Of a stretch of DNA of 64,000 bases, positions 1 to 64,000 are shown one piece after another. Source of the stretch: Janibacter cremeus (lineage in GTDB: Bacteria > Actinomycetota > Actinomycetes > Actinomycetales > Dermatophilaceae); NCBI RefSeq assembly GCF_013409205.1, contig NZ_JACCAE010000001.1, positions 186,001 to 250,000 on the forward strand, given 5' to 3'. The notes beneath the pieces are model-generated. The model saw only the letters and a list, made by a program, of their open reading frames with translations. It was not told where the DNA came from and did not search any database. A program made the translations under genes and the position numbers. How positions within the stretch are numbered: position 1 is the first letter of the stretch; every line of letters begins with the position of its first letter.

Positions 1-125
1 CGGACGAGGCCGACGTCGAGGGCGCGTCCGACAAGAAGTCGAAGTCCGGTCGCGGCCGCAACCGCAAGGGCCGCGCGAGCGTCCCGAGCTGGGACGACGT
101 GATGTTCGGGACCACCCGGGACTGA
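1..125 (+). CDS. sepH: Septation protein SepH, C-terminal 40 residues (partial)
   Basis: Reading from base 3 gives 40 codons ending in TGA at 123-125. The peptide is a Lys/Arg/Ser-rich linker followed by the terminal motif RASVPSWDDVMFG, which is the usual C-terminal signature of actinobacterial SepH (DUF3071), a cell-division protein that acts with FtsZ. The start and the N-terminal DUF3071/HTH region lie before the window. The next gene, tdk, converges on it from the minus strand. Too little is left to judge anything else. The assignment rests on the tail motif and on the actinobacterial neighbourhood. Confidence 0.75.
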   Translation, partial: DEADVEGASDKKSKSGRGRNRKGRASVPSWDDVMFGTTRD

Positions 126-171
126 CGACGACGGGGCCTGGCCCCCTGCTCTCGGCTCGGGGCGGCTCCGG

Positions 172-852
172 TCAGACCGGCGGCGGGACCGGGCAGGCGT
201 TCAGGTCGAAGGGCAGCACGTCGGCCGAGAGCGCTGCCGCGTGGGCCGAGGTGGAGCTCATCCGACGCATGTGGTGGCGACGGCAGAGGACCTCGTACTC
301 GACCTCGCCCTGCTCGACCGGCTCCGCGGTGTCGCCGATGACGACCTGCTCGCCCTCGACGACCATGACTCCGTCGACGACGCGGGCATTGTGCGTGGCC
401 CGCCGCCCGCACCAGCACAGCGCTGCCACCTGCAGCACCTGTGTGCTGTCGGCGAGCTCGATGAGGCGCCGGCTGCCGGGGAAGAGCTCGGTGCGGAAGT
501 CGCTGGTGATGCCGAACGCGAAGACCTCGATGTCCAGCTCGTCGACGATCCGTGCCAGCTGCTCGACCTGCTCCGGGGTGTAGAACTGCGCCTCGTCGCA
601 GATGAGGTAGTCCACGCGCGCCCCTGCGCTGAGCTGCGCGACGGTCGTCTCCCAGAAGTCGAGGTCCTCCCCCACCTCGACCGCCTCGGTCGACAGCCCC
701 AGCCGCGAGGACAGGCGCGCCTCCCCCGAGCGATCGAGCCGCGTGAAGATGACACCGACGAGGCCACGGGCCCGGTGGTTGTGGTCCATCTGCAGCGCCA
801 GGGTCGACTTGCCGCAGTCCATCGTCCCGGCGAAGAAGCACAGCTGCGCCAC
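172..852 (-). CDS. tdk: Thymidine kinase (type II)
   Basis: Thymidine kinase phosphorylates thymidine to dTMP with ATP in cytosolic nucleotide salvage. The 226-aa product begins with a P-loop (GTMDCGKST, residues 9-17). It has the Walker B-like motif ICDEAQF near residue 85, where the Glu is the expected catalytic base, and the lasso-domain cysteines C-W-C near residue 145 with a later Cys that bind structural zinc in type II enzymes. Length suits the family, which is usually 190-230 aa. The start is GTG at 852, one base after the stop of the upstream phosphodiesterase-like gene, so translation is probably coupled. It is the last gene of a minus-strand cluster running down from 5331. Confidence 0.95.
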   Translation of the reverse strand: MAQLCFFAGTMDCGKSTLALQMDHNHRARGLVGVIFTRLDRSGEARLSSRLGLSTEAVEVGEDLDFWETTVAQLSAGARVDYLICDEAQFYTPEQVEQLARIVDELDIEVFAFGITSDFRTELFPGSRRLIELADSTQVLQVAALCWCGRRATHNARVVDGVMVVEGEQVVIGDTAEPVEQGEVEYEVLCRRHHMRRMSSTSAHAAALSADVLPFDLNACPVPPPV

Positions 853-853
853 G

Positions 854-2014
854 TCAGGACTCCCGCGCCGGCAGTTCCAGCCACGGGATGGCGACCTCGT
901 CGGCGGTGATCGAGCCGTGCACCCCGATCAGGCCGCGCAGCAGCGGCCGGTGGCGGCGCGAGTCGACGACCGCGACCGGTCCGGTCATGGCGGCGATGAC
1001 GTCCCCGATGCGCGGACGCACCTCGTCGGCCACCGGACCGAACCAACCCGCCTCGATGGCCTCCTCACCCGCGATGACGTGTGCATCGTCACCCAGACGC
1101 GTCCGCCAGGCGGAGAGGACGTCCTCCAAGGAGCCCTCCTGCACGTGCAGCTGCAGGCACCGTGGCTCACCGGAGAGGTGCCGCACCCCGGCATCGAGGT
1201 CCGGTTCCTGCGCGACGTCCGGGCGCGCGTCCAGGGGCACGTCGACCATCCCGTGATCGGCGGTGATGTGCAGCGAGGTGTCGGGCGGCAGCAGGTTGGC
1301 CAACCGCGCGAGCTGCGCGTCGACCTCCTCCAGCTCCTCACCCCACTGCCATGAGTCGCTGCCGTGGACGTGGCCGATCTTGTCGACGTCACCCCAGTAG
1401 AGGTAGACCAGTGATCGTGGCCTCGCCCGGACCGCGGTGACCGTCGCGTCGACGCGCTCGGCCAGCGACCGGGCCGCGACGAAAGCCCCACCTCGCAGGG
1501 CCGCATTGGTCAGTCCCGACCCGTCGAAGTAGCCCGGGCCGACGCGTGTGACGGCGATCCCGGCGTCCTGCGCCGCCTCGAAGACCGTCGGGTGCGGCTG
1601 CCACTGGTGCGGCTCCGGCCCGTCCTCCCAGGACAGCTCGTTGAAGACGGTGTCGGTCCCGGGGTCGTAGGCCTCGTAGCCGACGAGCCCGTGCACACCG
1701 GTGAGCGTGCCGGTACCGAAGCTGCCCATCGACGTCGCGGTCGTCGACGGGAAACCGCAGTCCAGCTGCACGGCCCGCTGCGGGTCGTGCAGCAGGCGAC
1801 GCAGGAAGGGGGCGTGTCCACCGCGGCGAGCCAGCAGCTGCGCCCCGAGCCCGTCGACGAGCACGACGACCGTCCGGCGGGCCGGCGCGAGGTGCCGGTC
1901 TCCCCCCTTCGCCAGGCCGGGGACGCCCAGACTGGTGGCGACGGACGGAAGGACTCGGTCCAGGCGTGGGGTCGTCGGCAGGAGCGGGACTGGCTGCGCG
2001 CCGTGGTGGTTCAT
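854..2014 (-). CDS. Alkaline phosphatase/nucleotide pyrophosphatase family protein
   Basis: The 386-aa protein belongs to the type I phosphodiesterase/nucleotide pyrophosphatase superfamily, metal-dependent hydrolases of phosphoesters. Visible family signs are the metal-site Asp in VVVLVDGLG, a nucleophile Thr in FPSTTATS, the GDVDKIGHVHG Asp/His motif, and the ADHGM motif. No clear signal peptide is seen, so it is probably cytoplasmic. The ATG at 2014 was chosen because upstream in-frame sequence would run into the DUF5998 gene, whose stop is 8 nt away. It sits tightly between DUF5998 and tdk, so the three are probably co-transcribed. The substrate is unknown. Confidence 0.85.
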   Translation of the reverse strand: MNHHGAQPVPLLPTTPRLDRVLPSVATSLGVPGLAKGGDRHLAPARRTVVVLVDGLGAQLLARRGGHAPFLRRLLHDPQRAVQLDCGFPSTTATSMGSFGTGTLTGVHGLVGYEAYDPGTDTVFNELSWEDGPEPHQWQPHPTVFEAAQDAGIAVTRVGPGYFDGSGLTNAALRGGAFVAARSLAERVDATVTAVRARPRSLVYLYWGDVDKIGHVHGSDSWQWGEELEEVDAQLARLANLLPPDTSLHITADHGMVDVPLDARPDVAQEPDLDAGVRHLSGEPRCLQLHVQEGSLEDVLSAWRTRLGDDAHVIAGEEAIEAGWFGPVADEVRPRIGDVIAAMTGPVAVVDSRRHRPLLRGLIGVHGSITADEVAIPWLELPARES

Positions 2015-2022
2015 CGTCGTGC

Positions 2023-2634
2023 TCAGCGGCCGATGCTCGAGGACAGGTCGCGGGCGAACTCGATCGCCCGGTCCAGGGCAGCGCGGCCCTCGGCCTCGGC
2101 ACTGATGCGCAGGCCGATGTCGTCGGCCGCGATGGTGCCCTCGTAGCCGTGGTCGCCCCCCTCGCAGTCCGGGTCGCTGCACTGGCCGGGCAGCAGGTCC
2201 ACCCGACTGACCGCTCCCCAGCCGATCGTCAGGGTCATCTCGCGGCCGAGGGAGCCGGGGACGTACTCCGAGGGGTTCTCGGTGACGTGGGTGAGCATCA
2301 CGCCCCGCACGGCCGACAACGGGATGCACTCGGTCGTCGCCGTCGCCACCTCGCGCGAGGCGTCGGTGACCAGGTGGTCGACGAAGTCGTCGGCGTGTGC
2401 GATGACCAGGCGGGTGTCCGTGCGCACGAAGACCGTGATGTGGCGGCGCACCGAGTCCTGGTCGAAGGTCGTCTCCTGGTGGACGAGGTGGCTGCGCACC
2501 TCCTCGGTACCGACGGCCGCCCTGACGACGTCGGCCACGAGCGCCGGGTAGTACCCCGCGCGCTCGATGTCGGCGGTGAGGTCGTCAGGCAGGGTGATCG
2601 CCGTGAGGTCGGCTGGAACGGACATGTCCGCCAT
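2023..2634 (-). CDS. DUF5998 family protein
   Basis: This 203-aa soluble protein matches my recollection of the actinobacterial family DUF5998, whose function is unknown to me. It has no membrane segment. Its C-terminal third has one CxxxxC pair (QCSDPDCEGG) that could bind a metal. It lies between the phosphodiesterase-like gene 8 nt downstream and the GNAT/acyl-CoA synthetase gene whose stop is 12 nt upstream. The spacing suggests one operon running 5331 to 172. The start is ATG at 2634; no strong ribosome site is evident. Confidence 0.75.
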   Translation of the reverse strand: MADMSVPADLTAITLPDDLTADIERAGYYPALVADVVRAAVGTEEVRSHLVHQETTFDQDSVRRHITVFVRTDTRLVIAHADDFVDHLVTDASREVATATTECIPLSAVRGVMLTHVTENPSEYVPGSLGREMTLTIGWGAVSRVDLLPGQCSDPDCEGGDHGYEGTIAADDIGLRISAEAEGRAALDRAIEFARDLSSSIGR

Positions 2635-2646
2635 TGTGCCCCAGCC

Positions 2647-5331
2647 TCAGGTCATGCTCCGGGCGCCGGGGTCGGTGCGGCGCTGCGCCGGCGCGATGAT
2701 GATCTCCGCGCCGAGGACGGTCGCGCCGTCCGGGTGCGCGATCACCGGGTTGAGCTCGACCGAGGACAGCTCGAGGAAGTCGTCCGACATCAGCGACAGA
2801 CGACCCAGGATGTCCTCGAGCGCGGCCCGGTCGACCGGCGCCGAACCCCGGTATCCGTGCAGCAACGGCGCCGACTTGATCTCGTCCAGGAGCTCACCCA
2901 CGTCGATGTCGGTCAGTGGCGGGATCCGGTAGGCGACGTCGTCGAGCATCGTCGTCGGTGCGCCCGCGACGCTGAAGGAGACCACCGGCCCGAAGAGCGG
3001 GTCCTCGACGGTCGAGAGCACGGTGGAGACGCCCGGGCCGGCCATCCGCTGCACGACGAAGTAGTTGGCGTCCATCGGCGCCAGGCGCCGGTCCATCGTC
3101 TCGAACGCGGCCCGCACGGCGATCTCGTCGTGCAGGTCCACGCGGATGCCCTCGAGCACCGCCTGCCCGCGCACGAGCGGCGAGAGGGACTTGACGACGA
3201 CGGGGTACCCGACCTCGTTGGCCGCCGCGACGGCCTCGTCGGCGGTGGCCACCTCGTGGCGCGGCCACACCGGGATCCCGTAGCCCGCGAGCAGCTCCTG
3301 GGCCTCGTCGGTGGTCAGCGCACGCCCCTCGGGGTCCTCCTGCAGGATCCGGTCGAGCAGCGCCCGCACGGCCCACCGGTCGATCCCCTCGCGGACCACG
3401 GTCTCGCCCTTGTCCTTCTCGCGCCACTGCCCGTAGTTGGTGGCCGCGGCGAGAGCGCGAATCGCCTCCTCGGGCATCGGGTAGAGCGGGATCGCCTGGC
3501 GTGGCTGCCCCTCCGCGACCTCGCCCCACTCGTGGGCGAAGTAGGCGTTGTCGCTGCCGGTGTCGACTCCGCGCATCCCGAGCAGGGTGGCGACGCACGG
3601 CTTGTCCGAGCGCGAGGCGGCATGGCGAAGGGCGTCGACCACCTCTTGGTCGAGGGCGCCGACCGGGGGGATGAAGCAGGTGATGACCGAATCCACCTCC
3701 GGGTCGTCGAAGGCGGCGTCGACGGCCTCGCGGAATTCCTGGGCGGAGGCCTCGGTGCGCACGGCCTTGGGCCCGTGCACGACCTCCAGGCCACGGGAGG
3801 TCGCGTTGTCCGCGGACAGCGCGGCCAGCTGGCTGGAGTTGCCGACGACCGCGACGCGCCGACCCTTGGGCAGTGGCTGGTGGACGAGCAGCTGGGCCAC
3901 GTCAAACATCTGGTGCACGTTCTCGCACCGGATGACCCCGGCCTGGTCGAGCATCGCGGTGAAGGCGTGCGGCCTGACCTTGGGCTGGCGCACCCGGTGG
4001 CCGGGCGGCACGCCGTAGCTGGCCGAGGAGGCCTTGACGACGATGACCGGCTTGTTTGAGGCCAGGTGGCGAGCGATCCGGGAGAACTTGCGCGGGTTGC
4101 CCATCGACTCCAGGTACAGCCCGACGGCGTGGGTGCGCTCGTCGTCGACCCAGTACTGCATCAGGTCGTTGCCGGAGACGTCGACGCGGTTGCCCGCCGA
4201 GGCGAAGACGGAGATGCCCAGGTTGCGGCGGGCGGCGGAGTCGAGGTTCGCGATCGCCAGGGCGCCGCTCTGCGAGAACAGCCCGAGGTAGCCCTTGTGG
4301 GGGATCGTCGGGGTCAGGGTCGCGTTGAGGCTGACCGAGGGGTCGTTGTTGATCAGGCCGAAGGAGTTGGGGCCGACGACCCGCATCCCGTGCGTGCGCG
4401 CCAGTCGCAGCACCTCGTGCTGCAGGCGGGTCCCCTCCTGCCCGATCTCGGCAAAGCCCGAGGAGATGATCAGCAGGGTCTTCACTCCGGCGGTGGCGCA
4501 CTCGGCGACGACGGAGAGGATCTCCTGCGCCGGGATGGCGATGACCGCGAGCTCGGCGCCGTGGGGCAGGTCCGTCACGGACCGCACCGCGTCCACGCCG
4601 AGCACGCTGTCCGCGCTGGGGTTGACGGCGTGGACCTCACCGGTGAACTCCCCGACGAGGATGTGCTTGAGGACCTGGTGACCGATCGCACGCTCGCGGC
4701 GACTGGCCCCGATCACGGCGACCGAGGCCGGATGGAGCATCGCCCGTACGCTCTGCGACTCCGCACGGTGCTCCCGGGCGAAGCGCACCGACAGCGACTC
4801 CGCGGTGGGCTCGATGTCGAAGTGCAGGGTGACGATGCCGTCCTCGATGCGTCGGCTGACCTGGTAACCGGCATCGGCGAAGACCGAGAGCATCTTGCGG
4901 TTGTGCGGGAGCACCTCCGCCTCGAAGGCCTCGATGTCGCGGTGGTGCGCGAGGGCGGCGAGGTGCTCCAGCAGCACCGAGCCGACGCCCTTGCCGTGGT
5001 AGTGGTCAGAGATGTTGAAGGCGACCTCGGCGCTGTGCTCGCTGACCCGGTCGTAGCGGCCGATGCCGATGATCTCGTCGCGGATCGTCGCGACCAGCGC
5101 CATCCGGTCGTGGTAGTCGACCTCGGTGAAGCGCTTGATGTCCCGGTCGCTGAGGTTGCGCATCGGGGCGAAGAAACGCAGGTAGATCGACTCGTCGGAC
5201 TGGCCGGCGTGGAATCGACGGATGGCCTCGGCATCCGAGGGCTTGATCGGTCGCAATCTGCAGACCGAGCCGTCCCGCAGGACGACGTCGGCCTCCGCCA
5301 GCACCGGGTACCCCGGTGGGAGCTGCGTCAT
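2647..5331 (-). CDS. GNAT acetyltransferase fused to ADP-forming acyl-CoA synthetase
   Basis: The 894-aa fusion has an N-terminal GNAT domain (about residues 15-180, with the acetyl-CoA loop GKGVGSVLLEHL), then a CoA-binding Rossmann domain (SVAVIGASRR near 210), a succinyl-CoA-synthetase-like ligase domain, and a C-terminal ATP-grasp domain (about 680-880). Proteins of this build (Pat/AcuA-like lysine acyltransferases) acylate and inhibit acyl-CoA synthetases and other metabolic enzymes. In Salmonella Pat the GNAT domain is at the C-terminus; the N-terminal order here is the one I recall for Streptomyces. Whether the synthetase half is active or only senses acyl-CoA cannot be told. The ATG at 5331 is preceded by a -10-like CAGGAT 7 nt upstream, so the message may be leaderless. 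Confidence 0.88.
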   Translation of the reverse strand: MTQLPPGYPVLAEADVVLRDGSVCRLRPIKPSDAEAIRRFHAGQSDESIYLRFFAPMRNLSDRDIKRFTEVDYHDRMALVATIRDEIIGIGRYDRVSEHSAEVAFNISDHYHGKGVGSVLLEHLAALAHHRDIEAFEAEVLPHNRKMLSVFADAGYQVSRRIEDGIVTLHFDIEPTAESLSVRFAREHRAESQSVRAMLHPASVAVIGASRRERAIGHQVLKHILVGEFTGEVHAVNPSADSVLGVDAVRSVTDLPHGAELAVIAIPAQEILSVVAECATAGVKTLLIISSGFAEIGQEGTRLQHEVLRLARTHGMRVVGPNSFGLINNDPSVSLNATLTPTIPHKGYLGLFSQSGALAIANLDSAARRNLGISVFASAGNRVDVSGNDLMQYWVDDERTHAVGLYLESMGNPRKFSRIARHLASNKPVIVVKASSASYGVPPGHRVRQPKVRPHAFTAMLDQAGVIRCENVHQMFDVAQLLVHQPLPKGRRVAVVGNSSQLAALSADNATSRGLEVVHGPKAVRTEASAQEFREAVDAAFDDPEVDSVITCFIPPVGALDQEVVDALRHAASRSDKPCVATLLGMRGVDTGSDNAYFAHEWGEVAEGQPRQAIPLYPMPEEAIRALAAATNYGQWREKDKGETVVREGIDRWAVRALLDRILQEDPEGRALTTDEAQELLAGYGIPVWPRHEVATADEAVAAANEVGYPVVVKSLSPLVRGQAVLEGIRVDLHDEIAVRAAFETMDRRLAPMDANYFVVQRMAGPGVSTVLSTVEDPLFGPVVSFSVAGAPTTMLDDVAYRIPPLTDIDVGELLDEIKSAPLLHGYRGSAPVDRAALEDILGRLSLMSDDFLELSSVELNPVIAHPDGATVLGAEIIIAPAQRRTDPGARSMT

Positions 5332-5455
5332 GCCGACAATCCTGCCAGACAGGGGCTCGCTCGACCGGTATGTGTGTCGCAACCGTCCTCACGGACGCGC
5401 AGGGGCGAGGATGGGCGGGTCACTGCCCCGTCCTGACCAGGAGTCCACCGCCAGC

Positions 5456-7891
5456 ATGGCCCGTCGTTCCGCGCCCGCACCCCGACCCGAGGTCCCTGAG
5501 CGGATCGTCGACATCGACGTCGCGGACGAGATGCGCAATGCCTTCCTCGAGTACAGCTACTCGGTCATCCACGCGCGGGCCCTGCCGGATGCCCGCGACG
5601 GGTTCAAGCCGGTCCATCGCCGGATCCTCTTCGCCATGGGCGAGATGGGTCTGCGTCCCGAGCGCGGTCACGTGAAGTCCTCCCGCGTCGTCGGTGAGGT
5701 CATGGGCAAGTACCACCCGCACGGGGACTCGGCGATCTACGACGCGCTCGTGCGCCTGGCCCAGCCGTTCTCGATGCGGGTGCCGCTGGTCGACGGGCAC
5801 GGAAACTTCGGCTCCCTCGACGACGGACCGGCCGCCAGCCGGTACACCGAGGCGCGCATGGCCCCGGCCGCCCTGCTCATGGTCACCGGCTTGGACGAGG
5901 ACACCGTCCCCTTCGTGCCCAACTACGACGACCAGCTCCTCCAGCCGGACGTCCTCCCGTCGGCCTACCCCAACCTGCTCGTCAACGGCACCACCGGCAT
6001 CGCCGTGGGCATGGCGACGAACATGCCGCCGCACAACCTGGTCGAGGTCGTCGGTGCGGCACGCCACCTGCTGACCCACCCCGACGCCAGCCTCGACGAC
6101 CTGATGAAGTTCGTCCCCGGCCCCGACCTGCCCGGTGGTGGCCGCATCGTCGGCCTCGAGGGGATCCGCGACGCCTACCTCACCGGTCGCGGCAGCTTCC
6201 GCATCCGGGCGACCACCCGGATCGAGAAGGTCTCCCCGCGTCGTCAGGGCATCATCGTCACCGAGCTGCCCTACCTGATCGGCCCCGAGAAGGTCATCGA
6301 GAAGATCAAGGACGCCGTCCAGTCCAAGAAGCTGCAGGGCATCGCCGACGTCAAGGACCTGACGGACCGCTCCTCGGGCATGCAGATGGTCATCGAGATC
6401 AAGAACGGTTTCAACCCCGAGGCCGTGCTCGAGAAGCTCTACAAGCTCACGCCGATGGAGGACTCCTTCTCCATCAACAACGTCGCACTCGTCGACGGCC
6501 AACCGCGGACGATGGGGCTGAAGGAGCTGCTCACCGTCTACGTCGACTTCCGTCGGCAGGTCGTGCTGCGCCGCACCGAGTACCGCCTGACCAAGCGGCG
6601 TGAGCGACTGCACCTCGTCGAGGGCCTGCTCATCGCCATCCTCGACATCGACGAGGTCATCCAGGTCATCCGCTCCAGCGACGATGCGGCGAGCGCCCGT
6701 GACCGGCTGCGCAGCGTCTTCGACCTCTCGGAGCCGCAAGCGACCTACATCCTGGACCTGCAGCTGCGCCGACTGACGAAGTTCTCCCGCATCGAGCTCG
6801 AGCAGGAGCAGAAGGACCTGCTCGCCCAGATCGCCGAGCTCGAGGAGATCCTCGGCGACGAGAGGGTGCTGACCAAGCTGATCTCCGGCGAGCTGGCGGA
6901 CGTCGCCAAGAAGCACGGCGACCCGCGCCGCACGGTCCTGCTCGAGTCCGCCGGGGTCCCGGCTGCCGCTTCCGCACCCCTGGAGGTCGCCGACGACCCC
7001 TGCTGGGTGCTGCTGTCGAGCACCGGCCTGCTCGCTCGCACCAGCGACGACGAGCCGCTGGGCCGCGAGGGTGCCCGCGCCAAGCACGATGCGGTCGTCG
7101 CCGCCGTGCGCACCACCGCCCGCGGCGAGATCGCCGTGGTCACCTCCGCCGGCCGGATGGTGCGCCTGAGCGCGCTGGAGCTGCCGACGCTACCGCCCTC
7201 CAACGGCGCCCCCGCACTCTCCGGCGGTGCCCCGCTGGCGGCCTACGTCGACCTGCCCGGTGACGAGCGGGCGCTGACCCTGACCAGCCTCTCCCCCCAC
7301 TCCCCCGGCCTGGCGCTGGGCACCGCCCACGGCGTGGTCAAGCGGGTGACGACCGAGTACCCCAAGGGCCACGCCTGGGAGTGCATCTCGCTCAAGGACG
7401 GCGACCGCGTCGTCGGCGCGGTCGAGCTGGCCACCGGCGAGGAGGAGCTGGTCTTCGTCACCTCGCAGGCAAGCCTGCTGCACTTCTCCGCGCAGGAGGT
7501 GCGCCCGCAGGGACGCACGGGTGGTGGCGTCGCGGGCGTGCGCCTGACCGACGGCGCCTCCGTCGTCTTCTTCGGCGCCGTCGACCCACGCGCGGACAAC
7601 ATCGTCGTCACCGTCTCCGGGTCGAGCGACTCCCTGCCCGGCACTGACGCCGGCGCGTGGAAGGTCACCCCCTTCGACGAGTACCCGGGCAAGGGCCGCG
7701 CCACCGGTGGCGTGCGCGCCCACCGGTTCCTCAAGGGTGAGGACGCTTTGCTGCTCGCCTGGGTCGGCCGGTCCGACGCCCGCGCCGCCCAGCCCAATGG
7801 CGTCGCGATCACCCTCCCCGACCCCGAGGGCCGCCGCGACGGCTCCGGTGTGCCGGCCAGCGCCGTCATCGGGGGCATCGGCTCCCTCTGA
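5456..7891 (+). CDS. parC: DNA topoisomerase IV subunit A (GyrA-like)
   Basis: The 811-aa type IIA topoisomerase breakage-reunion subunit cuts and rejoins duplex DNA to decatenate or relax chromosomes, with ParE supplying ATP hydrolysis. The catalytic Tyr is about residue 130 in AASRYTEAR, and the quinolone-region motif [19 protein letters not shown] precedes it. The C-terminal pinwheel domain has no recognisable GyrA box (QRRGGKG type), which favours topoisomerase IV over gyrase. The ATG at 5456 follows an AGGAG site at 5439-5443; an in-frame ATG at 5411 is a weaker alternative. The partner parE lies 1.7 kb away in convergent orientation, with a permease between them. Confidence 0.88.
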
Positions 7892-7954
7892 CCCGGCCGA
7901 CGCGAGGCGGGCGTGGGCGAAGGGCAGGGGTGGCACGGCTCTCTTCGGGGGGGT

Positions 7955-7994
7955 CCCGGGGGCGCAGGTCGCCCAGCGACCGTGAGCCCCCGGG
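7955..7994. terminator. Nested hairpin terminator between parC and permease
   Basis: A perfect 9-bp outer stem (CCCGGGGGC at 7955-7963 with GCCCCCGGG at 7986-7994) encloses an inner stem GGTCGC/GCGACC with a 3-nt loop. It lies between two converging genes and could stop transcription from both sides. Confidence 0.7.
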
Positions 7995-7999
7995 TGTGG

Positions 8000-9436
8000 T
8001 CACTCGTGGTCGATGTGCTCCGGGTCGCGCATGAAGGTGCGCCTGCCGTAGACCGCTCGGTTGATCACCCAGGTGATCACCCACAGGATGATGCCCAGCA
8101 GGAGCAGGCCACCGGCGATGACGTACTGCTGCTGCTGCTCGGCACTTCGGGCCCACGGGCCGACGAGGAAGGCGCTGGTCACGGCGCCGAGGATCGGCAG
8201 GCCCCAGGGTGCGACGAAGTGCTTGTGGTCGACGTGGTCCTTGCGCAGCACGAGCACGGCCGCGTTGACCACGACGAAGACGACCAGCAGGAGCAGCGCC
8301 GTGGTCCCACCGAGCAGCGAGACCACCTCCGACGCGCTGTCGAGGGTGACGTAGGTGATCAGGGCATAGGAGACCAGGGTGGTGAAGATGATGGCCACCC
8401 ACGGCGTCTGCCGGGCGGCGTGCACCCGCCCCAGACCGGGCGGGAGCACCTGCTGCTTGGCCATGCCGTAGACGAGTCGTGAGGCCATGAGCATGTTGAT
8501 CAGCGCCGTGTTCGCCACGGCGAACATCCCGATCCAGGGGAAGATCCGGTCGAAGGGCAGGTCCGGCGCACCGACCGCGACCACCTGGGTCAGGGCCGAC
8601 TGCTCCCCGCCGACGAGCTGCCCGACGGGGACGAGGGCGACCGCGGTGATCGAGACGAGCGTGTAGATCACGGCGGCGAGACCGAGGCCGGTGAGCATCA
8701 TCCTCGGGAAGTCCCGGGCCGGGTCCGTGGTCTCCTCCGCCATGTTCACCGAGTCCTCGAAGCCGATCATCGCGAAGAAGGCCAAGGCCGTGGCGGAGGT
8801 GATCGCGAGGAAGGTGCCCTTCTCGTCGGGGCTGTCGAAGACGATCACCCGGGAGAAGTCCGCCCGCCCCTGGGTCATGGCGTACAGGCCGATGAAGATG
8901 ATCATCAGCAGACCGGACAGCTCCACGAGGGTGAGCACGACGTTGGCCTTGACGCTCTCGCCGACGCCACGCAGGTTGATCAGGCCGATGACGGTCATGA
9001 AGCCCAGGGCGATGAGCAGCAGCGCCGGAGAGCTGTCGTCCCAGCCGGTCTGCAGCCCGTCGCGGAGGAACCCGGCGAAGGCCCGTGACGCGGTGGACGC
9101 GGAGGTGATGCCCGAGGCCATCACCGCGAAGGCCACGATGAAGGTCACGAAGTGGATCCCGAAGGCCTTGTGGATGAAGGTCGCCGCGCCGCCGGCCGTC
9201 GGGTACTTCGTCACCAGCTCCAAATAGGAGAAGGCGGTCAGCGTCGCGACGGCGAAGGCCGCCAGGAAGGGCGCCCATGCGGCGCCACCGACCTCGGCGG
9301 CGACATCGCCGGTGAGGGCGTAGACGCCGGTGCCCAAGATGTCTCCGACGATGAACAGGAGGAGGAGCTTGGGCCCCATGACCCGCTTGAGCTCGCCCGA
9401 CCCCTGAGCGGGTCGATCCGACGTGACCTCGGACAT
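8000..9436 (-). CDS. APC family amino acid permease
   Basis: The 478-aa integral membrane protein has about 12 hydrophobic segments and belongs to the amino acid-polyamine-organocation superfamily. The first membrane segment holds the glycine-rich helix break VGDILGTGVYALTG, which in this family lines the substrate site. Later features are SSTASRAFAGF-like loops and the conserved acidic helix IGFEDSVNMAEE near residue 225. The substrate cannot be deduced; a cationic or neutral amino acid would be typical. The ATG at 9436 has a strong AAGGAGG site. It is a single-gene unit between parC and parE. Three TGCGCA palindromes upstream (9457-9511) may be its operator. Confidence 0.9.
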   Translation of the reverse strand: MSEVTSDRPAQGSGELKRVMGPKLLLLFIVGDILGTGVYALTGDVAAEVGGAAWAPFLAAFAVATLTAFSYLELVTKYPTAGGAATFIHKAFGIHFVTFIVAFAVMASGITSASTASRAFAGFLRDGLQTGWDDSSPALLLIALGFMTVIGLINLRGVGESVKANVVLTLVELSGLLMIIFIGLYAMTQGRADFSRVIVFDSPDEKGTFLAITSATALAFFAMIGFEDSVNMAEETTDPARDFPRMMLTGLGLAAVIYTLVSITAVALVPVGQLVGGEQSALTQVVAVGAPDLPFDRIFPWIGMFAVANTALINMLMASRLVYGMAKQQVLPPGLGRVHAARQTPWVAIIFTTLVSYALITYVTLDSASEVVSLLGGTTALLLLVVFVVVNAAVLVLRKDHVDHKHFVAPWGLPILGAVTSAFLVGPWARSAEQQQQYVIAGGLLLLGIILWVITWVINRAVYGRRTFMRDPEHIDHE

Positions 9437-9456
9437 GGGACCTCCTTGACTCCGGA

Positions 9457-9511
9457 TGCGCAAGTGCGCACCGCTTCCCCAACGGTGGTCCCCCTCACCC
9501 CGTTGCGCAAC
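9457..9511. promoter_or_regulatory. Three TGCGCA palindromes upstream of the permease gene
   Basis: TGCGCA occurs at 9457-9462 and 9465-9470, and inside the perfect 10-bp palindrome GTTGCGCAAC at 9502-9511. These sites lie 20-75 nt upstream of the permease start, in the short gap before parE. They look like a repressor or activator binding region; the regulator is not identifiable here. Confidence 0.35.
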
Positions 9512-9555
9512 TGCATGGGCGACGACACGCCGAGTGGATTGGTCGGAGGCCGGCC

Positions 9556-11721
9556 TCAGGCGTCGATGCGCTTGCGGTCCAGCTGATCGGCGGAGGAGAC
9601 GATGAAGTCCCGACGCGGGTCGACGTTCTTGCCCATGAGCAGCTCGAAGACCTCCTCGGCGATCTCCAGGTCCTCGCTGGTGACCCGGCGCAGCATGCGG
9701 TGCTGCGGATCCATCGTCGTCTCGGCCAGCTGGTCGGCGTCCATCTCGCCCAGGCCCTTGTAGCGCTGGATGGGCTGCTTGATGTTCTTGCCCTTGGCAT
9801 TGAGCGCTGCGAGCTTCTTGCGCATCTCCGCCTCGGAGTAGGTGTAGATCAGCTCGTTCTTCTTCGAGCCGGGGTTGACCACCTCGATGCGGTGCAGCGG
9901 GGGCACGGCGGCGAAGACCTTGCCGGCCTCGACGAGGGGTCGCATGTAGCGGAAGAAGAGCGTGAGCAGCAGGGTGCGGATGTGGGCACCGTCGACATCG
10001 GCGTCGGTCATGATGATGACCTTGCCGTACCGCGCCGCGTCGAGATCGAAGCTACGGCCGGAGCCGGCGCCGATGACCTGGATGATCGAGGCGCACTCGG
10101 CGTTCTTGAGCATGTCCCCGACCGCGGCCTTCTGGACGTTGAGGATCTTGCCGCGGATGGGCAGCAATGCCTGGAACTCGCTGCTTCGAGCCTCCTTGGC
10201 CGTGCCCATGGCCGAGTCCCCCTCGACGATGAACAGCTCGGTGGCCTCCACGTCGGTGCTGCGGCAGTCGCGCAACTTCGGCGGCAGCGTCGAGGTCTCC
10301 AGGGCGTTCTTGCGTCGCTGGGTCTCCTTGTGCTGACGCGCCGAGATCCGCGACTTCATCTCGGCGACGACCTTCTCCAGCAGCTGGGCGGCCATCTGCT
10401 TGTCCCCCCGCTTGGTGGAGGTCAGCCGCGAGGTCAGCTCGGTCTCGACGACCTTGGCGACGATGGAGCGCACGGCGCTGGTGCCCAGGACCTCCTTGGT
10501 CTGCCCCTCGAACTGCGGCTCGGCCAACCGCACGGTGACGACCGCGGTGAGCCCGGCGAGCAGGTCGTCCTTGTCCACCTTGTCGTTGCCGACCTTGAGC
10601 TTGCGGCTGTTGACGTCGAGCTGCTTGCGGAAGACCTTCAGCAGTGCCTGCTCGAAGCCCGCGACGTGGGTGCCGCCCTTGGGCGTGGCGATGATGTTGA
10701 CGAAGGAGGATGCCCTGGCCTCGTAGCCGGTCCCCCACCGCAGCGCGATGTCGACGCCGCACTCGCGCTCGACGTCCGTCGGGGTCATGTGCCCCTTGTC
10801 GTCGAGGACCGGGACGGTCTCGGTGAAGGTCCCGGTGCCCTCCAGCCGCCAGACGTCGGTCACCGGCTGGTCGGGGGCGAGGAAGTCGACGAACTCACTG
10901 ATGCCACCGTCGTGGTGGAAGACCTCCTCGACCGGCTCGTCGCCGCGCTCGTCACGCACGACGAGGGTCAGGCCGGGCACGAGGAAGGAGGTCTGCCGTG
11001 CGCGGGCGTTCAGCGCGGCCACGTCGATGGTCGCGTCCTTGAGGAAGATCTGGGGGTCGGCCCAGTAGCGCACCCGCGTACCGGTGACACCGCGCTTGGC
11101 CTTGCCGACGACGTCCAGCTCACTGCCCTTGTCGTAGGGCGTGAACTCGTTGTCGGGCGACTTCGCCCCCTTCGCCCCGGCCACGTCGGAGAAGGTGCCG
11201 GGCTCGCCCCGGCGGAAGCTCATCGCATATGTCTTGCCCGACCGGTCCACCTCGACGTCCAGCCGCGAGGAGAGGGCGTTGACCACCGACCCGCCGACGC
11301 CGTGGAGGCCACCGGAGGCGGTGTAGGAACCGCCGCCGAACTTCCCGCCGGCGTGCAGCTTGGTGTAGACGACCTCCACACCGGTCAGACCGGTCCGCGG
11401 CTCGATGTCGACCGGGATGCCCCGGCCGTTGTCGCTGACCTCGACCGAGCCGTCGGCGCGCAACGTGATGTCGATCGTGTCGCCGTGACCACCGAGCGCC
11501 TCGTCGACGGCGTTGTCGATGATCTCCCACATGCAGTGCATGAGGCCGCGCTGGTCGGTGGAGCCGATGTACATGCCCGGTCGCTTGCGCACGGCCTCCA
11601 GGCCCTCGAGGACCTGCAGGTGGTGCGCCGAGTAGTCCTTGACGGACTTGCTGCTGGCGGTCTTCTTGGCGGTGCTGGCTGCCGGAGGCACGAGGTGGGC
11701 CGGTCCTTCTCGTCGGGTCAT
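9556..11721 (-). CDS. parE: DNA topoisomerase IV subunit B (GyrB-like)
   Basis: The 721-aa ATPase subunit of a type IIA topoisomerase pairs with ParC. An N-terminal GHKL ATPase domain shows IIDNAVDEALGG, DNGRGIPV and GGLHGVGGSVVNAL. The TOPRIM metal-binding motifs EGDSA and DADVDGAHI occur near residues 480-560, and the C-terminal QRYKGLGEM signature is present. Length is typical, with a short Lys/Ala-rich N-terminal extension before KDYSAHHLQVLEGLEAVRKRPGM. The ATG at 11721 lies a short way downstream of a possible -10 (TAGTCT, minus strand, 11734-11739). It converges on parC across the permease gene. It could alternatively be a second gyrase B, but the partner subunit argues for topoisomerase IV. 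Confidence 0.88.
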   Translation of the reverse strand: MTRREGPAHLVPPAASTAKKTASSKSVKDYSAHHLQVLEGLEAVRKRPGMYIGSTDQRGLMHCMWEIIDNAVDEALGGHGDTIDITLRADGSVEVSDNGRGIPVDIEPRTGLTGVEVVYTKLHAGGKFGGGSYTASGGLHGVGGSVVNALSSRLDVEVDRSGKTYAMSFRRGEPGTFSDVAGAKGAKSPDNEFTPYDKGSELDVVGKAKRGVTGTRVRYWADPQIFLKDATIDVAALNARARQTSFLVPGLTLVVRDERGDEPVEEVFHHDGGISEFVDFLAPDQPVTDVWRLEGTGTFTETVPVLDDKGHMTPTDVERECGVDIALRWGTGYEARASSFVNIIATPKGGTHVAGFEQALLKVFRKQLDVNSRKLKVGNDKVDKDDLLAGLTAVVTVRLAEPQFEGQTKEVLGTSAVRSIVAKVVETELTSRLTSTKRGDKQMAAQLLEKVVAEMKSRISARQHKETQRRKNALETSTLPPKLRDCRSTDVEATELFIVEGDSAMGTAKEARSSEFQALLPIRGKILNVQKAAVGDMLKNAECASIIQVIGAGSGRSFDLDAARYGKVIIMTDADVDGAHIRTLLLTLFFRYMRPLVEAGKVFAAVPPLHRIEVVNPGSKKNELIYTYSEAEMRKKLAALNAKGKNIKQPIQRYKGLGEMDADQLAETTMDPQHRMLRRVTSEDLEIAEEVFELLMGKNVDPRRDFIVSSADQLDRKRIDA

Positions 11722-11898
11722 GGGTGTGGTTGCAGACTAGACCGCCCTCGCGGGCCACCTCGGGAGGCGCGCCCCCGCGCCTGACGAGGGTGTGTTGTCG
11801 GTCACGTCACGCGATACGGGTGCTTCGCAGGAAGCCTTCGGCGTGTTTGACTGTTGTCACGGACGTCCACGGTTACAGACGTAGGAAATGAGGCACAC

Positions 11899-12120
11899 GT
11901 GAACGCGACCCTGGCCAGCCCCTTGACCGCAGCCGACCGCTGCGACCGCTGCGGCGCCAAGGCCTATGTGCGCGCCCGCCTCCACGCGGGTGGCGAACTT
12001 CTCTTCTGCGCCCACCACGGGCGTGAGCACATCCCCGCACTGAAGGACCTCGCGGAGATCGAGGACGAGTCCTCGCGGCTCGAAGAGGTCCCGGCCTCGG
12101 CGCCGGTCGAAGAGCGCTGA
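11899..12120 (+). CDS. DUF7455-type zinc-ribbon protein
   Basis: The 73-aa protein has CDRCGAKAYV near residue 14 and FCAHHG near residue 38, a C-x2-C plus C-x2-H arrangement that fits one zinc site. Its C-terminal third is acidic. Small proteins of this type (DUF7455) are, as I recall, common in actinobacteria beside the topoisomerase genes; the function is unknown. The GTG at 11899 was chosen over upstream in-frame starts because a purine-rich GGAAATGAGG precedes it and because the family normally begins a few residues before the CDRC motif. A TTGACT at 11847-11852 may be the -35 of its promoter. The DUF456 gene follows 19 nt later. Confidence 0.75.
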   Translation: MNATLASPLTAADRCDRCGAKAYVRARLHAGGELLFCAHHGREHIPALKDLAEIEDESSRLEEVPASAPVEER

Positions 12121-12139
12121 CGCTGCGACGTAACGACCC

Positions 12140-12655
12140 GTGCTGACCCTGGCGGCCCAGACCGCCCCCGACCCGATCGGCTTCGGCCTGGTGGTCGCTG
12201 TGGCGATCTTTGTCGTCGGGGTCCTCGGTATCGTCCTGCCGGTCCTCCCCGGGCTCCTGCTGTGCGTCGGCGCGGTGTTGCTCTGGGCCATCGACACCGG
12301 CGGCACCCTCGCGTGGGCCACCTTCGGGGTGGCCCTCGTGCTGTACCTGATCGGGGTGAGCCTGCAGCTGCTCATCCCTGGACGCCGGATGAAGCGGGAG
12401 GGGGTCGGGGGCCTGACCCTGGTCCTCGGCGTCGTCGGCGCGATCATCGGCCTCTTCGTCATCCCCCTGCTCGGCCTGCCGATCGGCTTCGTCGCGGGGA
12501 TCTTCGCTGCGGAGTACCTGCGGTTCCACGAGCTCGACAGGGCATGGTCCGCGACGAAGTCGGCCCTGCGCGGTGTCCTGCACAGCATGGGAATCGAGCT
12601 GACGACCGCACTGGCGATCGCGATCAGCTGGACGGTCGGCATCCTGCTGCACTGA
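12140..12655 (+). CDS. DUF456 domain membrane protein
   Basis: The 171-aa protein has four or five hydrophobic helices with the glycine-rich GVLGIVLPVLPG segment near residue 28 that is typical of DUF456. It also has a second internal repeat (GVVGAIIGLFVIPLLGLPIG). The pattern is of an internally duplicated glycine-zipper membrane domain. Function is unknown and it is predicted to sit in the cytoplasmic membrane. The start is GTG at 12140. It lies 19 nt after the zinc-ribbon gene, so the two probably share a transcript that ends at the strong hairpin at 12674-12712. Confidence 0.8.
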   Translation: MLTLAAQTAPDPIGFGLVVAVAIFVVGVLGIVLPVLPGLLLCVGAVLLWAIDTGGTLAWATFGVALVLYLIGVSLQLLIPGRRMKREGVGGLTLVLGVVGAIIGLFVIPLLGLPIGFVAGIFAAEYLRFHELDRAWSATKSALRGVLHSMGIELTTALAIAISWTVGILLH

Positions 12656-12673
12656 TCCGACCCCGTGTCGAGG

Positions 12674-12712
12674 CATGACGAAGGGGGCGGGTGCCCCGCC
12701 CCCTTCGTCATG
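12674..12712. terminator. Perfect 18-bp bidirectional terminator hairpin
   Basis: Two perfect 18-nt arms (12674-12691 and 12695-12712) are separated by the 3-nt loop TGC. The hairpin sits between the converging DUF456 and DUF3040 genes. Each arm contains the locally over-used octamer CGAAGGGG or its complement. Confidence 0.9.
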
Positions 12713-12729
12713 CGTTGGTCTGTCGCCCG

Positions 12730-13188
12730 CTACCAGCCCTGACGGCGGCGCTCCTCCCAGCGCTGCTCCATCCGCTCCATGAAGGTGCCCGATCGCGGCG
12801 CCTTGGCGGGGCGGCCCGGGCTGCGACCGAAGCCGGGTCTGGGCTTGGGCTTGCTGCTGGGCCCGGTCTGGGTTGGCTTCTTCACCGAACCGTCCTCATC
12901 GACGACACCGAGTGCGGCCGTCTGCCGGGAGGGAGTGAAGGCGTAGGCGACGGCAGCGACGATGATCACGAAGCCGGCGACGCCGATCCACAAGGTCGTG
13001 TTGATCCCCAGCAGGACCAGACCCAGACCGATGATCGCGCCGACGACACCGACCGCGACGCGACGGCGGTCCGTCCCGCCGGGCCCCGTCCTGCGGCCCT
13101 TCATTTGGGATGCAAAGCGAGGGTCCTCGGCCCGGATGGCCTCTTCCATCTCCTCGAGCATCTGCCGCTCACGCTCTGACAGCGCCAC
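12730..13188 (-). CDS. DUF3040 domain protein
   Basis: The 152-aa protein begins with the DUF3040 signature (LSERERQMLEEMEEAIRAEDP), followed by two adjacent membrane helices (about residues 50-95). It ends in a basic, proline-rich, cytoplasm-like tail. Such proteins are widespread small membrane proteins of actinobacteria with no known role. The GTG at 13188 has a GGGAGGT site just upstream and gives the usual family N-terminus. It is transcribed towards the 12674-12712 hairpin and away from dinB. Confidence 0.82.
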   Translation of the reverse strand: MALSERERQMLEEMEEAIRAEDPRFASQMKGRRTGPGGTDRRRVAVGVVGAIIGLGLVLLGINTTLWIGVAGFVIIVAAVAYAFTPSRQTAALGVVDEDGSVKKPTQTGPSSKPKPRPGFGRSPGRPAKAPRSGTFMERMEQRWEERRRQGW

Positions 13189-13263
13189 GGTGACCTCCCA
13201 ACGCTTCCTTCGGACGGGCCCGGTGACCCGTGTCGCCACGACAGGTACCCAGCCGTGGTCTCT

Positions 13264-14535
13264 TCATTCTAGGTCGCTCCCCGGGCTTGCGGTAGGCGGG
13301 CGGGGGCGACGATCGTCGCCACCACCCAGGAGGCTCGCCGGACGTACACTTCCGGCGCCGAAACGGGCACTCGCCCGATCGATCGCCCGGTCGGCCTCGC
13401 GCCATCCGTGCTCGGGTTCGTCGAGGGCGACCTGCACCGGCGTGGACGCTGCCTCGCTCAGCTGCTCGACGCGCACACCGACGAGTCGGATGCGGGCGCG
13501 CTGCAGCCCGAGGGCGTCGTAGAGGTCGCGGGCCATCGCGGCGATGTCCCGGGAGACATCGGTCGGGTCGCGAAGGGAGCGGGACCGGCTGATCGTCGTG
13601 AAGTCGGCGAAGCGCACCTTGATGCTCACCGTCCGGCCGACCAGGCCGGCAGCCCGCAACCGGCTCGCGGTCTTCTCGCTCAGGCCGAGCAGGGTGCGGT
13701 GGACGGCCTGCGGGTCGTCGACGTCGTGGTCGTAGGTGCGCTCGTTGCCGATGCTGCGCTCCCGGCGCACGGGTTCGACGGACCGTGGGTCTCGGCCCCA
13801 GGCGAGGTCGTGCAGGTGCGCGCCGGTCGCGTTCCCGAGGGCGCGCACCAGGGTCTCGCGCGGAGTGTGGGCGATGTCGGCGACGGTCTTCAGGCCCAGC
13901 CGGGCCAGGGACTCCTCGGTCTTGTCGCCCACACCCCACAAGGCGGCCACCGGCAGCTGTTGGACGAAGGTGACGACCTCAGCGGCGGGGATGACGAGCA
14001 GGCCGTCCGGCTTGGCCAGGGAGGAGGCCAGCTTGGCGACGAACTTGGTGCTGGCGACGCCGACCGAGCAGGTGACCCCCTGCTCGTCGGCGACGGTGTC
14101 GCGGATGCGCTGGGCGATCTGCGCGGGGGAACCCATGAGGCGCACTGCCCCGGCGACGTCGAGGAAGGCCTCGTCGAGGCTGAGCGGCTCGACGTAGGGG
14201 GTGATGTCGGCGAAGGTCGCCATCACCGACCGGGAGATGCGGGCGTACAGCTCGTGGTCCGGAGGGAGGATGGTCGCCTGGGGGCACAGCCGGCGCGCCC
14301 GCCCCATGGGCATGGCGGAGGTGACTCCGAAGGCGCGGGCCTCGTAGGTCGCGGAGAGGACCACGCCGCGGTTGCCACCCCCGACGATGACCGGGGTCCC
14401 GACGAGGTCGGGGCGCGCGAGCAGGGAGGCACCGGCGAAGAAGGCGTCCATGTCAACGTGCAGGACAGTGCACCCGGTGTCGTCCGGGGGGCCCTGGCCG
14501 GCCCGTGGTGGGGGCCGGAACTGACGCCGGCTCAT
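13264..14535 (-). CDS. dinB: DNA polymerase IV (Y-family translesion polymerase)
   Basis: The 423-aa Y-family polymerase copies past DNA lesions with low fidelity. The palm-domain metal ligands are seen in VDMDAFFA (Asp28, Asp30) and SLDEAFLDV near residue 125. A helix-hairpin-helix follows (LWGVGDKTEESLARLG), then the little-finger domain. Length is a little above the usual 350-400 because of an N-terminal Arg/Pro-rich extension and a Gly/Arg/Pro-rich C-terminal tail. The tail ends SDLE and contains no obvious beta-clamp motif. The ATG at 14535 lies 10 nt after the stop of the methyltransferase gene, so the two may be co-transcribed. No LexA box was seen in front of it. Confidence 0.92.
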   Translation of the reverse strand: MSRRQFRPPPRAGQGPPDDTGCTVLHVDMDAFFAGASLLARPDLVGTPVIVGGGNRGVVLSATYEARAFGVTSAMPMGRARRLCPQATILPPDHELYARISRSVMATFADITPYVEPLSLDEAFLDVAGAVRLMGSPAQIAQRIRDTVADEQGVTCSVGVASTKFVAKLASSLAKPDGLLVIPAAEVVTFVQQLPVAALWGVGDKTEESLARLGLKTVADIAHTPRETLVRALGNATGAHLHDLAWGRDPRSVEPVRRERSIGNERTYDHDVDDPQAVHRTLLGLSEKTASRLRAAGLVGRTVSIKVRFADFTTISRSRSLRDPTDVSRDIAAMARDLYDALGLQRARIRLVGVRVEQLSEAASTPVQVALDEPEHGWREADRAIDRASARFGAGSVRPASLLGGGDDRRPRPPTASPGSDLE

Positions 14536-14545
14536 CGTGGCCCGA

Positions 14546-15319
14546 TCAGTCGCGGCGGGCGATGACGTGGACCGCGGCACCCAGCGTGGACAGGCCCATC
14601 CGGCGGTCGCCGGCCGCGAGCTCCTCGAGCTCCAGCAGCGCCTGCCGGTCGGCCTCGGTGTCGACGTACTCGTACGGGACGAGGTCGCTGAAGATGCGCA
14701 CGCCGCGGGCGTCGAGCGTGGTGAACCCGGCGCGGCTGAGCATGTCGGCCACGTCGGCGCGGTCGAAGCGGCGCGGCATCGGGTCCTCATCACCCCAGCG
14801 GCCGTCGGCGCTGGTCAGCGCGGCGGTGGCCTGGTCGAAGCGCCCGGCGACGGCGCGGGCCAGCACGGCGGCGGCACGCTGCGCGGTCACCAGGGACAGG
14901 TGGCCGCCCGGGGCGAGCACCTCGGCGACGCGGGTGAGGGTGGACGCGGGGTCCTCGACGTACTCGAGGACGCCGTGGCAGCAGAGCAGGTCGATGGACC
15001 CGGGGGTGACGGACGCAGCGAAGGTGTCGGCGTCACCCTGAACGGCACTGACCCGCTCGGCGGCGTCGGACTCCTCGGCCCGGCGGGCGAGGGAGGCCAG
15101 GGCGTCGGGGTTGGGGTCGACGACGGTGACCGTGTGGCCCTGCTCGGCGAGCGCGACGGCCAGCCCCCCGGTGCCGCCCCCCAGGTCGAGGACGCGCAGT
15201 GGGCGTCCCAGCTCCTGACGACGGGACTCGCTGAGCTCGCGGAGCTGGGACCAGACGGCGGCGGTGCGCATGTTGGCCTCGACCCCGCTGCTGCGGGACC
15301 ATCCTCGCTCGTCGTTCAC
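14546..15319 (-). CDS. Class I SAM-dependent methyltransferase
   Basis: The 257-aa protein has the SAM-binding motif I (VLDLGGGTGGLAVALAEQ), the acidic end of strand 2 (VTVVDPNPDAL) and post-motif IDLLCCHGVLEYV. This is the arrangement of small-molecule and tRNA-wobble methyltransferases of the CmoM type. The substrate cannot be told from sequence. The start is GTG at 15319 with an AGGAGCG site about 6 nt upstream; longer in-frame starts would add an unlikely charged stretch. It lies upstream of dinB on the same strand with a 10-nt gap. Confidence 0.85.
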   Translation of the reverse strand: MNDERGWSRSSGVEANMRTAAVWSQLRELSESRRQELGRPLRVLDLGGGTGGLAVALAEQGHTVTVVDPNPDALASLARRAEESDAAERVSAVQGDADTFAASVTPGSIDLLCCHGVLEYVEDPASTLTRVAEVLAPGGHLSLVTAQRAAAVLARAVAGRFDQATAALTSADGRWGDEDPMPRRFDRADVADMLSRAGFTTLDARGVRIFSDLVPYEYVDTEADRQALLELEELAAGDRRMGLSTLGAAVHVIARRD

Positions 15320-15467
15320 GTGTCGCTCCTGCTCGTGGGGTGCTCGATCGGCCGCCTGCTCCGGCGGATCCTCCAACCCTAGTCGCCGCCCCTGACGGCG
15401 GTCCGCCTTCATCCGGTCGATGTATTGGCGCGGGCCCCAGCACGCGGTGATACCTCTACCCGGAGGG

Positions 15468-15827
15468 TCAGGGCAGCGGAATCCCCTGGTGGTGGACCTG
15501 TTGCCAGCCGGAGTCCCGCTCGCACCAGATCGAGGTGCGCCGCGCTCGGCTCCCACCTGTGCTGGAGTCCCACGAGACCCGGATGACCCCGGGCGCGATG
15601 ACCCTGCCACGCAGGTCGTGGATCCCGATGGGAGGGGCGGCCTCGTCGTCGGACTGCTCGCGCAGCATGCCGAGGATCGACTCGCGGTCCCACTCCCGCC
15701 CGGAGGCGCCCACCTCGGTGAAGTCCGGCGCGAGCAACTCCCGCAGCCGCCCCTCATCAGCGCGTGCAGCGGACGACTGCAGCTCCCGCTCGAGGTCGAG
15801 GATCGTGGCCAGTGCGGTGTCATCCAT
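15468..15827 (-). CDS. DUF4440 / SnoaL-like small protein
   Basis: The 119-aa protein has the alpha-plus-beta cone pattern of DUF4440/NTF2-like proteins. It begins with ILDLERELQSSAARADEGRLRELLAPDF, and the repeat Trp-rich strands end in DSGWQQVHHQGIP. Such proteins are orphan enzymes or ligand binders; function here is unknown. The start is uncertain. The ATG at 15827 fits the family, while an in-frame ATG at 15842 would place the start inside a 42-bp dyad (15836-15877) lying just upstream. No ribosome site is visible for either, so the dyad may control translation or transcription. Confidence 0.7.
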   Translation of the reverse strand: MDDTALATILDLERELQSSAARADEGRLRELLAPDFTEVGASGREWDRESILGMLREQSDDEAAPPIGIHDLRGRVIAPGVIRVSWDSSTGGSRARRTSIWCERDSGWQQVHHQGIPLP

Positions 15828-15835
15828 GCAGCCAT

Positions 15836-15877
15836 TGAAATACATCTCGCACGTGGGGACGTGCGCGACGTATTTCA
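15836..15877. promoter_or_regulatory. Imperfect 19-bp dyad ahead of the DUF4440 gene
   Basis: Arms 15836-15854 and 15859-15877 match at 17 of 19 positions around a GGGG loop, each ending in TGAAATAC or its complement. It is immediately upstream of the proposed start at 15827. It could be an operator or a hairpin in the mRNA leader. Confidence 0.5.
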
Positions 15878-16019
15878 TGCGCGGGGCAATCGTGCGCGAC
15901 CCACTCGGTCGAGGTGACCCCGACCGGCTGTCCGGTCCCCAGTACCTCGACCCGGCCGGGGGACGACGGCGAAGGGGGTAGCAACTCGCCCTGACGAGCA
16001 CTCGGCATGACTTCCCCCG

Positions 16020-16050
16020 GGTTCGCAGCAGGATCAAACTCTTGCGAACC
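16020..16050. other. Stem-loop with a 16S-rRNA-5'-end-like loop
   Basis: Perfect 8-bp arms GGTTCGCA (16020-16027) and TGCGAACC (16043-16050) enclose a 15-nt loop. On the minus strand the loop reads AGAGTTTGATCCTG plus one base. That 14-mer is the near-universal start of bacterial 16S rRNA. It lies in the 297-bp space between the DUF4440 gene and the end of dnaE2, which holds no gene that I can support. Confidence 0.5.
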
Positions 16051-16087
16051 AGGGGTTTTCCGGGTGACCCGATAATCGTGGGGCTCA

Positions 16088-16112
16088 TGTGACTTGTGTG
16101 ACTGGTGTGACT
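16088..16112. repeat. Three direct TGTGACT repeats at 9-bp spacing
   Basis: TGTGACT begins at 16088, 16097 and 16106. The array ends 12 nt from the dnaE2 stop codon, within the same non-coding gap as the 16020-16050 stem-loop. Function is unknown. Confidence 0.5.
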
Positions 16113-16124
16113 AGAGACGGTGCG

Positions 16125-19100
16125 TCAGTGGCCCGAGCTGCCCGGCGATGAGTGCCACAGCTTGCGCGGGGGCTGCACGCCCGAGCCGGCGGGGCGGGTG
16201 TCCGCCCAGGGCGACTGCCGGAACCCCGAGGCGTGGACGAGGACCCGATGCCCGTCTGGCCGCTGGTGCGCGACGTCGCGGGCCCGGGCGAGGTCGTCGG
16301 CCTGCTCGAGCGCGGCGTGCACGGCCTCGATACCGCCGCGCTGCCAGGCGTCCCACAGCCCCGACAGCTCCCACGCGCCGGAGGCGAGCACGGAGACCCC
16401 GCGGTCACCCGCCCGTCGCACGGTGCCGCGCACGAGCAGCAGCCAGGAGTGGAAGATCGTCGCTGCATAGGGGCCCTGGGTGTCCTCGAAGAAGGTCGCG
16501 TCCACCGGCCCGGTCGAGTCGTCGACGGTGAGGAAGACGACCCGGCGCCCGGAGCGGATCGGCGGGGTCTGGGTGGCGACCTTGACCCCGGCAGCGAGGA
16601 TCTCGGCGTTGCTGCGCACCGAGAGCAGATCGGCGCTGCGGGTGACCCCGAGCGCCCGGAGCATCGGCGCGTAGAACTCCATGACGTGTCGGGAGGCGTC
16701 CAGGCCGAGGATCTCCAGCTCGGCACTGACCTGGTCGGGGACGGTCATCTCCGGCAGGCCCACCCCTTCGCCCAACTCCGGGGAGTCCCCGAGGTCGAGG
16801 GTGAGCTGGCTGGCCACCGGGGTCGTGGTGGTCGTGCGCACCTGCTGCGCACCGAGCTCGCCCGCGGCCCAGGCCGGCGGCGCAGCGCGTCGAGGCCGAC
16901 CGCGCGACCGCACGGAACCCGCCCGCGTCCACCGGTCCAGCTCGGCGACGTGCAGCAACAGGTCCCGACGGGTCAGCCGACCCCGGTGGCCGAGCCCCGG
17001 CCCCCCGCTGCCCGCACCGGTGCCGTGCACGGAGTCGAAGGCCCCGATCAGCACCAGCCGCTCGACGACGGGCCGGCTCACCTGCGCTCGCTGCCAGAAG
17101 TCGGCGAGCGAGTCGTACGGCGCCCCGGCGACGACGCGTGCGATCTCCCCCTCGCTCATGCCCTTGACGTCCGCGAGGGAGAGTCGGATGCCCCACCCCG
17201 ACCCGTCCGGCAGGTCCGGGTCCGTGGGGCGGGTACCGGGCACGGGCGCCCGCTCGGCGCGGTACTCCCCCGTGCTCGCGTTGACGTCGACCCCCAGGAC
17301 GGTGATGCCCAGGGAGCGCGCCTCCTCCAGGAGCAGCCGCTTGGGGTACATGCCCGGGTCGTGGGTGAGCACCCCGGCGAGGAAGGCCGCCGGGTGGTGG
17401 GTCTTCAACCACGCCGACTGGTAGGTCGGCATGGCGAAGGCAGCAGCGTGCGCCTTGCAGAACCCGAAGGAGGCGAAGGCGGCGAGCACCGCCCAGATCC
17501 GCTCGACGTCCTCCGCCGGGTAGCCCCGGGCAGCAGCCGCCGGACGCCACCACGCCTCGATGCGCACCTGCCCGTCGGGGCTGCCCATCGTCCGGCGCAC
17601 CTCGTCGGCCTGGGCCAGGGTCACCCCGGTCGTCTCGGCGATGATCCGCAGCATCTGCTCGTGGAAGACGACCACCCCCTCGGTCTCGGCGAGCGCCGGG
17701 ACGAGGCGCTCGTGGAGGAACTGCGGTCGCGACCAGCCGTGCCGGGCCTCGAGGAAGGGGCGGATCATGTCCGACTTCACCGGGCCGGGTCGGAAGAGCG
17801 AGATGTCGATGACCAGGTCCTCGAAGGCCGTCGGGGCGAGCTTGCCGATGAGCTCACGCTGACCCGGACTCTCGATCTGGAAGCACCCGAGGGTGCGGGT
17901 CGTGCGGATCATCGCGAAGGTCGCCGCGTCGTCGAGCGGGACGTCATCCCGGTCGTCGAGGTCGACCCGGGTGCCCTCGACCCGCTCGACCTCCCCGACC
18001 GCGTGCGCCATCGCCGACTGCATCCGGATCCCCAGGACGTCGAGCTTGAGCAGCCCCAGCGCCTCGACGTCCTCCTTGTCGAACTGGCTCATCGGGAAAC
18101 CCAGCCAGCTCGACTCGACCGGGGTGCGGTCGAGCAGTCCTCCGTCGGACAGGACCATCCCGCACGGGTGCATGGCGATGTGCCGTGGCAGTCCGTCGAG
18201 GCGCTCGACCAGGTCGAGGAGGGCCCCCATCCTGTGCCCATCGGGCCCCTCGGGCCTACCGTGCGGGTCGGACCCGAGCCCGCGGGTGCGCAGCTCCGGC
18301 AGCTCCGCGAGTGCGCTGCGCACGTCCCTGGCCCGGATGTGCGGGAAGGCCTTGGCGACCTGGTCGACCTCCGCGGGCGGGATGCCCAGCGCCGCCCCGA
18401 CGTCGCGGATCGCGTGCCGGGCCTTGTAGGTGTCCATCATCGACACGCAGGTGACCCGGTCCCGGCCGAAGCGCTCCAGGACCCGCTCGTACATCTGCGT
18501 CCGGCGGGCGGACTCGACGTCGATGTCGATGTCGGGCAGCTCGGCCCGCAGTGGCGAGCAGAAGCGCTCCATGAGCAGGTCGTGGCGGATCGGGTCGATG
18601 GCGCTGATACCGAGCAGGTGGTTGACCAGGCTGCCCGCTCCGGAGCCGCGGGCGGCCACCCGCACCCCGGCGTCGACAATGAGGTCCACGACCTCGGCGA
18701 CGGTGAGGAAGTAGGTCGGGTAGCCCAGCGCCGCGATGACATCGAGCTCGTCCTCGAGTCGCTCCTCGACCTGCCGGAGCGTGCTCGGCGAGGCCTGTGG
18801 GTACCGCTCACCGATGGCGGCCCGGCAGCGTTGCGCGAGCACCGCCTGCGGGTCCTCGTCGGGGCCCAGGCCGATCACCCGGGCCTCGGGCAGGTGGACC
18901 CGGCCGATCCCCAGGTCCTTCCGGTCGTCCTGGGCACACTCCAGGGCGGTGCGGGTCGTCGTCTCGAGGAGTGCCTCGGCGCGCTGGCGCGGGCCGGCAC
19001 AGCCGAAACCGCCGGCCCCGCCGCCGAGCGCGGTCGCCACCCGGTGTGCGGACGCGGCCATCGTCGGGGTGTCGGCGAGGTGACCGGCCTCGGTGACCCG

Positions 19101-19895
19101 GTCGAGGTGGCGGGTGTCGAGGACGACGAGGCGGCGGGTCGCGTCGAGCACGTCGGCGACGACCGCGTCCTGCGGGTGCAGGTGGCGGGTCACCGCAGTG
19201 AGCACGGCCGGGGTGCCGGTCGCGTCGGCCAGCCCGAGCAGGTGCGCGGCGTGCCCGGTCGAGGCGGGCGAGCCGGGCGGACCGCCGTGGTCGACGACCT
19301 CGATGGCGAGGGCGCCCGCCGGCAGCAGGCGGCGCCAGGCCGCGAGACGCTCCCGGGCGATGTCCGGCCGGCGGGCGAGCAGCGCGGCGCCGACGTCGGA
19401 GGCCGGGCCGAGCAGGACGAGCAGCGGCGCCGGCTCCGCGGGCCCGGGCGCGGCGGCGTGCCGGGCGATCATCTGCGAGTCGGCGAGCGCATCGCCCCGC
19501 TCGCCGGTCAGGTGCACCTCGCTGACGAGGCGGCACAGCCGGGCCCACCCGACGCCGTGTGGCACCCCCGCACCGGCACCCCGTGCCAGCACCGTCACCC
19601 GCGGGTGGCGCGGGTCCACCTCGGCACCGCCACGCACCGGCGTACGGGTGGGGCTCCCTCGTCGCTGCGCCGGACCCGTCCGCGCACCGACGGCCAGGTC
19701 CACCCCGAGCACCGGCGCCACGCCGGCCGCGCTCGCCGCACGGACGAAGCGGACGGCCCCGTAGAGCCCGTCCCGGTCGGTGAGGGCGAGCGCGGGCTGT
19801 CCGAGCTCGACGGCCCGGGCGACGAGGTCCTCCGGTGTACTCGTGCCGTGGCGGAGGGAGAAGCCAGAGGCCACGTGCAGATGGGCAAAACTCAT
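16125..19895 (-). CDS. dnaE2: Error-prone DNA polymerase III alpha subunit DnaE2
   Basis: The 1256-aa C-family polymerase is used for damage-induced mutagenesis. The N-terminal PHP domain begins SFAHLHVASGFSLRHGTSTPEDLV. The polymerase core has the catalytic aspartates in LPDIDIDVESARR (near residue 455) and FPMSQFDKEDVEALGLLKLDVLGI (near 600). The C-terminal OB-fold region holds VNASTGEYR and AEILGLDASRH. The PHP start SFAHLH rather than a full replicative set, and the length, are typical of DnaE2 rather than DnaE1. The start codon overlaps the HEPN gene stop by 4 nt (ATGA), so it is translated as the third gene of an operon with an SOS box at 20788-20803. Confidence 0.93.
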   Translation of the reverse strand: MSFAHLHVASGFSLRHGTSTPEDLVARAVELGQPALALTDRDGLYGAVRFVRAASAAGVAPVLGVDLAVGARTGPAQRRGSPTRTPVRGGAEVDPRHPRVTVLARGAGAGVPHGVGWARLCRLVSEVHLTGERGDALADSQMIARHAAAPGPAEPAPLLVLLGPASDVGAALLARRPDIARERLAAWRRLLPAGALAIEVVDHGGPPGSPASTGHAAHLLGLADATGTPAVLTAVTRHLHPQDAVVADVLDATRRLVVLDTRHLDRVTEAGHLADTPTMAASAHRVATALGGGAGGFGCAGPRQRAEALLETTTRTALECAQDDRKDLGIGRVHLPEARVIGLGPDEDPQAVLAQRCRAAIGERYPQASPSTLRQVEERLEDELDVIAALGYPTYFLTVAEVVDLIVDAGVRVAARGSGAGSLVNHLLGISAIDPIRHDLLMERFCSPLRAELPDIDIDVESARRTQMYERVLERFGRDRVTCVSMMDTYKARHAIRDVGAALGIPPAEVDQVAKAFPHIRARDVRSALAELPELRTRGLGSDPHGRPEGPDGHRMGALLDLVERLDGLPRHIAMHPCGMVLSDGGLLDRTPVESSWLGFPMSQFDKEDVEALGLLKLDVLGIRMQSAMAHAVGEVERVEGTRVDLDDRDDVPLDDAATFAMIRTTRTLGCFQIESPGQRELIGKLAPTAFEDLVIDISLFRPGPVKSDMIRPFLEARHGWSRPQFLHERLVPALAETEGVVVFHEQMLRIIAETTGVTLAQADEVRRTMGSPDGQVRIEAWWRPAAAARGYPAEDVERIWAVLAAFASFGFCKAHAAAFAMPTYQSAWLKTHHPAAFLAGVLTHDPGMYPKRLLLEEARSLGITVLGVDVNASTGEYRAERAPVPGTRPTDPDLPDGSGWGIRLSLADVKGMSEGEIARVVAGAPYDSLADFWQRAQVSRPVVERLVLIGAFDSVHGTGAGSGGPGLGHRGRLTRRDLLLHVAELDRWTRAGSVRSRGRPRRAAPPAWAAGELGAQQVRTTTTTPVASQLTLDLGDSPELGEGVGLPEMTVPDQVSAELEILGLDASRHVMEFYAPMLRALGVTRSADLLSVRSNAEILAAGVKVATQTPPIRSGRRVVFLTVDDSTGPVDATFFEDTQGPYAATIFHSWLLLVRGTVRRAGDRGVSVLASGAWELSGLWDAWQRGGIEAVHAALEQADDLARARDVAHQRPDGHRVLVHASGFRQSPWADTRPAGSGVQPPRKLWHSSPGSSGH

Positions 19896-20386
19896 CCACG
19901 CCCTCCCGGGGTGGTCAGCGAGGTGAGCTCACCGGTGACGGGGACCGGAGGCAGGCCGAGCAGGCCCGCGACGAGCTGGACGAACTCCTCCCCCTGGCGC
20001 AGCAGGTCGTCGACCTCGCGCACGCTCATCGGCACCGTGCTGCGCGCATCTGCGGGCAGCACGGCCCCGAAGAACTGCGCCCACTCGGTCAGCTCGGGCG
20101 CCACCCGCGGGAGCAGGCACCACACGTCCAGCGGGCCGGTGCTGCGGGGCTCGGGTCGGCCGCCCCCGCGGCGCGTGGGACCCAGCGCCTCGGGGTCGGT
20201 CGTGCGTGGCCGACCCCGAACGGCGAGGACGGCGGCGGCAGCCCGGAGCACAGCCAGACGGGTCCCGGCGCTGCGCCCATGGGCCGTGCGGGCCCAGTGC
20301 GCGCTCGCCAGGCTCTCGCCGGCGCAGGAGAGCAGGTGGACCGCGCCGTCGACGCGGTCGGGGTGCAGGAGCGGTGTGGCAGCCAT
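19892..20386 (-). CDS. SAV_6107-family HEPN domain protein
   Basis: The 164-aa, Ala/Arg/Leu-rich all-helical protein resembles the actinobacterial SAV_6107 HEPN family. The key stretch is LASAHWARTAHGRSAGTRL followed by the helix VLRAAAAVLAVRGR and the later helix PELTEWAQFFGAV. HEPN domains are often RNases, but I see no clean R-x4-6-H motif in the expected place, so nuclease activity is not supported. Its start, ATG at 20386, lies 10 nt after the DUF6504 stop, and its end overlaps dnaE2 by 4 nt. The context ties it to the SOS mutagenesis operon; a structural or regulatory role for DnaE2 is inference. Confidence 0.75.
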   Translation of the reverse strand: MAATPLLHPDRVDGAVHLLSCAGESLASAHWARTAHGRSAGTRLAVLRAAAAVLAVRGRPRTTDPEALGPTRRGGGRPEPRSTGPLDVWCLLPRVAPELTEWAQFFGAVLPADARSTVPMSVREVDDLLRQGEEFVQLVAGLLGLPPVPVTGELTSLTTPGGRG

Positions 20387-20396
20387 CGTCACCACC

Positions 20397-20771
20397 TCAG
20401 TCCTGCGTCCGCAGCAGCAGCCAGGTGGGCCCGACGGACCCGACGGGCCCGGCGGACGTCGCCGTGGCACCGTCGACACCCAGGTCGTAGATCCCCGGCG
20501 CGCTGCTCAGCCCACGGCTGGCGCTCACCCGCCACACGTCCCGGGCGAGCGGGACCTGCGCCAGCGGCTGCTCGGTGGCCGTCCGCCACCACGGGTGCCG
20601 CTCCTGCCAGTGGGCGACGACCTCGGTGACCCGGTAGAGCCGCCCGCGCCACAGGAACTGCTCCGGCCTCCCGCGTCGATCACTGCTTCGGTCGCAGAGC
20701 TGTCCCTGCTCCCCCGTACGCTGCGGATCGGCCACCCGCACCTCGATGGTCTCCTCCACGAGCCGGACCAT
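20397..20771 (-). CDS. DUF6504 family protein
   Basis: The 124-aa protein has the DUF6504 pattern: an N-terminal strand VRLVEETIEVRV, then PEQFLWRGRLYRVTEVVAHW, and a C-terminal PTWLLLRTQD. As I recall, proteins of this family lie beside Y-family polymerase or dnaE2 genes in actinobacteria. No enzymatic motif is visible. It is the first gene of the DUF6504-HEPN-dnaE2 operon. The ATG at 20771 is preceded by GAGGAG, and the LexA-type palindrome is 16 nt upstream of the start, so it should be damage-induced. Confidence 0.78.
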   Translation of the reverse strand: MVRLVEETIEVRVADPQRTGEQGQLCDRSSDRRGRPEQFLWRGRLYRVTEVVAHWQERHPWWRTATEQPLAQVPLARDVWRVSASRGLSSAPGIYDLGVDGATATSAGPVGSVGPTWLLLRTQD

Positions 20772-20787
20772 GATCAACTCCTCTTCG

Positions 20788-20803
20788 TCGAACATCTGTT
20801 CGA
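20788..20803. promoter_or_regulatory. LexA-binding SOS box
   Basis: TCGAACATCTGTTCGA is a perfect 16-bp palindrome (TCGAAC-N4-GTTCGA) matching the Gram-positive/actinobacterial SOS consensus. It ends 16 nt before the DUF6504 start and overlaps a second palindrome, TGTTCGAACA (20797-20806). Confidence 0.9.
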
Positions 20804-20922
20804 ACAACAGTAGACCGAGGGCCCGACAGTGCGTCAAACGCGAGCCACGTAGGCTGGCTCCCGACGCCCCGAGGGGCCCGTCATGACCCCGCCACCCCTC
20901 CCCCTTCGCGACTGGAGAACAC

Positions 20923-22008
20923 GTGCCGCACCCCCTGGACCGGGTAGACCTGCGTACGCGGGTCCAGGCCCGTCTGGATGCCGAGCTGGACCGGTGGGAG
21001 AGTGAGCTCGCCGAGATCGGCCCCGACGTCGCCGACCTCATCGACCCCGTGCGCAGCCTGCTGCAGGGCGGCAAGCGGCTGCGCGCCGGCTTCGCCTACT
21101 GGGGATGGCGTGCCGCAGGCCAGCAGGACCACGAGGGCGCGGTCTCCTTGGCCGCCGCCATGGAGTTCTTCCAGGCCGCCGCCCTCATCCACGACGACGT
21201 CATGGACGACAGCGAGACCCGTCGCGGCAGGCCGGCGATGCACCGTTCACTCGCGGATGCCCACTCCGCCCGCGGGTGGAACGGCGACGCGGACCGCTTC
21301 GGCACCGCCGGCGCGATCCTCGCCGGCAACCTCTGCCTGGGCTGGTGCGACGACCTCTTCACCGACTCCGGACTGCCCGCGCCGGCCCTGTCCGCCGCCC
21401 GACCGACCTTCGAGAAGATGCGCGGCCAGCTCATGGCCGGGCAGTTCCTCGACATCGTCACCTCGATGCGCCCGTGGCACCAGCTCGAGGACGCGGAGCG
21501 CATCGAGCGCTCCCGCCACGTCATCCGGTACAAGAGTGCCCAGTACTCGGTCGAGCACCCGCTGCTCATCGGCGCCGCCGCCGGCGGCGCCTGCGCGCAG
21601 GACCTCGGCGCGCTCTCGCGCTACGGGCTCGCGCTCGGCGAGGCCTTCCAGCTGCGCGACGACGTGCTCGGCGTCTTCGGCGACCCGGAGGTCACCGGCA
21701 AGCCGGCCGGGGACGACCTGCGTGAGGGCAAGCGCACCGTGCTCATCGCCCGGGCACTCGCCGGCGCCGACCAGAGCACGACGTCCCGGATCGAGACGTG
21801 GCTCGGGGCCCCCGACCTCGGGGCCGATGAGGTCCGCGCCTTCCAGCAGCTGCTCACCGACACCGGGGCGCTCGAGGGCGTCGAGGCCGACATCGCGAAG
21901 GGGGCGGACACCGCCCGCGCAGCACTGGCCCAGGCGTCCGGGGTGGCCCCGGAGGCACGCGAGCTGCTCGCCGAGCTGATCGAGATCACGACCGCGCGCA
22001 GTACCTAG
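20923..22008 (+). CDS. Polyprenyl (geranylgeranyl-type) diphosphate synthase
   Basis: The 361-aa trans-prenyltransferase condenses isopentenyl diphosphate with allylic diphosphates. The first aspartate-rich motif is DDVMDDSETRRG near residue 87, the second is RDDVLGVFGD near residue 245, and GGKRLR lies near 48. Length and the two motifs match Mycobacterium IdsA2/GrcC types, which make C15-C20 chains, but product length cannot be read reliably here. The start is GTG at 20923 with a GGAG site. It is followed by the convergent Rv2175c-like gene, as in M. tuberculosis where idsA2 is near Rv2175c and pknL. Confidence 0.92.
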   Translation: MPHPLDRVDLRTRVQARLDAELDRWESELAEIGPDVADLIDPVRSLLQGGKRLRAGFAYWGWRAAGQQDHEGAVSLAAAMEFFQAAALIHDDVMDDSETRRGRPAMHRSLADAHSARGWNGDADRFGTAGAILAGNLCLGWCDDLFTDSGLPAPALSAARPTFEKMRGQLMAGQFLDIVTSMRPWHQLEDAERIERSRHVIRYKSAQYSVEHPLLIGAAAGGACAQDLGALSRYGLALGEAFQLRDDVLGVFGDPEVTGKPAGDDLREGKRTVLIARALAGADQSTTSRIETWLGAPDLGADEVRAFQQLLTDTGALEGVEADIAKGADTARAALAQASGVAPEARELLAELIEITTARST

Positions 22009-22036
22009 CCAGCGCCCCGCCCCGCCCGCTGACTCG

Positions 22037-22423
22037 TCAGAGGGCCTCTTCCATGGCCCGGCGACGCACCTCGGTCTTCGCCCCCTGACGGATGGCGCCG
22101 ATCGGCGTGCCGCCGACCAGGCGGTCGTCGCGGGCGAACATCCACTCGACGATCTCCTCGTCGGTGAAGCCACCGTCGTGGAGCACGGTGAATGTCCCAC
22201 GCAGCTCCGGCAGCGGTCCGTCCTCACCGATGAACTCCTGCGGCACGGACAGGACGTTGCGTTCCCCGCGGCGCACCGCCACGAGCTCACCGTCCTTGAG
22301 CATCCGGTGCACCTGGGTGATGCGTACACCGAGCTGCTCGGCGATGTCGGGGAGGGTCAGCCACACGGGCCCGGACGACTCGGTCGGCTCGGAGGCGGCA
22401 ACATTCTCAGGCGTGTCGTTCAC
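22037..22423 (-). CDS. Rv2175c-family DNA-binding protein
   Basis: The 128-aa protein has a winged helix-turn-helix near residues 24-60 (LPDIAEQLGVRITQVHRMLKDGELVAVRRGERN) and a C-terminal helical part (GGFTDEEIVEWMFARDD) typical of Rv2175c. In M. tuberculosis this regulator is phosphorylated by the kinase PknL, whose gene is next door. Here a pknL-like gene is 1.4 kb away, with the LysM gene between. An acidic, Thr/Ser-rich N-terminus (NDTPENVAASEPTESS) could be the phosphorylated part; this is inference. The GTG at 22423 is chosen because upstream residues are unlike the family. It diverges from the LysM transglycosylase gene. Confidence 0.85.
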   Translation of the reverse strand: MNDTPENVAASEPTESSGPVWLTLPDIAEQLGVRITQVHRMLKDGELVAVRRGERNVLSVPQEFIGEDGPLPELRGTFTVLHDGGFTDEEIVEWMFARDDRLVGGTPIGAIRQGAKTEVRRRAMEEAL

Positions 22424-22538
22424 GCGGGCCAGTGTGACAGAGCGGGAGACGACGACGGATCTCGAGCCCGATCGTCGAGGAATCCGCGCGAAATCCTCCA
22501 TTTTTCGATACCGTCGCCACTGCAACCACATACGCCAC

Positions 22539-23777
22539 ATGGTTCACAGGTGCCACGGCACGTCGTGCACCTCCCCTGACCGCACCGCCCGGGCACCTCC
22601 TCCTCGCCCGCCGACATCGGAGTCTCCCTTGGTTCTGCCGCTCTTCGTCCCCGTCCCGGCCACCCCCGTTGCCCCGGCGCTCGACCTGACCGTCGCCGGC
22701 ACCGAGACCGCCATCAGCGCCGAAGGATCCAAGCAGCACACGGTCCGCCCGGGCGAGACGGCCTACGACATCGCGCAGCGCTACGGCATCTCCACCAACG
22801 CACTGCTCTCGCGCAACAACCTCCACGCCAAGGACTTCATCCACCCGGGGCAGAAACTCACGGTGCCCCAGCGCTCCGGCTCGCACGCAGCGAAGGGGCG
22901 CCAGGGGAAGACGTCCTCGCGCTCCGGGTCCACCCGTACCTACACGGTGCGCAGCGGCGACACCCTGACCGGCATCGCCGCACGCCACAACATGAGCCTG
23001 GACCGGCTGCGTTCCCTCAACAACCTCGGCAACGGCTTCATCCACCCCGGCGAGAAGCTGCGCGTCAGCGGCGCGCCGGCCAAGCCCGCCAAGCGCTCGA
23101 CCAGCCGCCCGGCGAACTCGACGTACACGGTCCGCAGCGGTGACACCCTCAGCGGCATCGCAACACGCCAGGGCATGAGCGTGACAAAGTTGGCCAAGCT
23201 CAACGGCATCTCCACGAGCAAGCACATCCACGCGGGCCAGAGGTTGACGGTCACCGGCTCGCCGAAGAAGAGCTCGCAGGAGGGCCCGGCCGCGACCAAG
23301 AAGAACTCCTTCGCGGGTCGCACCTACTCCGACTCGATCGTCTCAGCGGCCGAGAAGAACCGCGCGACCCTCGCCGGACGCTCGATGCCCGGTCGCGCCG
23401 AGACCAAGGCGATCATCACCCGCGTCGCCCGGCAGCACGGCGTCGACCCCTCACTCGCCCTGGCCGTGTCCTACCTGGAGTCGGGGTGGAACCAGCGTCA
23501 GGTCTCCGTCGCCAACGCCGTCGGCGCGATGCAGGTCATCCCCTCCTCGGGCGAGTGGACCTCGTCCCTCGTGGGCCGTGACCTCGACCTGCTCGACACC
23601 CAGGACAACGCGACCGCCGGAGTCGTGCTGCTGAAGGTCCTCACCCAGCAGGCCTCGTCGAACTCCGACGCCATCGCCGGCTACTACCAGGGCCTCGCCT
23701 CGGTCGAGGCCAACGGCATGTACGACGACACCAAGCAGTACGTGGCCAACGTCAAGGCGCTGCGCAAGCGCATGTGA
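22539..23777 (+). CDS. Triple-LysM lytic transglycosylase
   Basis: The exported cell-wall protein has three LysM repeats, each opening with HTVRPGETAYDIA- or YTVRSGDTL-type sequence and closing IHPGQKLTV-like, separated by Ser/Lys-rich linkers. A C-terminal lysozyme-like transglycosylase domain holds the catalytic Glu in SYLESGWNQ and the GAMQVIP motif. It should bind and cleave peptidoglycan outside the membrane. The start is uncertain: ATG at 22539 gives about 412 aa with a weak hydrophobic segment (LVLPLFVPVPATPVAPA) as export signal. An in-frame TTG at 22629, after a CGGAG site, would start just at that segment. The position between Rv2175c-like and pknL-like genes suggests a cell-wall signalling cluster. 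Confidence 0.85.
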   Translation: MVHRCHGTSCTSPDRTARAPPPRPPTSESPLVLPLFVPVPATPVAPALDLTVAGTETAISAEGSKQHTVRPGETAYDIAQRYGISTNALLSRNNLHAKDFIHPGQKLTVPQRSGSHAAKGRQGKTSSRSGSTRTYTVRSGDTLTGIAARHNMSLDRLRSLNNLGNGFIHPGEKLRVSGAPAKPAKRSTSRPANSTYTVRSGDTLSGIATRQGMSVTKLAKLNGISTSKHIHAGQRLTVTGSPKKSSQEGPAATKKNSFAGRTYSDSIVSAAEKNRATLAGRSMPGRAETKAIITRVARQHGVDPSLALAVSYLESGWNQRQVSVANAVGAMQVIPSSGEWTSSLVGRDLDLLDTQDNATAGVVLLKVLTQQASSNSDAIAGYYQGLASVEANGMYDDTKQYVANVKALRKRM

Positions 23778-23799
23778 CTCACGGGCGAAGGGGCGAACC

Positions 23800-23805
23800 T
23801 ACACT
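23800..23805 (+). promoter_or_regulatory. -10 box TACACT for a leaderless kinase mRNA
   Basis: TACACT lies 6 nt before the GTG at 23812, the spacing expected when transcription starts at the start codon; no ribosome site is present. Confidence 0.55.
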
Positions 23806-23811
23806 TTGGAC

Positions 23812-25731
23812 GTGACCACGGCATCCCATCCCCTCGTCGGCGAGCTCGTCGACGGGCGGTACCGCGTGCTGCGCCACCTCGCCGACGGCGGCATGGCCAC
23901 GGTCCTCCTCGCCACCGACACCCGTCTGGACCGGGACGTCGCCCTGAAGGTCATGCGTCCCGACCTCGCCGCGGACCAGACCTTCGTCTCCCGTTTCCGT
24001 CGCGAGGCGCGCTCCGCCGCCCGGCTGAGCCACCCCAACGTCGTCCCGGTCTACGACCAGGGCGAGGACGACGGACAGGTCTTCCTCGCGATGGAGTACG
24101 TCGAGGGACGGAGCGCACGTGAGCTGGTCGACGCCGAGGGTGCCCTGACCCCCCGCGCCGCCCTCGACCTCATGGAGTCGGTCCTGATGGGCCTGTCCGT
24201 CGCCCACGACGCCGGCTACATCCACCGGGACGTCAAGCCCGAGAACATCCTCATCGCCGACAACGGCCAGGTGAAGGTCGCCGACTTCGGTCTCGCCCGG
24301 GCCGTCACCTCGCAGACGGCGACCGTCGACGACGGGGTCCTCTACGGCACCGTCGCCTACCTCTCTCCCGAGCAGGTCGAACGCGGCATCGCCGACGCCC
24401 GCAGCGACATCTACGCCGCCGGGCTCGTCCTCTTCGAACTGCTCACGGGCACCCGCGCCATCGAGGGAGAGTCCCCGATCCACACCGCCTTCCAGCACGT
24501 CCACGGCGGGGTCCCGGCGCCCTCCGAGCGGGTCACGGGTCTGCCCGCACCGCTGGACGACCTCGTCGCCCTGGCCACGCACCGGGATCCGGACGAGCGG
24601 CCCCGCGGCGCGGGCGAGTACCTCAAGTCGCTCCACGCCACCCGGGACGAGCTGACATCGCAGCAGCTCGACCGCCGACCCACGGGTACCGGGGCGGCCG
24701 GTGCGGCAGCCGGCACGCCGACCCTCGCCCACCCCAGACCGACTCGCACGCGCGCTCTGGGGGCGACCGCCACCGCGGGCCACACTCCCCACGTCACTGC
24801 CGAGGTGCCGGTCGACACCGGCCGGGAGGGCCCCCCTTCGTCCCGTCGGCGGGGTCGTGGTCTGCTGGCTGCGCTGCTCGCGCTGCTCCTGCTCGCCGGT
24901 GGCGCCGGCTACTGGTACGTCACGGCGGGCCCCGGCGGATCCGTCCTCGTGCCCGATGTCGCCGGTCAGACACGCGACGAGGTCGCCACCACCCTGGACG
25001 GGCACGACCTCGAGCTGACCGAGCAGAGCGCCTTCAGCGAAGACGTGGCCAAGGGCAACGCCATCACGTCCAATCCTCCTGCCGAGACCGAGCTGGCGAA
25101 GGGGAGCGAGGTCACCGTCGTCTTCTCCAAGGGTCCGGAGCGCTACGAGGTCCCCGAGCTCGCCGGACTGACGGTCGACGCCGCCAAGGCCGCCCTCGCG
25201 AAGCGAAACCTTGCCCTCGGGGACACGACCCAGCAGTGGCACGAGTCGGTCGCGAAGGGCGAGATCATCTCCGCCGACCCCGGGGCCGGCACCGAGCTGA
25301 AGCGGGACCAAGAGGTCACCGTCGCCGTCTCGAAGGGTCCCGAGCCGATCCCGGTCCCCTCCGTCACCGGCCAGAGCGCCGCCGCGGCGATCGCCGCCCT
25401 CGAGAAGGCAGACCTGTCCGTCACCCGCACCGACGACGTCTACTCCACGTCGGTGGACAAGGGCCTCGTGGCCAGCCAGTCCCCCGCCGACGGCACCCTC
25501 ACCCGCGGTGAGACGGTCACGATCACCGTGTCCAAGGGCCCCGAGATGGTCACCGTGCCCGACGTGCAGGGCCTGTCCGAGGCGGAGGCGAAGCGCAAGC
25601 TCAAGGCTGCCGGACTCACGGGCGCCCCCCAGCCGGGCCTGGGCAGTCTCCTCGACCAGGTCATCGACACCCGGCCGTCCAGCGGCCAGAGCGTGGAGAA
25701 GGGCTCGACGGTGAAGATCTACGGCCTCTGA
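23812..25731 (+). CDS. PASTA-domain Ser/Thr protein kinase (PknL position)
   Basis: The 639-aa transmembrane receptor kinase has an N-terminal kinase domain (about 1-270) with a glycine loop DGGMATV, ALKVM lysine, catalytic HRDVKPEN and metal-binding DFGLA. A juxtamembrane linker rich in Pro, Thr and Arg follows, then one membrane helix (LLAALLALLLLAGGAGYWYV, near 350) and four extracellular PASTA repeats, each about 66 residues and most ending SKGPE. PASTA repeats bind muropeptides or lipid II, so the kinase should sense cell-wall state. By position it matches M. tuberculosis pknL, although the mycobacterial PknL, as I recall, lacks PASTA repeats. The GTG at 23812 is supported by the -10 box 6 nt upstream. 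Confidence 0.93.
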   Translation: MTTASHPLVGELVDGRYRVLRHLADGGMATVLLATDTRLDRDVALKVMRPDLAADQTFVSRFRREARSAARLSHPNVVPVYDQGEDDGQVFLAMEYVEGRSARELVDAEGALTPRAALDLMESVLMGLSVAHDAGYIHRDVKPENILIADNGQVKVADFGLARAVTSQTATVDDGVLYGTVAYLSPEQVERGIADARSDIYAAGLVLFELLTGTRAIEGESPIHTAFQHVHGGVPAPSERVTGLPAPLDDLVALATHRDPDERPRGAGEYLKSLHATRDELTSQQLDRRPTGTGAAGAAAGTPTLAHPRPTRTRALGATATAGHTPHVTAEVPVDTGREGPPSSRRRGRGLLAALLALLLLAGGAGYWYVTAGPGGSVLVPDVAGQTRDEVATTLDGHDLELTEQSAFSEDVAKGNAITSNPPAETELAKGSEVTVVFSKGPERYEVPELAGLTVDAAKAALAKRNLALGDTTQQWHESVAKGEIISADPGAGTELKRDQEVTVAVSKGPEPIPVPSVTGQSAAAAIAALEKADLSVTRTDDVYSTSVDKGLVASQSPADGTLTRGETVTITVSKGPEMVTVPDVQGLSEAEAKRKLKAAGLTGAPQPGLGSLLDQVIDTRPSSGQSVEKGSTVKIYGL

Positions 25732-25739
25732 GCGCGAGG

Positions 25740-25773
25740 ACGCCCCCTCCACCCATGAGGGCGAAGGGGGCGT
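25740..25773. terminator. Bidirectional terminator hairpin after the kinase gene
   Basis: The 9-bp arms ACGCCCCCT (25740-25748) and AGGGGGCGT (25765-25773) lie between the converging kinase and aroG genes. They are followed at once by the palindrome GCGGACGTCCGC (25774-25785). Confidence 0.75.
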
Positions 25774-25799
25774 GCGGACGTCCGCGGTGCGGGGAGACC

Positions 25800-27152
25800 T
25801 CAGCGACTGCTGAGCATCTCGGCGGTCAGGAAGGCCAGCTCCAGGCTCTGCTGGTGGTTCAGTCGCGGGTCGCAGACGCTCTCGTAGCGCTTGTTCAGGT
25901 CCGCATCGAGGATCCGCTCGGCCCCACCGAGGCACTCGGTGACGTCGTTGCCGGTGAGCTCGACGTGCAGACCGCCCGGGACCGTGCCCAGCGACTGGTG
26001 CACCTCGAAGAAACCGCGGACCTCGTCGACGACGTGCTCGAAGTCGCGGGTCTTGAAGCCCGATGCCGACTCGAAGGTGTTGCCGTGCATCGGGTCGCAG
26101 ATCCAGGTGACGATCGCGCCGGAGTCGCGCACCTTCTCGATGATCGGCGGCAGCGCCTCACGGATCGTGTCGTGGCCCATCCGGGTGATGAACGTCAGGC
26201 GGCCGGGCTCGCGCTCCGGGTCGAGCAGGTCGATGATCCGCAGCAGCTCCTCCGGGTCGGCCTTGTCGGAGACCTTCATCCCGATGGGGTTGCGGATCCG
26301 GCTGACGAAGTCCAGGTGCGCGTGGTCGATCTGCCGAGTGCGCTCGCCGACCCACAGGAAGTGCCCCGAGGTGTCGTAGAGGTCGCCGGTGCGCGAGTCG
26401 ACGCGCGTCATCGGACGCTCGTAGTCCAGCAGCAGCGCCTCGTGGGCGGACCAGAACTCCGTGGTCTTCATCGCGTCGAAGTCGACACCACAGGCGGCCA
26501 TGAAACGCATCGCCTTGTCGATCTCGCGGGCAAGACCCTCGTAGCGGCGATTGGCGGCGTTGGAGACGAAGCCGACGTTCCAGTCGTGCACGCGCCGCAG
26601 GTCGGCGAAACCGCCCTGGGTGAAGGCGCGCACGAGGTTCAACGTCGAGGCACTCGTGTGGTAGCCGTGGACGAGCCGCTGCGGGTCCGGGGTGCGCGAC
26701 TCCTGCGTGAAGGCGAAGTCGTTGACCATGTCACCGCGGTAGGCCGGCAGGGTCACGCCGTCGCGGGTCTCGGTGTTCTTGCTGCGCGGCTTGGCGAACT
26801 GACCGGCCATGCGGCCCATCTTCACCACGGGCATGCCGGCGCCGTAGGTGAGCACGGCGGACATCTGCAGCACCGTCTTGATCCGGTCGCGGATGTTGTC
26901 GGCGGTCGCGTGGACGAAGGTCTCCGCGCAGTCACCACCCTGCAGGACGAAGGCCTCCCCGACCGAGGCGGCCGCCATGCGGTCACGCAGGTCGTCGCAC
27001 TCCCCGGCGAAGACGAGGGGCGGCAGGCTGCCGAGCGTCGCGACCGCGTCGTCGAGGGCAGCACGGTCCGGCCACTCGGGCTGCTGGGCCGCCGGACGGT
27101 CGACGGGCAGCGAGGGGTCGGTGGAAGCGGAGGTCGGCACTGCAGTGGTCAC
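25800..27152 (-). CDS. aroG: 3-deoxy-7-phosphoheptulonate synthase, class II
   Basis: The 450-aa class II DAHP synthase joins phosphoenolpyruvate and erythrose 4-phosphate in the first step of the shikimate pathway. Metal and substrate motifs are FVLQGGDCAETF (Cys ligand), KMGRMAGQFAKPRS, DPQRLVHGYH, ARFxxA-like TRMGHDTIR, WICDPMHGNT and GLHVELTGNDVTECLGG. Length is typical of the actinobacterial enzyme, which can be feedback regulated and can activate chorismate mutase. A TATCCT box lies 6 nt upstream of the GTG at 27152 (an in-frame GTG at 27155 directly precedes it), so a leaderless mRNA is likely. In M. tuberculosis aroG lies near pknL as here. Confidence 0.95.
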   Translation of the reverse strand: MTTAVPTSASTDPSLPVDRPAAQQPEWPDRAALDDAVATLGSLPPLVFAGECDDLRDRMAAASVGEAFVLQGGDCAETFVHATADNIRDRIKTVLQMSAVLTYGAGMPVVKMGRMAGQFAKPRSKNTETRDGVTLPAYRGDMVNDFAFTQESRTPDPQRLVHGYHTSASTLNLVRAFTQGGFADLRRVHDWNVGFVSNAANRRYEGLAREIDKAMRFMAACGVDFDAMKTTEFWSAHEALLLDYERPMTRVDSRTGDLYDTSGHFLWVGERTRQIDHAHLDFVSRIRNPIGMKVSDKADPEELLRIIDLLDPEREPGRLTFITRMGHDTIREALPPIIEKVRDSGAIVTWICDPMHGNTFESASGFKTRDFEHVVDEVRGFFEVHQSLGTVPGGLHVELTGNDVTECLGGAERILDADLNKRYESVCDPRLNHQQSLELAFLTAEMLSSR

Positions 27153-27158
27153 CACCCA

Positions 27159-27164
27159 AGGATA
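27159..27164 (-). promoter_or_regulatory. -10 box TATCCT for aroG
   Basis: On the minus strand TATCCT is followed by 6 nt and then GTG at 27152, consistent with a leaderless transcript. Confidence 0.5.
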
Positions 27165-27215
27165 GGCACCCGTGCCCGGTCGGCGGACACCCGTCCACTC
27201 TGCGGCGCCCGGTGC

Positions 27216-27914
27216 TCACTCCGGCTGGTCGAGGCCGCGGCTGATCGCGAAGCGCGTCAGCTCCACGCGGTTGTGCAGGTGGAGCTTGCCGAGGATGTTC
27301 TGCACGTGGTTCTGCACCGTCCGGTGGGAGAGGACGAGATCCGCGGCGATCTCCTTGGCCGTCATGCCCATCGCGACGTACCGCAGGATCTCGACCTCCC
27401 GGTCGGTCAGCTCCGGCACGTCGGCTGGGTTGGATCGCCCGGGAGCGCCGGCTGCGTCCTCGGGCGCGGCCTTGGCCCGGCTGCTCATCTCACGGAACTC
27501 GCCGAGCACCAGGCCCGCCAACCCGGGCGTGAAGACGGCCTCCCCGGCACCGGTGGCGGTCACCGCCTCCCGGATCTCCCCCGGTGATGCTGACTTGACG
27601 AGGTACCCGCTCGCGCCGGCCTTGACCGCCGCCAGCACGTCCTTCTCCTCACCGCTGGCCGAGAGGATGAGGACCCGGGTCGGCAGGTCACTGATGGCGC
27701 GGCAGACCTCGTCGCCGCGCATCTGCGGGAGGTTGAGGTCGAGGACGAGGACCTCGGGTGTGGTCGCGCGGGTCCGGCGCACCGTCGACGGTCCGTCGGA
27801 GGCAGTGCCGACGACGTCGAATCCGGCCTGGTGAAGATCACGCACGAGCGCGTCCCGCCACAGCGGGTGGTCGTCGGCGACGAGGACCGTCAGTGCGGTC
27901 GGGGCAGCAGTCAT
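27216..27914 (-). CDS. NarL/LuxR-type response regulator (MacR-like)
   Basis: The 232-aa response regulator has a receiver domain with acidic pocket (VADDHPLWRD), phospho-acceptor Asp in VLDLNLPQ near residue 60, and SGYLVK lysine. A linker and a C-terminal LuxR helix-turn-helix follow (LTDREVEILRYVAMGMTAKEIAADLVLSHRTVQNHVQNILGKL in outline, about 165-210). It overlaps the upstream histidine kinase gene by 4 nt (27911-27914), so the two form a translationally coupled pair. The pair and its place between DAHP synthase and glucokinase genes match the Streptomyces MacRS system, which controls envelope genes and development. The target genes here are unknown. Confidence 0.9.
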   Translation of the reverse strand: MTAAPTALTVLVADDHPLWRDALVRDLHQAGFDVVGTASDGPSTVRRTRATTPEVLVLDLNLPQMRGDEVCRAISDLPTRVLILSASGEEKDVLAAVKAGASGYLVKSASPGEIREAVTATGAGEAVFTPGLAGLVLGEFREMSSRAKAAPEDAAGAPGRSNPADVPELTDREVEILRYVAMGMTAKEIAADLVLSHRTVQNHVQNILGKLHLHNRVELTRFAISRGLDQPE

Positions 27915-29098
27915 GGTCCGGAGCCTGCCATGTGCTCCGCCGGCAGGGTGAGGGTCACCGTCGTCCCCCCGGCGACTGGGGATCGCCAGCTCGCGTCCCC
28001 GCCGAGGTCGACCATCCGACCGCGGATGGAGCTGCTGGCCCCCAGCCGACCCTGGGCCGCCGCCTCGACGAGGCGCTCTGGTGCGATGCCGGTGCCGTTG
28101 TCCCGGACGACGACCTCGATGCGCTCGTCATCGGCGTCCAGCAGGACCCACGCCCGCGCGTCGCCACCGGCGTGCTGCTCGACGTTGTCCAGGGCGGCGA
28201 CCACGGCCGCCTCGACCTCCCTGGCCGTCGCGGTGGGCAGGCGCACCTCGCCTGCGGGGAGGACGACCTCGACCCGGGCCGACCGCATCCGGCTCAGGGT
28301 CACGGCGAGATCGGCGCACTCGGCCCGAGCCGTGGCGGCTCCCGCCCTCGGCGGCACCGGGTCGAGCCGCGAGATCATCGTGCGCAGGGACCGCTCCTGG
28401 TCCGCTGCGAGCTCGGCGATGTCCACCCCTTCGCCACCCATGGCTCGACCGCGGCGGTGGATCAGGGCGAGCGCCTGGAGGACGCCGTCATGCACCTGGC
28501 GTCCGATCCGCTCGCGCTCGGCCAGACGCTCGCTGGCGGCGACGGCCTGCTCGAGGCGTTGCTGGCTCTCCCGTGCCAGCTGCACGGCCAGGCCGATCAG
28601 CGCGCCGACCAGGAGCAGCAGGACGATGTTGTGGTAGGTCAGCTGACTGGGCTCGACGGCCTGGATGATGTTGGCCACCGAGACCACGAGCGCGGCGAGG
28701 ACTCCCCCGCGCATCCCGGCGAGCAGCGCCCCCGCTATCACCGGCGAGGCGGCCCAGACACCGGGGACGGTGGAGATCCCGTCCGCGACCGACGCGGGGT
28801 CGTAGACCTCGCTGGTGAGGAAGATGCCGACGCAGGCGATGAGCAGCTCGATGCCGACGGCCAGCGTGGTGGGCCGTGGCCGTAGCGGGGCGATGACCGA
28901 CCAGGTCAGGACGACGATGCCGTAAGCGATGATCGGCCACCACAGGACGACGTGGTCACGGTGGCCGACGACGAGGACCCCGGCGTAGACGAAGGCAAGG
29001 AAACGGTAGGCGGCCAGACCACGCCCTGCGGCGCTGTCGAAGAGCGGGGAGGGGCTGTAGCGACGCGGCGCTGCCCCACCCCCCGGCTCGATGGCCAT
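27911..29098 (-). CDS. MacS-type sensor histidine kinase
   Basis: The 395-aa membrane histidine kinase has an N-terminal domain of about six hydrophobic segments and a coiled HisKA_3-type dimerisation helix. The phospho-acceptor His is in RIGRQVHDGVLQAL near residue 205, and the ATPase domain is degenerate in the N box (ALDNVEQHA) but keeps VRDNGTGI and GGTTVTLTLP. It is paired with the downstream regulator by a 4-nt overlap. The membrane sensor has no large extracellular loop, so it probably senses a membrane or lipophilic signal, as inferred for MacS. It starts 3 nt after the acyltransferase stop at 29102, so the three genes probably form one operon. Confidence 0.88.
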   Translation of the reverse strand: MAIEPGGGAAPRRYSPSPLFDSAAGRGLAAYRFLAFVYAGVLVVGHRDHVVLWWPIIAYGIVVLTWSVIAPLRPRPTTLAVGIELLIACVGIFLTSEVYDPASVADGISTVPGVWAASPVIAGALLAGMRGGVLAALVVSVANIIQAVEPSQLTYHNIVLLLLVGALIGLAVQLARESQQRLEQAVAASERLAERERIGRQVHDGVLQALALIHRRGRAMGGEGVDIAELAADQERSLRTMISRLDPVPPRAGAATARAECADLAVTLSRMRSARVEVVLPAGEVRLPTATAREVEAAVVAALDNVEQHAGGDARAWVLLDADDERIEVVVRDNGTGIAPERLVEAAAQGRLGASSSIRGRMVDLGGDASWRSPVAGGTTVTLTLPAEHMAGSGP

Positions 29099-29101
29099 GG
29101 T

Positions 29102-29914
29102 CTAGAGCCCGTCCCGACTCTCGTCGGACCAGGGGTTGTTCTCGTCCCCGTCGCCACCGAGGGCCTCCTCCAACTCCGGGGCGGCGCGTCCCGGCCGTGC
29201 GGCCTCCTGCAGCTCGCGAGCGCGCCGCTTCGCCCTGGTGAGCAGACGCTCCTTCATCGACGTGGCGTACATGTCGACGTACTCCTGGTCGGACAGCTGC
29301 ATCAGCTCGTACATGATCTCGTCGGTGATGGAGCGCAGCACGAAGCGGTCGCCCTCCATCCCCTCGTAGCGGGAGAAGTCGAGCGGCTTGCCGATCTTGA
29401 TCCCGATCCGGCGGATGTTGGGGACGATCTGACCGGTGGGCTGGGCCTTGTCCGTGTCGATCATGGCGACGGGTATGACCGGCACGCCGGCGGTCAGCGC
29501 CATGCGGGCAACACCGGTACGACCGCGGTAGAGGCGCGAGTCGGGCGAGCGCGTGCCCTCCGGGTAGAGCCCCAGGAGGTCACCACCCTCGAGAACCTTC
29601 AGTCCGGCACTGAGTGCGGCTTCACTCGCCTGACCACCGCTGCGGTCGATCGGCAGCTGACCGACGCCGCGGAAGAAGGCCGCGGTCAGTCGACCCTTGA
29701 TCCCCTTCCCGGTGAAGTAGTCGGCCTTCGCGAGGAAGGTCAGGCGACGCTCCATGACCAGCGGGAGGAAGATCGAGTCCGAGAAGGACAGGTGGTTGCT
29801 GGCCAGGATGGCCGCCCCCTCGTCGGGGAGGTGCTCCAAGCCCTCGACCCGTGGTCGGAACAACAGCTTGAGCAATGGTCCGACGAAGACCATCTTGAGC
29901 ATCCAATAGAACAC
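29102..29914 (-). CDS. 1-acyl-sn-glycerol-3-phosphate acyltransferase
   Basis: The 270-aa PlsC-type enzyme acylates lysophosphatidic acid to phosphatidic acid on the cytoplasmic face of the membrane. The catalytic H-x4-D is in SNHLSFSD near residue 40, and the PEGTRSPD substrate motif near 118. A short hydrophobic N-terminus (MVFVGPLLKLLF) would anchor it. The C-terminal extension is acidic and Arg-rich. The start is GTG at 29914 with an AGGAGG site 6 nt upstream, preferred over the ATG at 29902. It corresponds by position to M. tuberculosis Rv2182c and probably leads the operon with macSR. Confidence 0.9.
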   Translation of the reverse strand: MFYWMLKMVFVGPLLKLLFRPRVEGLEHLPDEGAAILASNHLSFSDSIFLPLVMERRLTFLAKADYFTGKGIKGRLTAAFFRGVGQLPIDRSGGQASEAALSAGLKVLEGGDLLGLYPEGTRSPDSRLYRGRTGVARMALTAGVPVIPVAMIDTDKAQPTGQIVPNIRRIGIKIGKPLDFSRYEGMEGDRFVLRSITDEIMYELMQLSDQEYVDMYATSMKERLLTRAKRRARELQEAARPGRAAPELEEALGGDGDENNPWSDESRDGL

Positions 29915-30023
29915 CTGGTGCCTCCTCCTGATCGCACCGAACTCTACGACACGTCCGGCCGTGCGCACGCGTGCGAGACTGGGGGAAGCGCAGCAGGACG
30001 TCACGGATTGGCGGAAGAAGCAG

Positions 30024-30635
30024 ATGGCCGAGCGACAGCACCCCGAGGGAGAGGATGTGGATGCGATCTTCGAGTCCATCGTCGCCCGGTGGGACGAGAC
30101 CCCGCACGAGGGGCCGGCCACCGGCGCATCGACGGTGACCGAGGGTCCATCCGACACCCCCGCCACCCCGCCTCGCCGCCAGTCGACCGGTGACGTCCGG
30201 CTGCCCCCACCTGCGGCACGACGGGGACCGGCCCAGTCCACCGGCGACGTCGACGTCCCGATGCCCGGCCGGGGTGGCCGGCCGCGTGAGCCGGAGGTCC
30301 CCGAGCCGGTGCCGTGGCGCACCGACCCGACCAACTCCGTCGCGGACGCGCTGTTGGGCAACGACGACGGTTTCCTCGGCGATGCCGACGAGGACGAGGG
30401 CTTCACTCCGCCCCCACCGGCCCCGTTGCCTCCGTGGGGCGACCGCCTGTTCTGGGGGGCGATGGTCGGTCTCGTCCTCGGTCCGCTGGGGCTGTTGTGG
30501 ATCGTGCTCACGCGTTCGAGCGGCTTCTGGTCGACGACGATCGTCATCGCGCTGATCCTCGGGGGCTTCGCGTGCCTCGTGCTGCGCCAGCCGACGGACC
30601 GCGGCTACGACCCCGACGACGGCGCCCGCGTCTGA
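30024..30635 (+). CDS. Hypothetical membrane protein with acidic/proline-rich N-terminus
   Basis: I do not recognise this 203-aa protein. Residues 1-135 are hydrophilic, rich in Pro, Asp, Glu and Arg, with two nearly identical short segments (RRQSTGDVRLP and AQSTGDVDVP). Two membrane helices follow (WGAMVGLVLGPLGLLWIVL near 150 and TTIVIALILGGFACLVL near 175), with a short charged tail. This suggests a cytoplasmic disordered arm on a membrane hairpin. The ATG at 30024 follows a GGAAG site; an earlier in-frame GTG at 29961 is possible. It diverges from the acyltransferase gene and converges on the sugar kinase genes. Confidence 0.65.
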   Translation: MAERQHPEGEDVDAIFESIVARWDETPHEGPATGASTVTEGPSDTPATPPRRQSTGDVRLPPPAARRGPAQSTGDVDVPMPGRGGRPREPEVPEPVPWRTDPTNSVADALLGNDDGFLGDADEDEGFTPPPPAPLPPWGDRLFWGAMVGLVLGPLGLLWIVLTRSSGFWSTTIVIALILGGFACLVLRQPTDRGYDPDDGARV

Positions 30636-30666
30636 CGGTGGGGGCGCGCCGCATCGAGACCATCCG

Positions 30667-30692
30667 GCCGAGGGCTCGGGTCAGCCCTCGGC
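30667..30692. terminator. Terminator hairpin overlapping the sugar kinase stop codon
   Basis: The 10-bp arms GCCGAGGGCT (30667-30676) and AGCCCTCGGC (30683-30692) surround the 6-nt loop, placing the stop codon of the convergent kinase gene in the hairpin. Confidence 0.75.
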
Positions 30693-31649
30693 ACCCAGCG
30701 TGGCCGCACCGATGAGCCCGGCGTCGGGACCGAAGCGTGCGGTGACGATCCGCGCGGCCGGTCGGTAACCGCGTCCGGCCAGTTGTCGCGAGAAGGTGTC
30801 GCGCGCAGGGCCCAGGAGCAGGTCCTCCGCAGCGCTCACTCCCCCACCGACGATGAAGACCTCGGGGTCCAGCGCGGCCGCGAGGTCGGCGATGCCGACC
30901 CCGAGCCAGTGGCCGATCTCGGCGAGCAGCTCGATGGCCGTCGCGTCGCCCTCCTTGGCCGCGTCGGTGATGCGCGGCCCGGTCAGGTCCTCGACGTCAC
31001 CGCCGACGTGGGCGATCAGGTCGGCCGCCATCGGGGAGTTGGCCATCGCCAGGCCCCGAGCCTCGCGCACGAGAGCATTGCCGGAGGAGTACTGCTCCCA
31101 GCAGCCGCGGTTGCCGCACTCGCACCGCTGGCCACCCGGCACGACCTGCATGTGCCCGAACTCGCCGGCGATCCCGTAGCGCCCACGCACCAGGTGGCCG
31201 CCGACGAGGACGGCGCCGCCGATGCCGGTGCCCAGGGTGATCATCACGGCGTGCGTGACCCCGCGCGCAGCGCCGAATCGGTACTCGGCCCACAGTGCGG
31301 CGTTGGCATCGTTCTCGATGACGATCGGCAGGTCGATGCGCTTGCCGAGGGACTCGCGCAGCGGCTCGTTGCGCCAGGACAGGTGCGGCGCGAAGACGAC
31401 GGTCGCCCGGTCGGCGGCCACGAAGCCGGCGGCGCCGACACCGACCGTGGCCGGCGGCTCGACCCCCGCCTCATCCGCGAGCGCGAGCAGCTCCTCGAAG
31501 ACCTCGACGATCGTGTCCTCGACGATGCGCGGCGCGTTGGAACGGTCCGGGGTGTCGCGTCGGGTGCGCACGAGGATCCGGCCGTCGTCGTCCAGGACGC
31601 CGCCGGAGACCTTCGTCCCTCCGATGTCGATGCCGACGCGCGTGCTCAC
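30681..31649 (-). CDS. ROK-family glucokinase, copy 1
   Basis: The 322-aa sugar kinase has the ROK ATP-binding opening GIDIGGTKVSGGVLDDDG and the catalytic Asp in IENDANAALWAEYR near residue 105. The structural zinc motif CECGNRGCWEQY lies near 170. It also has GHMQVVPGG and the C-terminal VGGGVSAA adenosine motif. Length and motifs suit glucokinases of the GlkA type, which phosphorylate glucose in the cytosol and often mediate carbon catabolite control in actinobacteria. It has no HTH, so it is an enzyme and not a ROK repressor. Its GTG overlaps the stop of copy 2 by 4 nt, so both are coupled. Confidence 0.9.
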   Translation of the reverse strand: MSTRVGIDIGGTKVSGGVLDDDGRILVRTRRDTPDRSNAPRIVEDTIVEVFEELLALADEAGVEPPATVGVGAAGFVAADRATVVFAPHLSWRNEPLRESLGKRIDLPIVIENDANAALWAEYRFGAARGVTHAVMITLGTGIGGAVLVGGHLVRGRYGIAGEFGHMQVVPGGQRCECGNRGCWEQYSSGNALVREARGLAMANSPMAADLIAHVGGDVEDLTGPRITDAAKEGDATAIELLAEIGHWLGVGIADLAAALDPEVFIVGGGVSAAEDLLLGPARDTFSRQLAGRGYRPAARIVTARFGPDAGLIGAATLGAEG

Positions 31650-32608
31650 GCGGTGGACTCCCGGGCCAGGGCGGCGGCACCGACGAGCCCCGCGTCGTTG
31701 CCGAGGGCGGCGACCACGATGGTCGGCGACGGGCGATGGCCCCGCCCGATGAGGTGCGCGGCAAAGGCTTCCGTGGTCGGCCCGATCAGGAGTGCACCGG
31801 TGTCGGCGACTCCCCCGCCGATGACCACGACGGCCGGGTCGACGACAGCGCACACCGAGGCCAGGCCCTCGCCCAGGCGGGCCCCGAGCTGGGCGAAGAG
31901 CGCGACCGCGCCCTCGTCCCCGGCACGGGCCAGCTCGGTCACGTCCTGGCCGGTGAGCGCCTCGGGGGTGCCGCCGCAGCGGTGGCGCAGGCCGGCCCCC
32001 TTCGCCTCACCGGAGGCGATGAGCTCTCGGGCGTACCGCTCCAGGGCGGTCCCGGAGGCGTAGACCTCGAGGCAACCGTCGTTGCCGCAGCCGCAGCGCG
32101 GGCCGTTGGGGTCGATGGTGATGTGCCCGATCTCGCCGCCGATGCCGAAGGCACCTCGCAGGAGCCGGTCGTCGATGATGCATCCGCCGCCGATGCCGGT
32201 GCCGACAGTGGCCAGCAGCATGTCGTTGCAGTCGATGCCGGCACCGAAGCGGTACTCGCCCCACGCGGCGGCGTTGGCATCGTTCTCCAGGACGACGTCG
32301 TGCCCGGTGCGCTGCCGGATCTCCGCAGCGACGTCCAGGTCGCGCAGCGGCAGGTTGGGTGAGAACCACAGGCGACCGGCGCGGCCGTCGACCATCCCGG
32401 CACAGGCCATCCCGATGCCCGAGACATCGCCACCGGCCGCGGCCACGAGGGTGGTGACCATCTGGGCGGTCGTGTCGAGGACGTCGACGGTCTCCTCCCC
32501 GGGGGTGGGCAGCTGCTCCCGGTGGGTGATCCGGCCCATGGAGTCCACGAGGGCCCCCGCGATCTTGGTGCCCCCGATGTCGATGCCGACTGCTGGTGCC
32601 GGGCTCAT
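31646..32608 (-). CDS. ROK-family glucokinase, copy 2
   Basis: The 320-aa ROK kinase has the same order of motifs as its neighbour: GIDIGGTKIAGALVDSMG, LENDANAAAWGEYR with catalytic Asp, GHITIDPNGP, zinc motif CGCGNDGCLEVY and IGGGVADTG. The two proteins clearly differ across most of their length, so this is an old tandem duplication or two distinct sugar kinases. Which is the main glucokinase cannot be told. It is the upstream partner, with ATG at 32608, 7 nt after the stop of a small hypothetical gene. Confidence 0.9.
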   Translation of the reverse strand: MSPAPAVGIDIGGTKIAGALVDSMGRITHREQLPTPGEETVDVLDTTAQMVTTLVAAAGGDVSGIGMACAGMVDGRAGRLWFSPNLPLRDLDVAAEIRQRTGHDVVLENDANAAAWGEYRFGAGIDCNDMLLATVGTGIGGGCIIDDRLLRGAFGIGGEIGHITIDPNGPRCGCGNDGCLEVYASGTALERYARELIASGEAKGAGLRHRCGGTPEALTGQDVTELARAGDEGAVALFAQLGARLGEGLASVCAVVDPAVVVIGGGVADTGALLIGPTTEAFAAHLIGRGHRPSPTIVVAALGNDAGLVGAAALARESTA

Positions 32609-32615
32609 TGCTGCA

Positions 32616-32927
32616 TCACGCCTCACTCGGGGTGTCCAGGGCCGTGGTGTCCTCGTCGTCGTGCACGGTGATCCGCACACCCGGGGAGCGCTGGGGTTCG
32701 TGGAAGGGCGGGTCACCGAAGTCGACCCCGAACGCGTCCGCGACGGTGTTGCTGCCGAACGTGGCACGGGTGAGGGCCTCCGCGAGCATGCTCGCGCCGG
32801 TCATCGCCCGTCGGGCGGTGGCTCCGTCGACCCGGCGCAGGTCCTCGCCCAGCCCGTCGAGGTCGACCTCCGAGAGGATCCGCAGGAGTTGGACGACCAC
32901 GTCCTGGGGCTGCGAGGTGTCATCCAC
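32616..32927 (-). CDS. Hypothetical 103-aa protein
   Basis: I do not recognise this protein. It is predicted helical (VVVQLLRILSEVDLDGLGEDLRRV, then a second helix around ASMLAEALTRATFG), followed by a polar tail with GDPPFHEPQRSPG and an acidic end. It has no membrane segment, cysteine pair or catalytic motif. The GTG at 32927 overlaps the stop of the ArsA-like gene (32920-32922), suggesting coupling; an in-frame ATG at 32945 is an alternative start. By position it corresponds to the small gene beside Rv2184c in M. tuberculosis, but sequence similarity was not tested. Confidence 0.55.
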   Translation of the reverse strand: MDDTSQPQDVVVQLLRILSEVDLDGLGEDLRRVDGATARRAMTGASMLAEALTRATFGSNTVADAFGVDFGDPPFHEPQRSPGVRITVHDDEDTTALDTPSEA

Positions 32928-33828
32928 GGGGCCACACCCTCTCATCAGGGGTCATGGTGAGGGTGAGCACACCCCCGGCGACGCCGGCGCGCTCGATGTC
33001 GCACCGGCGCAGCACGGAGGGCAGCAGCACCCGGCGCGTGCGTCCGGCACAGCCGAGGACGAGCTCGTCGTCGTGGCGCACGAGGTCGAGGTCGGCGGCC
33101 CGCACCCCCGGCAGGTCGATGTGCAGCAGCCACTCCTCGCCGCGGCGCTCCAGCGAGGGCAGGTCCGCGGCCGGTGACACCGGCAGGTTCTCCACACCGG
33201 AGCCGCCGTCGGGGTGGACCGCGGTGAGCGTGCGGCCCATGAGCGCGAGCAGCACCTCTGCGTCGGCGCGGCGGGCTGCTCCGACGGGACCGGCCGGTGC
33301 GGCGAGGTGCACAGCGGTCACCTCAGGGTCGGCGATCGCGGCGTCGAGACGCTCCAGCAGGTCCGCGCCCTCACGCAGGGCGGCGAGGACGGGTGGCTCC
33401 GGGGCGGGCAGAGCGCCCACGCCCTCGGGCGCGACGAGCACCTCCCACCGGGCGACGACCGGCACGAAGGCCGCGAAGGCACGGGCCACCCGCTGCGGCA
33501 GGTCGAGCACCCGGGCGACCTCGAGGTCGACCTCGGCGACGAGCTCGTGGTCATCGCTCTCGGCCTGATCGAGCGAGCGCGCGAGACGCAACAGCGTCGG
33601 CAGCTCCGGGGGCAGCAGCCGGCCGACGAGGTCGGCGACGACGGGGGACGGCAGGTCCAGGGCGTCGAGCAGGCGGTCCAGGTGGTGCTCGATGGCCTCG
33701 AGCACGGGGTCGGTGCCCTCTCCTGCCCGGTGGCTGCGCACGGTCGGGCGAAGGGAGGTGCCTGCGGCGACACGCCCCGTCACCGTGGGGGCATGCTCGC
33801 CCCCACCGACGACGAGATGTGCACGCAC
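32920..33828 (-). CDS. ArsA/GET3-like protein lacking a P-loop
   Basis: The 302-aa protein ends in a small all-beta domain (HIDLPGVRAADLDLVRHDDE, then LPSVLRRCDIERA and GVLTLTMTPD) that matches the HSP20-like domain found at the C-terminus of actinobacterial ArsA-family ATPases. The middle part (PPEL, LARSLDQA, LVAPEGVGALP) is consistent with a worn ArsA core. Where the family has GKGGVGKT, this one reads VGGGEHAPTVTG near residue 7, with no Lys and no Walker A. Length is below the usual 380-420. ATP hydrolysis is unlikely. Position matches Rv2184c. GTG start at 33828, 7 nt after the SRPBCC gene. Confidence 0.6.
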   Translation of the reverse strand: MRAHLVVGGGEHAPTVTGRVAAGTSLRPTVRSHRAGEGTDPVLEAIEHHLDRLLDALDLPSPVVADLVGRLLPPELPTLLRLARSLDQAESDDHELVAEVDLEVARVLDLPQRVARAFAAFVPVVARWEVLVAPEGVGALPAPEPPVLAALREGADLLERLDAAIADPEVTAVHLAAPAGPVGAARRADAEVLLALMGRTLTAVHPDGGSGVENLPVSPAADLPSLERRGEEWLLHIDLPGVRAADLDLVRHDDELVLGCAGRTRRVLLPSVLRRCDIERAGVAGGVLTLTMTPDERVWPRG

Positions 33829-33835
33829 GGGCAGA

Positions 33836-34282
33836 TCAGACCTCGACGCGCTTCTTCAGGTCGCGCAGCGCGGAGTCGACGATGACCTTCTCCGCCTTGC
33901 GCTTGAGCATGCCCAGCATCGGCACCTTGAGGTCCACGGTCAGCTCGTAGACGACCTCGGTCTTCCCCTCGGGCGTCGAGGTGAGGGTGTAGGAACCGTC
34001 CATCGCCTTGAGCACGGAGGCCTCGAGGAGGCTCCACGAGGCGACCCCCTGGCCGTCCTCCTCGACGTCCCAGAGGTACTTGAGGATGTAGGTGTCCTTG
34101 ATCGGGCCGGCGTCGAGGCTGAACTGCGCCCGGTCGGGCCAGCCGTCGCCGTCCTCGGTGAGGATCTCCACGGCCGTGAACTCCGTGATCCATTCCGGGT
34201 AGGCCTCGAGGTCGGCGATGATGTCGAGGACGTCACCGGCGGGTGCGTCCACGACGATGCTGGAGCGGGTGCTGTCGGCCAT
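33836..34282 (-). CDS. SRPBCC (START-like) family protein
   Basis: The 148-aa protein has the START/Bet v1 fold pattern of the polyketide-cyclase-like family: SSIVVDAPAGDVLDIIADLEAYPEWI at the N-terminus, central strands with EDGDGWPDRAQFSL, and a long C-terminal helix (LKRKAEKVIVDSALRDLKKRVEV). Such proteins bind hydrophobic ligands. It matches M. tuberculosis Rv2185c (TB16.3) by pattern and position. The start is ATG at 34282, with TAGTCT 7 nt upstream, so part of its expression may come from a leaderless promoter lying inside the end of the preceding gene. Confidence 0.85.
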   Translation of the reverse strand: MADSTRSSIVVDAPAGDVLDIIADLEAYPEWITEFTAVEILTEDGDGWPDRAQFSLDAGPIKDTYILKYLWDVEEDGQGVASWSLLEASVLKAMDGSYTLTSTPEGKTEVVYELTVDLKVPMLGMLKRKAEKVIVDSALRDLKKRVEV

Positions 34283-34289
34283 GGCGGGA

Positions 34290-34295
34290 AGACTA
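34290..34295 (-). promoter_or_regulatory. -10 box TAGTCT before the SRPBCC gene
   Basis: TAGTCT on the minus strand lies 7 nt before the ATG at 34282 and overlaps the stop codon of the upstream gene; a leaderless internal promoter is inferred. Confidence 0.4.
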
Positions 34296-34649
34296 TCGCC
34301 TACGGCCCTCGAGTCGGTCCTTGATCTCGTGGACCCCGTCCTTCCACCGACGACGGTGGCGCTTCTCCCACCCACGCCGCCCGGACTGCTGCTCCCCGTG
34401 GATGAAGTGGTGGACGATCGTGCCGCCCGGCACCTCCTCCAACCAGATCTCCAACCGGCCGGTGACCTCACCCCGGGTCCACCAGCGCACCCCCTTCGCC
34501 CCCCGGTCCTGTGCGACCTCGCGCTGCAGGCCCGGCCACAGCCGGTCGAGCACACCCGGCTCCTCCAGCGCGGCCCGGACCGTCAGTGGCTCGGCGCGCA
34601 CGAAGGTCTCGTCGACGACATCGACGACTCCGGGGCGTTGCACGCGCAT
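34293..34649 (-). CDS. Small SRPBCC/polyketide cyclase-like protein
   Basis: The 118-aa protein has Trp-rich strands (LWPGLQREVAQDRGAKGVRWWTRG, then LEIWLEEVPGG) and VHHFIHGE. It then ends in a strongly basic helix (RRGWEKRHRRRWKDGVHEIKDRLEGRR). The fold pattern is that of a short START-like domain, as in its downstream neighbour. The basic tail could contact nucleic acid or acidic lipid, but this is only inference. The ATG at 34649 has a strong AAGGAGG site. It leads the operon that runs through the SRPBCC, ArsA-like, hypothetical and ROK kinase genes. By position it resembles Rv2186c. Confidence 0.75.
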   Translation of the reverse strand: MRVQRPGVVDVVDETFVRAEPLTVRAALEEPGVLDRLWPGLQREVAQDRGAKGVRWWTRGEVTGRLEIWLEEVPGGTIVHHFIHGEQQSGRRGWEKRHRRRWKDGVHEIKDRLEGRRR

Positions 34650-34838
34650 GGTGCCTCCTTCGGCAGGTGCGTGATCGATGGGCAGGGACCGGTGTGACCG
34701 GCCGCGGGACGCCGACCACGTTATGGCCTGAGTCACCGTCGGCGTCCGCTGACCGTGTCCACGGCGCGGCGGTAGGCTCGCTGACGATCCCAGCAACCCT
34801 AGGCACGGTTGGCCTGGACGGCGAACGAAGGAGAACTC

Positions 34839-36629
34839 GTGAACGACAGTGCGATGCCTCGACTCATCGAGGGCAACCCCACCGACTCCTTGGCGGACCT
34901 GCCGGGACGGAACGCGGCGAGTGAGCCGCAACGGGTCTCCTTCACGATCAAGGAGCAGGGCGCGTGGCGTGATGTGACCGCCGCACAGTTCAACCAGGAC
35001 GTGCGCGGCCTGGCCAAGGGCCTGATCGCCGCCGGGCTCGAGGCCGGCGACCGCCTGGCCATCATGGCCCGCACCCGCTACGAGTGGACCCTGCTGGACT
35101 TTGCGGCGTGGACCGCCGGTGGCGTCCCCGTGCCGATCTACGAGACGAGCTCCGCCGAGCAGGTCGAGTGGATCGTCAAGAACTCCGGCACCCGCTTCAT
35201 CGTCGTCGAGACGGCCAAGCACGAGGAGGTGGCCGCCGAGGCCCGTGGCAACCTCAGCGGCGTCGACGAGCTGTGGGTCATCGACAGGGGCGACCTCGAC
35301 CAGCTCGTCGAGGCCGGCTCGACCATCAGCGACGAGGACCTGCAGGCCCGGATCGACGGCCAGCAGCGCGACTCCATCGCCACGATCATCTACACCTCCG
35401 GAACGACCGGTCGCCCCAAGGGCTGCGAGCTGACGCACGACAACTTCCTCGGCCTGGCGGAGAACGCCATCGCCAAGCTCGGCGACGTGCTCAACAAGGA
35501 CGATGCGTCCACGCTGCTCTTCCTGCCGCTCGCCCACGTCTTCGCCCGCTTCATCGAGGTGCTCGCCGTCGCGGCGAACCGTCGCATGGGACACAGTGCC
35601 GACATCGCCAACATCCTCGACGACTTCCAGTCCTTCCAGCCCACCTTCATCCTCGCCGTGCCGCGCGTGTTCGAGAAGATCTTCAACAAGGCCAACGAGC
35701 AGGCCACCGCAGACGGCAAGGGCACAATCTTCGCCAAGGCCGCCGAGACCGCCATCGCGTGGTCCGAGGGCCAGGACAGTGGCTCCGTCCCGCTGAAGGT
35801 CAAGATCCTGCACGGCGTCTTCGACAAGCTCGTCTACAGCAAGCTGCGCGCGAAGATGGGCAACAAGGTCGAGTACGCCGTCTCCGGTGGCGCACCGCTG
35901 GGCACCCGTCTGGGCCACTTCTTCCGTGGCATCGGCGTGACGATCCTGGAGGGCTACGGCCTGACCGAGACCAGCGCCCCGGCGACGGTCAACATCCCGG
36001 AGAAGGTCAAGATCGGGACCGTCGGCCCGCCGCTGCCGGGCGTCTCGATCAGACTCGCCGATGACAACGAGGTCTTGGTCAAGGGCGTGAACGTCCTGCG
36101 TGGCTACCACGACAACGAGGAGGCCACCCTCGAGGCGCTCAAGGACGGCTGGTTCCACACGGGTGACCTCGGCGAGCTCGACGAGGACGGCTACCTGAAG
36201 ATCACCGGCCGCAAGAAGGAGATCCTCGTGACCGCCGGCGGCAAGAACGTCGCCCCCGCCGTCCTCGAGGACCGCCTCAAGGCGCACCCGATCATCAGCC
36301 AGTGCCTCGTCGTCGGTGACGGCAAGCCCTTCATCGCCGCGCTCGTCACCCTCGACGAGGAGATGCTGCCGGGGTGGGCCGCCAACAACGGCCTCGACGG
36401 GCTGACCGTCGAGCAGGCGCGCACCAACGAGACGGTCCTCGCCGAGATCCAGGGCGCGGTGGACGAGGCCAACAAGGCCGTGTCCAAGGCCGAGTCGATC
36501 CGCAAGTTCACCGTCCTCGAGGAGGACTTCACCGAGGAGAACGGCACCCTCACCCCGTCGATGAAGCTCAAGCGCAACGTCATCATGCGCGACTTCGTCG
36601 AAGCGGTGGACAGCCTCTACGGCAGCTGA
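34839..36629 (+). CDS. Long-chain fatty acid-CoA ligase (FadD15-like)
   Basis: The 596-aa adenylate-forming enzyme activates fatty acids to acyl-CoA with ATP. Motifs are the P-loop-like TIIYTSGTTGRPKG near residue 187, GYGLTETSAP near 370, GWFHTGDLGELDEDGYL near 445 and the hinge/catalytic KITGRKKEILVTAGGKNVAP. Such FadD15 types favour long chains and are membrane associated. The start is GTG at 34839 after a GAAGGAG site. It diverges from the SRPBCC operon. A TAGGCT at about 34773 may be the -10 of its promoter. Position matches M. tuberculosis fadD15 (Rv2187). Confidence 0.92.
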   Translation: MNDSAMPRLIEGNPTDSLADLPGRNAASEPQRVSFTIKEQGAWRDVTAAQFNQDVRGLAKGLIAAGLEAGDRLAIMARTRYEWTLLDFAAWTAGGVPVPIYETSSAEQVEWIVKNSGTRFIVVETAKHEEVAAEARGNLSGVDELWVIDRGDLDQLVEAGSTISDEDLQARIDGQQRDSIATIIYTSGTTGRPKGCELTHDNFLGLAENAIAKLGDVLNKDDASTLLFLPLAHVFARFIEVLAVAANRRMGHSADIANILDDFQSFQPTFILAVPRVFEKIFNKANEQATADGKGTIFAKAAETAIAWSEGQDSGSVPLKVKILHGVFDKLVYSKLRAKMGNKVEYAVSGGAPLGTRLGHFFRGIGVTILEGYGLTETSAPATVNIPEKVKIGTVGPPLPGVSIRLADDNEVLVKGVNVLRGYHDNEEATLEALKDGWFHTGDLGELDEDGYLKITGRKKEILVTAGGKNVAPAVLEDRLKAHPIISQCLVVGDGKPFIAALVTLDEEMLPGWAANNGLDGLTVEQARTNETVLAEIQGAVDEANKAVSKAESIRKFTVLEEDFTEENGTLTPSMKLKRNVIMRDFVEAVDSLYGS

Positions 36630-36643
36630 GCCGGGCGGTCAGG

Positions 36644-36925
36644 TCACCCCGCGCGGTTGGCCACGTTGGCCACCCCGTCGTAGCTCGACCAGGGCTCGCG
36701 CTGTGCGCGGGCCCTGGTCGCGTTCTCGGCACCGACCAGTCCGCTGGCGACGAGCCGCGAGACGACCTCACGCTCACGACGGTCCAACGGCAGATCCGAC
36801 GCGCTGGGGTCCTCGAGGGGCACCGGCGGGCGCAGCACGCTCACCATGCACTCGGCACACCCGACGTCCTGCACCGGACACGTGGCGCAGTCGATCGTCA
36901 GGGACGTTCCTGCTCGACGGCTCAT
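36644..36925 (-). CDS. Small Cys-rich (2 x CxxC) protein
   Basis: The 93-aa protein has an N-terminal metal or Fe-S-like site: CATC near residue 14 and CAEC near 24 (TIDCATCPVQDVGCAECMVS). A polar linker and a helical part with REVVSRLVASGLVGAENATR follow. Similar short proteins with a TIDC-x2-C start occur in many actinobacteria, function unknown. It is not a WhiB protein, since it lacks the C-x2-C plus C-x5-C and G[VI]WGG arrangement. A strong AGGAGGTGA site precedes the ATG at 36925. It converges on the FadD gene with only 14 nt between them. Confidence 0.65.
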   Translation of the reverse strand: MSRRAGTSLTIDCATCPVQDVGCAECMVSVLRPPVPLEDPSASDLPLDRREREVVSRLVASGLVGAENATRARAQREPWSSYDGVANVANRAG

Positions 36926-37022
36926 GTCCGTCACCTCCTCCTGGTCACCGGGCCGATCCCGGCAGAAGACAACGCTAGGAGGGGCCACCGACAGCGCCGA
37001 CGCAACGACCCGCCTCCGCGGC

Positions 37023-38060
37023 TCAGCACCAGTCCAGACGTCGTCCGTGACCGTGGGCCCACGCGAGCGCCTGCCCGTCCAGGGCGAGGCAAAAGCTTGA
37101 GTCGGCCGGCTCGCACGCCGCGGTGGCGCTCACCCCGGGCAGAACGTCGATCCCCTCGTTGCTGATCCAGTGGGCCGCTCCCCCGTCGGCGCGCACCCGC
37201 TCCAGCGCCTCGGTGACCACCTCCGGCCAGGCCGCTCGCCCCCCTTCCTCGAGGTAGGCGATGACCGCGGTGTGGAAGACGACGACCGTGGCTCCGGGCG
37301 CAGCGGTCCGCGCCCGGTCGACCGCCTCGCCGAGGCGGTCGAACAGGTCACCGCAGAGCACGTCGACCGCCACGTCGGCGACCTGGCCGCACGCGGCTGC
37401 CAGGCGCTGCCGACGGTCCTCGTGCTCCGGCCACACGAGCGTCTCCAGCCACGCGCCGTTGTCGTCGACGGACAGGTCGAGCGGGTTGAGGTCGACCCCA
37501 CCGCGGTGGGCCACCTCGGGCAGCGAAGGGGGGATCGGCACCTGCCCGGTCACCGTGCAGTCCAGGGCGACCGGCGATGCTCCCCCGGCCGGGTCGATCC
37601 GGGCGACCTCCGCTCCCCCTTCGTCCAGGTAGCGGTAGGACCAGCGGTCCGGGTGGAGGCACAGGCCGGCGCTCGCGCCGACCTCGACGAGGGCCAGCGG
37701 CCCCGGCAGGCCCGCCAGGAGCGGCAGGAGCGTCGCGGAGCGGCCGACCTCGTTGGTCTGGGTCGCACGGCTGAGGATGGTCTCGCGGACCTGGGGCCAC
37801 CTCGAGAGCAGGACGTCCCGCAGGGCCCCGTCGTCCTCGTAGCGGGAGGGTGTGGCCGCACCGTGCCACCGCGCGGCGGCGAAGACGAGGTTGGGTTGGC
37901 GCTTGGCCAGCGGTAGGTCCCCCAGCAGGGCGAGCACCTCGGCGTCCTGCGCCACCCCCGCCGCCCACCGCGCGAAGGTGATGGACTCCCCCTTCGCCTC
38001 GTGATCGGCGAAGTGGCAGTAGAAGGCAGCGACATCGCCCAGCTCGTCCATCGTGCGCAT
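37023..38060 (-). CDS. DUF2332 family protein
   Basis: The 345-aa protein matches the DUF2332 pattern: helical N-terminus (DVAAFYCHFADHEAKG, SITFARWAAGVAQD) and a glycine-rich motif LVEVGASAGLCL near residue 125 that resembles a SAM-binding loop. Later motifs are GVDLNPLDLSVDD, WPEHEDRRQRL and VVVFHTAVIAYL. The architecture is that of a Rossmann-like methyltransferase, but no substrate is known. The start is ATG at 38060, with CAGTCT 7 nt upstream and a GAGG directly before it; an ATG at 38051 is possible. It diverges from the exonuclease gene. Confidence 0.8.
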   Translation of the reverse strand: MRTMDELGDVAAFYCHFADHEAKGESITFARWAAGVAQDAEVLALLGDLPLAKRQPNLVFAAARWHGAATPSRYEDDGALRDVLLSRWPQVRETILSRATQTNEVGRSATLLPLLAGLPGPLALVEVGASAGLCLHPDRWSYRYLDEGGAEVARIDPAGGASPVALDCTVTGQVPIPPSLPEVAHRGGVDLNPLDLSVDDNGAWLETLVWPEHEDRRQRLAAACGQVADVAVDVLCGDLFDRLGEAVDRARTAAPGATVVVFHTAVIAYLEEGGRAAWPEVVTEALERVRADGGAAHWISNEGIDVLPGVSATAACEPADSSFCLALDGQALAWAHGHGRRLDWC

Positions 38061-38114
38061 ACGCCTCAGACTGCCACGACGGAGCGCCTCCCGGTCGTTG
38101 TCGGTGCGCCCGCC

Positions 38115-38120
38115 TACCGT
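38115..38120 (+). promoter_or_regulatory. -10 box TACCGT before the exonuclease gene
   Basis: TACCGT is followed by 7 nt and the ATG at 38128, without any ribosome site; a leaderless transcript is inferred. Confidence 0.5.
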
Positions 38121-38127
38121 CGGGTCC

Positions 38128-39819
38128 ATGCAGGTCGTACAGGACAGGTTGGATGACCTCGGCACCCCGTTGGCCGAGGTCACCTTCGTCGTCGTCGACC
38201 TGGAGACCACGGGTGGGTCCGTGCGTGACTGCGGGATCACCGAGATCGGCGCGGTCAAGGTGCGCGGCGGCGAGGTTCTCGGCGAGCTGCAGTCCTTCGT
38301 CAACCCCGGCGTGCCGATCCCCGCCTTCATCCAGTCGCTGACCGGCATCACCGACGCCATGGTCCGCGACGCCCCGCGCACCGGGACAGCCGTGGCCGGA
38401 TTCCTCGAGTTCGCGAAGGGGGCGGTGCTCGTGGCGCACAACGCCGGCTTCGACATCGGCTTCCTCAAGGCGGCCTGTGCGGCCCACGACCTGCGCTGGC
38501 CCGGGTCGCAGGTGGTGGACACCGTCCGGTTGGCCCGGCAGGTGGTCAGCCGTGACGAGGTGTCCAATCACAAGCTGGGCACGCTCGCCCGCCACTTCGG
38601 GGCGGCGACCACGCCCGACCACCGGGCCCTGCACGATGCCAGGGCGACCGTCGACGTCCTCCACGGGCTCATCGGACGCCTCGGCTCGGTCGGTGTGGAC
38701 ACCCTCGAGGAGCTCGGCTCCTACTCCTGCAAAGTCAGCGACGCCCAGCGCCGCAAGCGCCACCTCGCCGACGGGCTGCCGCAGGCCCCGGGGGTCTACG
38801 TCTTCTTCGGCGAGCACGATGAGCCTCTCTACGTCGGCACATCCGTGGACATCCGCACGCGGGTGCGCAGCTACTTCACCGCCTCCGAGCAGCGACGTCG
38901 GATGAGCGAGATGGTCGCCCTGGCCGTCCGGGTGACCCCGATCGTGTGCGCGACCACCCTCGAGGCACAGGTGCGTGAGCTGCGGCTGATCGCCGAGCAC
39001 AAGCCGCGCTACAACCGTCGATCGCGCAACCCCGAGCGGGTCTGGTGGCTCAAGCTCACCGACGAGGCCTTTCCCCGGTTGTCGATCGTGCGCTCGGTGG
39101 GCGGGGACGACCTCGCCTATGCCGGTCCCTTCGGCTCCCGGGGCCGTGCCGAGGAGGCCATGGCCGCGCTCCACGACGCCGTCCCGCTGCGTCAGTGCCT
39201 GACCCGGATCTCCCCGCGCAAACCGACCTCCGCCTGCGCCCTGGCGCAGATGGGACGGTGCGCGGCGCCCTGCACCGGCGCCGTGACCGTCGACGAGTAC
39301 GCCGAGACCGTCGCCGACGCGGCCAGGGTGCTCCTCGGCGACTCCCGAAACGCCGTCGCCGCGGCACGCGAGCGGATGCGGACCCTGTCCGAGGGCGAGC
39401 GCTTCGAGGAGGCCGCCGCCCTGCGCGACCGGCTCGCCTCCCTCGTCAGGGGCGCCTCCCGCAACCAGCGCGCGGCACCCGTGCGCGAGGCGGTCGAGAT
39501 CGTCGCCGGCCGGCGCGCTCCGCGTGGTGGCTGGGATCTGGTGTGCGTGCGGCACGGCCGCCTCGCCGGGAGCACCCACTCGCCCGCCGGCGCCGACCCG
39601 ATGCCGTATGTCGCCGCACTGCGGGCCAGCGCCGAGGTCGTCCCGGCACCCACCGGTCCGGGCACGAGTGCATTGCCCGACGAGACCGAGCTCGTCCTAC
39701 GCTGGCTCGAGGCCGAGGGCACCCGCCTGGTCCACGTCGACGGCGCGTGGACCTGCCCCGTCGGTGGCGCCGCCGCTGCCCACCAAGAGCTCGCACCTGC
39801 TCTAGGCTGGGCCTCGTGA
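38128..39819 (+). CDS. DEDDh exonuclease fused to UvrC-like GIY-YIG endonuclease
   Basis: The 563-aa fusion has an N-terminal DnaQ-like 3'-5' exonuclease (about 15-190). Its motifs are VVVDLETTGGS with the first Asp/Glu, AHNAGFDIGFL and HRALHDARAT, the last giving the DEDDh His and Asp. A GIY-YIG domain follows (about 210-290; PGVYVFFGEHDEPLYVGTS, with IAEHKPRYNRR). It then has a UvrC-like Cys region (CALAQMGRCAAPCTG) and a UVR-like helix. It is expected to nick and trim damaged DNA, like Cho plus an exonuclease. It matches M. tuberculosis Rv2191 in architecture and position. Its stop overlaps the next gene by 4 nt. Confidence 0.9.
   Translation: MQVVQDRLDDLGTPLAEVTFVVVDLETTGGSVRDCGITEIGAVKVRGGEVLGELQSFVNPGVPIPAFIQSLTGITDAMVRDAPRTGTAVAGFLEFAKGAVLVAHNAGFDIGFLKAACAAHDLRWPGSQVVDTVRLARQVVSRDEVSNHKLGTLARHFGAATTPDHRALHDARATVDVLHGLIGRLGSVGVDTLEELGSYSCKVSDAQRRKRHLADGLPQAPGVYVFFGEHDEPLYVGTSVDIRTRVRSYFTASEQRRRMSEMVALAVRVTPIVCATTLEAQVRELRLIAEHKPRYNRRSRNPERVWWLKLTDEAFPRLSIVRSVGGDDLAYAGPFGSRGRAEEAMAALHDAVPLRQCLTRISPRKPTSACALAQMGRCAAPCTGAVTVDEYAETVADAARVLLGDSRNAVAAARERMRTLSEGERFEEAAALRDRLASLVRGASRNQRAAPVREAVEIVAGRRAPRGGWDLVCVRHGRLAGSTHSPAGADPMPYVAALRASAEVVPAPTGPGTSALPDETELVLRWLEAEGTRLVHVDGAWTCPVGGAAAAHQELAPALGWAS
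39803..39808 (+). promoter_or_regulatory. -10 box TAGGCT before the Lrp-type gene
   Basis: TAGGCT lies in the end of the exonuclease gene, 7 nt before the GTG at 39816. It may drive a separate leaderless transcript in addition to read-through. Confidence 0.45.
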
Positions 39820-40094
39820 TCACCGCAATCGTGCTCATCCATGCAGAGGTCGACCGCATCCCCGAGGTCGCCCAGACCATCGCCGACCTCGAGGGCGTCA
39901 GCGAGGTCTACTCGGTCGCCGGGGACGCCGACCTGATCGCCATGGTCCGGGTCACCCGCCACGAGGACCTCAACGAGGTCATCGCCGGCCGGCTGAACAA
40001 GGTCGAGGGCATCGTCGACACCTCGACGCACATCGCATTCCGCGCCTACAGCCACCACGACCTCGACGCAGCATTCAACATCGGTCTCGAGTGA
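39816..40094 (+). CDS. Lrp/AsnC ligand-binding (RAM) domain protein
   Basis: The 92-aa protein is only the RAM effector domain of Lrp/AsnC regulators (VLIHAEVDRIPEVAQTIADL, VYSVAGDADLIAMVRV, HIAFRAYS), without the N-terminal helix-turn-helix. Stand-alone RAM proteins form dimers to octamers and bind amino acids; they may act with a full-length Lrp. The GTG at 39816 overlaps the exonuclease stop by 4 nt (GTGA). It converges on trpD with 21 nt between the stop codons. Confidence 0.85.
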   Translation: MITAIVLIHAEVDRIPEVAQTIADLEGVSEVYSVAGDADLIAMVRVTRHEDLNEVIAGRLNKVEGIVDTSTHIAFRAYSHHDLDAAFNIGLE

Positions 40095-40115
40095 CACTCG
40101 CGTAGGAACCGGAGA

Positions 40116-41174
40116 CTACTCAGCGGCAGCCTGCGTGGCGTCGACCCAGCGCTGGAGCTGCTCGGCCGCGCGGCCGGAGTCGAGGACGGTCTCGATCGTG
40201 CCCATGCCGGTCCGGATCGCGGCAACCGGGTCGGCTGGAACACCCGGGCCGGCTTGGGCCAGACCCACGGCAGCGCCCGCGTTGAGCACCACGGCGTCAC
40301 GCACGGGGCCACGGTCCCCGGCGAAGAGTCGGCGGGCGACCTGCGCGTTGTCCTCGGCGTCGCCACCTCGCAGCGAGTCCAACGGGCTGCGGGCCAGGCC
40401 CAGCTGCTCGGGAGTGATGTGCACCTCGGTGACCTCACCGTCGGCCACCCACCACAGGTGCGAGCCGTCAGCGACCGTGAGCTCGTCGAGCCCGTCATCC
40501 CCGCGGAAGACGAGGGCGTACGTCCCCCGCTGGGCGAAGACACCGGCCATGAGCGGCGCGATCCGCTCGTCGGCGACGCCCACGACCGAGTAGGTCGGGT
40601 GGGCCGGGTTGGTCATCGGGCCGAGGACGTTGAGAGCCGTGCCGATCCCGAGATCACGCCGCGGGATGGCGGTGTGCCGGAAGGAGGGGTGGAAGGACTG
40701 CGCGAAGCAGAACGTGATGCCGGCACTCTCGGCGATCTCGGCCACGGTCTCCGTCGGCAGGGACAGGGTGACCCCGAGTGCCTCGAGGACGTCGGCCGAG
40801 CCCGACTTCGAGGACGCCGCACGGTTGCCGTGCTTGACCACACGCACCCCCGTCGCGGCGATCGCGATGGAGGACATCGTCGAGATGTTGACCGTACCGG
40901 CCATGTCACCACCCGTGCCCACGATGTCGAGCGTCGGGCCCGCGACCGAGATCGGCCGAGCGTGCTCGAGCATGACGTCGGCCAGCGCGCGCAGCTCGGT
41001 GACGGTCTCCCCCTTCGCCCGCAGCGCGACGAGGAAGCCGGCGATCTGGGTGGGCGCGGCGTCGCCGGACATGATCTGCCGCATCGCCCAGGAGGTCGCA
41101 TCGGCGCTGAGGTCGCTCCCGTTCAGGAGGCTGGTGAGCAGTTGTGGCCAGTCGTGGGTGGCCGCGCCGTTCAT
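40116..41174 (-). CDS. trpD: Anthranilate phosphoribosyltransferase
   Basis: The 352-aa enzyme adds phosphoribose to anthranilate in tryptophan synthesis. Signature motifs are the PRPP-binding DIVGTGGDMAGTVNISTMSS near residue 88, KHGNRAASSKSGSADVLEALG near 115, the anthranilate-site Asn in NVLGPMTNPAHP and DELT near 235. An extra N-terminal helical domain is typical. It stands alone, away from other trp genes, as in M. tuberculosis (Rv2192c). Its ATG shares one base with the stop of the upstream receiver-like gene (TGATG at 41172-41176), so the two are translationally coupled. Confidence 0.95.
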   Translation of the reverse strand: MNGAATHDWPQLLTSLLNGSDLSADATSWAMRQIMSGDAAPTQIAGFLVALRAKGETVTELRALADVMLEHARPISVAGPTLDIVGTGGDMAGTVNISTMSSIAIAATGVRVVKHGNRAASSKSGSADVLEALGVTLSLPTETVAEIAESAGITFCFAQSFHPSFRHTAIPRRDLGIGTALNVLGPMTNPAHPTYSVVGVADERIAPLMAGVFAQRGTYALVFRGDDGLDELTVADGSHLWWVADGEVTEVHITPEQLGLARSPLDSLRGGDAEDNAQVARRLFAGDRGPVRDAVVLNAGAAVGLAQAGPGVPADPVAAIRTGMGTIETVLDSGRAAEQLQRWVDATQAAAE

Positions 41175-41635
41175 CAGCGGGCCACGCCCCGGGCCAGATC
41201 GGCCACCGCGTCCGCGACCGCGATCGGGTCCAGCGGGTGTGGGACCGACCCCTCGGCCATCGACCACGTCGCCAGCCACCCGTCCTGCGGGCGGCCGGTG
41301 AGCACGAGCACCTGGGGGCAGTTGTAGACCTCGAGCTTCAGCTGGCGGCACAGACCGAGCCCGCCGACCTTGGCAGCCTCGCCGTCGAGGACGAGGAGAT
41401 CGATGCCCCCCTCCTCCACGGCCGAGAAGACGGCGTCGGCCGTGGCGCACTCCAGCCACGACTCCACCTCGACATCGCGCGCGGGGCGACGGCCCACTGC
41501 TGCGCGCACGGCGTCACGCGTAGTGATGTTGTCGCTGTACAGCAGGATCCGCACGGCCGTCGGTGCGACCTTCGAGGCCTCGGGGCTGGCGCCCACTGCG
41601 GGCCGGGAACTGTGCGATTGAGGGGTACCGGTCAT
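41174..41635 (-). CDS. Stand-alone receiver-like protein
   Basis: The 153-aa protein has the fold pattern of a response-regulator receiver (about residues 25-145: VRILLYSDN, then IDLLVLDGEAAKVGG, then VLVLTGRPQDG) and no output domain. The acidic pocket has a single Asp (YSDN) in place of the usual pair. The phospho-acceptor Asp appears to remain in VLDGE. The conserved switch Lys before Pro is replaced (VPHPLDP), so phosphorylation chemistry is doubtful. The long N-terminus is Ser/Pro-rich. It is coupled to trpD by a 1-nt overlap. TACGAT lies 6 nt before the ATG at 41635. Confidence 0.75.
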   Translation of the reverse strand: MTGTPQSHSSRPAVGASPEASKVAPTAVRILLYSDNITTRDAVRAAVGRRPARDVEVESWLECATADAVFSAVEEGGIDLLVLDGEAAKVGGLGLCRQLKLEVYNCPQVLVLTGRPQDGWLATWSMAEGSVPHPLDPIAVADAVADLARGVAR

Positions 41636-41641
41636 GCCCAG

Positions 41642-41647
41642 ATCGTA
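41642..41647 (-). promoter_or_regulatory. -10 box TACGAT for the receiver-trpD operon
   Basis: On the minus strand TACGAT is followed by 6 nt and the ATG at 41635, suggesting a leaderless trpD operon transcript that diverges from ctaE. Confidence 0.55.
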
Positions 41648-41709
41648 GCGTTTGCAGGCACCACAGGACTCGCGGAGGGGGGTGGCGCACATCCGGTGGA
41701 CAGGGGATA

Positions 41710-41715
41710 CATAAT
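41710..41715 (+). promoter_or_regulatory. -10 box CATAAT for ctaE
   Basis: An extended GATACATAAT stretch ends at 41715, 7 nt before the GTG at 41723. This supports the GTG over the ATG at 41714, which lies inside the box. Confidence 0.6.
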
Positions 41716-41722
41716 GGGGCGC

Positions 41723-42388
41723 GTGGCCACTGCAACTTCTCTGCCTTCAGACACGTCCAGGCACCCGATCGCGGACCCCCTCATGGGCCCCGTGAGTCGA
41801 CCGAACATGGCTTCCGTCGGCACGATCGTCTGGCTCTCCAGCGAGCTGATGTTCTTCGCCGGGCTGTTCGCCATCTTCTTCACGGTCCGGTCGATGCGAC
41901 CCGACCTGTGGGAGCACAACATCGCGATCCTCGATGTGCCCTACGCCGCCGCCAACACCCTGATCCTCGTGATCTCCTCGGTGTGGTGCCAGCTGGGCGT
42001 CCTCAAGGCCGAGCACGGCCAGAAGTCGCGCACCGGGTCGCTGCTCAACGTCGCCGGCTGGGGCATGCGCGAGTGGTACGTCCTCACCTACATCTTCGGC
42101 GCCATCTTCGTCTCCGGCCAGATCATGGAGTACGCCACCCTCGTCTCCGAGGGCGTCAGCATCTCGACCGATGCCTGGGCGTCGATCTTCTTCCTGACCA
42201 CGGGCCTGCACGGCATCCACGTCACCGGCGGGCTCATCGCCTTCCTGCTGATCATCGGTCGCACGTACACCACCCGCAGCTACAGCCACGCGCAGCAGAC
42301 CGGTGCCATCGTCACCTCCTACTACTGGCACTTCGTCGACGTCGTGTGGATCGCACTCTTCGCCGCCATCTACCTCCTCGGAGCCTGA
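41723..42388 (+). CDS. ctaE: Cytochrome c oxidase subunit III
   Basis: The 221-aa membrane subunit of the aa3 oxidase has five to six helices. Conserved parts are NMASVGTIVWLSSELMFF, GLHGIHVTGG (His-rich helix) and SYYWHFVDVVWIALF at the C-terminus. It works in the bc1-aa3 supercomplex with QcrCAB and CtaCDF. The start GTG at 41723 gives an ATATSLP N-terminus and fits the -10 box 7 nt upstream. It is the first gene of ctaE-qcrCAB, as in other actinobacteria. Confidence 0.95.
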   Translation: MATATSLPSDTSRHPIADPLMGPVSRPNMASVGTIVWLSSELMFFAGLFAIFFTVRSMRPDLWEHNIAILDVPYAAANTLILVISSVWCQLGVLKAEHGQKSRTGSLLNVAGWGMREWYVLTYIFGAIFVSGQIMEYATLVSEGVSISTDAWASIFFLTTGLHGIHVTGGLIAFLLIIGRTYTTRSYSHAQQTGAIVTSYYWHFVDVVWIALFAAIYLLGA

Positions 42389-42441
42389 CGCAGATGAGCC
42401 GCACGACCCGCCCCCGCCGACACCGCACGACAGGACTTTCC

Positions 42442-43224
42442 ATGCCGAAGCTCTCTCGCCGCCACCCCGCGGCGATCGCCCTGCTGCTCCTGCTGGGCCT
42501 CCTGGTCACCGGCACCGCCTACTCGGCCGTCGCGCCGAAGGACGCACAGGCCAGCGTCGCCGCATCCGACAGCGTCGAGCAGGGCAAGAAGCTCTTCACG
42601 GCCAACTGTGCCAACTGCCACGGCACCAATGGTCTGGGCATCGAGGGGGCCGGCCCGAGCCTGGCCGGTGTCGGTGCGGCCTCGGTCGACTTCCAGATGG
42701 GCACCGGCCGCATGCCGATGGCCGCTCCGGACGTGCAGGCCCCGGGCAACATCCGTGTGAAGTTCTCCGACGAGGAGATCGCTGACGTCGGCGCCTACGT
42801 GGCCACCCTCGGCGCCGGCCCGGCAGTCCCGCCGCAGGAGTACACCGACGGTTCGAAGGGTGACCCGGGCAAGGGCGGCGAGATCTTCCGCGTCAACTGC
42901 GCCATGTGCCACTCCAGCGCCGGTGTCGGTGGTGCGCTGACCCGCGGCAAGGACGCCCCGCCGGTCATCGGCGTCTCCGGAAAGCACATCTACGAGGCCA
43001 TGGTCACCGGCCCGCAGAGCATGCCCGTCTTCAACGAGACGAACCTCGACCCCCAGGACAAGCGTGACGTGATCGCCTACATCGAGGCCATGGAGGACGC
43101 CGGCAGCCCCGGAGGCAACCCCCTCGGCGGTTACGGCCCCGTTCCCGAGGGCCTCTTCGTCTGGACCATCGGCCTCGGCCTCCTGGTCACCGCTGCCGTC
43201 TGGCTCGGCCAGAAGTCCGCCTGA
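42442..43224 (+). CDS. qcrC: Di-heme cytochrome c subunit of the bc1 complex
   Basis: The 260-aa di-heme cytochrome c replaces both cytochrome c1 and a mobile cytochrome c in the actinobacterial supercomplex. An N-terminal membrane anchor (AIALLLLLGLLVTGTAYSAV) is followed by heme sites CANCH near residue 56 and CAMCH near 153, axial Met regions (RMPMAAP, SMPVF) and a C-terminal membrane helix (LFVWTIGLGLLVTAAVWLG). The ATG at 42442 fits the family N-terminus and has an AGGA site; an ATG at 42394 is possible and would add 16 residues. It lies between ctaE and qcrA. Confidence 0.95.
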   Translation: MPKLSRRHPAAIALLLLLGLLVTGTAYSAVAPKDAQASVAASDSVEQGKKLFTANCANCHGTNGLGIEGAGPSLAGVGAASVDFQMGTGRMPMAAPDVQAPGNIRVKFSDEEIADVGAYVATLGAGPAVPPQEYTDGSKGDPGKGGEIFRVNCAMCHSSAGVGGALTRGKDAPPVIGVSGKHIYEAMVTGPQSMPVFNETNLDPQDKRDVIAYIEAMEDAGSPGGNPLGGYGPVPEGLFVWTIGLGLLVTAAVWLGQKSA

Positions 43225-43264
43225 CCCACCTGACAACTCGCCACACAGACAGGATCGACGACAG

Positions 43265-44377
43265 ATGAGTGAGCACACCCCGACAGGGGCGCAGCCGGAG
43301 GAGCCCAGCGGCTCCGAGCCCGTGCGCCTCGACCAGGGCCACGTGCAGGGCACCGGAGGTGTCCCGGAGCAGTTCGCCAATCCCGGCCTCCCTCCGCACG
43401 TGCTGCGCAACGCAGACCTCGACGAGAAGGCCGCGAAGCGCGCTGAGCGCCAGGTGGCACTGCTCTTCCTCGTGTCCATCTTCGGCACGGTGCTGTTCAT
43501 CGTCGCCTACCTGCTCGTCGACACCGGGACCCAGGTCTGGGTGCCGTTCACCAACGAGATGAGCCTGTCGAACCTCCTGCTGGGTCTCGGCCTGTCGCTG
43601 AGCCTGCTGGGTATCGGCCTGGGTGCGGTCCATTGGGCCAAGACGCTCATGCCCGACACCGAGGTCGTCGAGATGCGTCACCCGATGCGCTCGCAGGACG
43701 AGGACCGCCAGGACTTCGTCGACACGATGCTCGAGGGCGGTGAGTCCTCGCAGCTGACGCGTCGTCCCCTGCTCAAGGCGACCTTCGGTGGCGCCATGGG
43801 CCTGTTCGCACTGCCGTTGCTCGTCCAGCTCGTCGGCTCCCTCGGGCCACTTCCCCGCAACGACCTCTCGGTCACGTTCTGGGACAAGAGCGAGAACGGG
43901 AAGTCCGACAAGTTGCGTCTGATGCGCGACCCGGAGAACACCCCGATCAAGCCTGCCGACGTCACGATCGGCTCGGTCTTCCACATCCAGCCGGAAGGCC
44001 TGCTGGATCTGCACCACGGCAAGCTGGAGCAGATGAGCAAGGCCTCCGTGCTCCTCATGCGTCTGAACCCGAAGGACTTCCAGGACACGGACAGGGGTCG
44101 CAAGGCGCGCTCCTGGGGTCACGAAGGGATCGTCGCCTACTCCAAGGTGTGCACCCACGTCGGTTGCCCCGTCGGCCTCTACGAGCAGACGACGCACCAT
44201 CTGCTCTGCCCGTGTCACCAGTCCACCTTCGACGTCACCAACGACTGCGAGATCGTCTTCGGCCCGGCCGGGCACCCCCTGCCGCAGCTGAAGGTCGGCG
44301 TCGACAGCGAGGGTTACCTCATCGCTGACCAGCCCTTCCAGGAACCGGTCGGCCCGAGCTTCTGGGAGCGTGGTTGA
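43265..44377 (+). CDS. qcrA: Rieske iron-sulfur subunit of the bc1 complex
   Basis: The 370-aa Rieske protein has an actinobacterial N-terminal extension with three membrane helices (about 63-90, 100-125 and 172-192) in place of one. The 2Fe-2S ligands are in CTHVGCP (Cys near 296, His near 298) and CPCHQS (Cys near 315, His near 318), with the disulfide Cys residues in the same loops. It accepts electrons from menaquinol and passes them to QcrC. It follows qcrC by 40 nt, and its stop is 2 nt before the qcrB start codon. Confidence 0.95.
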   Translation: MSEHTPTGAQPEEPSGSEPVRLDQGHVQGTGGVPEQFANPGLPPHVLRNADLDEKAAKRAERQVALLFLVSIFGTVLFIVAYLLVDTGTQVWVPFTNEMSLSNLLLGLGLSLSLLGIGLGAVHWAKTLMPDTEVVEMRHPMRSQDEDRQDFVDTMLEGGESSQLTRRPLLKATFGGAMGLFALPLLVQLVGSLGPLPRNDLSVTFWDKSENGKSDKLRLMRDPENTPIKPADVTIGSVFHIQPEGLLDLHHGKLEQMSKASVLLMRLNPKDFQDTDRGRKARSWGHEGIVAYSKVCTHVGCPVGLYEQTTHHLLCPCHQSTFDVTNDCEIVFGPAGHPLPQLKVGVDSEGYLIADQPFQEPVGPSFWERG

Positions 44378-44379
44378 TC

Positions 44380-46092
44380 ATGACCAGCACTGCTCGTCCC
44401 GCTGACGGCCTGCGTGCGGATGACGCACCGGCCACGGCGCCCACCTCTGCCGGCATGAAGAAGGTCGGCGGCGTCGCCGGGTGGATTGATGACCGGACCG
44501 GCGCCGCCAAGGGCGTCGGCTACCTGATGAAGAAGGTCTTCCCGGACCACTGGTCCTTCATGCTCGGCGAGATCGCCATGTACTCGATGATCGTGTGCAT
44601 GCTCACCGGGGTCTTCCTGACCTTCTGGTTCGACCCATCGATGGTCCACACCACCTACGAGGGCAGCTACGTCCCGATGCAGGGCGTGGAGATGTCGCGG
44701 GCCTACGCCTCGACGCTGAACATCTCGTTCGACGTCAAGGGCGGTCTGCTCATCCGCCAGATCCATCACTGGTCGGCGCTGCTGTTCATCGTCGCGCTGT
44801 CGGTGCACATGCTCCGCGTGTTCTTCACCGGTGCCTTCCGCAAGCCGCGTGAGCTCAACTGGGTCATCGGCTGCGTGCTGTCCCTGCTGGCTCTCGTGGA
44901 GGGCTTCGCCGGCTACTCCCTCCCGGACGACCTGCTCTCCGGTACGGGCCTGCGCGCCGCGCAGGGCTTCATGGTGGCCGCGCCCGTCATCGGCAGCTAC
45001 CTCAGCTACGCGTTGTTCGGCGGCACCTTCCCGGGCCTGGACATCATCCCGCGGCTGTACTCCATCCACATCCTGCTGCTGCCGGCCCTTCTCATCGGTC
45101 TGTTCACGGTGCACATCGTCCTCGTGGCGCTGCAGAAGCACACGCAGTACCCCGGCCCGGGCAAGACGAACGACAACGTCGTCGGCTTCCCCGTCATGCC
45201 GGTGTACGCGGCCAAGGCCGGTGGGTTCTTCTTCATCGTCTTCGGTGGCATCGCGCTGATGTCCTCGCTGATCCAGATCAACGCGGTCTGGGTCCACGGT
45301 CCGTACGTGCCCAACGCCACGACCGCCGGCGCCCAGCCTGACTGGTACATGGGCTTCCCCGACGGTGCCCTGCGTCTGCTGCCGGGCTTCCTCGAGTTCG
45401 AGACCTTCGGGTTCACGTGGGCCTTCCCGGTCATCATCGGTGCCCTGCTGGTCATCCCGGCCTTCTACGGCGGCATGATCGCCTACCCGTTCATCGAGGC
45501 CTGGGTCACCGGTGACAAGCGTGAGCACCACCTGCTCGACCGCCCGCGGAACGCCCCCACCCGTACCGGTCTGGGCATGGCAGCGCTGACGCTCTACGGC
45601 GTACTGATGTTCGCCGCGAGCAACGACATCATGGCGATCAAGTTCGGGATGTCGATCAACGACATCACCTGGACGCTGCGCGTGCTGACCTTCGTCGGCC
45701 CGGTCATCGCCTTCTGGGCGACCCGCCGCCTCTGCCTGAGCATGCAACGGCACGAGCGGGACACGGTCCTCCACGGACGGGAGACGGGTCGGATCGAGCG
45801 GAGCGCCGACGGCGAATTCCACGAGGTCCACGAGCCGCTCGACCCGTACACGCGCTGGACGATGGTCCAGCACGAGGGTGCTCCCCCGCTGGAGCTCGAG
45901 CCAGCCGTCGACGAGAACGGCGTCGAGAACAGAAAGGGCGCACGCAAGAACAAGCTGCGTGCCAAGCTGCACGACTTCTACTTCGGTGGAAGCGTCGAGC
46001 CGCCCACCCCGGCAGAGCTCGAGGCCGCGCACCACGAGCACGGCCACGAGCAGATCGAGGCGGGCGAGGACGAGAAGGTCTCCACCCACTGA
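44380..46092 (+). CDS. qcrB: Cytochrome b subunit of the bc1 complex
   Basis: The 570-aa polytopic subunit binds two b hemes and forms the quinol sites. The heme ligands are visible in RQIHHWSALLFIVALSVHMLRV and IPRLYSIHILLLPALLIGLFTVHIV. The quinol-oxidation motif is PDWYMGF (family PEWY). A long soluble C-terminal arm (about 440-570) rich in acidic and His residues (HHEHGHEQIEAGEDE) is characteristic of actinobacteria. PEWY replaced by PDWY is a mild, known kind of variation. The ATG at 44380 follows the qcrA stop; a TTG at 44374 is less likely. A hairpin terminator follows. Confidence 0.95.
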   Translation: MTSTARPADGLRADDAPATAPTSAGMKKVGGVAGWIDDRTGAAKGVGYLMKKVFPDHWSFMLGEIAMYSMIVCMLTGVFLTFWFDPSMVHTTYEGSYVPMQGVEMSRAYASTLNISFDVKGGLLIRQIHHWSALLFIVALSVHMLRVFFTGAFRKPRELNWVIGCVLSLLALVEGFAGYSLPDDLLSGTGLRAAQGFMVAAPVIGSYLSYALFGGTFPGLDIIPRLYSIHILLLPALLIGLFTVHIVLVALQKHTQYPGPGKTNDNVVGFPVMPVYAAKAGGFFFIVFGGIALMSSLIQINAVWVHGPYVPNATTAGAQPDWYMGFPDGALRLLPGFLEFETFGFTWAFPVIIGALLVIPAFYGGMIAYPFIEAWVTGDKREHHLLDRPRNAPTRTGLGMAALTLYGVLMFAASNDIMAIKFGMSINDITWTLRVLTFVGPVIAFWATRRLCLSMQRHERDTVLHGRETGRIERSADGEFHEVHEPLDPYTRWTMVQHEGAPPLELEPAVDENGVENRKGARKNKLRAKLHDFYFGGSVEPPTPAELEAAHHEHGHEQIEAGEDEKVSTH

Positions 46093-46107
46093 CCCCGGTC
46101 AGCCGAT

Positions 46108-46146
46108 CGAGGCGGGCCCCGGAGGACTCCTTCGGGGCCCGCCTCG
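46108..46146 (+). terminator. Terminator of the ctaE-qcrCAB operon
   Basis: Perfect 14-bp arms (46108-46121 and 46133-46146) with an 11-nt loop lie 15 nt after the qcrB stop codon. Confidence 0.88.
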
Positions 46147-46213
46147 TCGTGCTCGACACCGAGTCGACCCACCCGACTCTCCCCCCGGGCGACGGTGCGA
46201 AGATGTTCCGAGA

Positions 46214-47479
46214 ATGACGCCTCCGCTCGCCTCCCGACGCCCGGCCGAGACGGTTCGTCCTGCCTCTCTGGCCATGACGACGGTCCTGCTGGCGCTGCTC
46301 GGCATGTTCGGCCCCTTCTCCATCGACACGCCCTTCCCCGCGTTCGCTGCCATGGGCGAGCAGTTCCAGGTCTCCGACGCGGCGATGCAGCTCGTCGTGA
46401 GCGCCTACTTGGCCTCGTTCGCCGCCATGTGCCTCTTCCACGGTCCGATCAGCGACGCAGTGGGGCGCAAGCCGGTCATGGTCACCGGCGCCGCGATCTA
46501 CGCGCTCGCGTCGATCGGATGTGCCCTCTCGAACTCGCTGGAGCTACTCCTGGTCTTTCGGGTCCTGCAGGGCATGTCCGCCGGTGCGGGGACGATCGTC
46601 TCCCGCACTGTGGTCCGGGACCTGTTCGAAGGAGCGCGGGCCCAGCAGCTGATGAGCATAGTCGCCATGATCTTCGCCCTCGGCCCGGCAATCGCCCCGA
46701 TCATGGGTGGCTGGTTGTTGCTCCTGGGACCGTGGCCACTGATCTTCTGGTTCCTCACCCTCTTCGGCGCCGCCATCGCGATCGCAGTGCTCGCCCTCCT
46801 GCCCGAGAGCCACCCGCCCGAGAACCGCACTCCCCTGCGGGTGCGCTCCATCCTCGCCAGCGTCGCCGACGTCAGCCGTGTACGCAGTTTCCAGGTCCTC
46901 GCCGCTGCCCAGGCATTCTCCTTCGCCGGGCAGTTCCTCTACATCGCAGCGGCACCGATATTCGTGGTTTCGCTCCTGGGCAAGGGGCCACAGGACTTCT
47001 GGGTCTTCTTCGTCCCGATGGTCGGCGGGATGGTGCTCGGATCCTTCACCAATGCCCGACTGGCCGGGCGTGTCAGTGGGCACGTGCTCATCACGGGCGG
47101 TCAGTGCGTCGCCATCACCGGTGCCGTGGTCGGCATGCTCTTCGCCTTCGGTCCGGGGGCGGCCACCTTGCCCTGGGCAGTCGTGGGCCCCACGGCCATC
47201 GCCTTCGGGACGGGTATCGCGCTGCCGATCTACCAGCTGACCCTGCTGGACGCGGTCCCACATGCGCGCGGGACGGCCGCCTCGGTCTCCACCTTCGCCG
47301 TGCTCATCCTCAATGCCGTGCTTGCCAGCGTCATCGCCCCCGTCGCAGCGACATCGCTCGGCCGTCTGGCGGCGACGAGCCTGACGCTGCTGGTGCTGGG
47401 CATCGCCTTGTTCCATCTCCATCGTGCCGGAGTGCGCAGAGAGTCCCGCACCCATACTTGTCAGCCGGAGGTGTCCTGA
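46214..47479 (+). CDS. Bcr/CflA-type MFS drug transporter
   Basis: The 421-aa protein has 12 hydrophobic segments and the DHA1 signs: MGEQFQVSDAAMQLVVSAYL in helix 2 region, GPISDAVGRKPVMVTG as motif A near residue 75, and RVLQGMSAGAGTIVSRTVVRD as motif B/C near 110. This pattern is that of the Bcr/CflA proton-driven drug exporters. The substrate is unknown. The ATG at 46214 has no strong ribosome site. It is separated from qcrB by a terminator and followed after 2 nt by the metallopeptidase gene, so those two form a unit inserted between the two halves of the oxidase cluster. Confidence 0.88.
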   Translation: MTPPLASRRPAETVRPASLAMTTVLLALLGMFGPFSIDTPFPAFAAMGEQFQVSDAAMQLVVSAYLASFAAMCLFHGPISDAVGRKPVMVTGAAIYALASIGCALSNSLELLLVFRVLQGMSAGAGTIVSRTVVRDLFEGARAQQLMSIVAMIFALGPAIAPIMGGWLLLLGPWPLIFWFLTLFGAAIAIAVLALLPESHPPENRTPLRVRSILASVADVSRVRSFQVLAAAQAFSFAGQFLYIAAAPIFVVSLLGKGPQDFWVFFVPMVGGMVLGSFTNARLAGRVSGHVLITGGQCVAITGAVVGMLFAFGPGAATLPWAVVGPTAIAFGTGIALPIYQLTLLDAVPHARGTAASVSTFAVLILNAVLASVIAPVAATSLGRLAATSLTLLVLGIALFHLHRAGVRRESRTHTCQPEVS

Positions 47480-47481
47480 CG

Positions 47482-47862
47482 ATGCAGATCAGTGAAGAGG
47501 ACTTCGAGTCGGCGGTCCGTGATGCCCTCGACGAGGTCCCGTCGGGCCTGCTCGGCATGCTCGACAACGTGGCCTTCTTCGTCGAGGACGAGCCGGGTCC
47601 CGAGTACGCCGAGCCAGCCATGTCCGTCGAGGAGAACGCCGAGCTCCTCGGGATCTACGTCGGCACGCCCCTGACCGACCGGGACAGTGGCTGGACCGCC
47701 GGCGCCCTCCCGGACCGCATCGTGCTCTTCCGCGGACCCCTGTCCCGCATGTGTGCCGACATCGACGAGCTGCGTGAGGAGATCACCATCACGATCGTCC
47801 ACGAGGCAGGTCACCACGTCGGCATCGACGAGCAACGCCTTCACGACCTGGGCTGGGCCTGA
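47482..47862 (+). CDS. Zincin-like metallopeptidase family protein
   Basis: The 126-aa minimal metalloprotease has an acidic N-terminal half (EDFESAVRDALDEVP, VAFFVEDEPGPE) and a zinc motif HEAGHH near residue 107, followed by GIDEQRLHDLG. It matches the short zincin family known as DUF1025 or possible-zinc-protease. The physiological substrate is unknown. The start ATG at 47482 has a GGAGGTG site in the end of the MFS gene, which stops 2 nt upstream, suggesting translational coupling. Confidence 0.85.
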   Translation: MQISEEDFESAVRDALDEVPSGLLGMLDNVAFFVEDEPGPEYAEPAMSVEENAELLGIYVGTPLTDRDSGWTAGALPDRIVLFRGPLSRMCADIDELREEITITIVHEAGHHVGIDEQRLHDLGWA

Positions 47863-47875
47863 CGGTCGTCAGGCC
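47856..47875. terminator. Terminator hairpin shared by two converging stop codons
   Basis: Arms GGCCTGAC and GTCAGGCC with a GGTC tetraloop (47856-47875) include the stop codon of the metallopeptidase gene and of the convergent L,D-transpeptidase gene. Confidence 0.7.
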
Positions 47876-49095
47876 AGTGCGCTCTGCTTCTGCCACTGCG
47901 CCCACGAGAACTGCCAGACACCGATCCCCTCGGTGGGCAGGAACTCGCGGTCCGAGCCAGTGAAGTTCACCGGGTCCCCGACCAAGGAGTGCTTGTAGAA
48001 CCACTTGGCGTTCTGGGGGGCCATGTTCACGCACCCGTGGGAGACGTTGGTGCTGCCCTGCGCACCCACGGACCACGGCGCGGAGTGGACGAACTCCCCG
48101 GTCCAGGTCACCCGCACGTTGTAGTCGGTGTCGACCTTGTAGTAGCCCTTCTCGCCCTTGTCGACCCCGATCGTCGAGGAGTCCATCGTCATCTCGCGCT
48201 GCTTGCCGATCACGACCTTCATCCCAGACCGGGTCTCGGTCTCCCGACCCGGCTTGCCACTGCTGACGGGGAAGGTCTTGAGCGTCTGACCGTCCTGCGA
48301 GACGGTCATCTCGTGGGCGTTGATGTCGACCGTGGCCATCTGGCGGCGACCGATCGTCATCGAACCGCTGGCGCCCTGGGCAACCCACTTGTCCTCACCG
48401 GTCTGGTAGCCGGTGATCGGGGCATCGATCGTCACGGTCGTGCCCGGCGTCCAGAAGTCCTTGGGTCGCCACATCAGCTGCCGGTTGTCCAGCCAGCCCC
48501 ACGACCCCTCGGTCTGCGGCGTGGTCTCGACCGAGACAGCCCGCTCGATGGCCCGACGGTACTTCTCGTCGGTGACGGCGGAGTCGAACTGGATGCTCAC
48601 CGGCATCCCGACGCCGACGGTCCGGCCGCTGTAGACGATCCCGTAGGTGGCGGTCACCTCCGGGTCATGCGTGGTGAAGGTGCTCTTGTCGGTCGTGGTA
48701 CCGCCTTCGGGGCCCTGAGCGGTGGTCGTGACCGTGTACTTCGTCGACGGCTTCATCCGGGCACTGGAGGTCCACGTCTGTCCCTCGACCGCTCCGTCGA
48801 TCTCATCCCCGCCGGCCCCGACGACCGTGACGTCGTCGATCTCTCCGCGCACGGCCTGCACGGTGATCGTGTCGTCGGGCATGACCTCGTCGGTGCCCCC
48901 CGCCGGGTCGACCGTGATCTCGGCCTGAGGAGGCGCCGTCGACGTCGACGTCGACGTCGACGCCTCGGAGGAGGGGTCCGGATCCGTTGGGCCAGAGTTG
49001 CTCGAGCACCCCGCCAGGATGAGTGCGGCCGTCACGAGCAGGCCCAGGACCGTGGCTGCGGGTGTTGGTCCCTTCACCAATTCGCGTACCCCCAT
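47869..49095 (-). CDS. Lipoprotein L,D-transpeptidase with Ig-like domains
   Basis: The 408-aa exported cell-wall enzyme makes 3-3 peptidoglycan cross-links. A lipoprotein signal ends in LILAGC (Cys30). After it comes a Ser/Thr linker, two Ig-like beta domains (about 60-260) and a C-terminal YkuD domain with the catalytic motif VSHGCVNM. This is the arrangement of mycobacterial LdtMt2-type enzymes. The ATG at 49095 gives the lipoprotein signal directly. The linker is encoded by four tandem hexamers at 48938-48961. It lies downstream of ctaF on the same strand, after a hairpin, so it is probably a separate unit. Confidence 0.92.
   Translation of the reverse strand: MGVRELVKGPTPAATVLGLLVTAALILAGCSSNSGPTDPDPSSEASTSTSTSTAPPQAEITVDPAGGTDEVMPDDTITVQAVRGEIDDVTVVGAGGDEIDGAVEGQTWTSSARMKPSTKYTVTTTAQGPEGGTTTDKSTFTTHDPEVTATYGIVYSGRTVGVGMPVSIQFDSAVTDEKYRRAIERAVSVETTPQTEGSWGWLDNRQLMWRPKDFWTPGTTVTIDAPITGYQTGEDKWVAQGASGSMTIGRRQMATVDINAHEMTVSQDGQTLKTFPVSSGKPGRETETRSGMKVVIGKQREMTMDSSTIGVDKGEKGYYKVDTDYNVRVTWTGEFVHSAPWSVGAQGSTNVSHGCVNMAPQNAKWFYKHSLVGDPVNFTGSDREFLPTEGIGVWQFSWAQWQKQSALA
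48938..48961. repeat. Four tandem GTCGAC hexamers in the transpeptidase gene
   Basis: Four perfect copies of GTCGAC (plus strand) encode alternating Ser-Thr in the linker just after the lipid anchor, so copy number could change without a frameshift. Confidence 0.8.
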
Positions 49096-49149
49096 GGAAA
49101 CAAGTGGTGGCCACGCCGCGCTGCAGCGGCGACGCACCCCGTCAAGACG

Positions 49150-49191
49150 TCGGAGGAGCCCCGGCCCTGTCCACGCCGCAGGCCCCTCCGA
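49150..49191 (-). terminator. Hairpin after ctaF
   Basis: TCGGAGG (49150-49156) pairs with CCTCCGA (49185-49191), with further partial pairing inside, just downstream of the ctaF stop at 49207 in the direction of transcription. Confidence 0.55.
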
Positions 49192-49206
49192 GAGTGTACG
49201 CCCTGC

Positions 49207-49608
49207 TCAGTGGGCGAACTCTCCCTTGAAGTACTCGAAGGTCCAACCGCACACGGCCCAGACCCCCATGATCAGACCGAACGCAGCGATCCAGTAAGCC
49301 ACCGCGACGCCGAGGAAAATCAGCGTGCCGGAGAGCGCCAGCCACAGCGGCCACCAGGAGTACGGGGAGAAGGCACCGTAGGCGCCCTCCTGCTCCTCGA
49401 TCTCCCCGTGCTCGTCGTCCTCGGGACGGGCCGGCAGCTTGCGGCCGACCGCCCAGAGGAAGAAGGCGATCATGAAGCCCAGACCGCCGCAGAGGTTCAG
49501 CGCCACCCAGCCCACCGGCTCGACCCAGTCACTCCAGAAGCCGTAGAGCATCCCGACCGCGACGAAGAAGACGCCGATGCCGGCAAAGAATCCGATCTCG
49601 GTCTTCAT
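49207..49608 (-). CDS. ctaF: Cytochrome c oxidase subunit IV (actinobacterial)
   Basis: The 133-aa small membrane subunit specific to actinobacterial aa3 oxidases has four helices ([71 protein letters not shown]). An acidic loop ([15 protein letters not shown]) lies between helices 2 and 3, and the C-terminus is [10 protein letters not shown]. It lies directly after ctaD with a 4-nt ATGA overlap (49605-49608), so it is coupled. It corresponds to Rv2199c in position and pattern. Confidence 0.92.
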
Positions 49609-51329
49609 CGGGTGACCTCTTCCTTTGCGGTGACGGCGGATCGTGCCTGCAGCGCCTTGGGTGCGTACTCGGGGTGGTTCATGTCGAAGGTCGGACGCTC
49701 GGAGCGGATCGGCGGGATCGACGTGAAGTTGTGCCGCGGCGGCGGGCAGGAGGTCGCCCACTCCAGGCTCCCCCCGTAGCCCCACGGGTCGTCGACCCCG
49801 ACCATCGGTGCGCTCACGTGGGTCTTCCACACGTTGTAGAAGAAGGGCAGGAAGCTGACCGCCAGGATGAGCGAGCCGACCGTGGAGATCTGGTTCGCCA
49901 GCTGGAAGTTGTCCTCCGGCATGTAGTCCGCATAGCGACGCGGCATCCCCTCCACACCCAACCAGTGCTGGATGAGGAAGGTCATGTGGAAACCGACGAA
50001 CAGCAGCCAGAAGTGGACCTTGCCCAGGAACTCGTTGAGCAGCTTGCCGGTCCACTTCGGCCACCAGAAGTACATTCCGCCGAAGAAGGAGAAGACGATC
50101 GTGCCGAAGAGCACGTAGTGGAAGTGGGCGACGATGAAGTACGTGTCGGTGATGTGGAAGTCCATCGCCGGGCTGGCCATGATGATGCCCGTCAGACCAC
50201 CGAAGAGGAACGTCGACAAGAAGCCCAGGGCCCAGATCAGCGGTGTGTCGAAGGACAGCTTGCCGCCCCACATCGTGCCGACCCAGTTGAAGAACTTCAC
50301 GCCCGTCGGGACGGAGATCGCCATCGTCATGACCGCGAAGAAGGGCAGGAAGACCTGACCGGTGCCGTACATGTGGTGGGCCCACACGGAGACCGACAGG
50401 GCCGCGATGGCGATGGTGGCGAAGACGAGCGTCTTGTACCCGAAGATCGGTTTGCGGGAGAAGACCGGGAGGATCTCGGAGATCACGCCGAAGAACGGCA
50501 GCGCCAGGATGTAGACCTCGGGGTGGCCGAAGAACCAGAAGAGGTGCTGCCACAGCAGGGCACCACCACTGTCGGCAGCGAAGATCTCCCCGCCGAAGCG
50601 GCGGTCGACACCCAGGCCGATCAGCGCGGCCGCCAGGACCGGGAAGGCCATCAGGATCAGCACCGAGGTGATCAGGACGGTCCAGGTGAAGACCGGCATC
50701 CGGAACATCGTCATGCCGGGGGCCCGCATGCAGATGACCGTGGTGATGAAGTTGACCGCACCCAGGATGGTGCCGAAACCGGCCAGGGCCAGACCCCAGA
50801 CCCACAGGTCACCGCCCACGCCGGGGCTGTACGTCGGGTCGGACAGCGGGGCATAGGCCGTCCAGCCGAAGGCCGCTGCGCCACCGGGGGTGAGCAGACC
50901 GGCCGCGGCGATGATGCCGCCGAAGAGGTAGAGCCAGTAGGCGAACATGTTCAGCCGCGGGAAGGAGACGTCCGGCGCCCCGATCTGCAGCGGCATCAGC
51001 GCGTTTGCGAAGCCGGCGAAGGCCGGGGTCGCGAACAGCAGCAACATGATCGTGCCGTGCATCGTGAACATCTCGTTGAACTGCTCGGGGTTGTCCACCA
51101 CCTGCAGACCCGGGGCCCACAGCTCGAGCCGGATGACCAGCGCCATCAGGCCACCGAGCAGGAACCACACGAAGCTGGTCACCATGTAGAGGTTGCCGAT
51201 GACCTTGTGGTCCGTCGAGGTGATCATGCGGAAGAACAGGCTTCCCGCCTTCTCCCGCCGAACGAGGGTCTTCTCCGAGACCTCTGCCTCACTGGTGTTC
51301 CGGCTCAGGGCACCGGACATCGTCGACAT
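49605..51329 (-). CDS. ctaD: Cytochrome c oxidase subunit I
   Basis: The 574-aa catalytic subunit of the aa3 oxidase has 12 membrane helices. Conserved motifs are [12 protein letters not shown] with a heme a ligand His, [17 protein letters not shown] with the CuB His and cross-linked Tyr, and [12 protein letters not shown] near the C-terminus with the remaining heme ligands. It reduces oxygen to water and pumps protons. The ATG at 51329 shares one base with the ctaC stop (TGATG). In M. tuberculosis ctaD lies elsewhere, so the ctaC-ctaD-ctaF order here is of the Streptomyces/Micrococcales type. Confidence 0.96.
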
Positions 51330-52231
51330 CAGTTCGTCTCCTCGTCGTCGGTGAGATCGGGCACGAGGTCACGATCCCGCTGGATGATGTCCTCACGGCT
51401 GAGGTCGTTGCCCAGCAGCCCGGTCTGGCCCTTGTCCCGGAGCTCCTGCATGTGCGCCTTGTACTCGGCCGGCTCGACGATCTTGACGTTGAAGAGCATC
51501 TGGGAGTGGTAGGCGCCGCACAACTCCGCGCACTTGCCCTGGAAGGTCCCCGTCTGCGACGGGACCACCTGGAAGCGGTTGACGATGCCCGGGTTGACAT
51601 CCATCTTCTCCAGGAACGCCGGGACCCAGAAGGAGTGGATGACGTCACGCGAGGTGAGGATGAACTCGACCCGCTCGCCCTTCGGCAGGTACAGGGTCGG
51701 CAGGTTCTTCTCGTGGCCGGGCTCGCCGTCCAGGGGGGCCATGTGCCCGGCCTCGTGGACATCCGCTTCGACGTAGTTGAAGTCCCAGCTCCACTGCTTG
51801 GCCACGACGTTGACCGTGACGTCGGGCTCCTGCGAGACGTCGATCAGCTGTGACTGCGCCTGCTCGGTGTAGAAGAAGAGCGCGCCCACCATGAACATCG
51901 GCACGACGGTGTAGAGGATTTCCAGTGGCACGTTGTACTGCAGCTGCACCGGCAGCGAGCCGTCGTCGTCCTTGCGCTTGCGGTAGGCCACGATGCACCA
52001 CAGGATCAGGCCCCAGACGAGCACACCCACGGCGAGGGCCGCGACCCACGACCAGATCCACAGGTTCTCGACGAGCACGGACTCCTCGGTGACTCCCTCG
52101 GGCAGGTACCCGTTCTTGGGGTCGGTGTGGACGCCGACCGCGCTGCAGGCCGAGACGACCGACAAGGCGGCGACGAGTCCGATCGCACCGATCCCGCGAC
52201 GTATGCGCGGAGACGTTGTGCTCGAAGACAC
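51329..52231 (-). CDS. ctaC: Cytochrome c oxidase subunit II
   Basis: The 300-aa copper subunit passes electrons to subunit I. It begins with a lipoprotein-type signal ending SVVSAC (Cys near 29), two membrane helices ([23 protein letters not shown] and [22 protein letters not shown] regions) and the cupredoxin domain with CuA ligands in DVIHSFW and [12 protein letters not shown]. The start is uncertain: GTG at 52231 gives a normal signal peptide, while a TTG at 52237 two codons earlier sits nearer an AGGTG site. It is the first gene of ctaCDF and diverges from the aminotransferase-like gene. Confidence 0.94.
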
Positions 52232-52321
52232 AGGCAAGGGGCACCTACTACTGGCCGAAGTTTTCAGAAGACGGTGCTCACATTACCGCAGGAGGGTGGC
52301 CCCATCGACGAAGGGTGGCAC

Positions 52322-52327
52322 TAGCCT
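52322..52327 (+). promoter_or_regulatory. -10 box TAGCCT before the aminotransferase-like gene
   Basis: TAGCCT is followed by 6 nt and the GTG at 52334; a leaderless transcript is inferred. Confidence 0.5.
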
Positions 52328-52333
52328 GCATGC

Positions 52334-53527
52334 GTGGCGCCACAGATGGATTCGACCCCACCGGACACCCGCTCAACCGCTCTCGCGGAGGGGGTTGCGG
52401 GACTGCTCGACGCCTCCCCCGGTCCGGTCCACCCGTCCGCCCTGCAGGCCTGGCGCGCCGCGTGCGGCCTGGCCTGGGCCGACCCCACCGCGCGACACGC
52501 TGCCGGGCGTCACAGCGCCACCCTGCTCGACCGCGCCCGGGCCGTCATCGCCGAGGGTCTGGGCGTGCGACCGGACGAGGTCACGCTGCACGCCAGTGGT
52601 GACCAAGCGGCCCGTACTGCGCTCGAAGGGCTGGCCAGAGGGCGACGACGCCGCACCGGGCCTCCCGTGGCCTCCTGCGTCGAGCACTCCAGCCTCTTGC
52701 GGTGGCTGCGTGCGGGCGCCGTGGAGCCCGTCGAGGTGGCCGTCTCCCCCACCGGCGCGCTCGATCTGCCGGCCTGGCGTGTCGCGATCACCGAGGAGAC
52801 CCCCTTCGCCGTCCTGCAGGCCGCCAACCAGGAGGTCGGGACCCGCCAGCCCCTGGCCGCGGCCCGATCGAGCGCGTCCCCGAAGGGCGTCCCCCTTCTC
52901 GTCGATGCCCGTGCCTGCCTGGGCCGGGACGCGGTGCCGAGGGACTTCGACGTCCTCGTGGCGGACGCCACCTCATGGGGCGGGCCCCGGCTGGGCGTGC
53001 TGGTCGTGCGCACCGGAACCCGCTTCTCGCCCCACGCCCCGCCGAGCCCCCACGAGAGGGGCTTCGCGCTGGACCCGGTGGACGTGCCCACGGCGCTCGC
53101 GGCGGCGGAGTCGTGGCAGCACGTCTCGGCCGACCGGGTGGAGGAGTCCCGGCGGGCCGGCGAGCTGATCGACCGGATCCGGACCGCGGCAGGTGACGTG
53201 ACGGCGGTGGACGTCGTCGGCGACCCACTGGACCGGCTGGCGCACGTGTGCACCTTCTCGGTGCTCTACGTCGATGGCGAGACCATCGTCGACGAGCTGG
53301 CCCGGCACGGGCTCGCCGTCGCCTCCGGGTCCGCGTGCACGTCCGACACGGTGGAACCCAGCCATGTGCTCGCGGCGATGGGCGCCCTCACCCAGGGCAA
53401 CGTGCGCATCACCCTCCCCCTCGCGGCCGTCTCCCCCGGTCGCGAGGACGACGTCGAGCGACTGTGCGCAGTCCTCCCGGGAGTCGTGCGCGAGGCGCGC
53501 GGGCGCCTGGGGATCACCGACCTGTAG
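52334..53527 (+). CDS. Cysteine desulfurase-like protein without the PLP lysine
   Basis: The 397-aa protein aligns by motif with class V aminotransferases of the NifS/IscS type. It has ASGDQAARTALEGLA (family TSGATE-N-NLAL), a VEHSS strand, QAANQEVGTRQP, and the mobile-loop catalytic Cys in ASGSACTSDTVEPSHVLAAMG near residue 330. The lysine that binds PLP (family AHK-x-GGPKG) is replaced: the sequence reads DATSWGGPRLG. The cofactor-stacking Gln is also lost (VDARACLGR). It may be a sulfur-binding pseudoenzyme or have another role. It diverges from ctaC. GTG start at 52334 supported by TAGCCT 6 nt upstream. Confidence 0.78.
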   Translation: MAPQMDSTPPDTRSTALAEGVAGLLDASPGPVHPSALQAWRAACGLAWADPTARHAAGRHSATLLDRARAVIAEGLGVRPDEVTLHASGDQAARTALEGLARGRRRRTGPPVASCVEHSSLLRWLRAGAVEPVEVAVSPTGALDLPAWRVAITEETPFAVLQAANQEVGTRQPLAAARSSASPKGVPLLVDARACLGRDAVPRDFDVLVADATSWGGPRLGVLVVRTGTRFSPHAPPSPHERGFALDPVDVPTALAAAESWQHVSADRVEESRRAGELIDRIRTAAGDVTAVDVVGDPLDRLAHVCTFSVLYVDGETIVDELARHGLAVASGSACTSDTVEPSHVLAAMGALTQGNVRITLPLAAVSPGREDDVERLCAVLPGVVREARGRLGITDL

Positions 53528-53555
53528 GACCGTGGTGAAGGCGGTGTCCTTGGGT

Positions 53556-53572
53556 CCCACGCTCCGCGTGGG
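53556..53572. terminator. Terminator hairpin between aminotransferase-like gene and aat
   Basis: CCCACGC (53556-53562) and GCGTGGG (53566-53572) with a TCC loop lie between the two converging genes. Confidence 0.65.
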
Positions 53573-53606
53573 CGGTGCGACGGCGGAGCCTCGAAGGGGG
53601 CGGTCC

Positions 53607-54335
53607 CTACCCGACCCGACCGAAGTCGATCGCCGGGGCCTGCAGTGCTCCCGGCAGCCGCATCAGGTACTCGCGACGGTGGATCTCCTGGATCCCCAGC
53701 GTCCCCAGGTGCCGGGTGCGCCACTGCACGTCGATGATCCGACGCTGGTCACCGGCGGCAGCGATGATCCGGTCGAGGTGCACCAGAGCGGCCTTGGAGG
53801 CATCCGTCGCGTGGTGGAACATCGACTCCCCCGCGAAGAGGCCACCCACGGCCAGACCGTAGAGGCCACCGACGAGCGCACCGGTGTCGTCGCGAACCTC
53901 GATGCTGTGGGCCCAGCCGAGCTCGTGCAGGTCCGCGTAGACCTCGGCGACGGCATCGCTGATCCACGCGCCGTCCCGGTCGGGATCGGCGCAGGCGGCA
54001 ACGACTTCGCGGAAGCTCTGGTCCACCGTCACACTGAACCCGCGCAACGACCGCCGCAGGGAGCGTGAGACATGCGCCTGCCCGGGGACGAGGACACCAC
54101 GCCACCGGGGGCACCACCACCCCATCGGGGGGCCGCCCCTGTCGCCCAGACCCATCGGGAAGACGCCGAGGCGGTAGGCGGTGAGCACGGAGAGCGGGTC
54201 GAGTCGTCCGCCGACGCCCACGACCTCGCCCGCGTCCCCCTGGCCGGCATCCGCGGCACCGATCCCGGCGCGCAGGTAGTTCGCCCACAGGGTGGCTCCG
54301 CCGGGGGGCTCGATCGGGGGGAAGGGGGCGGTCAT
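53607..54335 (-). CDS. aat: Leucyl/phenylalanyl-tRNA-protein transferase
   Basis: The 242-aa enzyme transfers Leu or Phe from tRNA to proteins with N-terminal Arg or Lys, making them N-end-rule substrates for ClpS/ClpAP. Motifs are AYRLGVFPMG and WWCPRWRGVL in the N-terminal part. Later ones are AWISDAVAEVYADLHELGWAHSIEV, VGGLYGLAVGGLFAGESMFHH and the C-terminal IDVQWRTRHLGTLGIQEI, all typical. The start ATG at 54335 is 16 nt after the adoK-like stop on the same strand, so the two are probably co-transcribed. Confidence 0.93.
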   Translation of the reverse strand: MTAPFPPIEPPGGATLWANYLRAGIGAADAGQGDAGEVVGVGGRLDPLSVLTAYRLGVFPMGLGDRGGPPMGWWCPRWRGVLVPGQAHVSRSLRRSLRGFSVTVDQSFREVVAACADPDRDGAWISDAVAEVYADLHELGWAHSIEVRDDTGALVGGLYGLAVGGLFAGESMFHHATDASKAALVHLDRIIAAAGDQRRIIDVQWRTRHLGTLGIQEIHRREYLMRLPGALQAPAIDFGRVG

Positions 54336-54351
54336 CCCGGTCGCGGTTCCG

Positions 54352-55341
54352 TCAGGGACGCCGGCAGTGGATGTGGTCGGCGATGAGCCCGGCGCTCTCG
54401 GCTCCGTAGGCCTGGGTGAGTCGCTCCAGGAAGCGGGCGGTGCCCACCTCGTACTCCTGGGTGCCCACCGTCTCGATGACGTAGGTGGCGAGCATCGAAC
54501 CCAGCTCTGCCGACTCGCGCAGAGGCAGGCCCTCAGCGATGCCGGTGAGGAAGCCGGCCCGGAAGGCATCGCCGACTCCGGTCGGGTCGGCCTTGGTGAC
54601 CTCGCGGGCGGCCGCGACGTGGATGGGCTCGTCGAGGTCCTTACCCGTGATGCGCACCCCGTCCTTGCCGAGGGTCGTCACGCGGTAGCCGACCCGCGAG
54701 TCGATCTCGTCCTGGCTCCAGCCCGTCTTCTGCGCGGTCAGGTGACTCTCGTACTCGTTGGTGATGAGGTACTCGGCGCCATCGATGAGGTCCCGGATGA
54801 GGTCGCCCCCACCGAAGGCCAGCTGCTGACTCGGGTCGGCCACGAAGGGGATCCCCCGGTCGCGGCACTCCTGGGTGTGGCGACGCATGGCGTCCGGGTC
54901 GTCCGGGCCGACGAGGACGAGGTCGAGGCCGCCGACGCGCTCCGCGATCGGGGCGAGCTCGATCTCGCGTGCCTCGCTCATCGCACCGGCGTAGAAGGTC
55001 GCGATCTGGGCCATGTCGTCGTCGGTCGTACACACGAAGCGCGCGGTGTGCTGGGTCTCGGAGGTCCTGACCGAATCACAGTCGACGCCGTGGCGCTCCA
55101 ACCAGCTGCGGTAGTCGGCGAAGTCCTGACCGACGGAACCGACGAGCACCGGCCGCTGACCGAGGTTGCCCATACCGAAGGCGATGTTCGCTGCGACTCC
55201 CCCGCGCCGGATCTCCAGCTTGTGGGCCAGGAAGCTCACGGAGATCTTGTCCAGCTGGTCGACGACCAGCGAGTCGGCGAAGCGACCCGAGAAGGACATC
55301 AGGTGGTCGGTGGCGATGGATCCGGCGATGGCGATGGGCAC
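54352..55341 (-). CDS. PfkB-family carbohydrate kinase (adenosine kinase-like)
   Basis: The 329-aa ribokinase-family enzyme has the N-terminal substrate motif GSIATDHLMSFSGRF and GGVAANIAFGMGNLG near residue 50. The C-terminal catalytic anion-hole motif DPTGVGDAFRAGF has the base Asp near 255. It matches M. tuberculosis AdoK (Rv2202c), which phosphorylates adenosine to AMP, in pattern and position; adenosine as substrate here is inference. The GTG at 55341 follows TAGGGT by 7 nt. The aat gene lies directly downstream, and the PadR gene diverges. Confidence 0.85.
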   Translation of the reverse strand: MPIAIAGSIATDHLMSFSGRFADSLVVDQLDKISVSFLAHKLEIRRGGVAANIAFGMGNLGQRPVLVGSVGQDFADYRSWLERHGVDCDSVRTSETQHTARFVCTTDDDMAQIATFYAGAMSEAREIELAPIAERVGGLDLVLVGPDDPDAMRRHTQECRDRGIPFVADPSQQLAFGGGDLIRDLIDGAEYLITNEYESHLTAQKTGWSQDEIDSRVGYRVTTLGKDGVRITGKDLDEPIHVAAAREVTKADPTGVGDAFRAGFLTGIAEGLPLRESAELGSMLATYVIETVGTQEYEVGTARFLERLTQAYGAESAGLIADHIHCRRP

Positions 55342-55348
55342 GCCCGCA

Positions 55349-55354
55349 ACCCTA
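55349..55354 (-). promoter_or_regulatory. -10 box TAGGGT for the carbohydrate kinase gene
   Basis: On the minus strand TAGGGT lies 7 nt before the GTG at 55341, consistent with a leaderless transcript. Confidence 0.5.
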
Positions 55355-55409
55355 CAGAGACCGGGGCGAGCCGACAGAGCCGCACACCCCCGGCATCTAC
55401 GCGAATCAG

Positions 55410-55449
55410 AGTACTTGACTTTGTTTAGTACTGGGATAGAGCCTGTACT
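55410..55449 (+). promoter_or_regulatory. PadR promoter with repeated GTACT sites
   Basis: AGTACT occurs at 55410-55415 and 55427-55432, and GTACT again at 55445-55449 just before the ATG. A -35-like TTGACT (55415-55420) and a -10-like TAGAGC (55437-55442) interleave with them. Autoregulation by the PadR protein is likely. Confidence 0.6.
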
Positions 55450-55450
55450 C

Positions 55451-55795
55451 ATGACCCACGACCCGCAGATGCTCAAGGGGGTACTCGGGTTGCTGCTGCT
55501 CAGCGCCCTCGCTGCCGACGACGACTACGGATACGGACTCGTCGTGAGGTTGCGCGGCGCAGGCTTCGACGACCTCGCGGAGGGAACGGTCTACCCACGG
55601 TTGACCCGGCTCGAGCAGGCCGGCTTCCTCGAGTCCTACCTCCGCCCTAGCCACTCCGGACCGGCCCGCAAGTACTACCGGATCACCGCCGCTGGCCGGG
55701 ACGACCTCGATGGCCGCCGTTCGGCCTGGGAGCACCTGCAGCGTGCCGTCCGGACGGCGACCGCCACCACCACCGCTCCAGGGGGACCATCATGA
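55451..55795 (+). CDS. PadR family transcriptional regulator
   Basis: The 114-aa protein has the PadR winged helix: MLKGVLGLLLLSALAADDDYGYGLV at the N-terminus, GTVYPRLTRLEQAGFLESYL as recognition helix and wing, then RKYYRITAAGRDDL. The C-terminal dimerisation helix is short. PadR proteins often repress membrane-transport or stress genes in response to small molecules. The ATG at 55451 lies right after the promoter with AGTACT sites. Its stop overlaps the next gene by 4 nt (ATGA), so it is coupled to a membrane partner. Confidence 0.9.
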   Translation: MTHDPQMLKGVLGLLLLSALAADDDYGYGLVVRLRGAGFDDLAEGTVYPRLTRLEQAGFLESYLRPSHSGPARKYYRITAAGRDDLDGRRSAWEHLQRAVRTATATTTAPGGPS

Positions 55796-56340
55796 CGCTG
55801 ACCCAGTGGATCCGCACCGAGAACGCCGTCCAGCGCTACGACTTCTGGCTCGAGATGCGCGGCGTCGCGCGACGGCGCCGCAAGGAGCTGCGGCGCGAGC
55901 TGCGCTCCAACCTCGCCGAGGCGAGTGCCGACGTCGGCATGACCCGGGCGCTGTTCGGGATCGGCTCACCGAAGGAGCTGGCCCACGCCGCGACACAGAA
56001 CGACCCGTCACGCCCCTTGTGGGCACGCGGCGCCCTCGCTGCCACATTCGTCTTCGGGCTCGTCGTCTTCGCGATGATGTACACGGCCACGACGTTCACG
56101 GCGGGCGTCGAGGCCGCCGAAGTCACCGGGGAGACCGTCCGCGGTGCCGTCTTCCCGTGGTTCGGCGTCGAGTACTCCGCCCGGGTCGAGCCGGGCCACG
56201 GCGGCATCGCAGCCGGTGCGCGGAACGTCCAGTACTACGTCCTCGGCCTGCCGCTGCTGGCCTTCCTGCTCGTCTCCCAGCCGTGGCGCCTGCGTCGCCG
56301 CCGTCGCCGGTCGGCGCCGGTGACGGCCGGGCGGGTCTGA
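55792..56340 (+). CDS. Membrane partner protein of PadR (HAAS/DUF1700-like)
   Basis: The 182-aa protein has a cytoplasmic helical N-terminus (about 1-75: EMRGVARRRRKELRRELRSNLAEAS, then LFGIGSPKELAHA). Two membrane helices (ALAATFVFGLVVFAMMYT and YYVLGLPLLAFLLVS) surround an extracellular loop of about 50 residues, and the C-terminus is basic. The N-terminal helical part resembles the HAAS-type domain that accompanies PadR regulators, but I am not sure of the family. Its 4-nt overlap with padR and the shared promoter make it the likely regulated partner. Confidence 0.7.
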   Translation: MTLTQWIRTENAVQRYDFWLEMRGVARRRRKELRRELRSNLAEASADVGMTRALFGIGSPKELAHAATQNDPSRPLWARGALAATFVFGLVVFAMMYTATTFTAGVEAAEVTGETVRGAVFPWFGVEYSARVEPGHGGIAAGARNVQYYVLGLPLLAFLLVSQPWRLRRRRRRSAPVTAGRV

Positions 56341-56368
56341 CCTGCGCCTCACGGCCGCTCCGGGACGA

Positions 56369-56409
56369 CGATGGGCCCCTCACCGCGGGTGCGGTCGAGG
56401 GGCCCATCG
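56369..56409. terminator. Bidirectional terminator between PadR operon and erpA
   Basis: Perfect 13-bp arms (56369-56381 and 56397-56409) with a 15-nt loop lie between the two converging units. Confidence 0.85.
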
Positions 56410-56423
56410 GCTGCCGGATCGGC

Positions 56424-56789
56424 TCAGCCGAAGCTGTCGCCGCAGGCGCAGGAACTGCCGGCGTTCGGGTTGTCGATCGTGAAGCCCTGCTTCTCGATCG
56501 TGTCGGCGAAGTCGATCGTGGCGCCGGTGAGGTACGGGGCGCTCATCCGGTCGACGACGACCGCGACACCGTCGAAGTCCTTGACGAGGTCACCATCGAG
56601 GGAGCGCTCGTCGAAGTAGAGCTGGTAGATCAGCCCGGAGCAGCCGCCGGGCTGGACGCCGATGCGCAGTCGGAGGTCGTCACGCCCCTCCTGCTCGAGC
56701 AGCGACTTGACCTTGCCCGCAGCGACATCGGTGAGGATGACCTCGTGGCTGTCGGTGGCAACGTCGGAAGAAGTGTCCTGGACGCTCAT
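56424..56789 (-). CDS. erpA: Iron-sulfur cluster insertion protein ErpA-like (A-type carrier)
   Basis: The 121-aa A-type carrier (HesB/IscA/ErpA) hands Fe-S clusters to apoproteins. It has the signature GVQPGGCSGLIYQL (first Cys near 50) and the C-terminal SSCACGDSFG with the two further Cys ligands. Length is typical. It corresponds to M. tuberculosis Rv2204c in position. The ATG at 56789 has a GAGGA site. A plausible client, quinolinate synthase NadA, a 4Fe-4S enzyme, is encoded 1.3 kb away. Confidence 0.92.
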   Translation of the reverse strand: MSVQDTSSDVATDSHEVILTDVAAGKVKSLLEQEGRDDLRLRIGVQPGGCSGLIYQLYFDERSLDGDLVKDFDGVAVVVDRMSAPYLTGATIDFADTIEKQGFTIDNPNAGSSCACGDSFG

Positions 56790-56819
56790 GCGATGTCCTC
56801 GTGGCTCGGGGGTGTGGCA

Positions 56820-56837
56820 GTGGCGGTGTCCCGCCAC
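56820..56837 (-). terminator. Hairpin between glycerate kinase and erpA
   Basis: GTGGCGG (56820-56826) and CCGCCAC (56831-56837) with loop TGTC lie downstream of the glycerate kinase stop and upstream of the erpA start; it could end the kinase transcript. Confidence 0.45.
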
Positions 56838-56904
56838 ATCGGGGCAAACGCGACGGTGACGCCGGTTGTTCCCGTGTGCTCACCATACGCCAGTTGTGTG
56901 GGTG

Positions 56905-58071
56905 TCAACGGCGGGGTGACCACGTCGTGGCGACCCGTGCGGCGCGGTCGCTGAGGGTGCCGACCGGGTCGGCCATCGACCGCTCGACGTCCCCGTACCG
57001 CTCGGCCACCGCGTAGCTGCCGCTCAGTCCCAGGGACATTGCCTCGCGCCGGCCGATGACCACCCGCCCGGCCAGTGCCACGACGGGTGTCGCGTACGTC
57101 GCCGCGAGCTCCGCGACACCGGCGACGACCGTGTCCACCATGCTCTGGTGGTCCAGGCAGCCCTCCCCGGTGATGACGACGTCCGCAGCGGCCAGGAGGG
57201 GAGCCAGCCCCACGGCCTCCAGGACGGTCCCGACGCCACTGGTGCGGTGGGCGCCCAGCAGCATCAGCCCATAGCCGACGCCGCCGGCCGCACCCGCGCC
57301 CGGCTCGCGGTCGAGTCTGCGCTCCTGCCCCGTGAGCAGGTCGGAGCCAGCGGGCAGGACCCGACGGACCTGGTCGACGAAGTGGCCCAGGGAGCCCTCG
57401 AGGAGCTGTGACTGCTCGGGCGTGGCGCCCTTGCGCTCGGCGAAGACGGCACTGGCTCCCTTCAGGCCGAGCAGCGGCGACGCCACGTCCGTCGCAGCGA
57501 TGATCTCCACCCCCGCGAAGCGCTCGCGGGTGGCCGCCAGCCCGGTGAGGTCCCCCCCACGGGTGGCGATCAGCCCTGCTCCCCCACCACCGAGGACGTC
57601 ACGCGGCCCTGCGCCCAGGGCGGCGAGCATCCCGGCACCGCCGTCGTTGGTCCCGGACCCGCCGAGACCGACGACGATCCGCTGCACGTCCTGCTCGAGG
57701 ACCGCTGCCAGCAGCTCACCCAGACCCCAGGTAGAGGTGACGCCGGGGTCGCGCTCGGACGCATCCAGCAGATGTACGCCGATGGCCTGGGCCGACTCCA
57801 CCCATGCGGTGCGACGGCCCCCTTCGTCCACGGTGACGTGTACGGCGGCGGGGACGGACCCGCCGCGGGGCCCGGTCACGGTCACGATCGAGGACTGGCC
57901 GGGGCACGACGCGGTGATCACGTCGAGGAATCCGGGGCCACCGTCGCTGAGCGGGACGAGGGTCAGCAGGTCGTCGGGTGCGTTGCGGCGCCACCCGGCC
58001 GCGATCGCCTGGGCCGCCTGGGTCGCTGTGAGGGTGCCGGTGAAGCCGTCCGGCGCGATGAGCACGTGCAC
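56905..58071 (-). CDS. Glycerate kinase
   Basis: The 388-aa enzyme phosphorylates D-glycerate. Motifs of the GckA/GlxK-type family are IAPDGFTGTLTATQAAQAIAAGW at the N-terminus, PLSDGGPGFLDV, the glycine-rich VVGLGGSGTNDGGAGMLAALG near residue 135, and VVITGEGCLDHQS near 300. It lacks a signal peptide and is cytosolic. It corresponds to M. tuberculosis Rv2205c. The GTG at 58071 is 6 nt downstream of TAGAGT, suggesting a leaderless transcript that diverges from nadA. Confidence 0.92.
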   Translation of the reverse strand: MHVLIAPDGFTGTLTATQAAQAIAAGWRRNAPDDLLTLVPLSDGGPGFLDVITASCPGQSSIVTVTGPRGGSVPAAVHVTVDEGGRRTAWVESAQAIGVHLLDASERDPGVTSTWGLGELLAAVLEQDVQRIVVGLGGSGTNDGGAGMLAALGAGPRDVLGGGGAGLIATRGGDLTGLAATRERFAGVEIIAATDVASPLLGLKGASAVFAERKGATPEQSQLLEGSLGHFVDQVRRVLPAGSDLLTGQERRLDREPGAGAAGGVGYGLMLLGAHRTSGVGTVLEAVGLAPLLAAADVVITGEGCLDHQSMVDTVVAGVAELAATYATPVVALAGRVVIGRREAMSLGLSGSYAVAERYGDVERSMADPVGTLSDRAARVATTWSPRR

Positions 58072-58077
58072 GCATGG

Positions 58078-58083
58078 ACTCTA
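58078..58083 (-). promoter_or_regulatory. -10 box TAGAGT for the glycerate kinase gene
   Basis: TAGAGT on the minus strand is 6 nt before the GTG at 58071, inside the 40-bp divergent region shared with nadA. Confidence 0.5.
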
Positions 58084-58111
58084 CCGAGCGTGCCGACGAC
58101 GCTGTGGCAGC

Positions 58112-59305
58112 ATGCCTGACGTGAGCGAGACGACCCAGACCCGACCGGCACCCCTGTCGCTGCTCGTCCTCGGCCAGGGCAGCGACCCGCACTCCGAGCG
58201 AGGTGTCGAGTGCCCCGGTGACCTGCCGGAGCCCTCCGACCCCGACCTGGTCGCGCGTGCTCGCGCGGCCAAGGAGGCGCTGGGCGACCGCGTCTTCGTC
58301 CTCGGGCACCACTACCAGCGTGACGAGGTCATCGAGTTCACGGACACCACCGGTGACTCCTTCAAGCTGGCCAAGGAGGCAGCCGCTCGGCCGGACGCGC
58401 CGTACATCGTCTTCTGCGGCGTGCACTTCATGGCCGAGTCCGCCGACATCCTCACCAGCGACGAGCAGACGGTGGTGCTGCCCGACCTGGCAGCGGGCTG
58501 CTCCATGGCCGACATGGCCGCCCTGCACCAGGTCGAGGACTGCTGGGACGACCTCGTCGAGGCCGGCGTGGCGGAGTCGACTGTCCCGGTGACGTACATG
58601 AACTCCTCCGCGGCCATCAAGGCCTTCACCGGCCGCAACGGCGGCACCGTGTGCACCAGTTCCAACGCCGAGCGCGCCCTGACGTGGGCCTTCGACGAGG
58701 TCGGCGGCGTCGAGGGCGAGGGCAAGGTCCTCTTCCTGCCGGACCAGCACCTCGGCCGCAACACGTGGGCCCGGGACCTCGGTCGCGACCTCGACGACTG
58801 CGTCGTGTGGAACCCGCACCAGCCGATGGGTGGCCTGACTCTCGAGGAGATCAGGGACGCGCGGATGATCCTGTGGCGCGGCCACTGCTCGGTCCACGGA
58901 CGCTTCACCCCCGAGGCAGTCGAGACGTCGCGACGGGAGATCCCCGGCGTGAAGGTGATCGTCCATCCGGAGTGCCGCAACGAGGTCGTCGAGCTCGCGG
59001 ACGAGGTCGGCTCCACGGAGAAGATCATCACGGCCGTCTCGTCCGCCCCTGCGGGGACGAAGTGGGTCATCGGCACCGAGCTCAACCTCGTGCAGCGTCT
59101 GGCGAAGGAGCACCCGGAGCAGCAGATCAGCTTCCTGGAGAAGAACGTCTGCTACTGCTCGACGATGAACCGGATCGACCTGCCGCACCTCGTGTGGGCG
59201 CTCGAGTCACTCGTCGAGGGCCGCGTGGTCAACCCGATCGTCGTCGACGAGAACGTCGCCGATCAGGCCCGCACGGCGCTGGACCGGATGCTCGCCCTGC
59301 CCTGA
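58112..59305 (+). CDS. nadA: Quinolinate synthase A
   Basis: The roughly 397-aa 4Fe-4S enzyme condenses iminoaspartate with dihydroxyacetone phosphate for NAD synthesis. It has FVLGHHYQRDEV and GDSF-LAKEA near the start. The cluster cysteines are visible in FCGVHFMAES, in the central GGTVCTSSNAE region and in HPECRNEV or NVCYCSTMNR. Length is longer than the E. coli enzyme (347 aa) because of an N-terminal extension, as in actinobacteria. The ATG at 58112 or a GTG at 58121 could start it; a CAGCAT 7 nt before the GTG favours a leaderless GTG. No nadB or nadC follows in this window. Confidence 0.92.
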   Translation: MPDVSETTQTRPAPLSLLVLGQGSDPHSERGVECPGDLPEPSDPDLVARARAAKEALGDRVFVLGHHYQRDEVIEFTDTTGDSFKLAKEAAARPDAPYIVFCGVHFMAESADILTSDEQTVVLPDLAAGCSMADMAALHQVEDCWDDLVEAGVAESTVPVTYMNSSAAIKAFTGRNGGTVCTSSNAERALTWAFDEVGGVEGEGKVLFLPDQHLGRNTWARDLGRDLDDCVVWNPHQPMGGLTLEEIRDARMILWRGHCSVHGRFTPEAVETSRREIPGVKVIVHPECRNEVVELADEVGSTEKIITAVSSAPAGTKWVIGTELNLVQRLAKEHPEQQISFLEKNVCYCSTMNRIDLPHLVWALESLVEGRVVNPIVVDENVADQARTALDRMLALP

Positions 59306-59317
59306 GCCCCCTCACTC

Positions 59318-59353
59318 GGTGGAGGTGTCCCCGCCGACGATTCCCCGGCGAGT
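59318..59353 (+). repeat. 36-bp repeat, copy 1 (forward)
   Basis: It starts GGTGGAGGT and ends CCGGCGAGT, with a variable 18-bp centre. It is the outer left copy of four that bracket the DUF559 gene, and lies 13 nt after the nadA stop. Confidence 0.85.
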
Positions 59354-59382
59354 CTGCGTCCACTCGGCGCCGCCCAATCACC

Positions 59383-59418
59383 GGTGGAGGTAAACGCGCG
59401 GAGGAAACGCCGGCGAGT
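59383..59418 (+). repeat. 36-bp repeat, copy 2 (forward)
   Basis: It has the same 9-bp ends as copy 1, with centre AAACGCGCGGAGGAAACG. It lies 65 bp after copy 1 and ends 6 nt before the DUF559 stop codon. Confidence 0.88.
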
Positions 59419-59424
59419 TCGAGG

Positions 59425-60360
59425 TCAACCGACGGGCTGGGCGCCCACGGTCAGCCGAGCATGAGCGGTCACGGCCTGCGTCATGAACTGCTCCTCTGCG
59501 ATCCGCAGCCCGAATAGGTCGATGCGCAGGACGGTGTCCCCGCCGAGGGCCACTGCGTTCTGCCGGAGGTTGTCGTCCATGACCGACAGTCCCCACCGGT
59601 GTCCCGCGCCGTCGATCTCCACGACGAGGCCGCAGGGCCACCGCACATCGAGGTACACGCGCCCGCGCCGACCTTGTCGGACCACCTGACGGCTGGGCTC
59701 CGGCAGTCCGTACCGTCGGCACAGCTCCGCGAAGTCGAGCTCCCCGACCGCTTGGGCACCGAGGGCGATGTCCGCTGCCACCCGAGCGACGAAGGCTCGA
59801 CGGGTCCGGCCGCGCACCAGCTCCGCCGCCTTGAGGATCGCTGACCCGGTGCACAGTCTCTGCTGCACCGGCATGACCATGACGAGGGCCGCCTGCCGAT
59901 CGGAGACGGCCCAGTGGGCTGCACGGACCGCGGCCGGGGCGGGGCGAACGGCCGGGAGCTCGCCGGGCCCGAGAGTCTCGATCGGACGCGAACGGACCTT
60001 GTGCACGACAACGCCCTCGACCCGGTGGATCCGCGCGGTGTGCGGGACCGACACGTGGATGGCATCGTCACTCCACCTCCGGAGACCCGCATGCTGCAGG
60101 GCTGTCGGCCCGTCGAGCGCGGCGATGCGCTGGCCGACCTCCCACACCGCACGCCACCGTCGGGCCAGCTCGCCCAGCTCGCCGGTGTGGGTGGCGATGG
60201 TCCAACGACCGTGGGCGACCCATCGGCGCTGGCGCAGCTGCAGACGCACCTCGTTGCGGTCGATACCGAGATCGCGGAGCCGTCGGCGGCTGATGACGCC
60301 CCCGTAGGCGACCGCTGCGGCCGCGGCTCGGTCGTGGATTCCCAGTATTCGCCTGTCCAT
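59425..60360 (-). CDS. DUF559 (Vsr/PD-(D/E)XK-like) protein with AbiEi-like N-terminus
   Basis: The 311-aa protein has an N-terminal helix-turn-helix-like region (about 1-60: VISRRRLRDLGIDRNEVRL, then RRWVAHGRW) as in type IV antitoxin AbiEi proteins. A middle strand region is followed by a C-terminal DUF559 nuclease-like domain (about 225-300) with PD-(D/E)XK-type acidic residues in YLDVRW and VVEIDGAGHRWG. The activity is unproven: DUF559 resembles very short patch repair endonucleases. The ATG at 60360 is preceded by 145 bp with a hairpin and a 36-bp repeat. It is bracketed by four 36-bp repeats in inverted orientation, two on each side, so the gene and repeats may form one mobile unit. 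Confidence 0.8.
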   Translation of the reverse strand: MDRRILGIHDRAAAAAVAYGGVISRRRLRDLGIDRNEVRLQLRQRRWVAHGRWTIATHTGELGELARRWRAVWEVGQRIAALDGPTALQHAGLRRWSDDAIHVSVPHTARIHRVEGVVVHKVRSRPIETLGPGELPAVRPAPAAVRAAHWAVSDRQAALVMVMPVQQRLCTGSAILKAAELVRGRTRRAFVARVAADIALGAQAVGELDFAELCRRYGLPEPSRQVVRQGRRGRVYLDVRWPCGLVVEIDGAGHRWGLSVMDDNLRQNAVALGGDTVLRIDLFGLRIAEEQFMTQAVTAHARLTVGAQPVG

Positions 60361-60478
60361 CGCCCCATCCCACCGACGGGACCGAGCCGACGAAAGGGAC
60401 CGCGCCAGGCTGTGGACACGGACATCCCCGGCACCGAGGGTGGGGATGCGCGTGTGGACGACAACCGAACGGTCTCCC

Positions 60479-60505
60479 CCCCTTCGCCCCCCTCGGGGGA
60501 AGGGG
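60479..60505. other. Hairpin directly beside repeat copy 3
   Basis: CCCCTT (60479-60484) and a run of five C pair with five G and AAGGGG (60500-60505), giving a stem of 11 bp with a 2-nt bulge. It ends exactly where the repeat begins and lies upstream of the DUF559 gene, in its leader or promoter. Confidence 0.5.
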
Positions 60506-60541
60506 ACTCGCCGGCGACAGACCCGCGCGTTCACCTCCACC
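60506..60541 (-). repeat. 36-bp repeat, copy 3 (inverted)
   Basis: On the minus strand it starts GGTGGAGGT and ends CCGGCGAGT with centre GAACGCGCGGGTCTGTCG. It matches copy 2 at 29 of 36 positions. Confidence 0.88.
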
Positions 60542-60569
60542 AGGAGATGGGCCTCGCGGTTGGATGCCG

Positions 60570-60605
60570 ACTCGCCCGTGAGTCGTCGGCGCGTTCACCT
60601 CCACC
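60570..60605 (-). repeat. 36-bp repeat, copy 4 (inverted)
   Basis: On the minus strand it starts GGTGGAGGT and ends CGGGCGAGT with centre GAACGCGCCGACGACTCA, 64 bp from copy 3. A GC hairpin (60611-60627) follows. Confidence 0.85.
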
Positions 60606-60610
60606 CAGCA

Positions 60611-60627
60611 GGGGCGGCGCCCGCCCC
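60611..60627 (-). terminator. Terminator hairpin after the GST-like gene
   Basis: GGGGCGG (60611-60617) and CCGCCCC (60621-60627) with loop CGC lie 19 nt downstream of the GST-like stop codon, beside repeat copy 4. Confidence 0.6.
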
Positions 60628-60646
60628 GTCCGCGTGCACCTCACGG

Positions 60647-61684
60647 TCAGCGCGTGCGGACCATTCCGCTCTCGTCGAGCAGCGGGTTGTGCTCGGCGGG
60701 CACGCGCTCGCCCTCGCTCGGCGCACCGGGCGCGGTGCCATTGCCGAAGGGGGATCCGCCCAGGCGCTCGCGGCCGTGCGGCTCGAGCCAGTTCGAGTAG
60801 TCGGGCCCGGCGGGGACGATCCCGGTGGGATTGATGTCCAGGTGGACCTCGTAGTAGTGGCTCTTGATGTGGGTGAAGTCGGTGGTGTCGCCGAAGCCGG
60901 GCGTGGTGAAGAGGTCACGGGCGTAGGCCCACAGCACCGGCATCTCGCTCAGCTTGGAGCGGTTGACCTTGAAGTGCCCGTGGTAGACCGCGTCGAAGCG
61001 CGCGAGCGTGGTGAACAGGCGCACGTCGGCCTCGGTGATGTGGTCGCCCATCAGGTAGCGCCGGGTGGACAGGCGCTCCTCGAGCCAGTCCATGGCCGTC
61101 CAGAGCCGGTCGTAAGCGGCCTCGTAGGCCGCCTGGTCGCCGGAGAAGCCGCAGCGGTACACGCCGTTGTTGATCTCGGTGTACACGCGCTCGTTGACTG
61201 CCTCCATCTCCTCGCGCAGATCCTCGGGCCACAGGTCCGGTGCACCCTCGCGCTGGTACTCGCGCCACTGCGTCGAGAGGTCGAGGGTGATCTGCGGGAA
61301 GTTGTTGGTCACGACCTCGCCGGAGGGCACGTCGACGAGCGCCGGGACGGTGATCCCCCTGGAGTAGTCGGGGAAACGCGCGAGGTAGGCGTCCTTGATC
61401 CGCGGGATGCCCAGGACCGGATCGAGGTGCCCCTCGTCCAGGTCGAAGGTCCAGCTGTCGGCGTCGTGGGTCGGCCCGGTGACGCCCATGGAGATGACGT
61501 CCTCGAGACCGAGCAGACGCCGGACGATGATCGTGCGGTTGGCCCACGGGCATGCCCGGGAGACCACGAGGCGGTACCGCCCCGGCTCGACGGGCCACTC
61601 GCCGGTGCCGTCGGAGGTGATCCGGTCCTCGATGTAGGTCGTGTCGCGCTGGAATTCCTTGTCCACGTACGTGCCTTGCGTCAT
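60647..61684 (-). CDS. Glutathionyl-hydroquinone reductase-like (Xi-class GST fold) protein
   Basis: The 345-aa protein has a thioredoxin-fold N-terminal domain with active-site motif ACPWANR near residue 47 and TVPALVDVPSGEVVTNNFPQI. A helical C-terminal domain follows (RYLMGDHITEADVRLFTTLARFDAVYHGHFK). This pattern is that of Xi-class transferases that reduce thiol-quinone adducts. Actinobacteria make mycothiol, not glutathione, so the thiol partner is probably mycothiol (inference). The ATG at 61684 follows TACTGT by 7 nt, indicating a leaderless mRNA. It diverges from the dehydrogenase gene. Confidence 0.85.
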   Translation of the reverse strand: MTQGTYVDKEFQRDTTYIEDRITSDGTGEWPVEPGRYRLVVSRACPWANRTIIVRRLLGLEDVISMGVTGPTHDADSWTFDLDEGHLDPVLGIPRIKDAYLARFPDYSRGITVPALVDVPSGEVVTNNFPQITLDLSTQWREYQREGAPDLWPEDLREEMEAVNERVYTEINNGVYRCGFSGDQAAYEAAYDRLWTAMDWLEERLSTRRYLMGDHITEADVRLFTTLARFDAVYHGHFKVNRSKLSEMPVLWAYARDLFTTPGFGDTTDFTHIKSHYYEVHLDINPTGIVPAGPDYSNWLEPHGRERLGGSPFGNGTAPGAPSEGERVPAEHNPLLDESGMVRTR

Positions 61685-61691
61685 GACCAGC

Positions 61692-61697
61692 ACAGTA
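61692..61697 (-). promoter_or_regulatory. -10 box TACTGT for the GST-like gene
   Basis: TACTGT on the minus strand is 7 nt before the ATG at 61684. A 9-bp palindrome AGTTGAACT lies just upstream, near the plus-strand TATACT box at 61707-61712 that may serve the divergent gene. Confidence 0.5.
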
Positions 61698-61769
61698 GTT
61701 GAACTTTATACTGCAATCCACCCTGCCGCGGTCTGGTGCGCCACGTGGCAGGGGGAACACCATGGGAGT

Positions 61770-62780
61770 GTGCGTGCAGCCATTCGGCGACGATACGGCG
61801 CTCCGGACGTCATCACCTTCGACGATGTCCCGGACCCGCAGCCACGCCGTGGCGAGATCCTCGTGCGCGTGCACGCCACCACCGTCAACCGCACGGACTG
61901 CGCCTACCGGTCGGGACGACCATGGGTGAACCGACTGGTGTGTGGATGGCCACGGCCACGGGTGCTGGTCCTGGGCTCGGAGTACGCGGGGGTCGTGGTC
62001 GGCGTCGGGGAGGACGTCGACTCCTTCACTCCCGGTGACCGGGTGTGCGGCTTCGTCGATGGTCGCCCCGGAGCGCACGCCGAGCTGGTCGCGGTCGCGG
62101 CGGACGGTCTGATCACCCGGGTACCGGCGACGTGGGACTTGGCGGAGGCCGCGCCCATCATGGAGGGCGCCCTCTACTCGCACGCCTGCCTGCGGGTGAC
62201 GCGGGTCGCCCGAGGTGACCGCGCCCTGGTCCACGGGGCCACCGGGGCCATCGGCGTAGCGCTCGTCCAGCTCCTGCACGCCGAGGGCGTCGAGGTGGTG
62301 GCCGTGTGTGATCGCCCGCCACCCGACCTCGGACTGCTGACCGACCTCGGCGCCTCGCAGGTGGTCGCCCTGGACCGGGACGATCTGCAGTCGGCGGGGC
62401 GCGGCTTCGACGCCGCCGTCAGCGCGACCGGGCACCTGTCCTTTGAGACCGCCCGGCGGTTGATCCGACCCGGCGGCACCTTCGCCTCCTCGGACCTGGG
62501 GCCCATGGGCGTCAACCTCGCGCTCGCCGCGGTCGGCCCGGTTGCAAGGGCGCTGGGGCACCGTCATGTCCGGTTCCCTCTCCCGCGTGCGAACGCCACC
62601 CTGGCGGCGCACGTGGGCCAGCTCATGGACAGCGGCGCACTTCGTCCCGTGGTCGATCGCACCTACGACTTCGACGAGCTCCGTGACGCCTACGCCTACG
62701 TCGACTCCGGCCGCAAGGTGGGCTCGGTCGTGATCCGGATGCCCGCTGCCCGCCCTCAGGCAAGTCGACGCGAGACCTGA
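61770..62780 (+). CDS. Zinc-independent alcohol dehydrogenase/quinone reductase (MDR family)
   Basis: The 336-aa medium-chain reductase has a GroES-like N-terminus (EILVRVHATTVNRTDCAYRSG, VLGSEYAGVVVGVGEDV) and a Rossmann domain with VHGATGAIGVALVQLLHAEG. The catalytic zinc ligands of true alcohol dehydrogenases are absent, so quinone-reductase-like NAD(P)H chemistry on a carbonyl or quinone is more likely. The substrate is unknown. The start GTG at 61770 is chosen from the family N-terminus. Its last 25 nt overlap the end of the convergent macrodomain gene. Confidence 0.85.
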   Translation: MRAAIRRRYGAPDVITFDDVPDPQPRRGEILVRVHATTVNRTDCAYRSGRPWVNRLVCGWPRPRVLVLGSEYAGVVVGVGEDVDSFTPGDRVCGFVDGRPGAHAELVAVAADGLITRVPATWDLAEAAPIMEGALYSHACLRVTRVARGDRALVHGATGAIGVALVQLLHAEGVEVVAVCDRPPPDLGLLTDLGASQVVALDRDDLQSAGRGFDAAVSATGHLSFETARRLIRPGGTFASSDLGPMGVNLALAAVGPVARALGHRHVRFPLPRANATLAAHVGQLMDSGALRPVVDRTYDFDELRDAYAYVDSGRKVGSVVIRMPAARPQASRRET

Positions 62781-63253
62781 TCGAACGTCCCCTCGTCGAA
62801 GGCCACGATGCGCACGTCCTGAACCGCGGTCCGCGCACCCGAGATCGTCTCGACCGCTGCGGCGATCGCGTCGTCCTTGGGCCAGCCGTAGATCCCGGCA
62901 CTGATCAAGGGGAAGGCGATGCTGCGCGCCCCGAGCTCGTCGGCGACCTCGAGCGAGCGTCGGTAGCACGAGGTCAGCAGTGACCGGTCGGTCTGCCCGG
63001 CACGGTGGTTCGGGCCGACGGTGTGGATGACCCAGCGCGAAGGGAGGTCCCCGCCGGTCGTCCACCCGGCCTCCCCGGTCGGCAGCCCGTCAGGGAATCG
63101 ATCGATGCAGTCCCGGAGCACGGCCGGCCCGCCGGCGCGGTGGATCGCGCCGTCCACTCCCCCACCCCCACGCATGGCGCTGTTGGCGGCGTTGACGATG
63201 GCGTCGACCTGCTGGGTGGTGATGTCTCCCCGGACGGCAGTGGGCATGACCAT
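62756..63253 (-). CDS. Macrodomain protein (O-acetyl-ADP-ribose deacetylase type)
   Basis: The 165-aa macrodomain protein binds ADP-ribose and removes O-acetyl or ADP-ribosyl groups. It has GDITTQQVDAIVNAANSAMRGGGGVDGAIHRAGG at the N-terminus, with the catalytic Asn/Asp region, and ISAGIYGWPKDDA near residue 120 (the phosphate loop). It ends near ARTAVQDVRIVAFDEGTFDQ. Length is typical of YmdB-like enzymes. The ATG at 63253 is preceded by GGGAG at a rather long spacing. Its stop codon lies inside the end of the convergent dehydrogenase gene (25-nt overlap). Confidence 0.9.
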   Translation of the reverse strand: MVMPTAVRGDITTQQVDAIVNAANSAMRGGGGVDGAIHRAGGPAVLRDCIDRFPDGLPTGEAGWTTGGDLPSRWVIHTVGPNHRAGQTDRSLLTSCYRRSLEVADELGARSIAFPLISAGIYGWPKDDAIAAAVETISGARTAVQDVRIVAFDEGTFDQVSRRLA

Positions 63254-63341
63254 CGATCCAGTCTCCCGCGGTCCGCATCTGCGCTCAAGGGCGTGAAGGG
63301 GGTGGGTCAGGGGCCGTCCACCCGTTGACGCCGCCCTCGGC

Positions 63342-64000
63342 TCAGCTCCGCGGCATCGCGCCCAGGCGCGCGAGCAGCAGCGCCTCGGCGACGCACACCT
63401 TCTCGAACTCGCCCAGGTGCAGCGACTCGTTGGCGCCGTGGGCGCGGGTGTCGGGGTCCTCGACCCCGGTGACGAGGATGGCCGCGTCGGGGAACTTCTC
63501 CGCGAAGGCCTGGACGAAGGGGATCGATCCGCCGATGCCGACGTCGACGGGGTCTGTGCCCCACGCGTCGGCGAAAGCGGCGCGGGCCTGGTCGTAGACC
63601 GGACCGTTCGCGTCGGCGGCGAAGCCCCAGCCCTGCTCGTCGAGCTCGACCTCGACGGTCGCGCCCCACGGGGCGTAGTCGGCCAGGTGCGTCTGCAGCG
63701 CGGCCCACGCCTGAAGCGGGTCCTGGCTCGGGTTGAGGCGCAGGTTGATCTTGGCGCTGGCGCTGGCAGCCAGGACGTTGCCGGCCTCGTCGACCGCAGG
63801 GGCGTCGATGCCGATGACGACCGCAGCGGGCTTGGTCCACAGGCGGGAGGGGATCGAGCCGGTGCCGATGAGCTCGGTGTCGGGCAGCAGGCCGGACTCC
63901 TCACGCAGGCGCGCCTCGTCGTACTCGATCTCCGGGGCGTCGGTGTGCACGAGCCCCTCGATCGCGACGTCGCCCTGGTCGTCGTGGAGCGTGGCCATCA
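63342..64000 (-). CDS. M20 family dipeptidase/peptidase, C-terminal part (partial)
   Basis: The reading frame runs off the right edge, so only the last 219 or so residues are seen. They match M20 zinc peptidases: VVIGIDAPAVDEAGNVLAASASAKINLR and the dimerisation-domain region. A C-terminal catalytic part follows, GIGGSIPFVQAFAEKFPDAAILVTGVEDPDTRAHGANESLHL with the metal-ligand His, as in carnosinase-type dipeptidases. The internal Met at 63998 is not taken as the start, because the family is about 440-470 aa and this portion begins mid-domain. The gene is cut by the window edge. Confidence 0.85.
   Translation of the reverse strand, partial: MATLHDDQGDVAIEGLVHTDAPEIEYDEARLREESGLLPDTELIGTGSIPSRLWTKPAAVVIGIDAPAVDEAGNVLAASASAKINLRLNPSQDPLQAWAALQTHLADYAPWGATVEVELDEQGWGFAADANGPVYDQARAAFADAWGTDPVDVGIGGSIPFVQAFAEKFPDAAILVTGVEDPDTRAHGANESLHLGEFEKVCVAEALLLARLGAMPRS

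Follow-up and report, generated by a model that had tools for sequence, protein, structure and literature searches.

The window, by which we mean the whole 64,000-nucleotide stretch of Janibacter cremeus DNA analysed here, carries a nuclease-like gene between nadA and a GST-like gene, with two copies of a short repeat on either side of it (Table 1). The initial annotation had described these as four 36-bp repeats in mirror arrangement, and all four lie exactly where, and on the strands on which, it had placed them. They exceed chance: across 100 dinucleotide-shuffled versions of the window the mean is 0.32 matches and the maximum 2, so that four are never reached. The 9-bp repeat ends are exact in three copies and carry one mismatch in copy D, and a recount returned the same identity between copies B and C (29 of 36 positions) and the same pair spacings (65 and 64 bp). 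The 36-mer is not itself the repeat unit; it forms the better conserved left portion of a 47-bp imperfect palindrome, which is clearest at two other sites of the same genome (G000:2954853-2954899 and 2953174-2953220). Symmetric positions number 22-28 of 46 in the window copies and 28-38 at six other sites of the genome, which places the former towards the less symmetric end. Copy B, taken as a 47-mer, overlaps the stop codon of the nuclease gene. Orientation is clear only in this asymmetric palindrome (type 1), whose copies closest to the gene face inward.

Table 1. Features of the nadA-GST locus (window positions) and dispersed type-1 palindromes of the same genome (genome positions)
Feature	Position	Strand	Remarks
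nadA (quinolinate synthase)	58202..59305	+	start unrefined; TIGR00550 5.9e-95, PF02445 1.7e-97
Palindrome copy A	59318..59364 (36-mer 59318-59353)	+	3' of gene; matched by R1
Palindrome copy B	59383..59429 (36-mer 59383-59418)	+	65 bp from A; weakest symmetry
Nuclease-like gene, 311 aa	59425..60360	-	ATG 60360, stop 59425-59427; orthologues align from same start
EDxHD/Vsr-like nuclease domain, residues 200-306	59443..59763	-	
AbiEi-antitoxin-like part, residues 1-199	59764..60360	-	winged helix and antitoxin-like domain
Palindrome copy C	60495..60541 (36-mer 60506-60541)	-	5' of gene
Palindrome copy D	60559..60605 (36-mer 60570-60605)	-	5' of gene, 64 bp from C; matched by R1
GST-like gene	60647..61693	-	PF13410 6.2e-17
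Dispersed type-1 sites	620570, 799387, 1260715, 1954696, 2953174, 2954853		

No Rfam family matches within 58900-61000, and the segment 59200-60700 contains neither a sigma-70-like promoter nor a T-tract terminator. A separate motif, CCCCCTTCG, occurs 22 times in the window (for example at 1903, 12679, 37524 and 60478) against 1.07 expected, a number reached in 0 of 100 shuffles, and often adjoins palindromes in related genomes too.

The N-terminal part of the protein matches the fold of AbiEi type IV antitoxins, namely a winged helix and the antitoxin C-terminal domain, and its catalytic domain matches the EDxHD/Vsr-like (DUF559) nuclease fold. Residues E207, D209, D238, E248, H254 and D263 are conserved in 40/40 homologues (42 sequences less L056 and L058; one further comparison also omitted L057), and dN/dS values of 0.12-0.20 reveal purifying selection. 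The Pfam DUF559 model does not match the window protein; among the 40 homologues it picks up 19 at E<=0.1, the lowest E being 5.6e-4. Neither Pfam nor NCBIfam provides a usable name for it, the sole NCBIfam row being ISAon1_upstream (E 0.14). An adjacent AbiEii toxin gene is absent from the window locus.

Bracketing palindromes and gene lineage

Scanning genome contigs gave 39 homologues, chiefly from Janibacter, other Intrasporangiaceae and related genera. The initial annotation had suggested looking for other such genes flanked in the same way, and they abound: a flank score of at least 20 is reached at 35/37 homologue loci (the 39 less L057 and L036, whose flanks are short) but at only 1/204 ordinary 880-bp intervals of the same loci. 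Considering 41 loci (38 homologues and the three copies of our own genome; L057, without downstream DNA, left out), the repeat common to the 500-bp upstream and downstream flanks scores above 19.4, the 95th-percentile value for 1640 mismatched pairs, in 37; own paralogue 3, L036 (only 131 bp downstream), L037 and L056 fall below this cut-off. A profile search of 246 Actinomycetes genomes sampled class-wide found homologues in 121, and 27 of the best 29 other loci by score exceed the 95th percentile of the control, although in this set L221 and L222 duplicate the flanks of L038 and L042. The common repeat is self-complementary, relative to random windows of the same loci, at p<=0.05 in 35/41 and 23/29 loci and at p<=0.01 in 25/41 and 8/29, and flank repeats without clear palindromy remain at 6/41 and 6/29. 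A degraded nuclease relative with three in-frame stops (L100, G009:2248306-2248938) has a flank repeat score of 13.4, at chance level.

The genome of the window (3.31 Mb, one contig) holds two further gene copies, 54 and 50% identical. One, L015, has a 48-bp palindrome with two copies on one side and one on the other (type 2, whose pattern was run on L015 only); the other, L016, is bracketed by a 42-bp palindrome, and the palindromes of the three paralogues differ from each other. Near-identical gene copies, a trait of classical insertion sequences, were not found in this genome. Judged from their sequences, the three copies are diverged paralogues, each with its own palindrome, rather than recent transpositions.

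The same specificity extends across the family. Palindromes are common (score >=20) to 5/5 pairs of loci at >=80% protein identity, to 9/12 pairs at 70-80%, to 6/48 at 60-70% and to just 2/565 below 60%. For the 36 loci with stop-free matches and a flank score of at least 20, the protein-palindrome Mantel rho is 0.35, a value equalled by 0/2000 permutations. Protein and palindrome thus change together in these 36 loci, kinship being uncorrected; since kinship alone would produce such a trend as well, the data establish co-divergence as opposed to recognition.

Dispersed palindromes around a gene that stays in place

Besides the four copies at the gene, our genome contains at least six type-1 palindromes elsewhere (Table 1), which rest on rows with at most two mismatches and on R1; the scan at three mismatches was noisy, giving 21 matches and 12 in the reversed control. 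R1 is a covariance model built from 26 type-1 copies of G000 (the genome of the window), G003, G007, G008, G011 and G014, with none from G009, so that its training set is partly gene-bearing, and was run on 16 Janibacter genomes. Its counts are strand matches at E<=0.01, so that one palindrome may count on both strands, and with 150 candidates scored per genome the high counts are lower bounds. Genomes that carry an orthologue at least about 79% identical contain 24 (G000), 41 (G003), 79 (G008), at least 117 (G009), at least 108 (G011) and 36 (G014) matches, compared with 10 (G001), 8 (G002), 7 (G004), 21 (G005), 0 (G006), 6 (G007), 0 (G010), 0 (G012), 23 (G013) and 6 (G015) in those without; the ranges, 24 to at least 117 (n=6) versus 0-23 (n=10), differ at a Mann-Whitney p of 6.6e-4, uncorrected for kinship. 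The group of our own genome barely differs, the gene-bearing G000 having 24 matches versus 23, 21 and 10 in the gene-less G013, G005 and G001. For type 3, counted as 42-nt forms picked by hand from the full match list, we found 3, 6, 4, 5 and 10 copies in genomes with the gene (G000, G003, G005, G009, G012) and 4, 2, 3, 4 and 1 in genomes without a type-3 gene (G006, G007, G011, G013, G014), the other six having none. This association (p 0.003, kinship uncorrected) is weaker than that of type 1, and all three G000 copies lie near its type-3 gene. Cognate palindromes are thus dispersed and their abundance tracks the gene, with exceptions and with kinship uncorrected.

The dispersed copies often form doublets: among type-1 neighbours less than 300 bp apart, 22/32 distinct pairs are spaced by 64-66 bp (23/35 if L080, a duplicate of locus L021, is retained). 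They are also largely intergenic: across 25 loci taken from G000 and G009, only 7 of the 46 sites touch ORFs called coding by codon composition, a call that covers 83% of the DNA there.

Outside the genus, where counts include gene-flanking copies, nine genomes were picked for locus ends of roughly TTCGANGTN/ACNTCGAA form. Sites of the pattern TTCGANGTN{18,32}ACNTCGAA number 19, 36, 14, 2, 3, 3, 12, 0 and 27 in the genomes of L026, L028, L029, L032, L034, L035, L036, L039 and L043, respectively; nine remaining genomes gave 5 (that of L033), 1 (that of L049) and seven times 0, and the reversed-pattern control 0 in 18/18. Dispersal was not seen with this pattern in G023, nor in G020 (L034), whose three sites comprise two that flank the gene and another that seems unrelated. 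A second pattern, CGTCATNCGN{18,34}CGNATGACG, was scanned in 22 genomes and has 1-34 sites in 12/16 genomes of family f32, all with a homologue, and no site in the f32 genomes G125, G059, G148 and G270; of the six scanned genomes outside f32, G144 has a single site and the rest none, and the control gave 1 in G199 and 0 in all others. Contig C64 of G017 holds a tandem array of eight palindromes at exact 63-bp steps (1861-2345). In the genome of L033 a pair of TTCGAGGT-type palindromes is separated by 1.1 kb (G025:C7:60062 and 61164), a spacing that suggests a second bracketed gene; the L033 locus itself carries another palindrome.

The gene behaves differently from its palindromes. All six genus genomes in which a close orthologue is present (G000, G003, G008, G009, G011, G014) have it next to nadA. 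By the refuting condition that the initial annotation had itself set, the palindromes, and not the gene, are thus the moving part, and the compact mobile unit that it envisaged is not supported. The gene runs parallel to nadA in G003, G009, G011 and G014 and against it in G000 and G008, as does the G005 remnant, so the cassette was inverted at least once. A genome without the unit at this place, which had been put forward as a sign of mobility, does exist: in G013 the nadA-GST interval is empty, with 32 bp between the aligned parts of the two genes. In the related G005, however, a C-terminal piece of 72 residues (90% identical) persists in the interval along with the downstream palindromes, and the empty interval consequently points to loss rather than arrival. 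No gene traces were found beside nadA, in stretches of up to 2.6 kb, in G001, G004, G006, G007, G010, G012 and G015. In five of these (G001, G004, G007, G010 and G015; L209, L156, L159, L155 and L158) the nadA-GST interval is filled by about 830-1100 bp of other DNA, which falls into two main sequence groups and probably represents other genes. G007 and G015 have relatives of 64-66% identity at other genome positions.

A near-identical pair in G005 (L087/L091) was considered as a transposition and rejected, as it sits within a segment duplicated over at least 13.3 kb (L122:1-13303 = L123:79-13381, 99.95% identity) that includes a type-2 cassette. On its right side this duplication ends inside a palindrome that adjoins an IS-like end; the IS-like element itself (L122:11945-13275), with ends like TGAAGGGACATGTC, is apparently inserted inside a type-2 palindrome. 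Ends similar to TGAAGGGACATGTC also occur among the type-1 palindromes of L021, in the linker between 3690 and 3813.

Probable copying and shape of the palindrome

We compared nine intergenic sites beside conserved genes (including lepA and GAPDH), five chosen via G009 and four via G000, in the genomes where the flank was listed, scoring a palindrome of >=31/47 within 700 bp; G014 at the gap site and G006 at s620 were left out as short. A palindrome is present in 19/37 gene-bearing cases, index genome excluded, versus 2/78 gene-less ones (Fisher p 1.0e-9, the cases not being independent by descent). Both gene-less matches are at s799, in G013 and G005; at s620 G005 has a copy that fell outside the range read by the script, and G013 has a relic. 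The gene-bearing G000 has a palindrome at 0/5 of the G009-indexed sites.

In G012, copies identical at 42/42 positions to the two gene-flanking 42-mers (2327940, 2329035) occur amid unrelated flanks at two distant sites, 769771 and 2990488; by eye the identity ends at the palindrome edge, an observation in favour of the palindrome itself being what is copied. A further G012 site, 1702487, is a hybrid joining the arms of the two gene-flanking 42-mers. Separately, copy number at one site varies through a tandem block. When close relatives were aligned at s2111 and s2123, the flanking intergenic DNA proved too diverged for a clean insertion junction, and no target duplication was obtained.

For 25 palindromes of one 45-nt form, hand-picked from the TTCGANGTN{18,32}ACNTCGAA set (palindromes of other lengths and three near copies from G018 excluded; outer 8 bases fixed by the search pattern), covariation of the inner arms is 0.341 versus 0.130 in shuffles, reached in 0/500 and above all slid controls. 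The type-1 arms show no covariation above shuffles. As single-stranded DNA, 5/6 copies tested fold well (z -2.6 to -9.1), and window copy D folds poorly (z -0.9). Some palindrome families are likely to adopt a hairpin or cruciform form, and type 1 may do so.

Relation to known systems and proposed mechanism

To our knowledge, RAYT is the only dedicated enzyme known for REP-like palindromes. According to PMC2817692, RAYTs are always flanked by two inverted REPs with which they co-evolve, REP abundance follows the RAYT gene, and RAYT orthologues keep their position. The locus described here resembles these REPtrons, as portrayed in that report and in PMC8049555, in having a gene within its own inverted palindromes, intergenic copies and doublets, an abundance that tracks the gene, repeats that change with the protein, and orthologues that stay put. 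The REP/RAYT comparison of the initial annotation consequently holds as an analogy, and fails for the enzyme, which here is an AbiEi-like part joined to an EDxHD/Vsr-like nuclease in an actinobacterial host. The tyrosine transposase that defines RAYTs (Y1_Tnp, PF01797, Y1 tyrosine/HUH) has a match at E<=0.001 in 0/16 genus genomes, compared with 5/14 control genomes, and hence this is not a RAYT system; the GTAG end tag is likewise absent from the type-1 consensus, the one type checked. Compared with I-Bth0305I, an EDxHD homing endonuclease, and with DUF559/Vsr-like nucleases, the present enzyme is encoded by a free-standing gene in an intergenic gap and possesses an AbiEi-like part and dispersed palindromes, while the AbiEi antitoxin and Rv2827c differ from it in the fused nuclease domain and in the neighbours, here nadA and the GST-like gene. 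CGTC-tagged REP families are likewise short dispersed palindromes, said in PMC3733652 to have no dedicated transposase; here a candidate enzyme is bracketed by the very palindromes that are dispersed. The open-access literature, preprints and most subscription papers lying outside the scope of our search, yielded no report of this nuclease-palindrome association.

Based on the above data, we propose that the nuclease and its palindromes form a pair acting like REP/RAYT with an unrelated enzyme, a reading, mechanism included, that we hold to be probable. The AbiEi-derived N-terminal part would bind the conserved outer arms of a lineage-specific 42-48 bp palindrome. AbiEi binds 11-bp arms spaced by 27 bp, as set out in PMC3985639, and the agreement of this 49-bp span with the length found here leads us to assign palindrome reading, by inference, to the N-terminal part. 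The fused EDxHD/Vsr-like domain would then cut at or near the palindrome, in duplex, cruciform or hairpin form, and the palindrome may be copied into further intergenic sites when the cut end is repaired or replicated. The gene would keep its single inherited place, flanked by inverted palindromes; it can flip there, and it can be lost, its palindromes presumably decaying thereafter.

Three other explanations have to be weighed against this mechanism. The palindromes could be host elements, such as terminators or chromosome-structure sites, spread by recombination or slippage, with a protein that binds or trims them and does not drive their spread. Intergenic placement, hairpin folding, the tandem block, the G012 arm hybrid and the lack of copies in G000 where other gene-bearing genomes have them would all fit, but a palindrome that differs by paralogue and lineage, an abundance that tracks gene lineage and a window locus free of T-tract terminators render this account unlikely. 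Alternatively, they could be operators through which an AbiEi-like protein represses its own gene, the remaining copies being its regulatory sites, with no mobility involved. AbiEi does repress its own operon through inverted repeats, according to PMC3985639, and the matched pair includes the upstream copy at most loci. Matching copies nevertheless lie downstream of the gene as well, many dispersed ones sit at gene ends or in gaps where two genes converge (an impression from the orientations rather than a formal count), identical G012 copies have unrelated flanks, and R1 matches run from 0 to at least 117 within one genus, all of which makes operators an equally unlikely explanation. A compact transposon, with gene and repeats moving as one unit, could draw on the inverted arrangement, the empty G013 interval, the variable cassette orientation between species and the G007 and G015 relatives located elsewhere, but is largely refuted, and in our view most improbable, given the single site in six genomes, the G005 remnant, the lack of near-identical gene copies in our own genome and an only near-identical pair that belongs to a duplication.

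The nuclease-palindrome pair that we favour would, judged by behaviour alone, be called REP-like; it is because its enzyme is unrelated to RAYT that we would regard it as a new kind of system. We lean, if only slightly, towards seeing in it a class-wide and previously unrecognised actinobacterial element, in which an antitoxin-derived DNA reader joined to a homing-endonuclease-like nuclease propagates its own 42-48 bp palindromes, independently of REP/RAYT and with a palindrome code for each lineage. Its reach is given by the homologues in 121 of the 246 sampled Actinomycetes genomes, bracketing having been checked in 29 of those loci. If this is true, nuclease-palindrome partnerships arose more than once, orphan repeats would gain a candidate mobiliser, and dozens of natural nuclease/target pairs would be at hand for reading and testing recognition.
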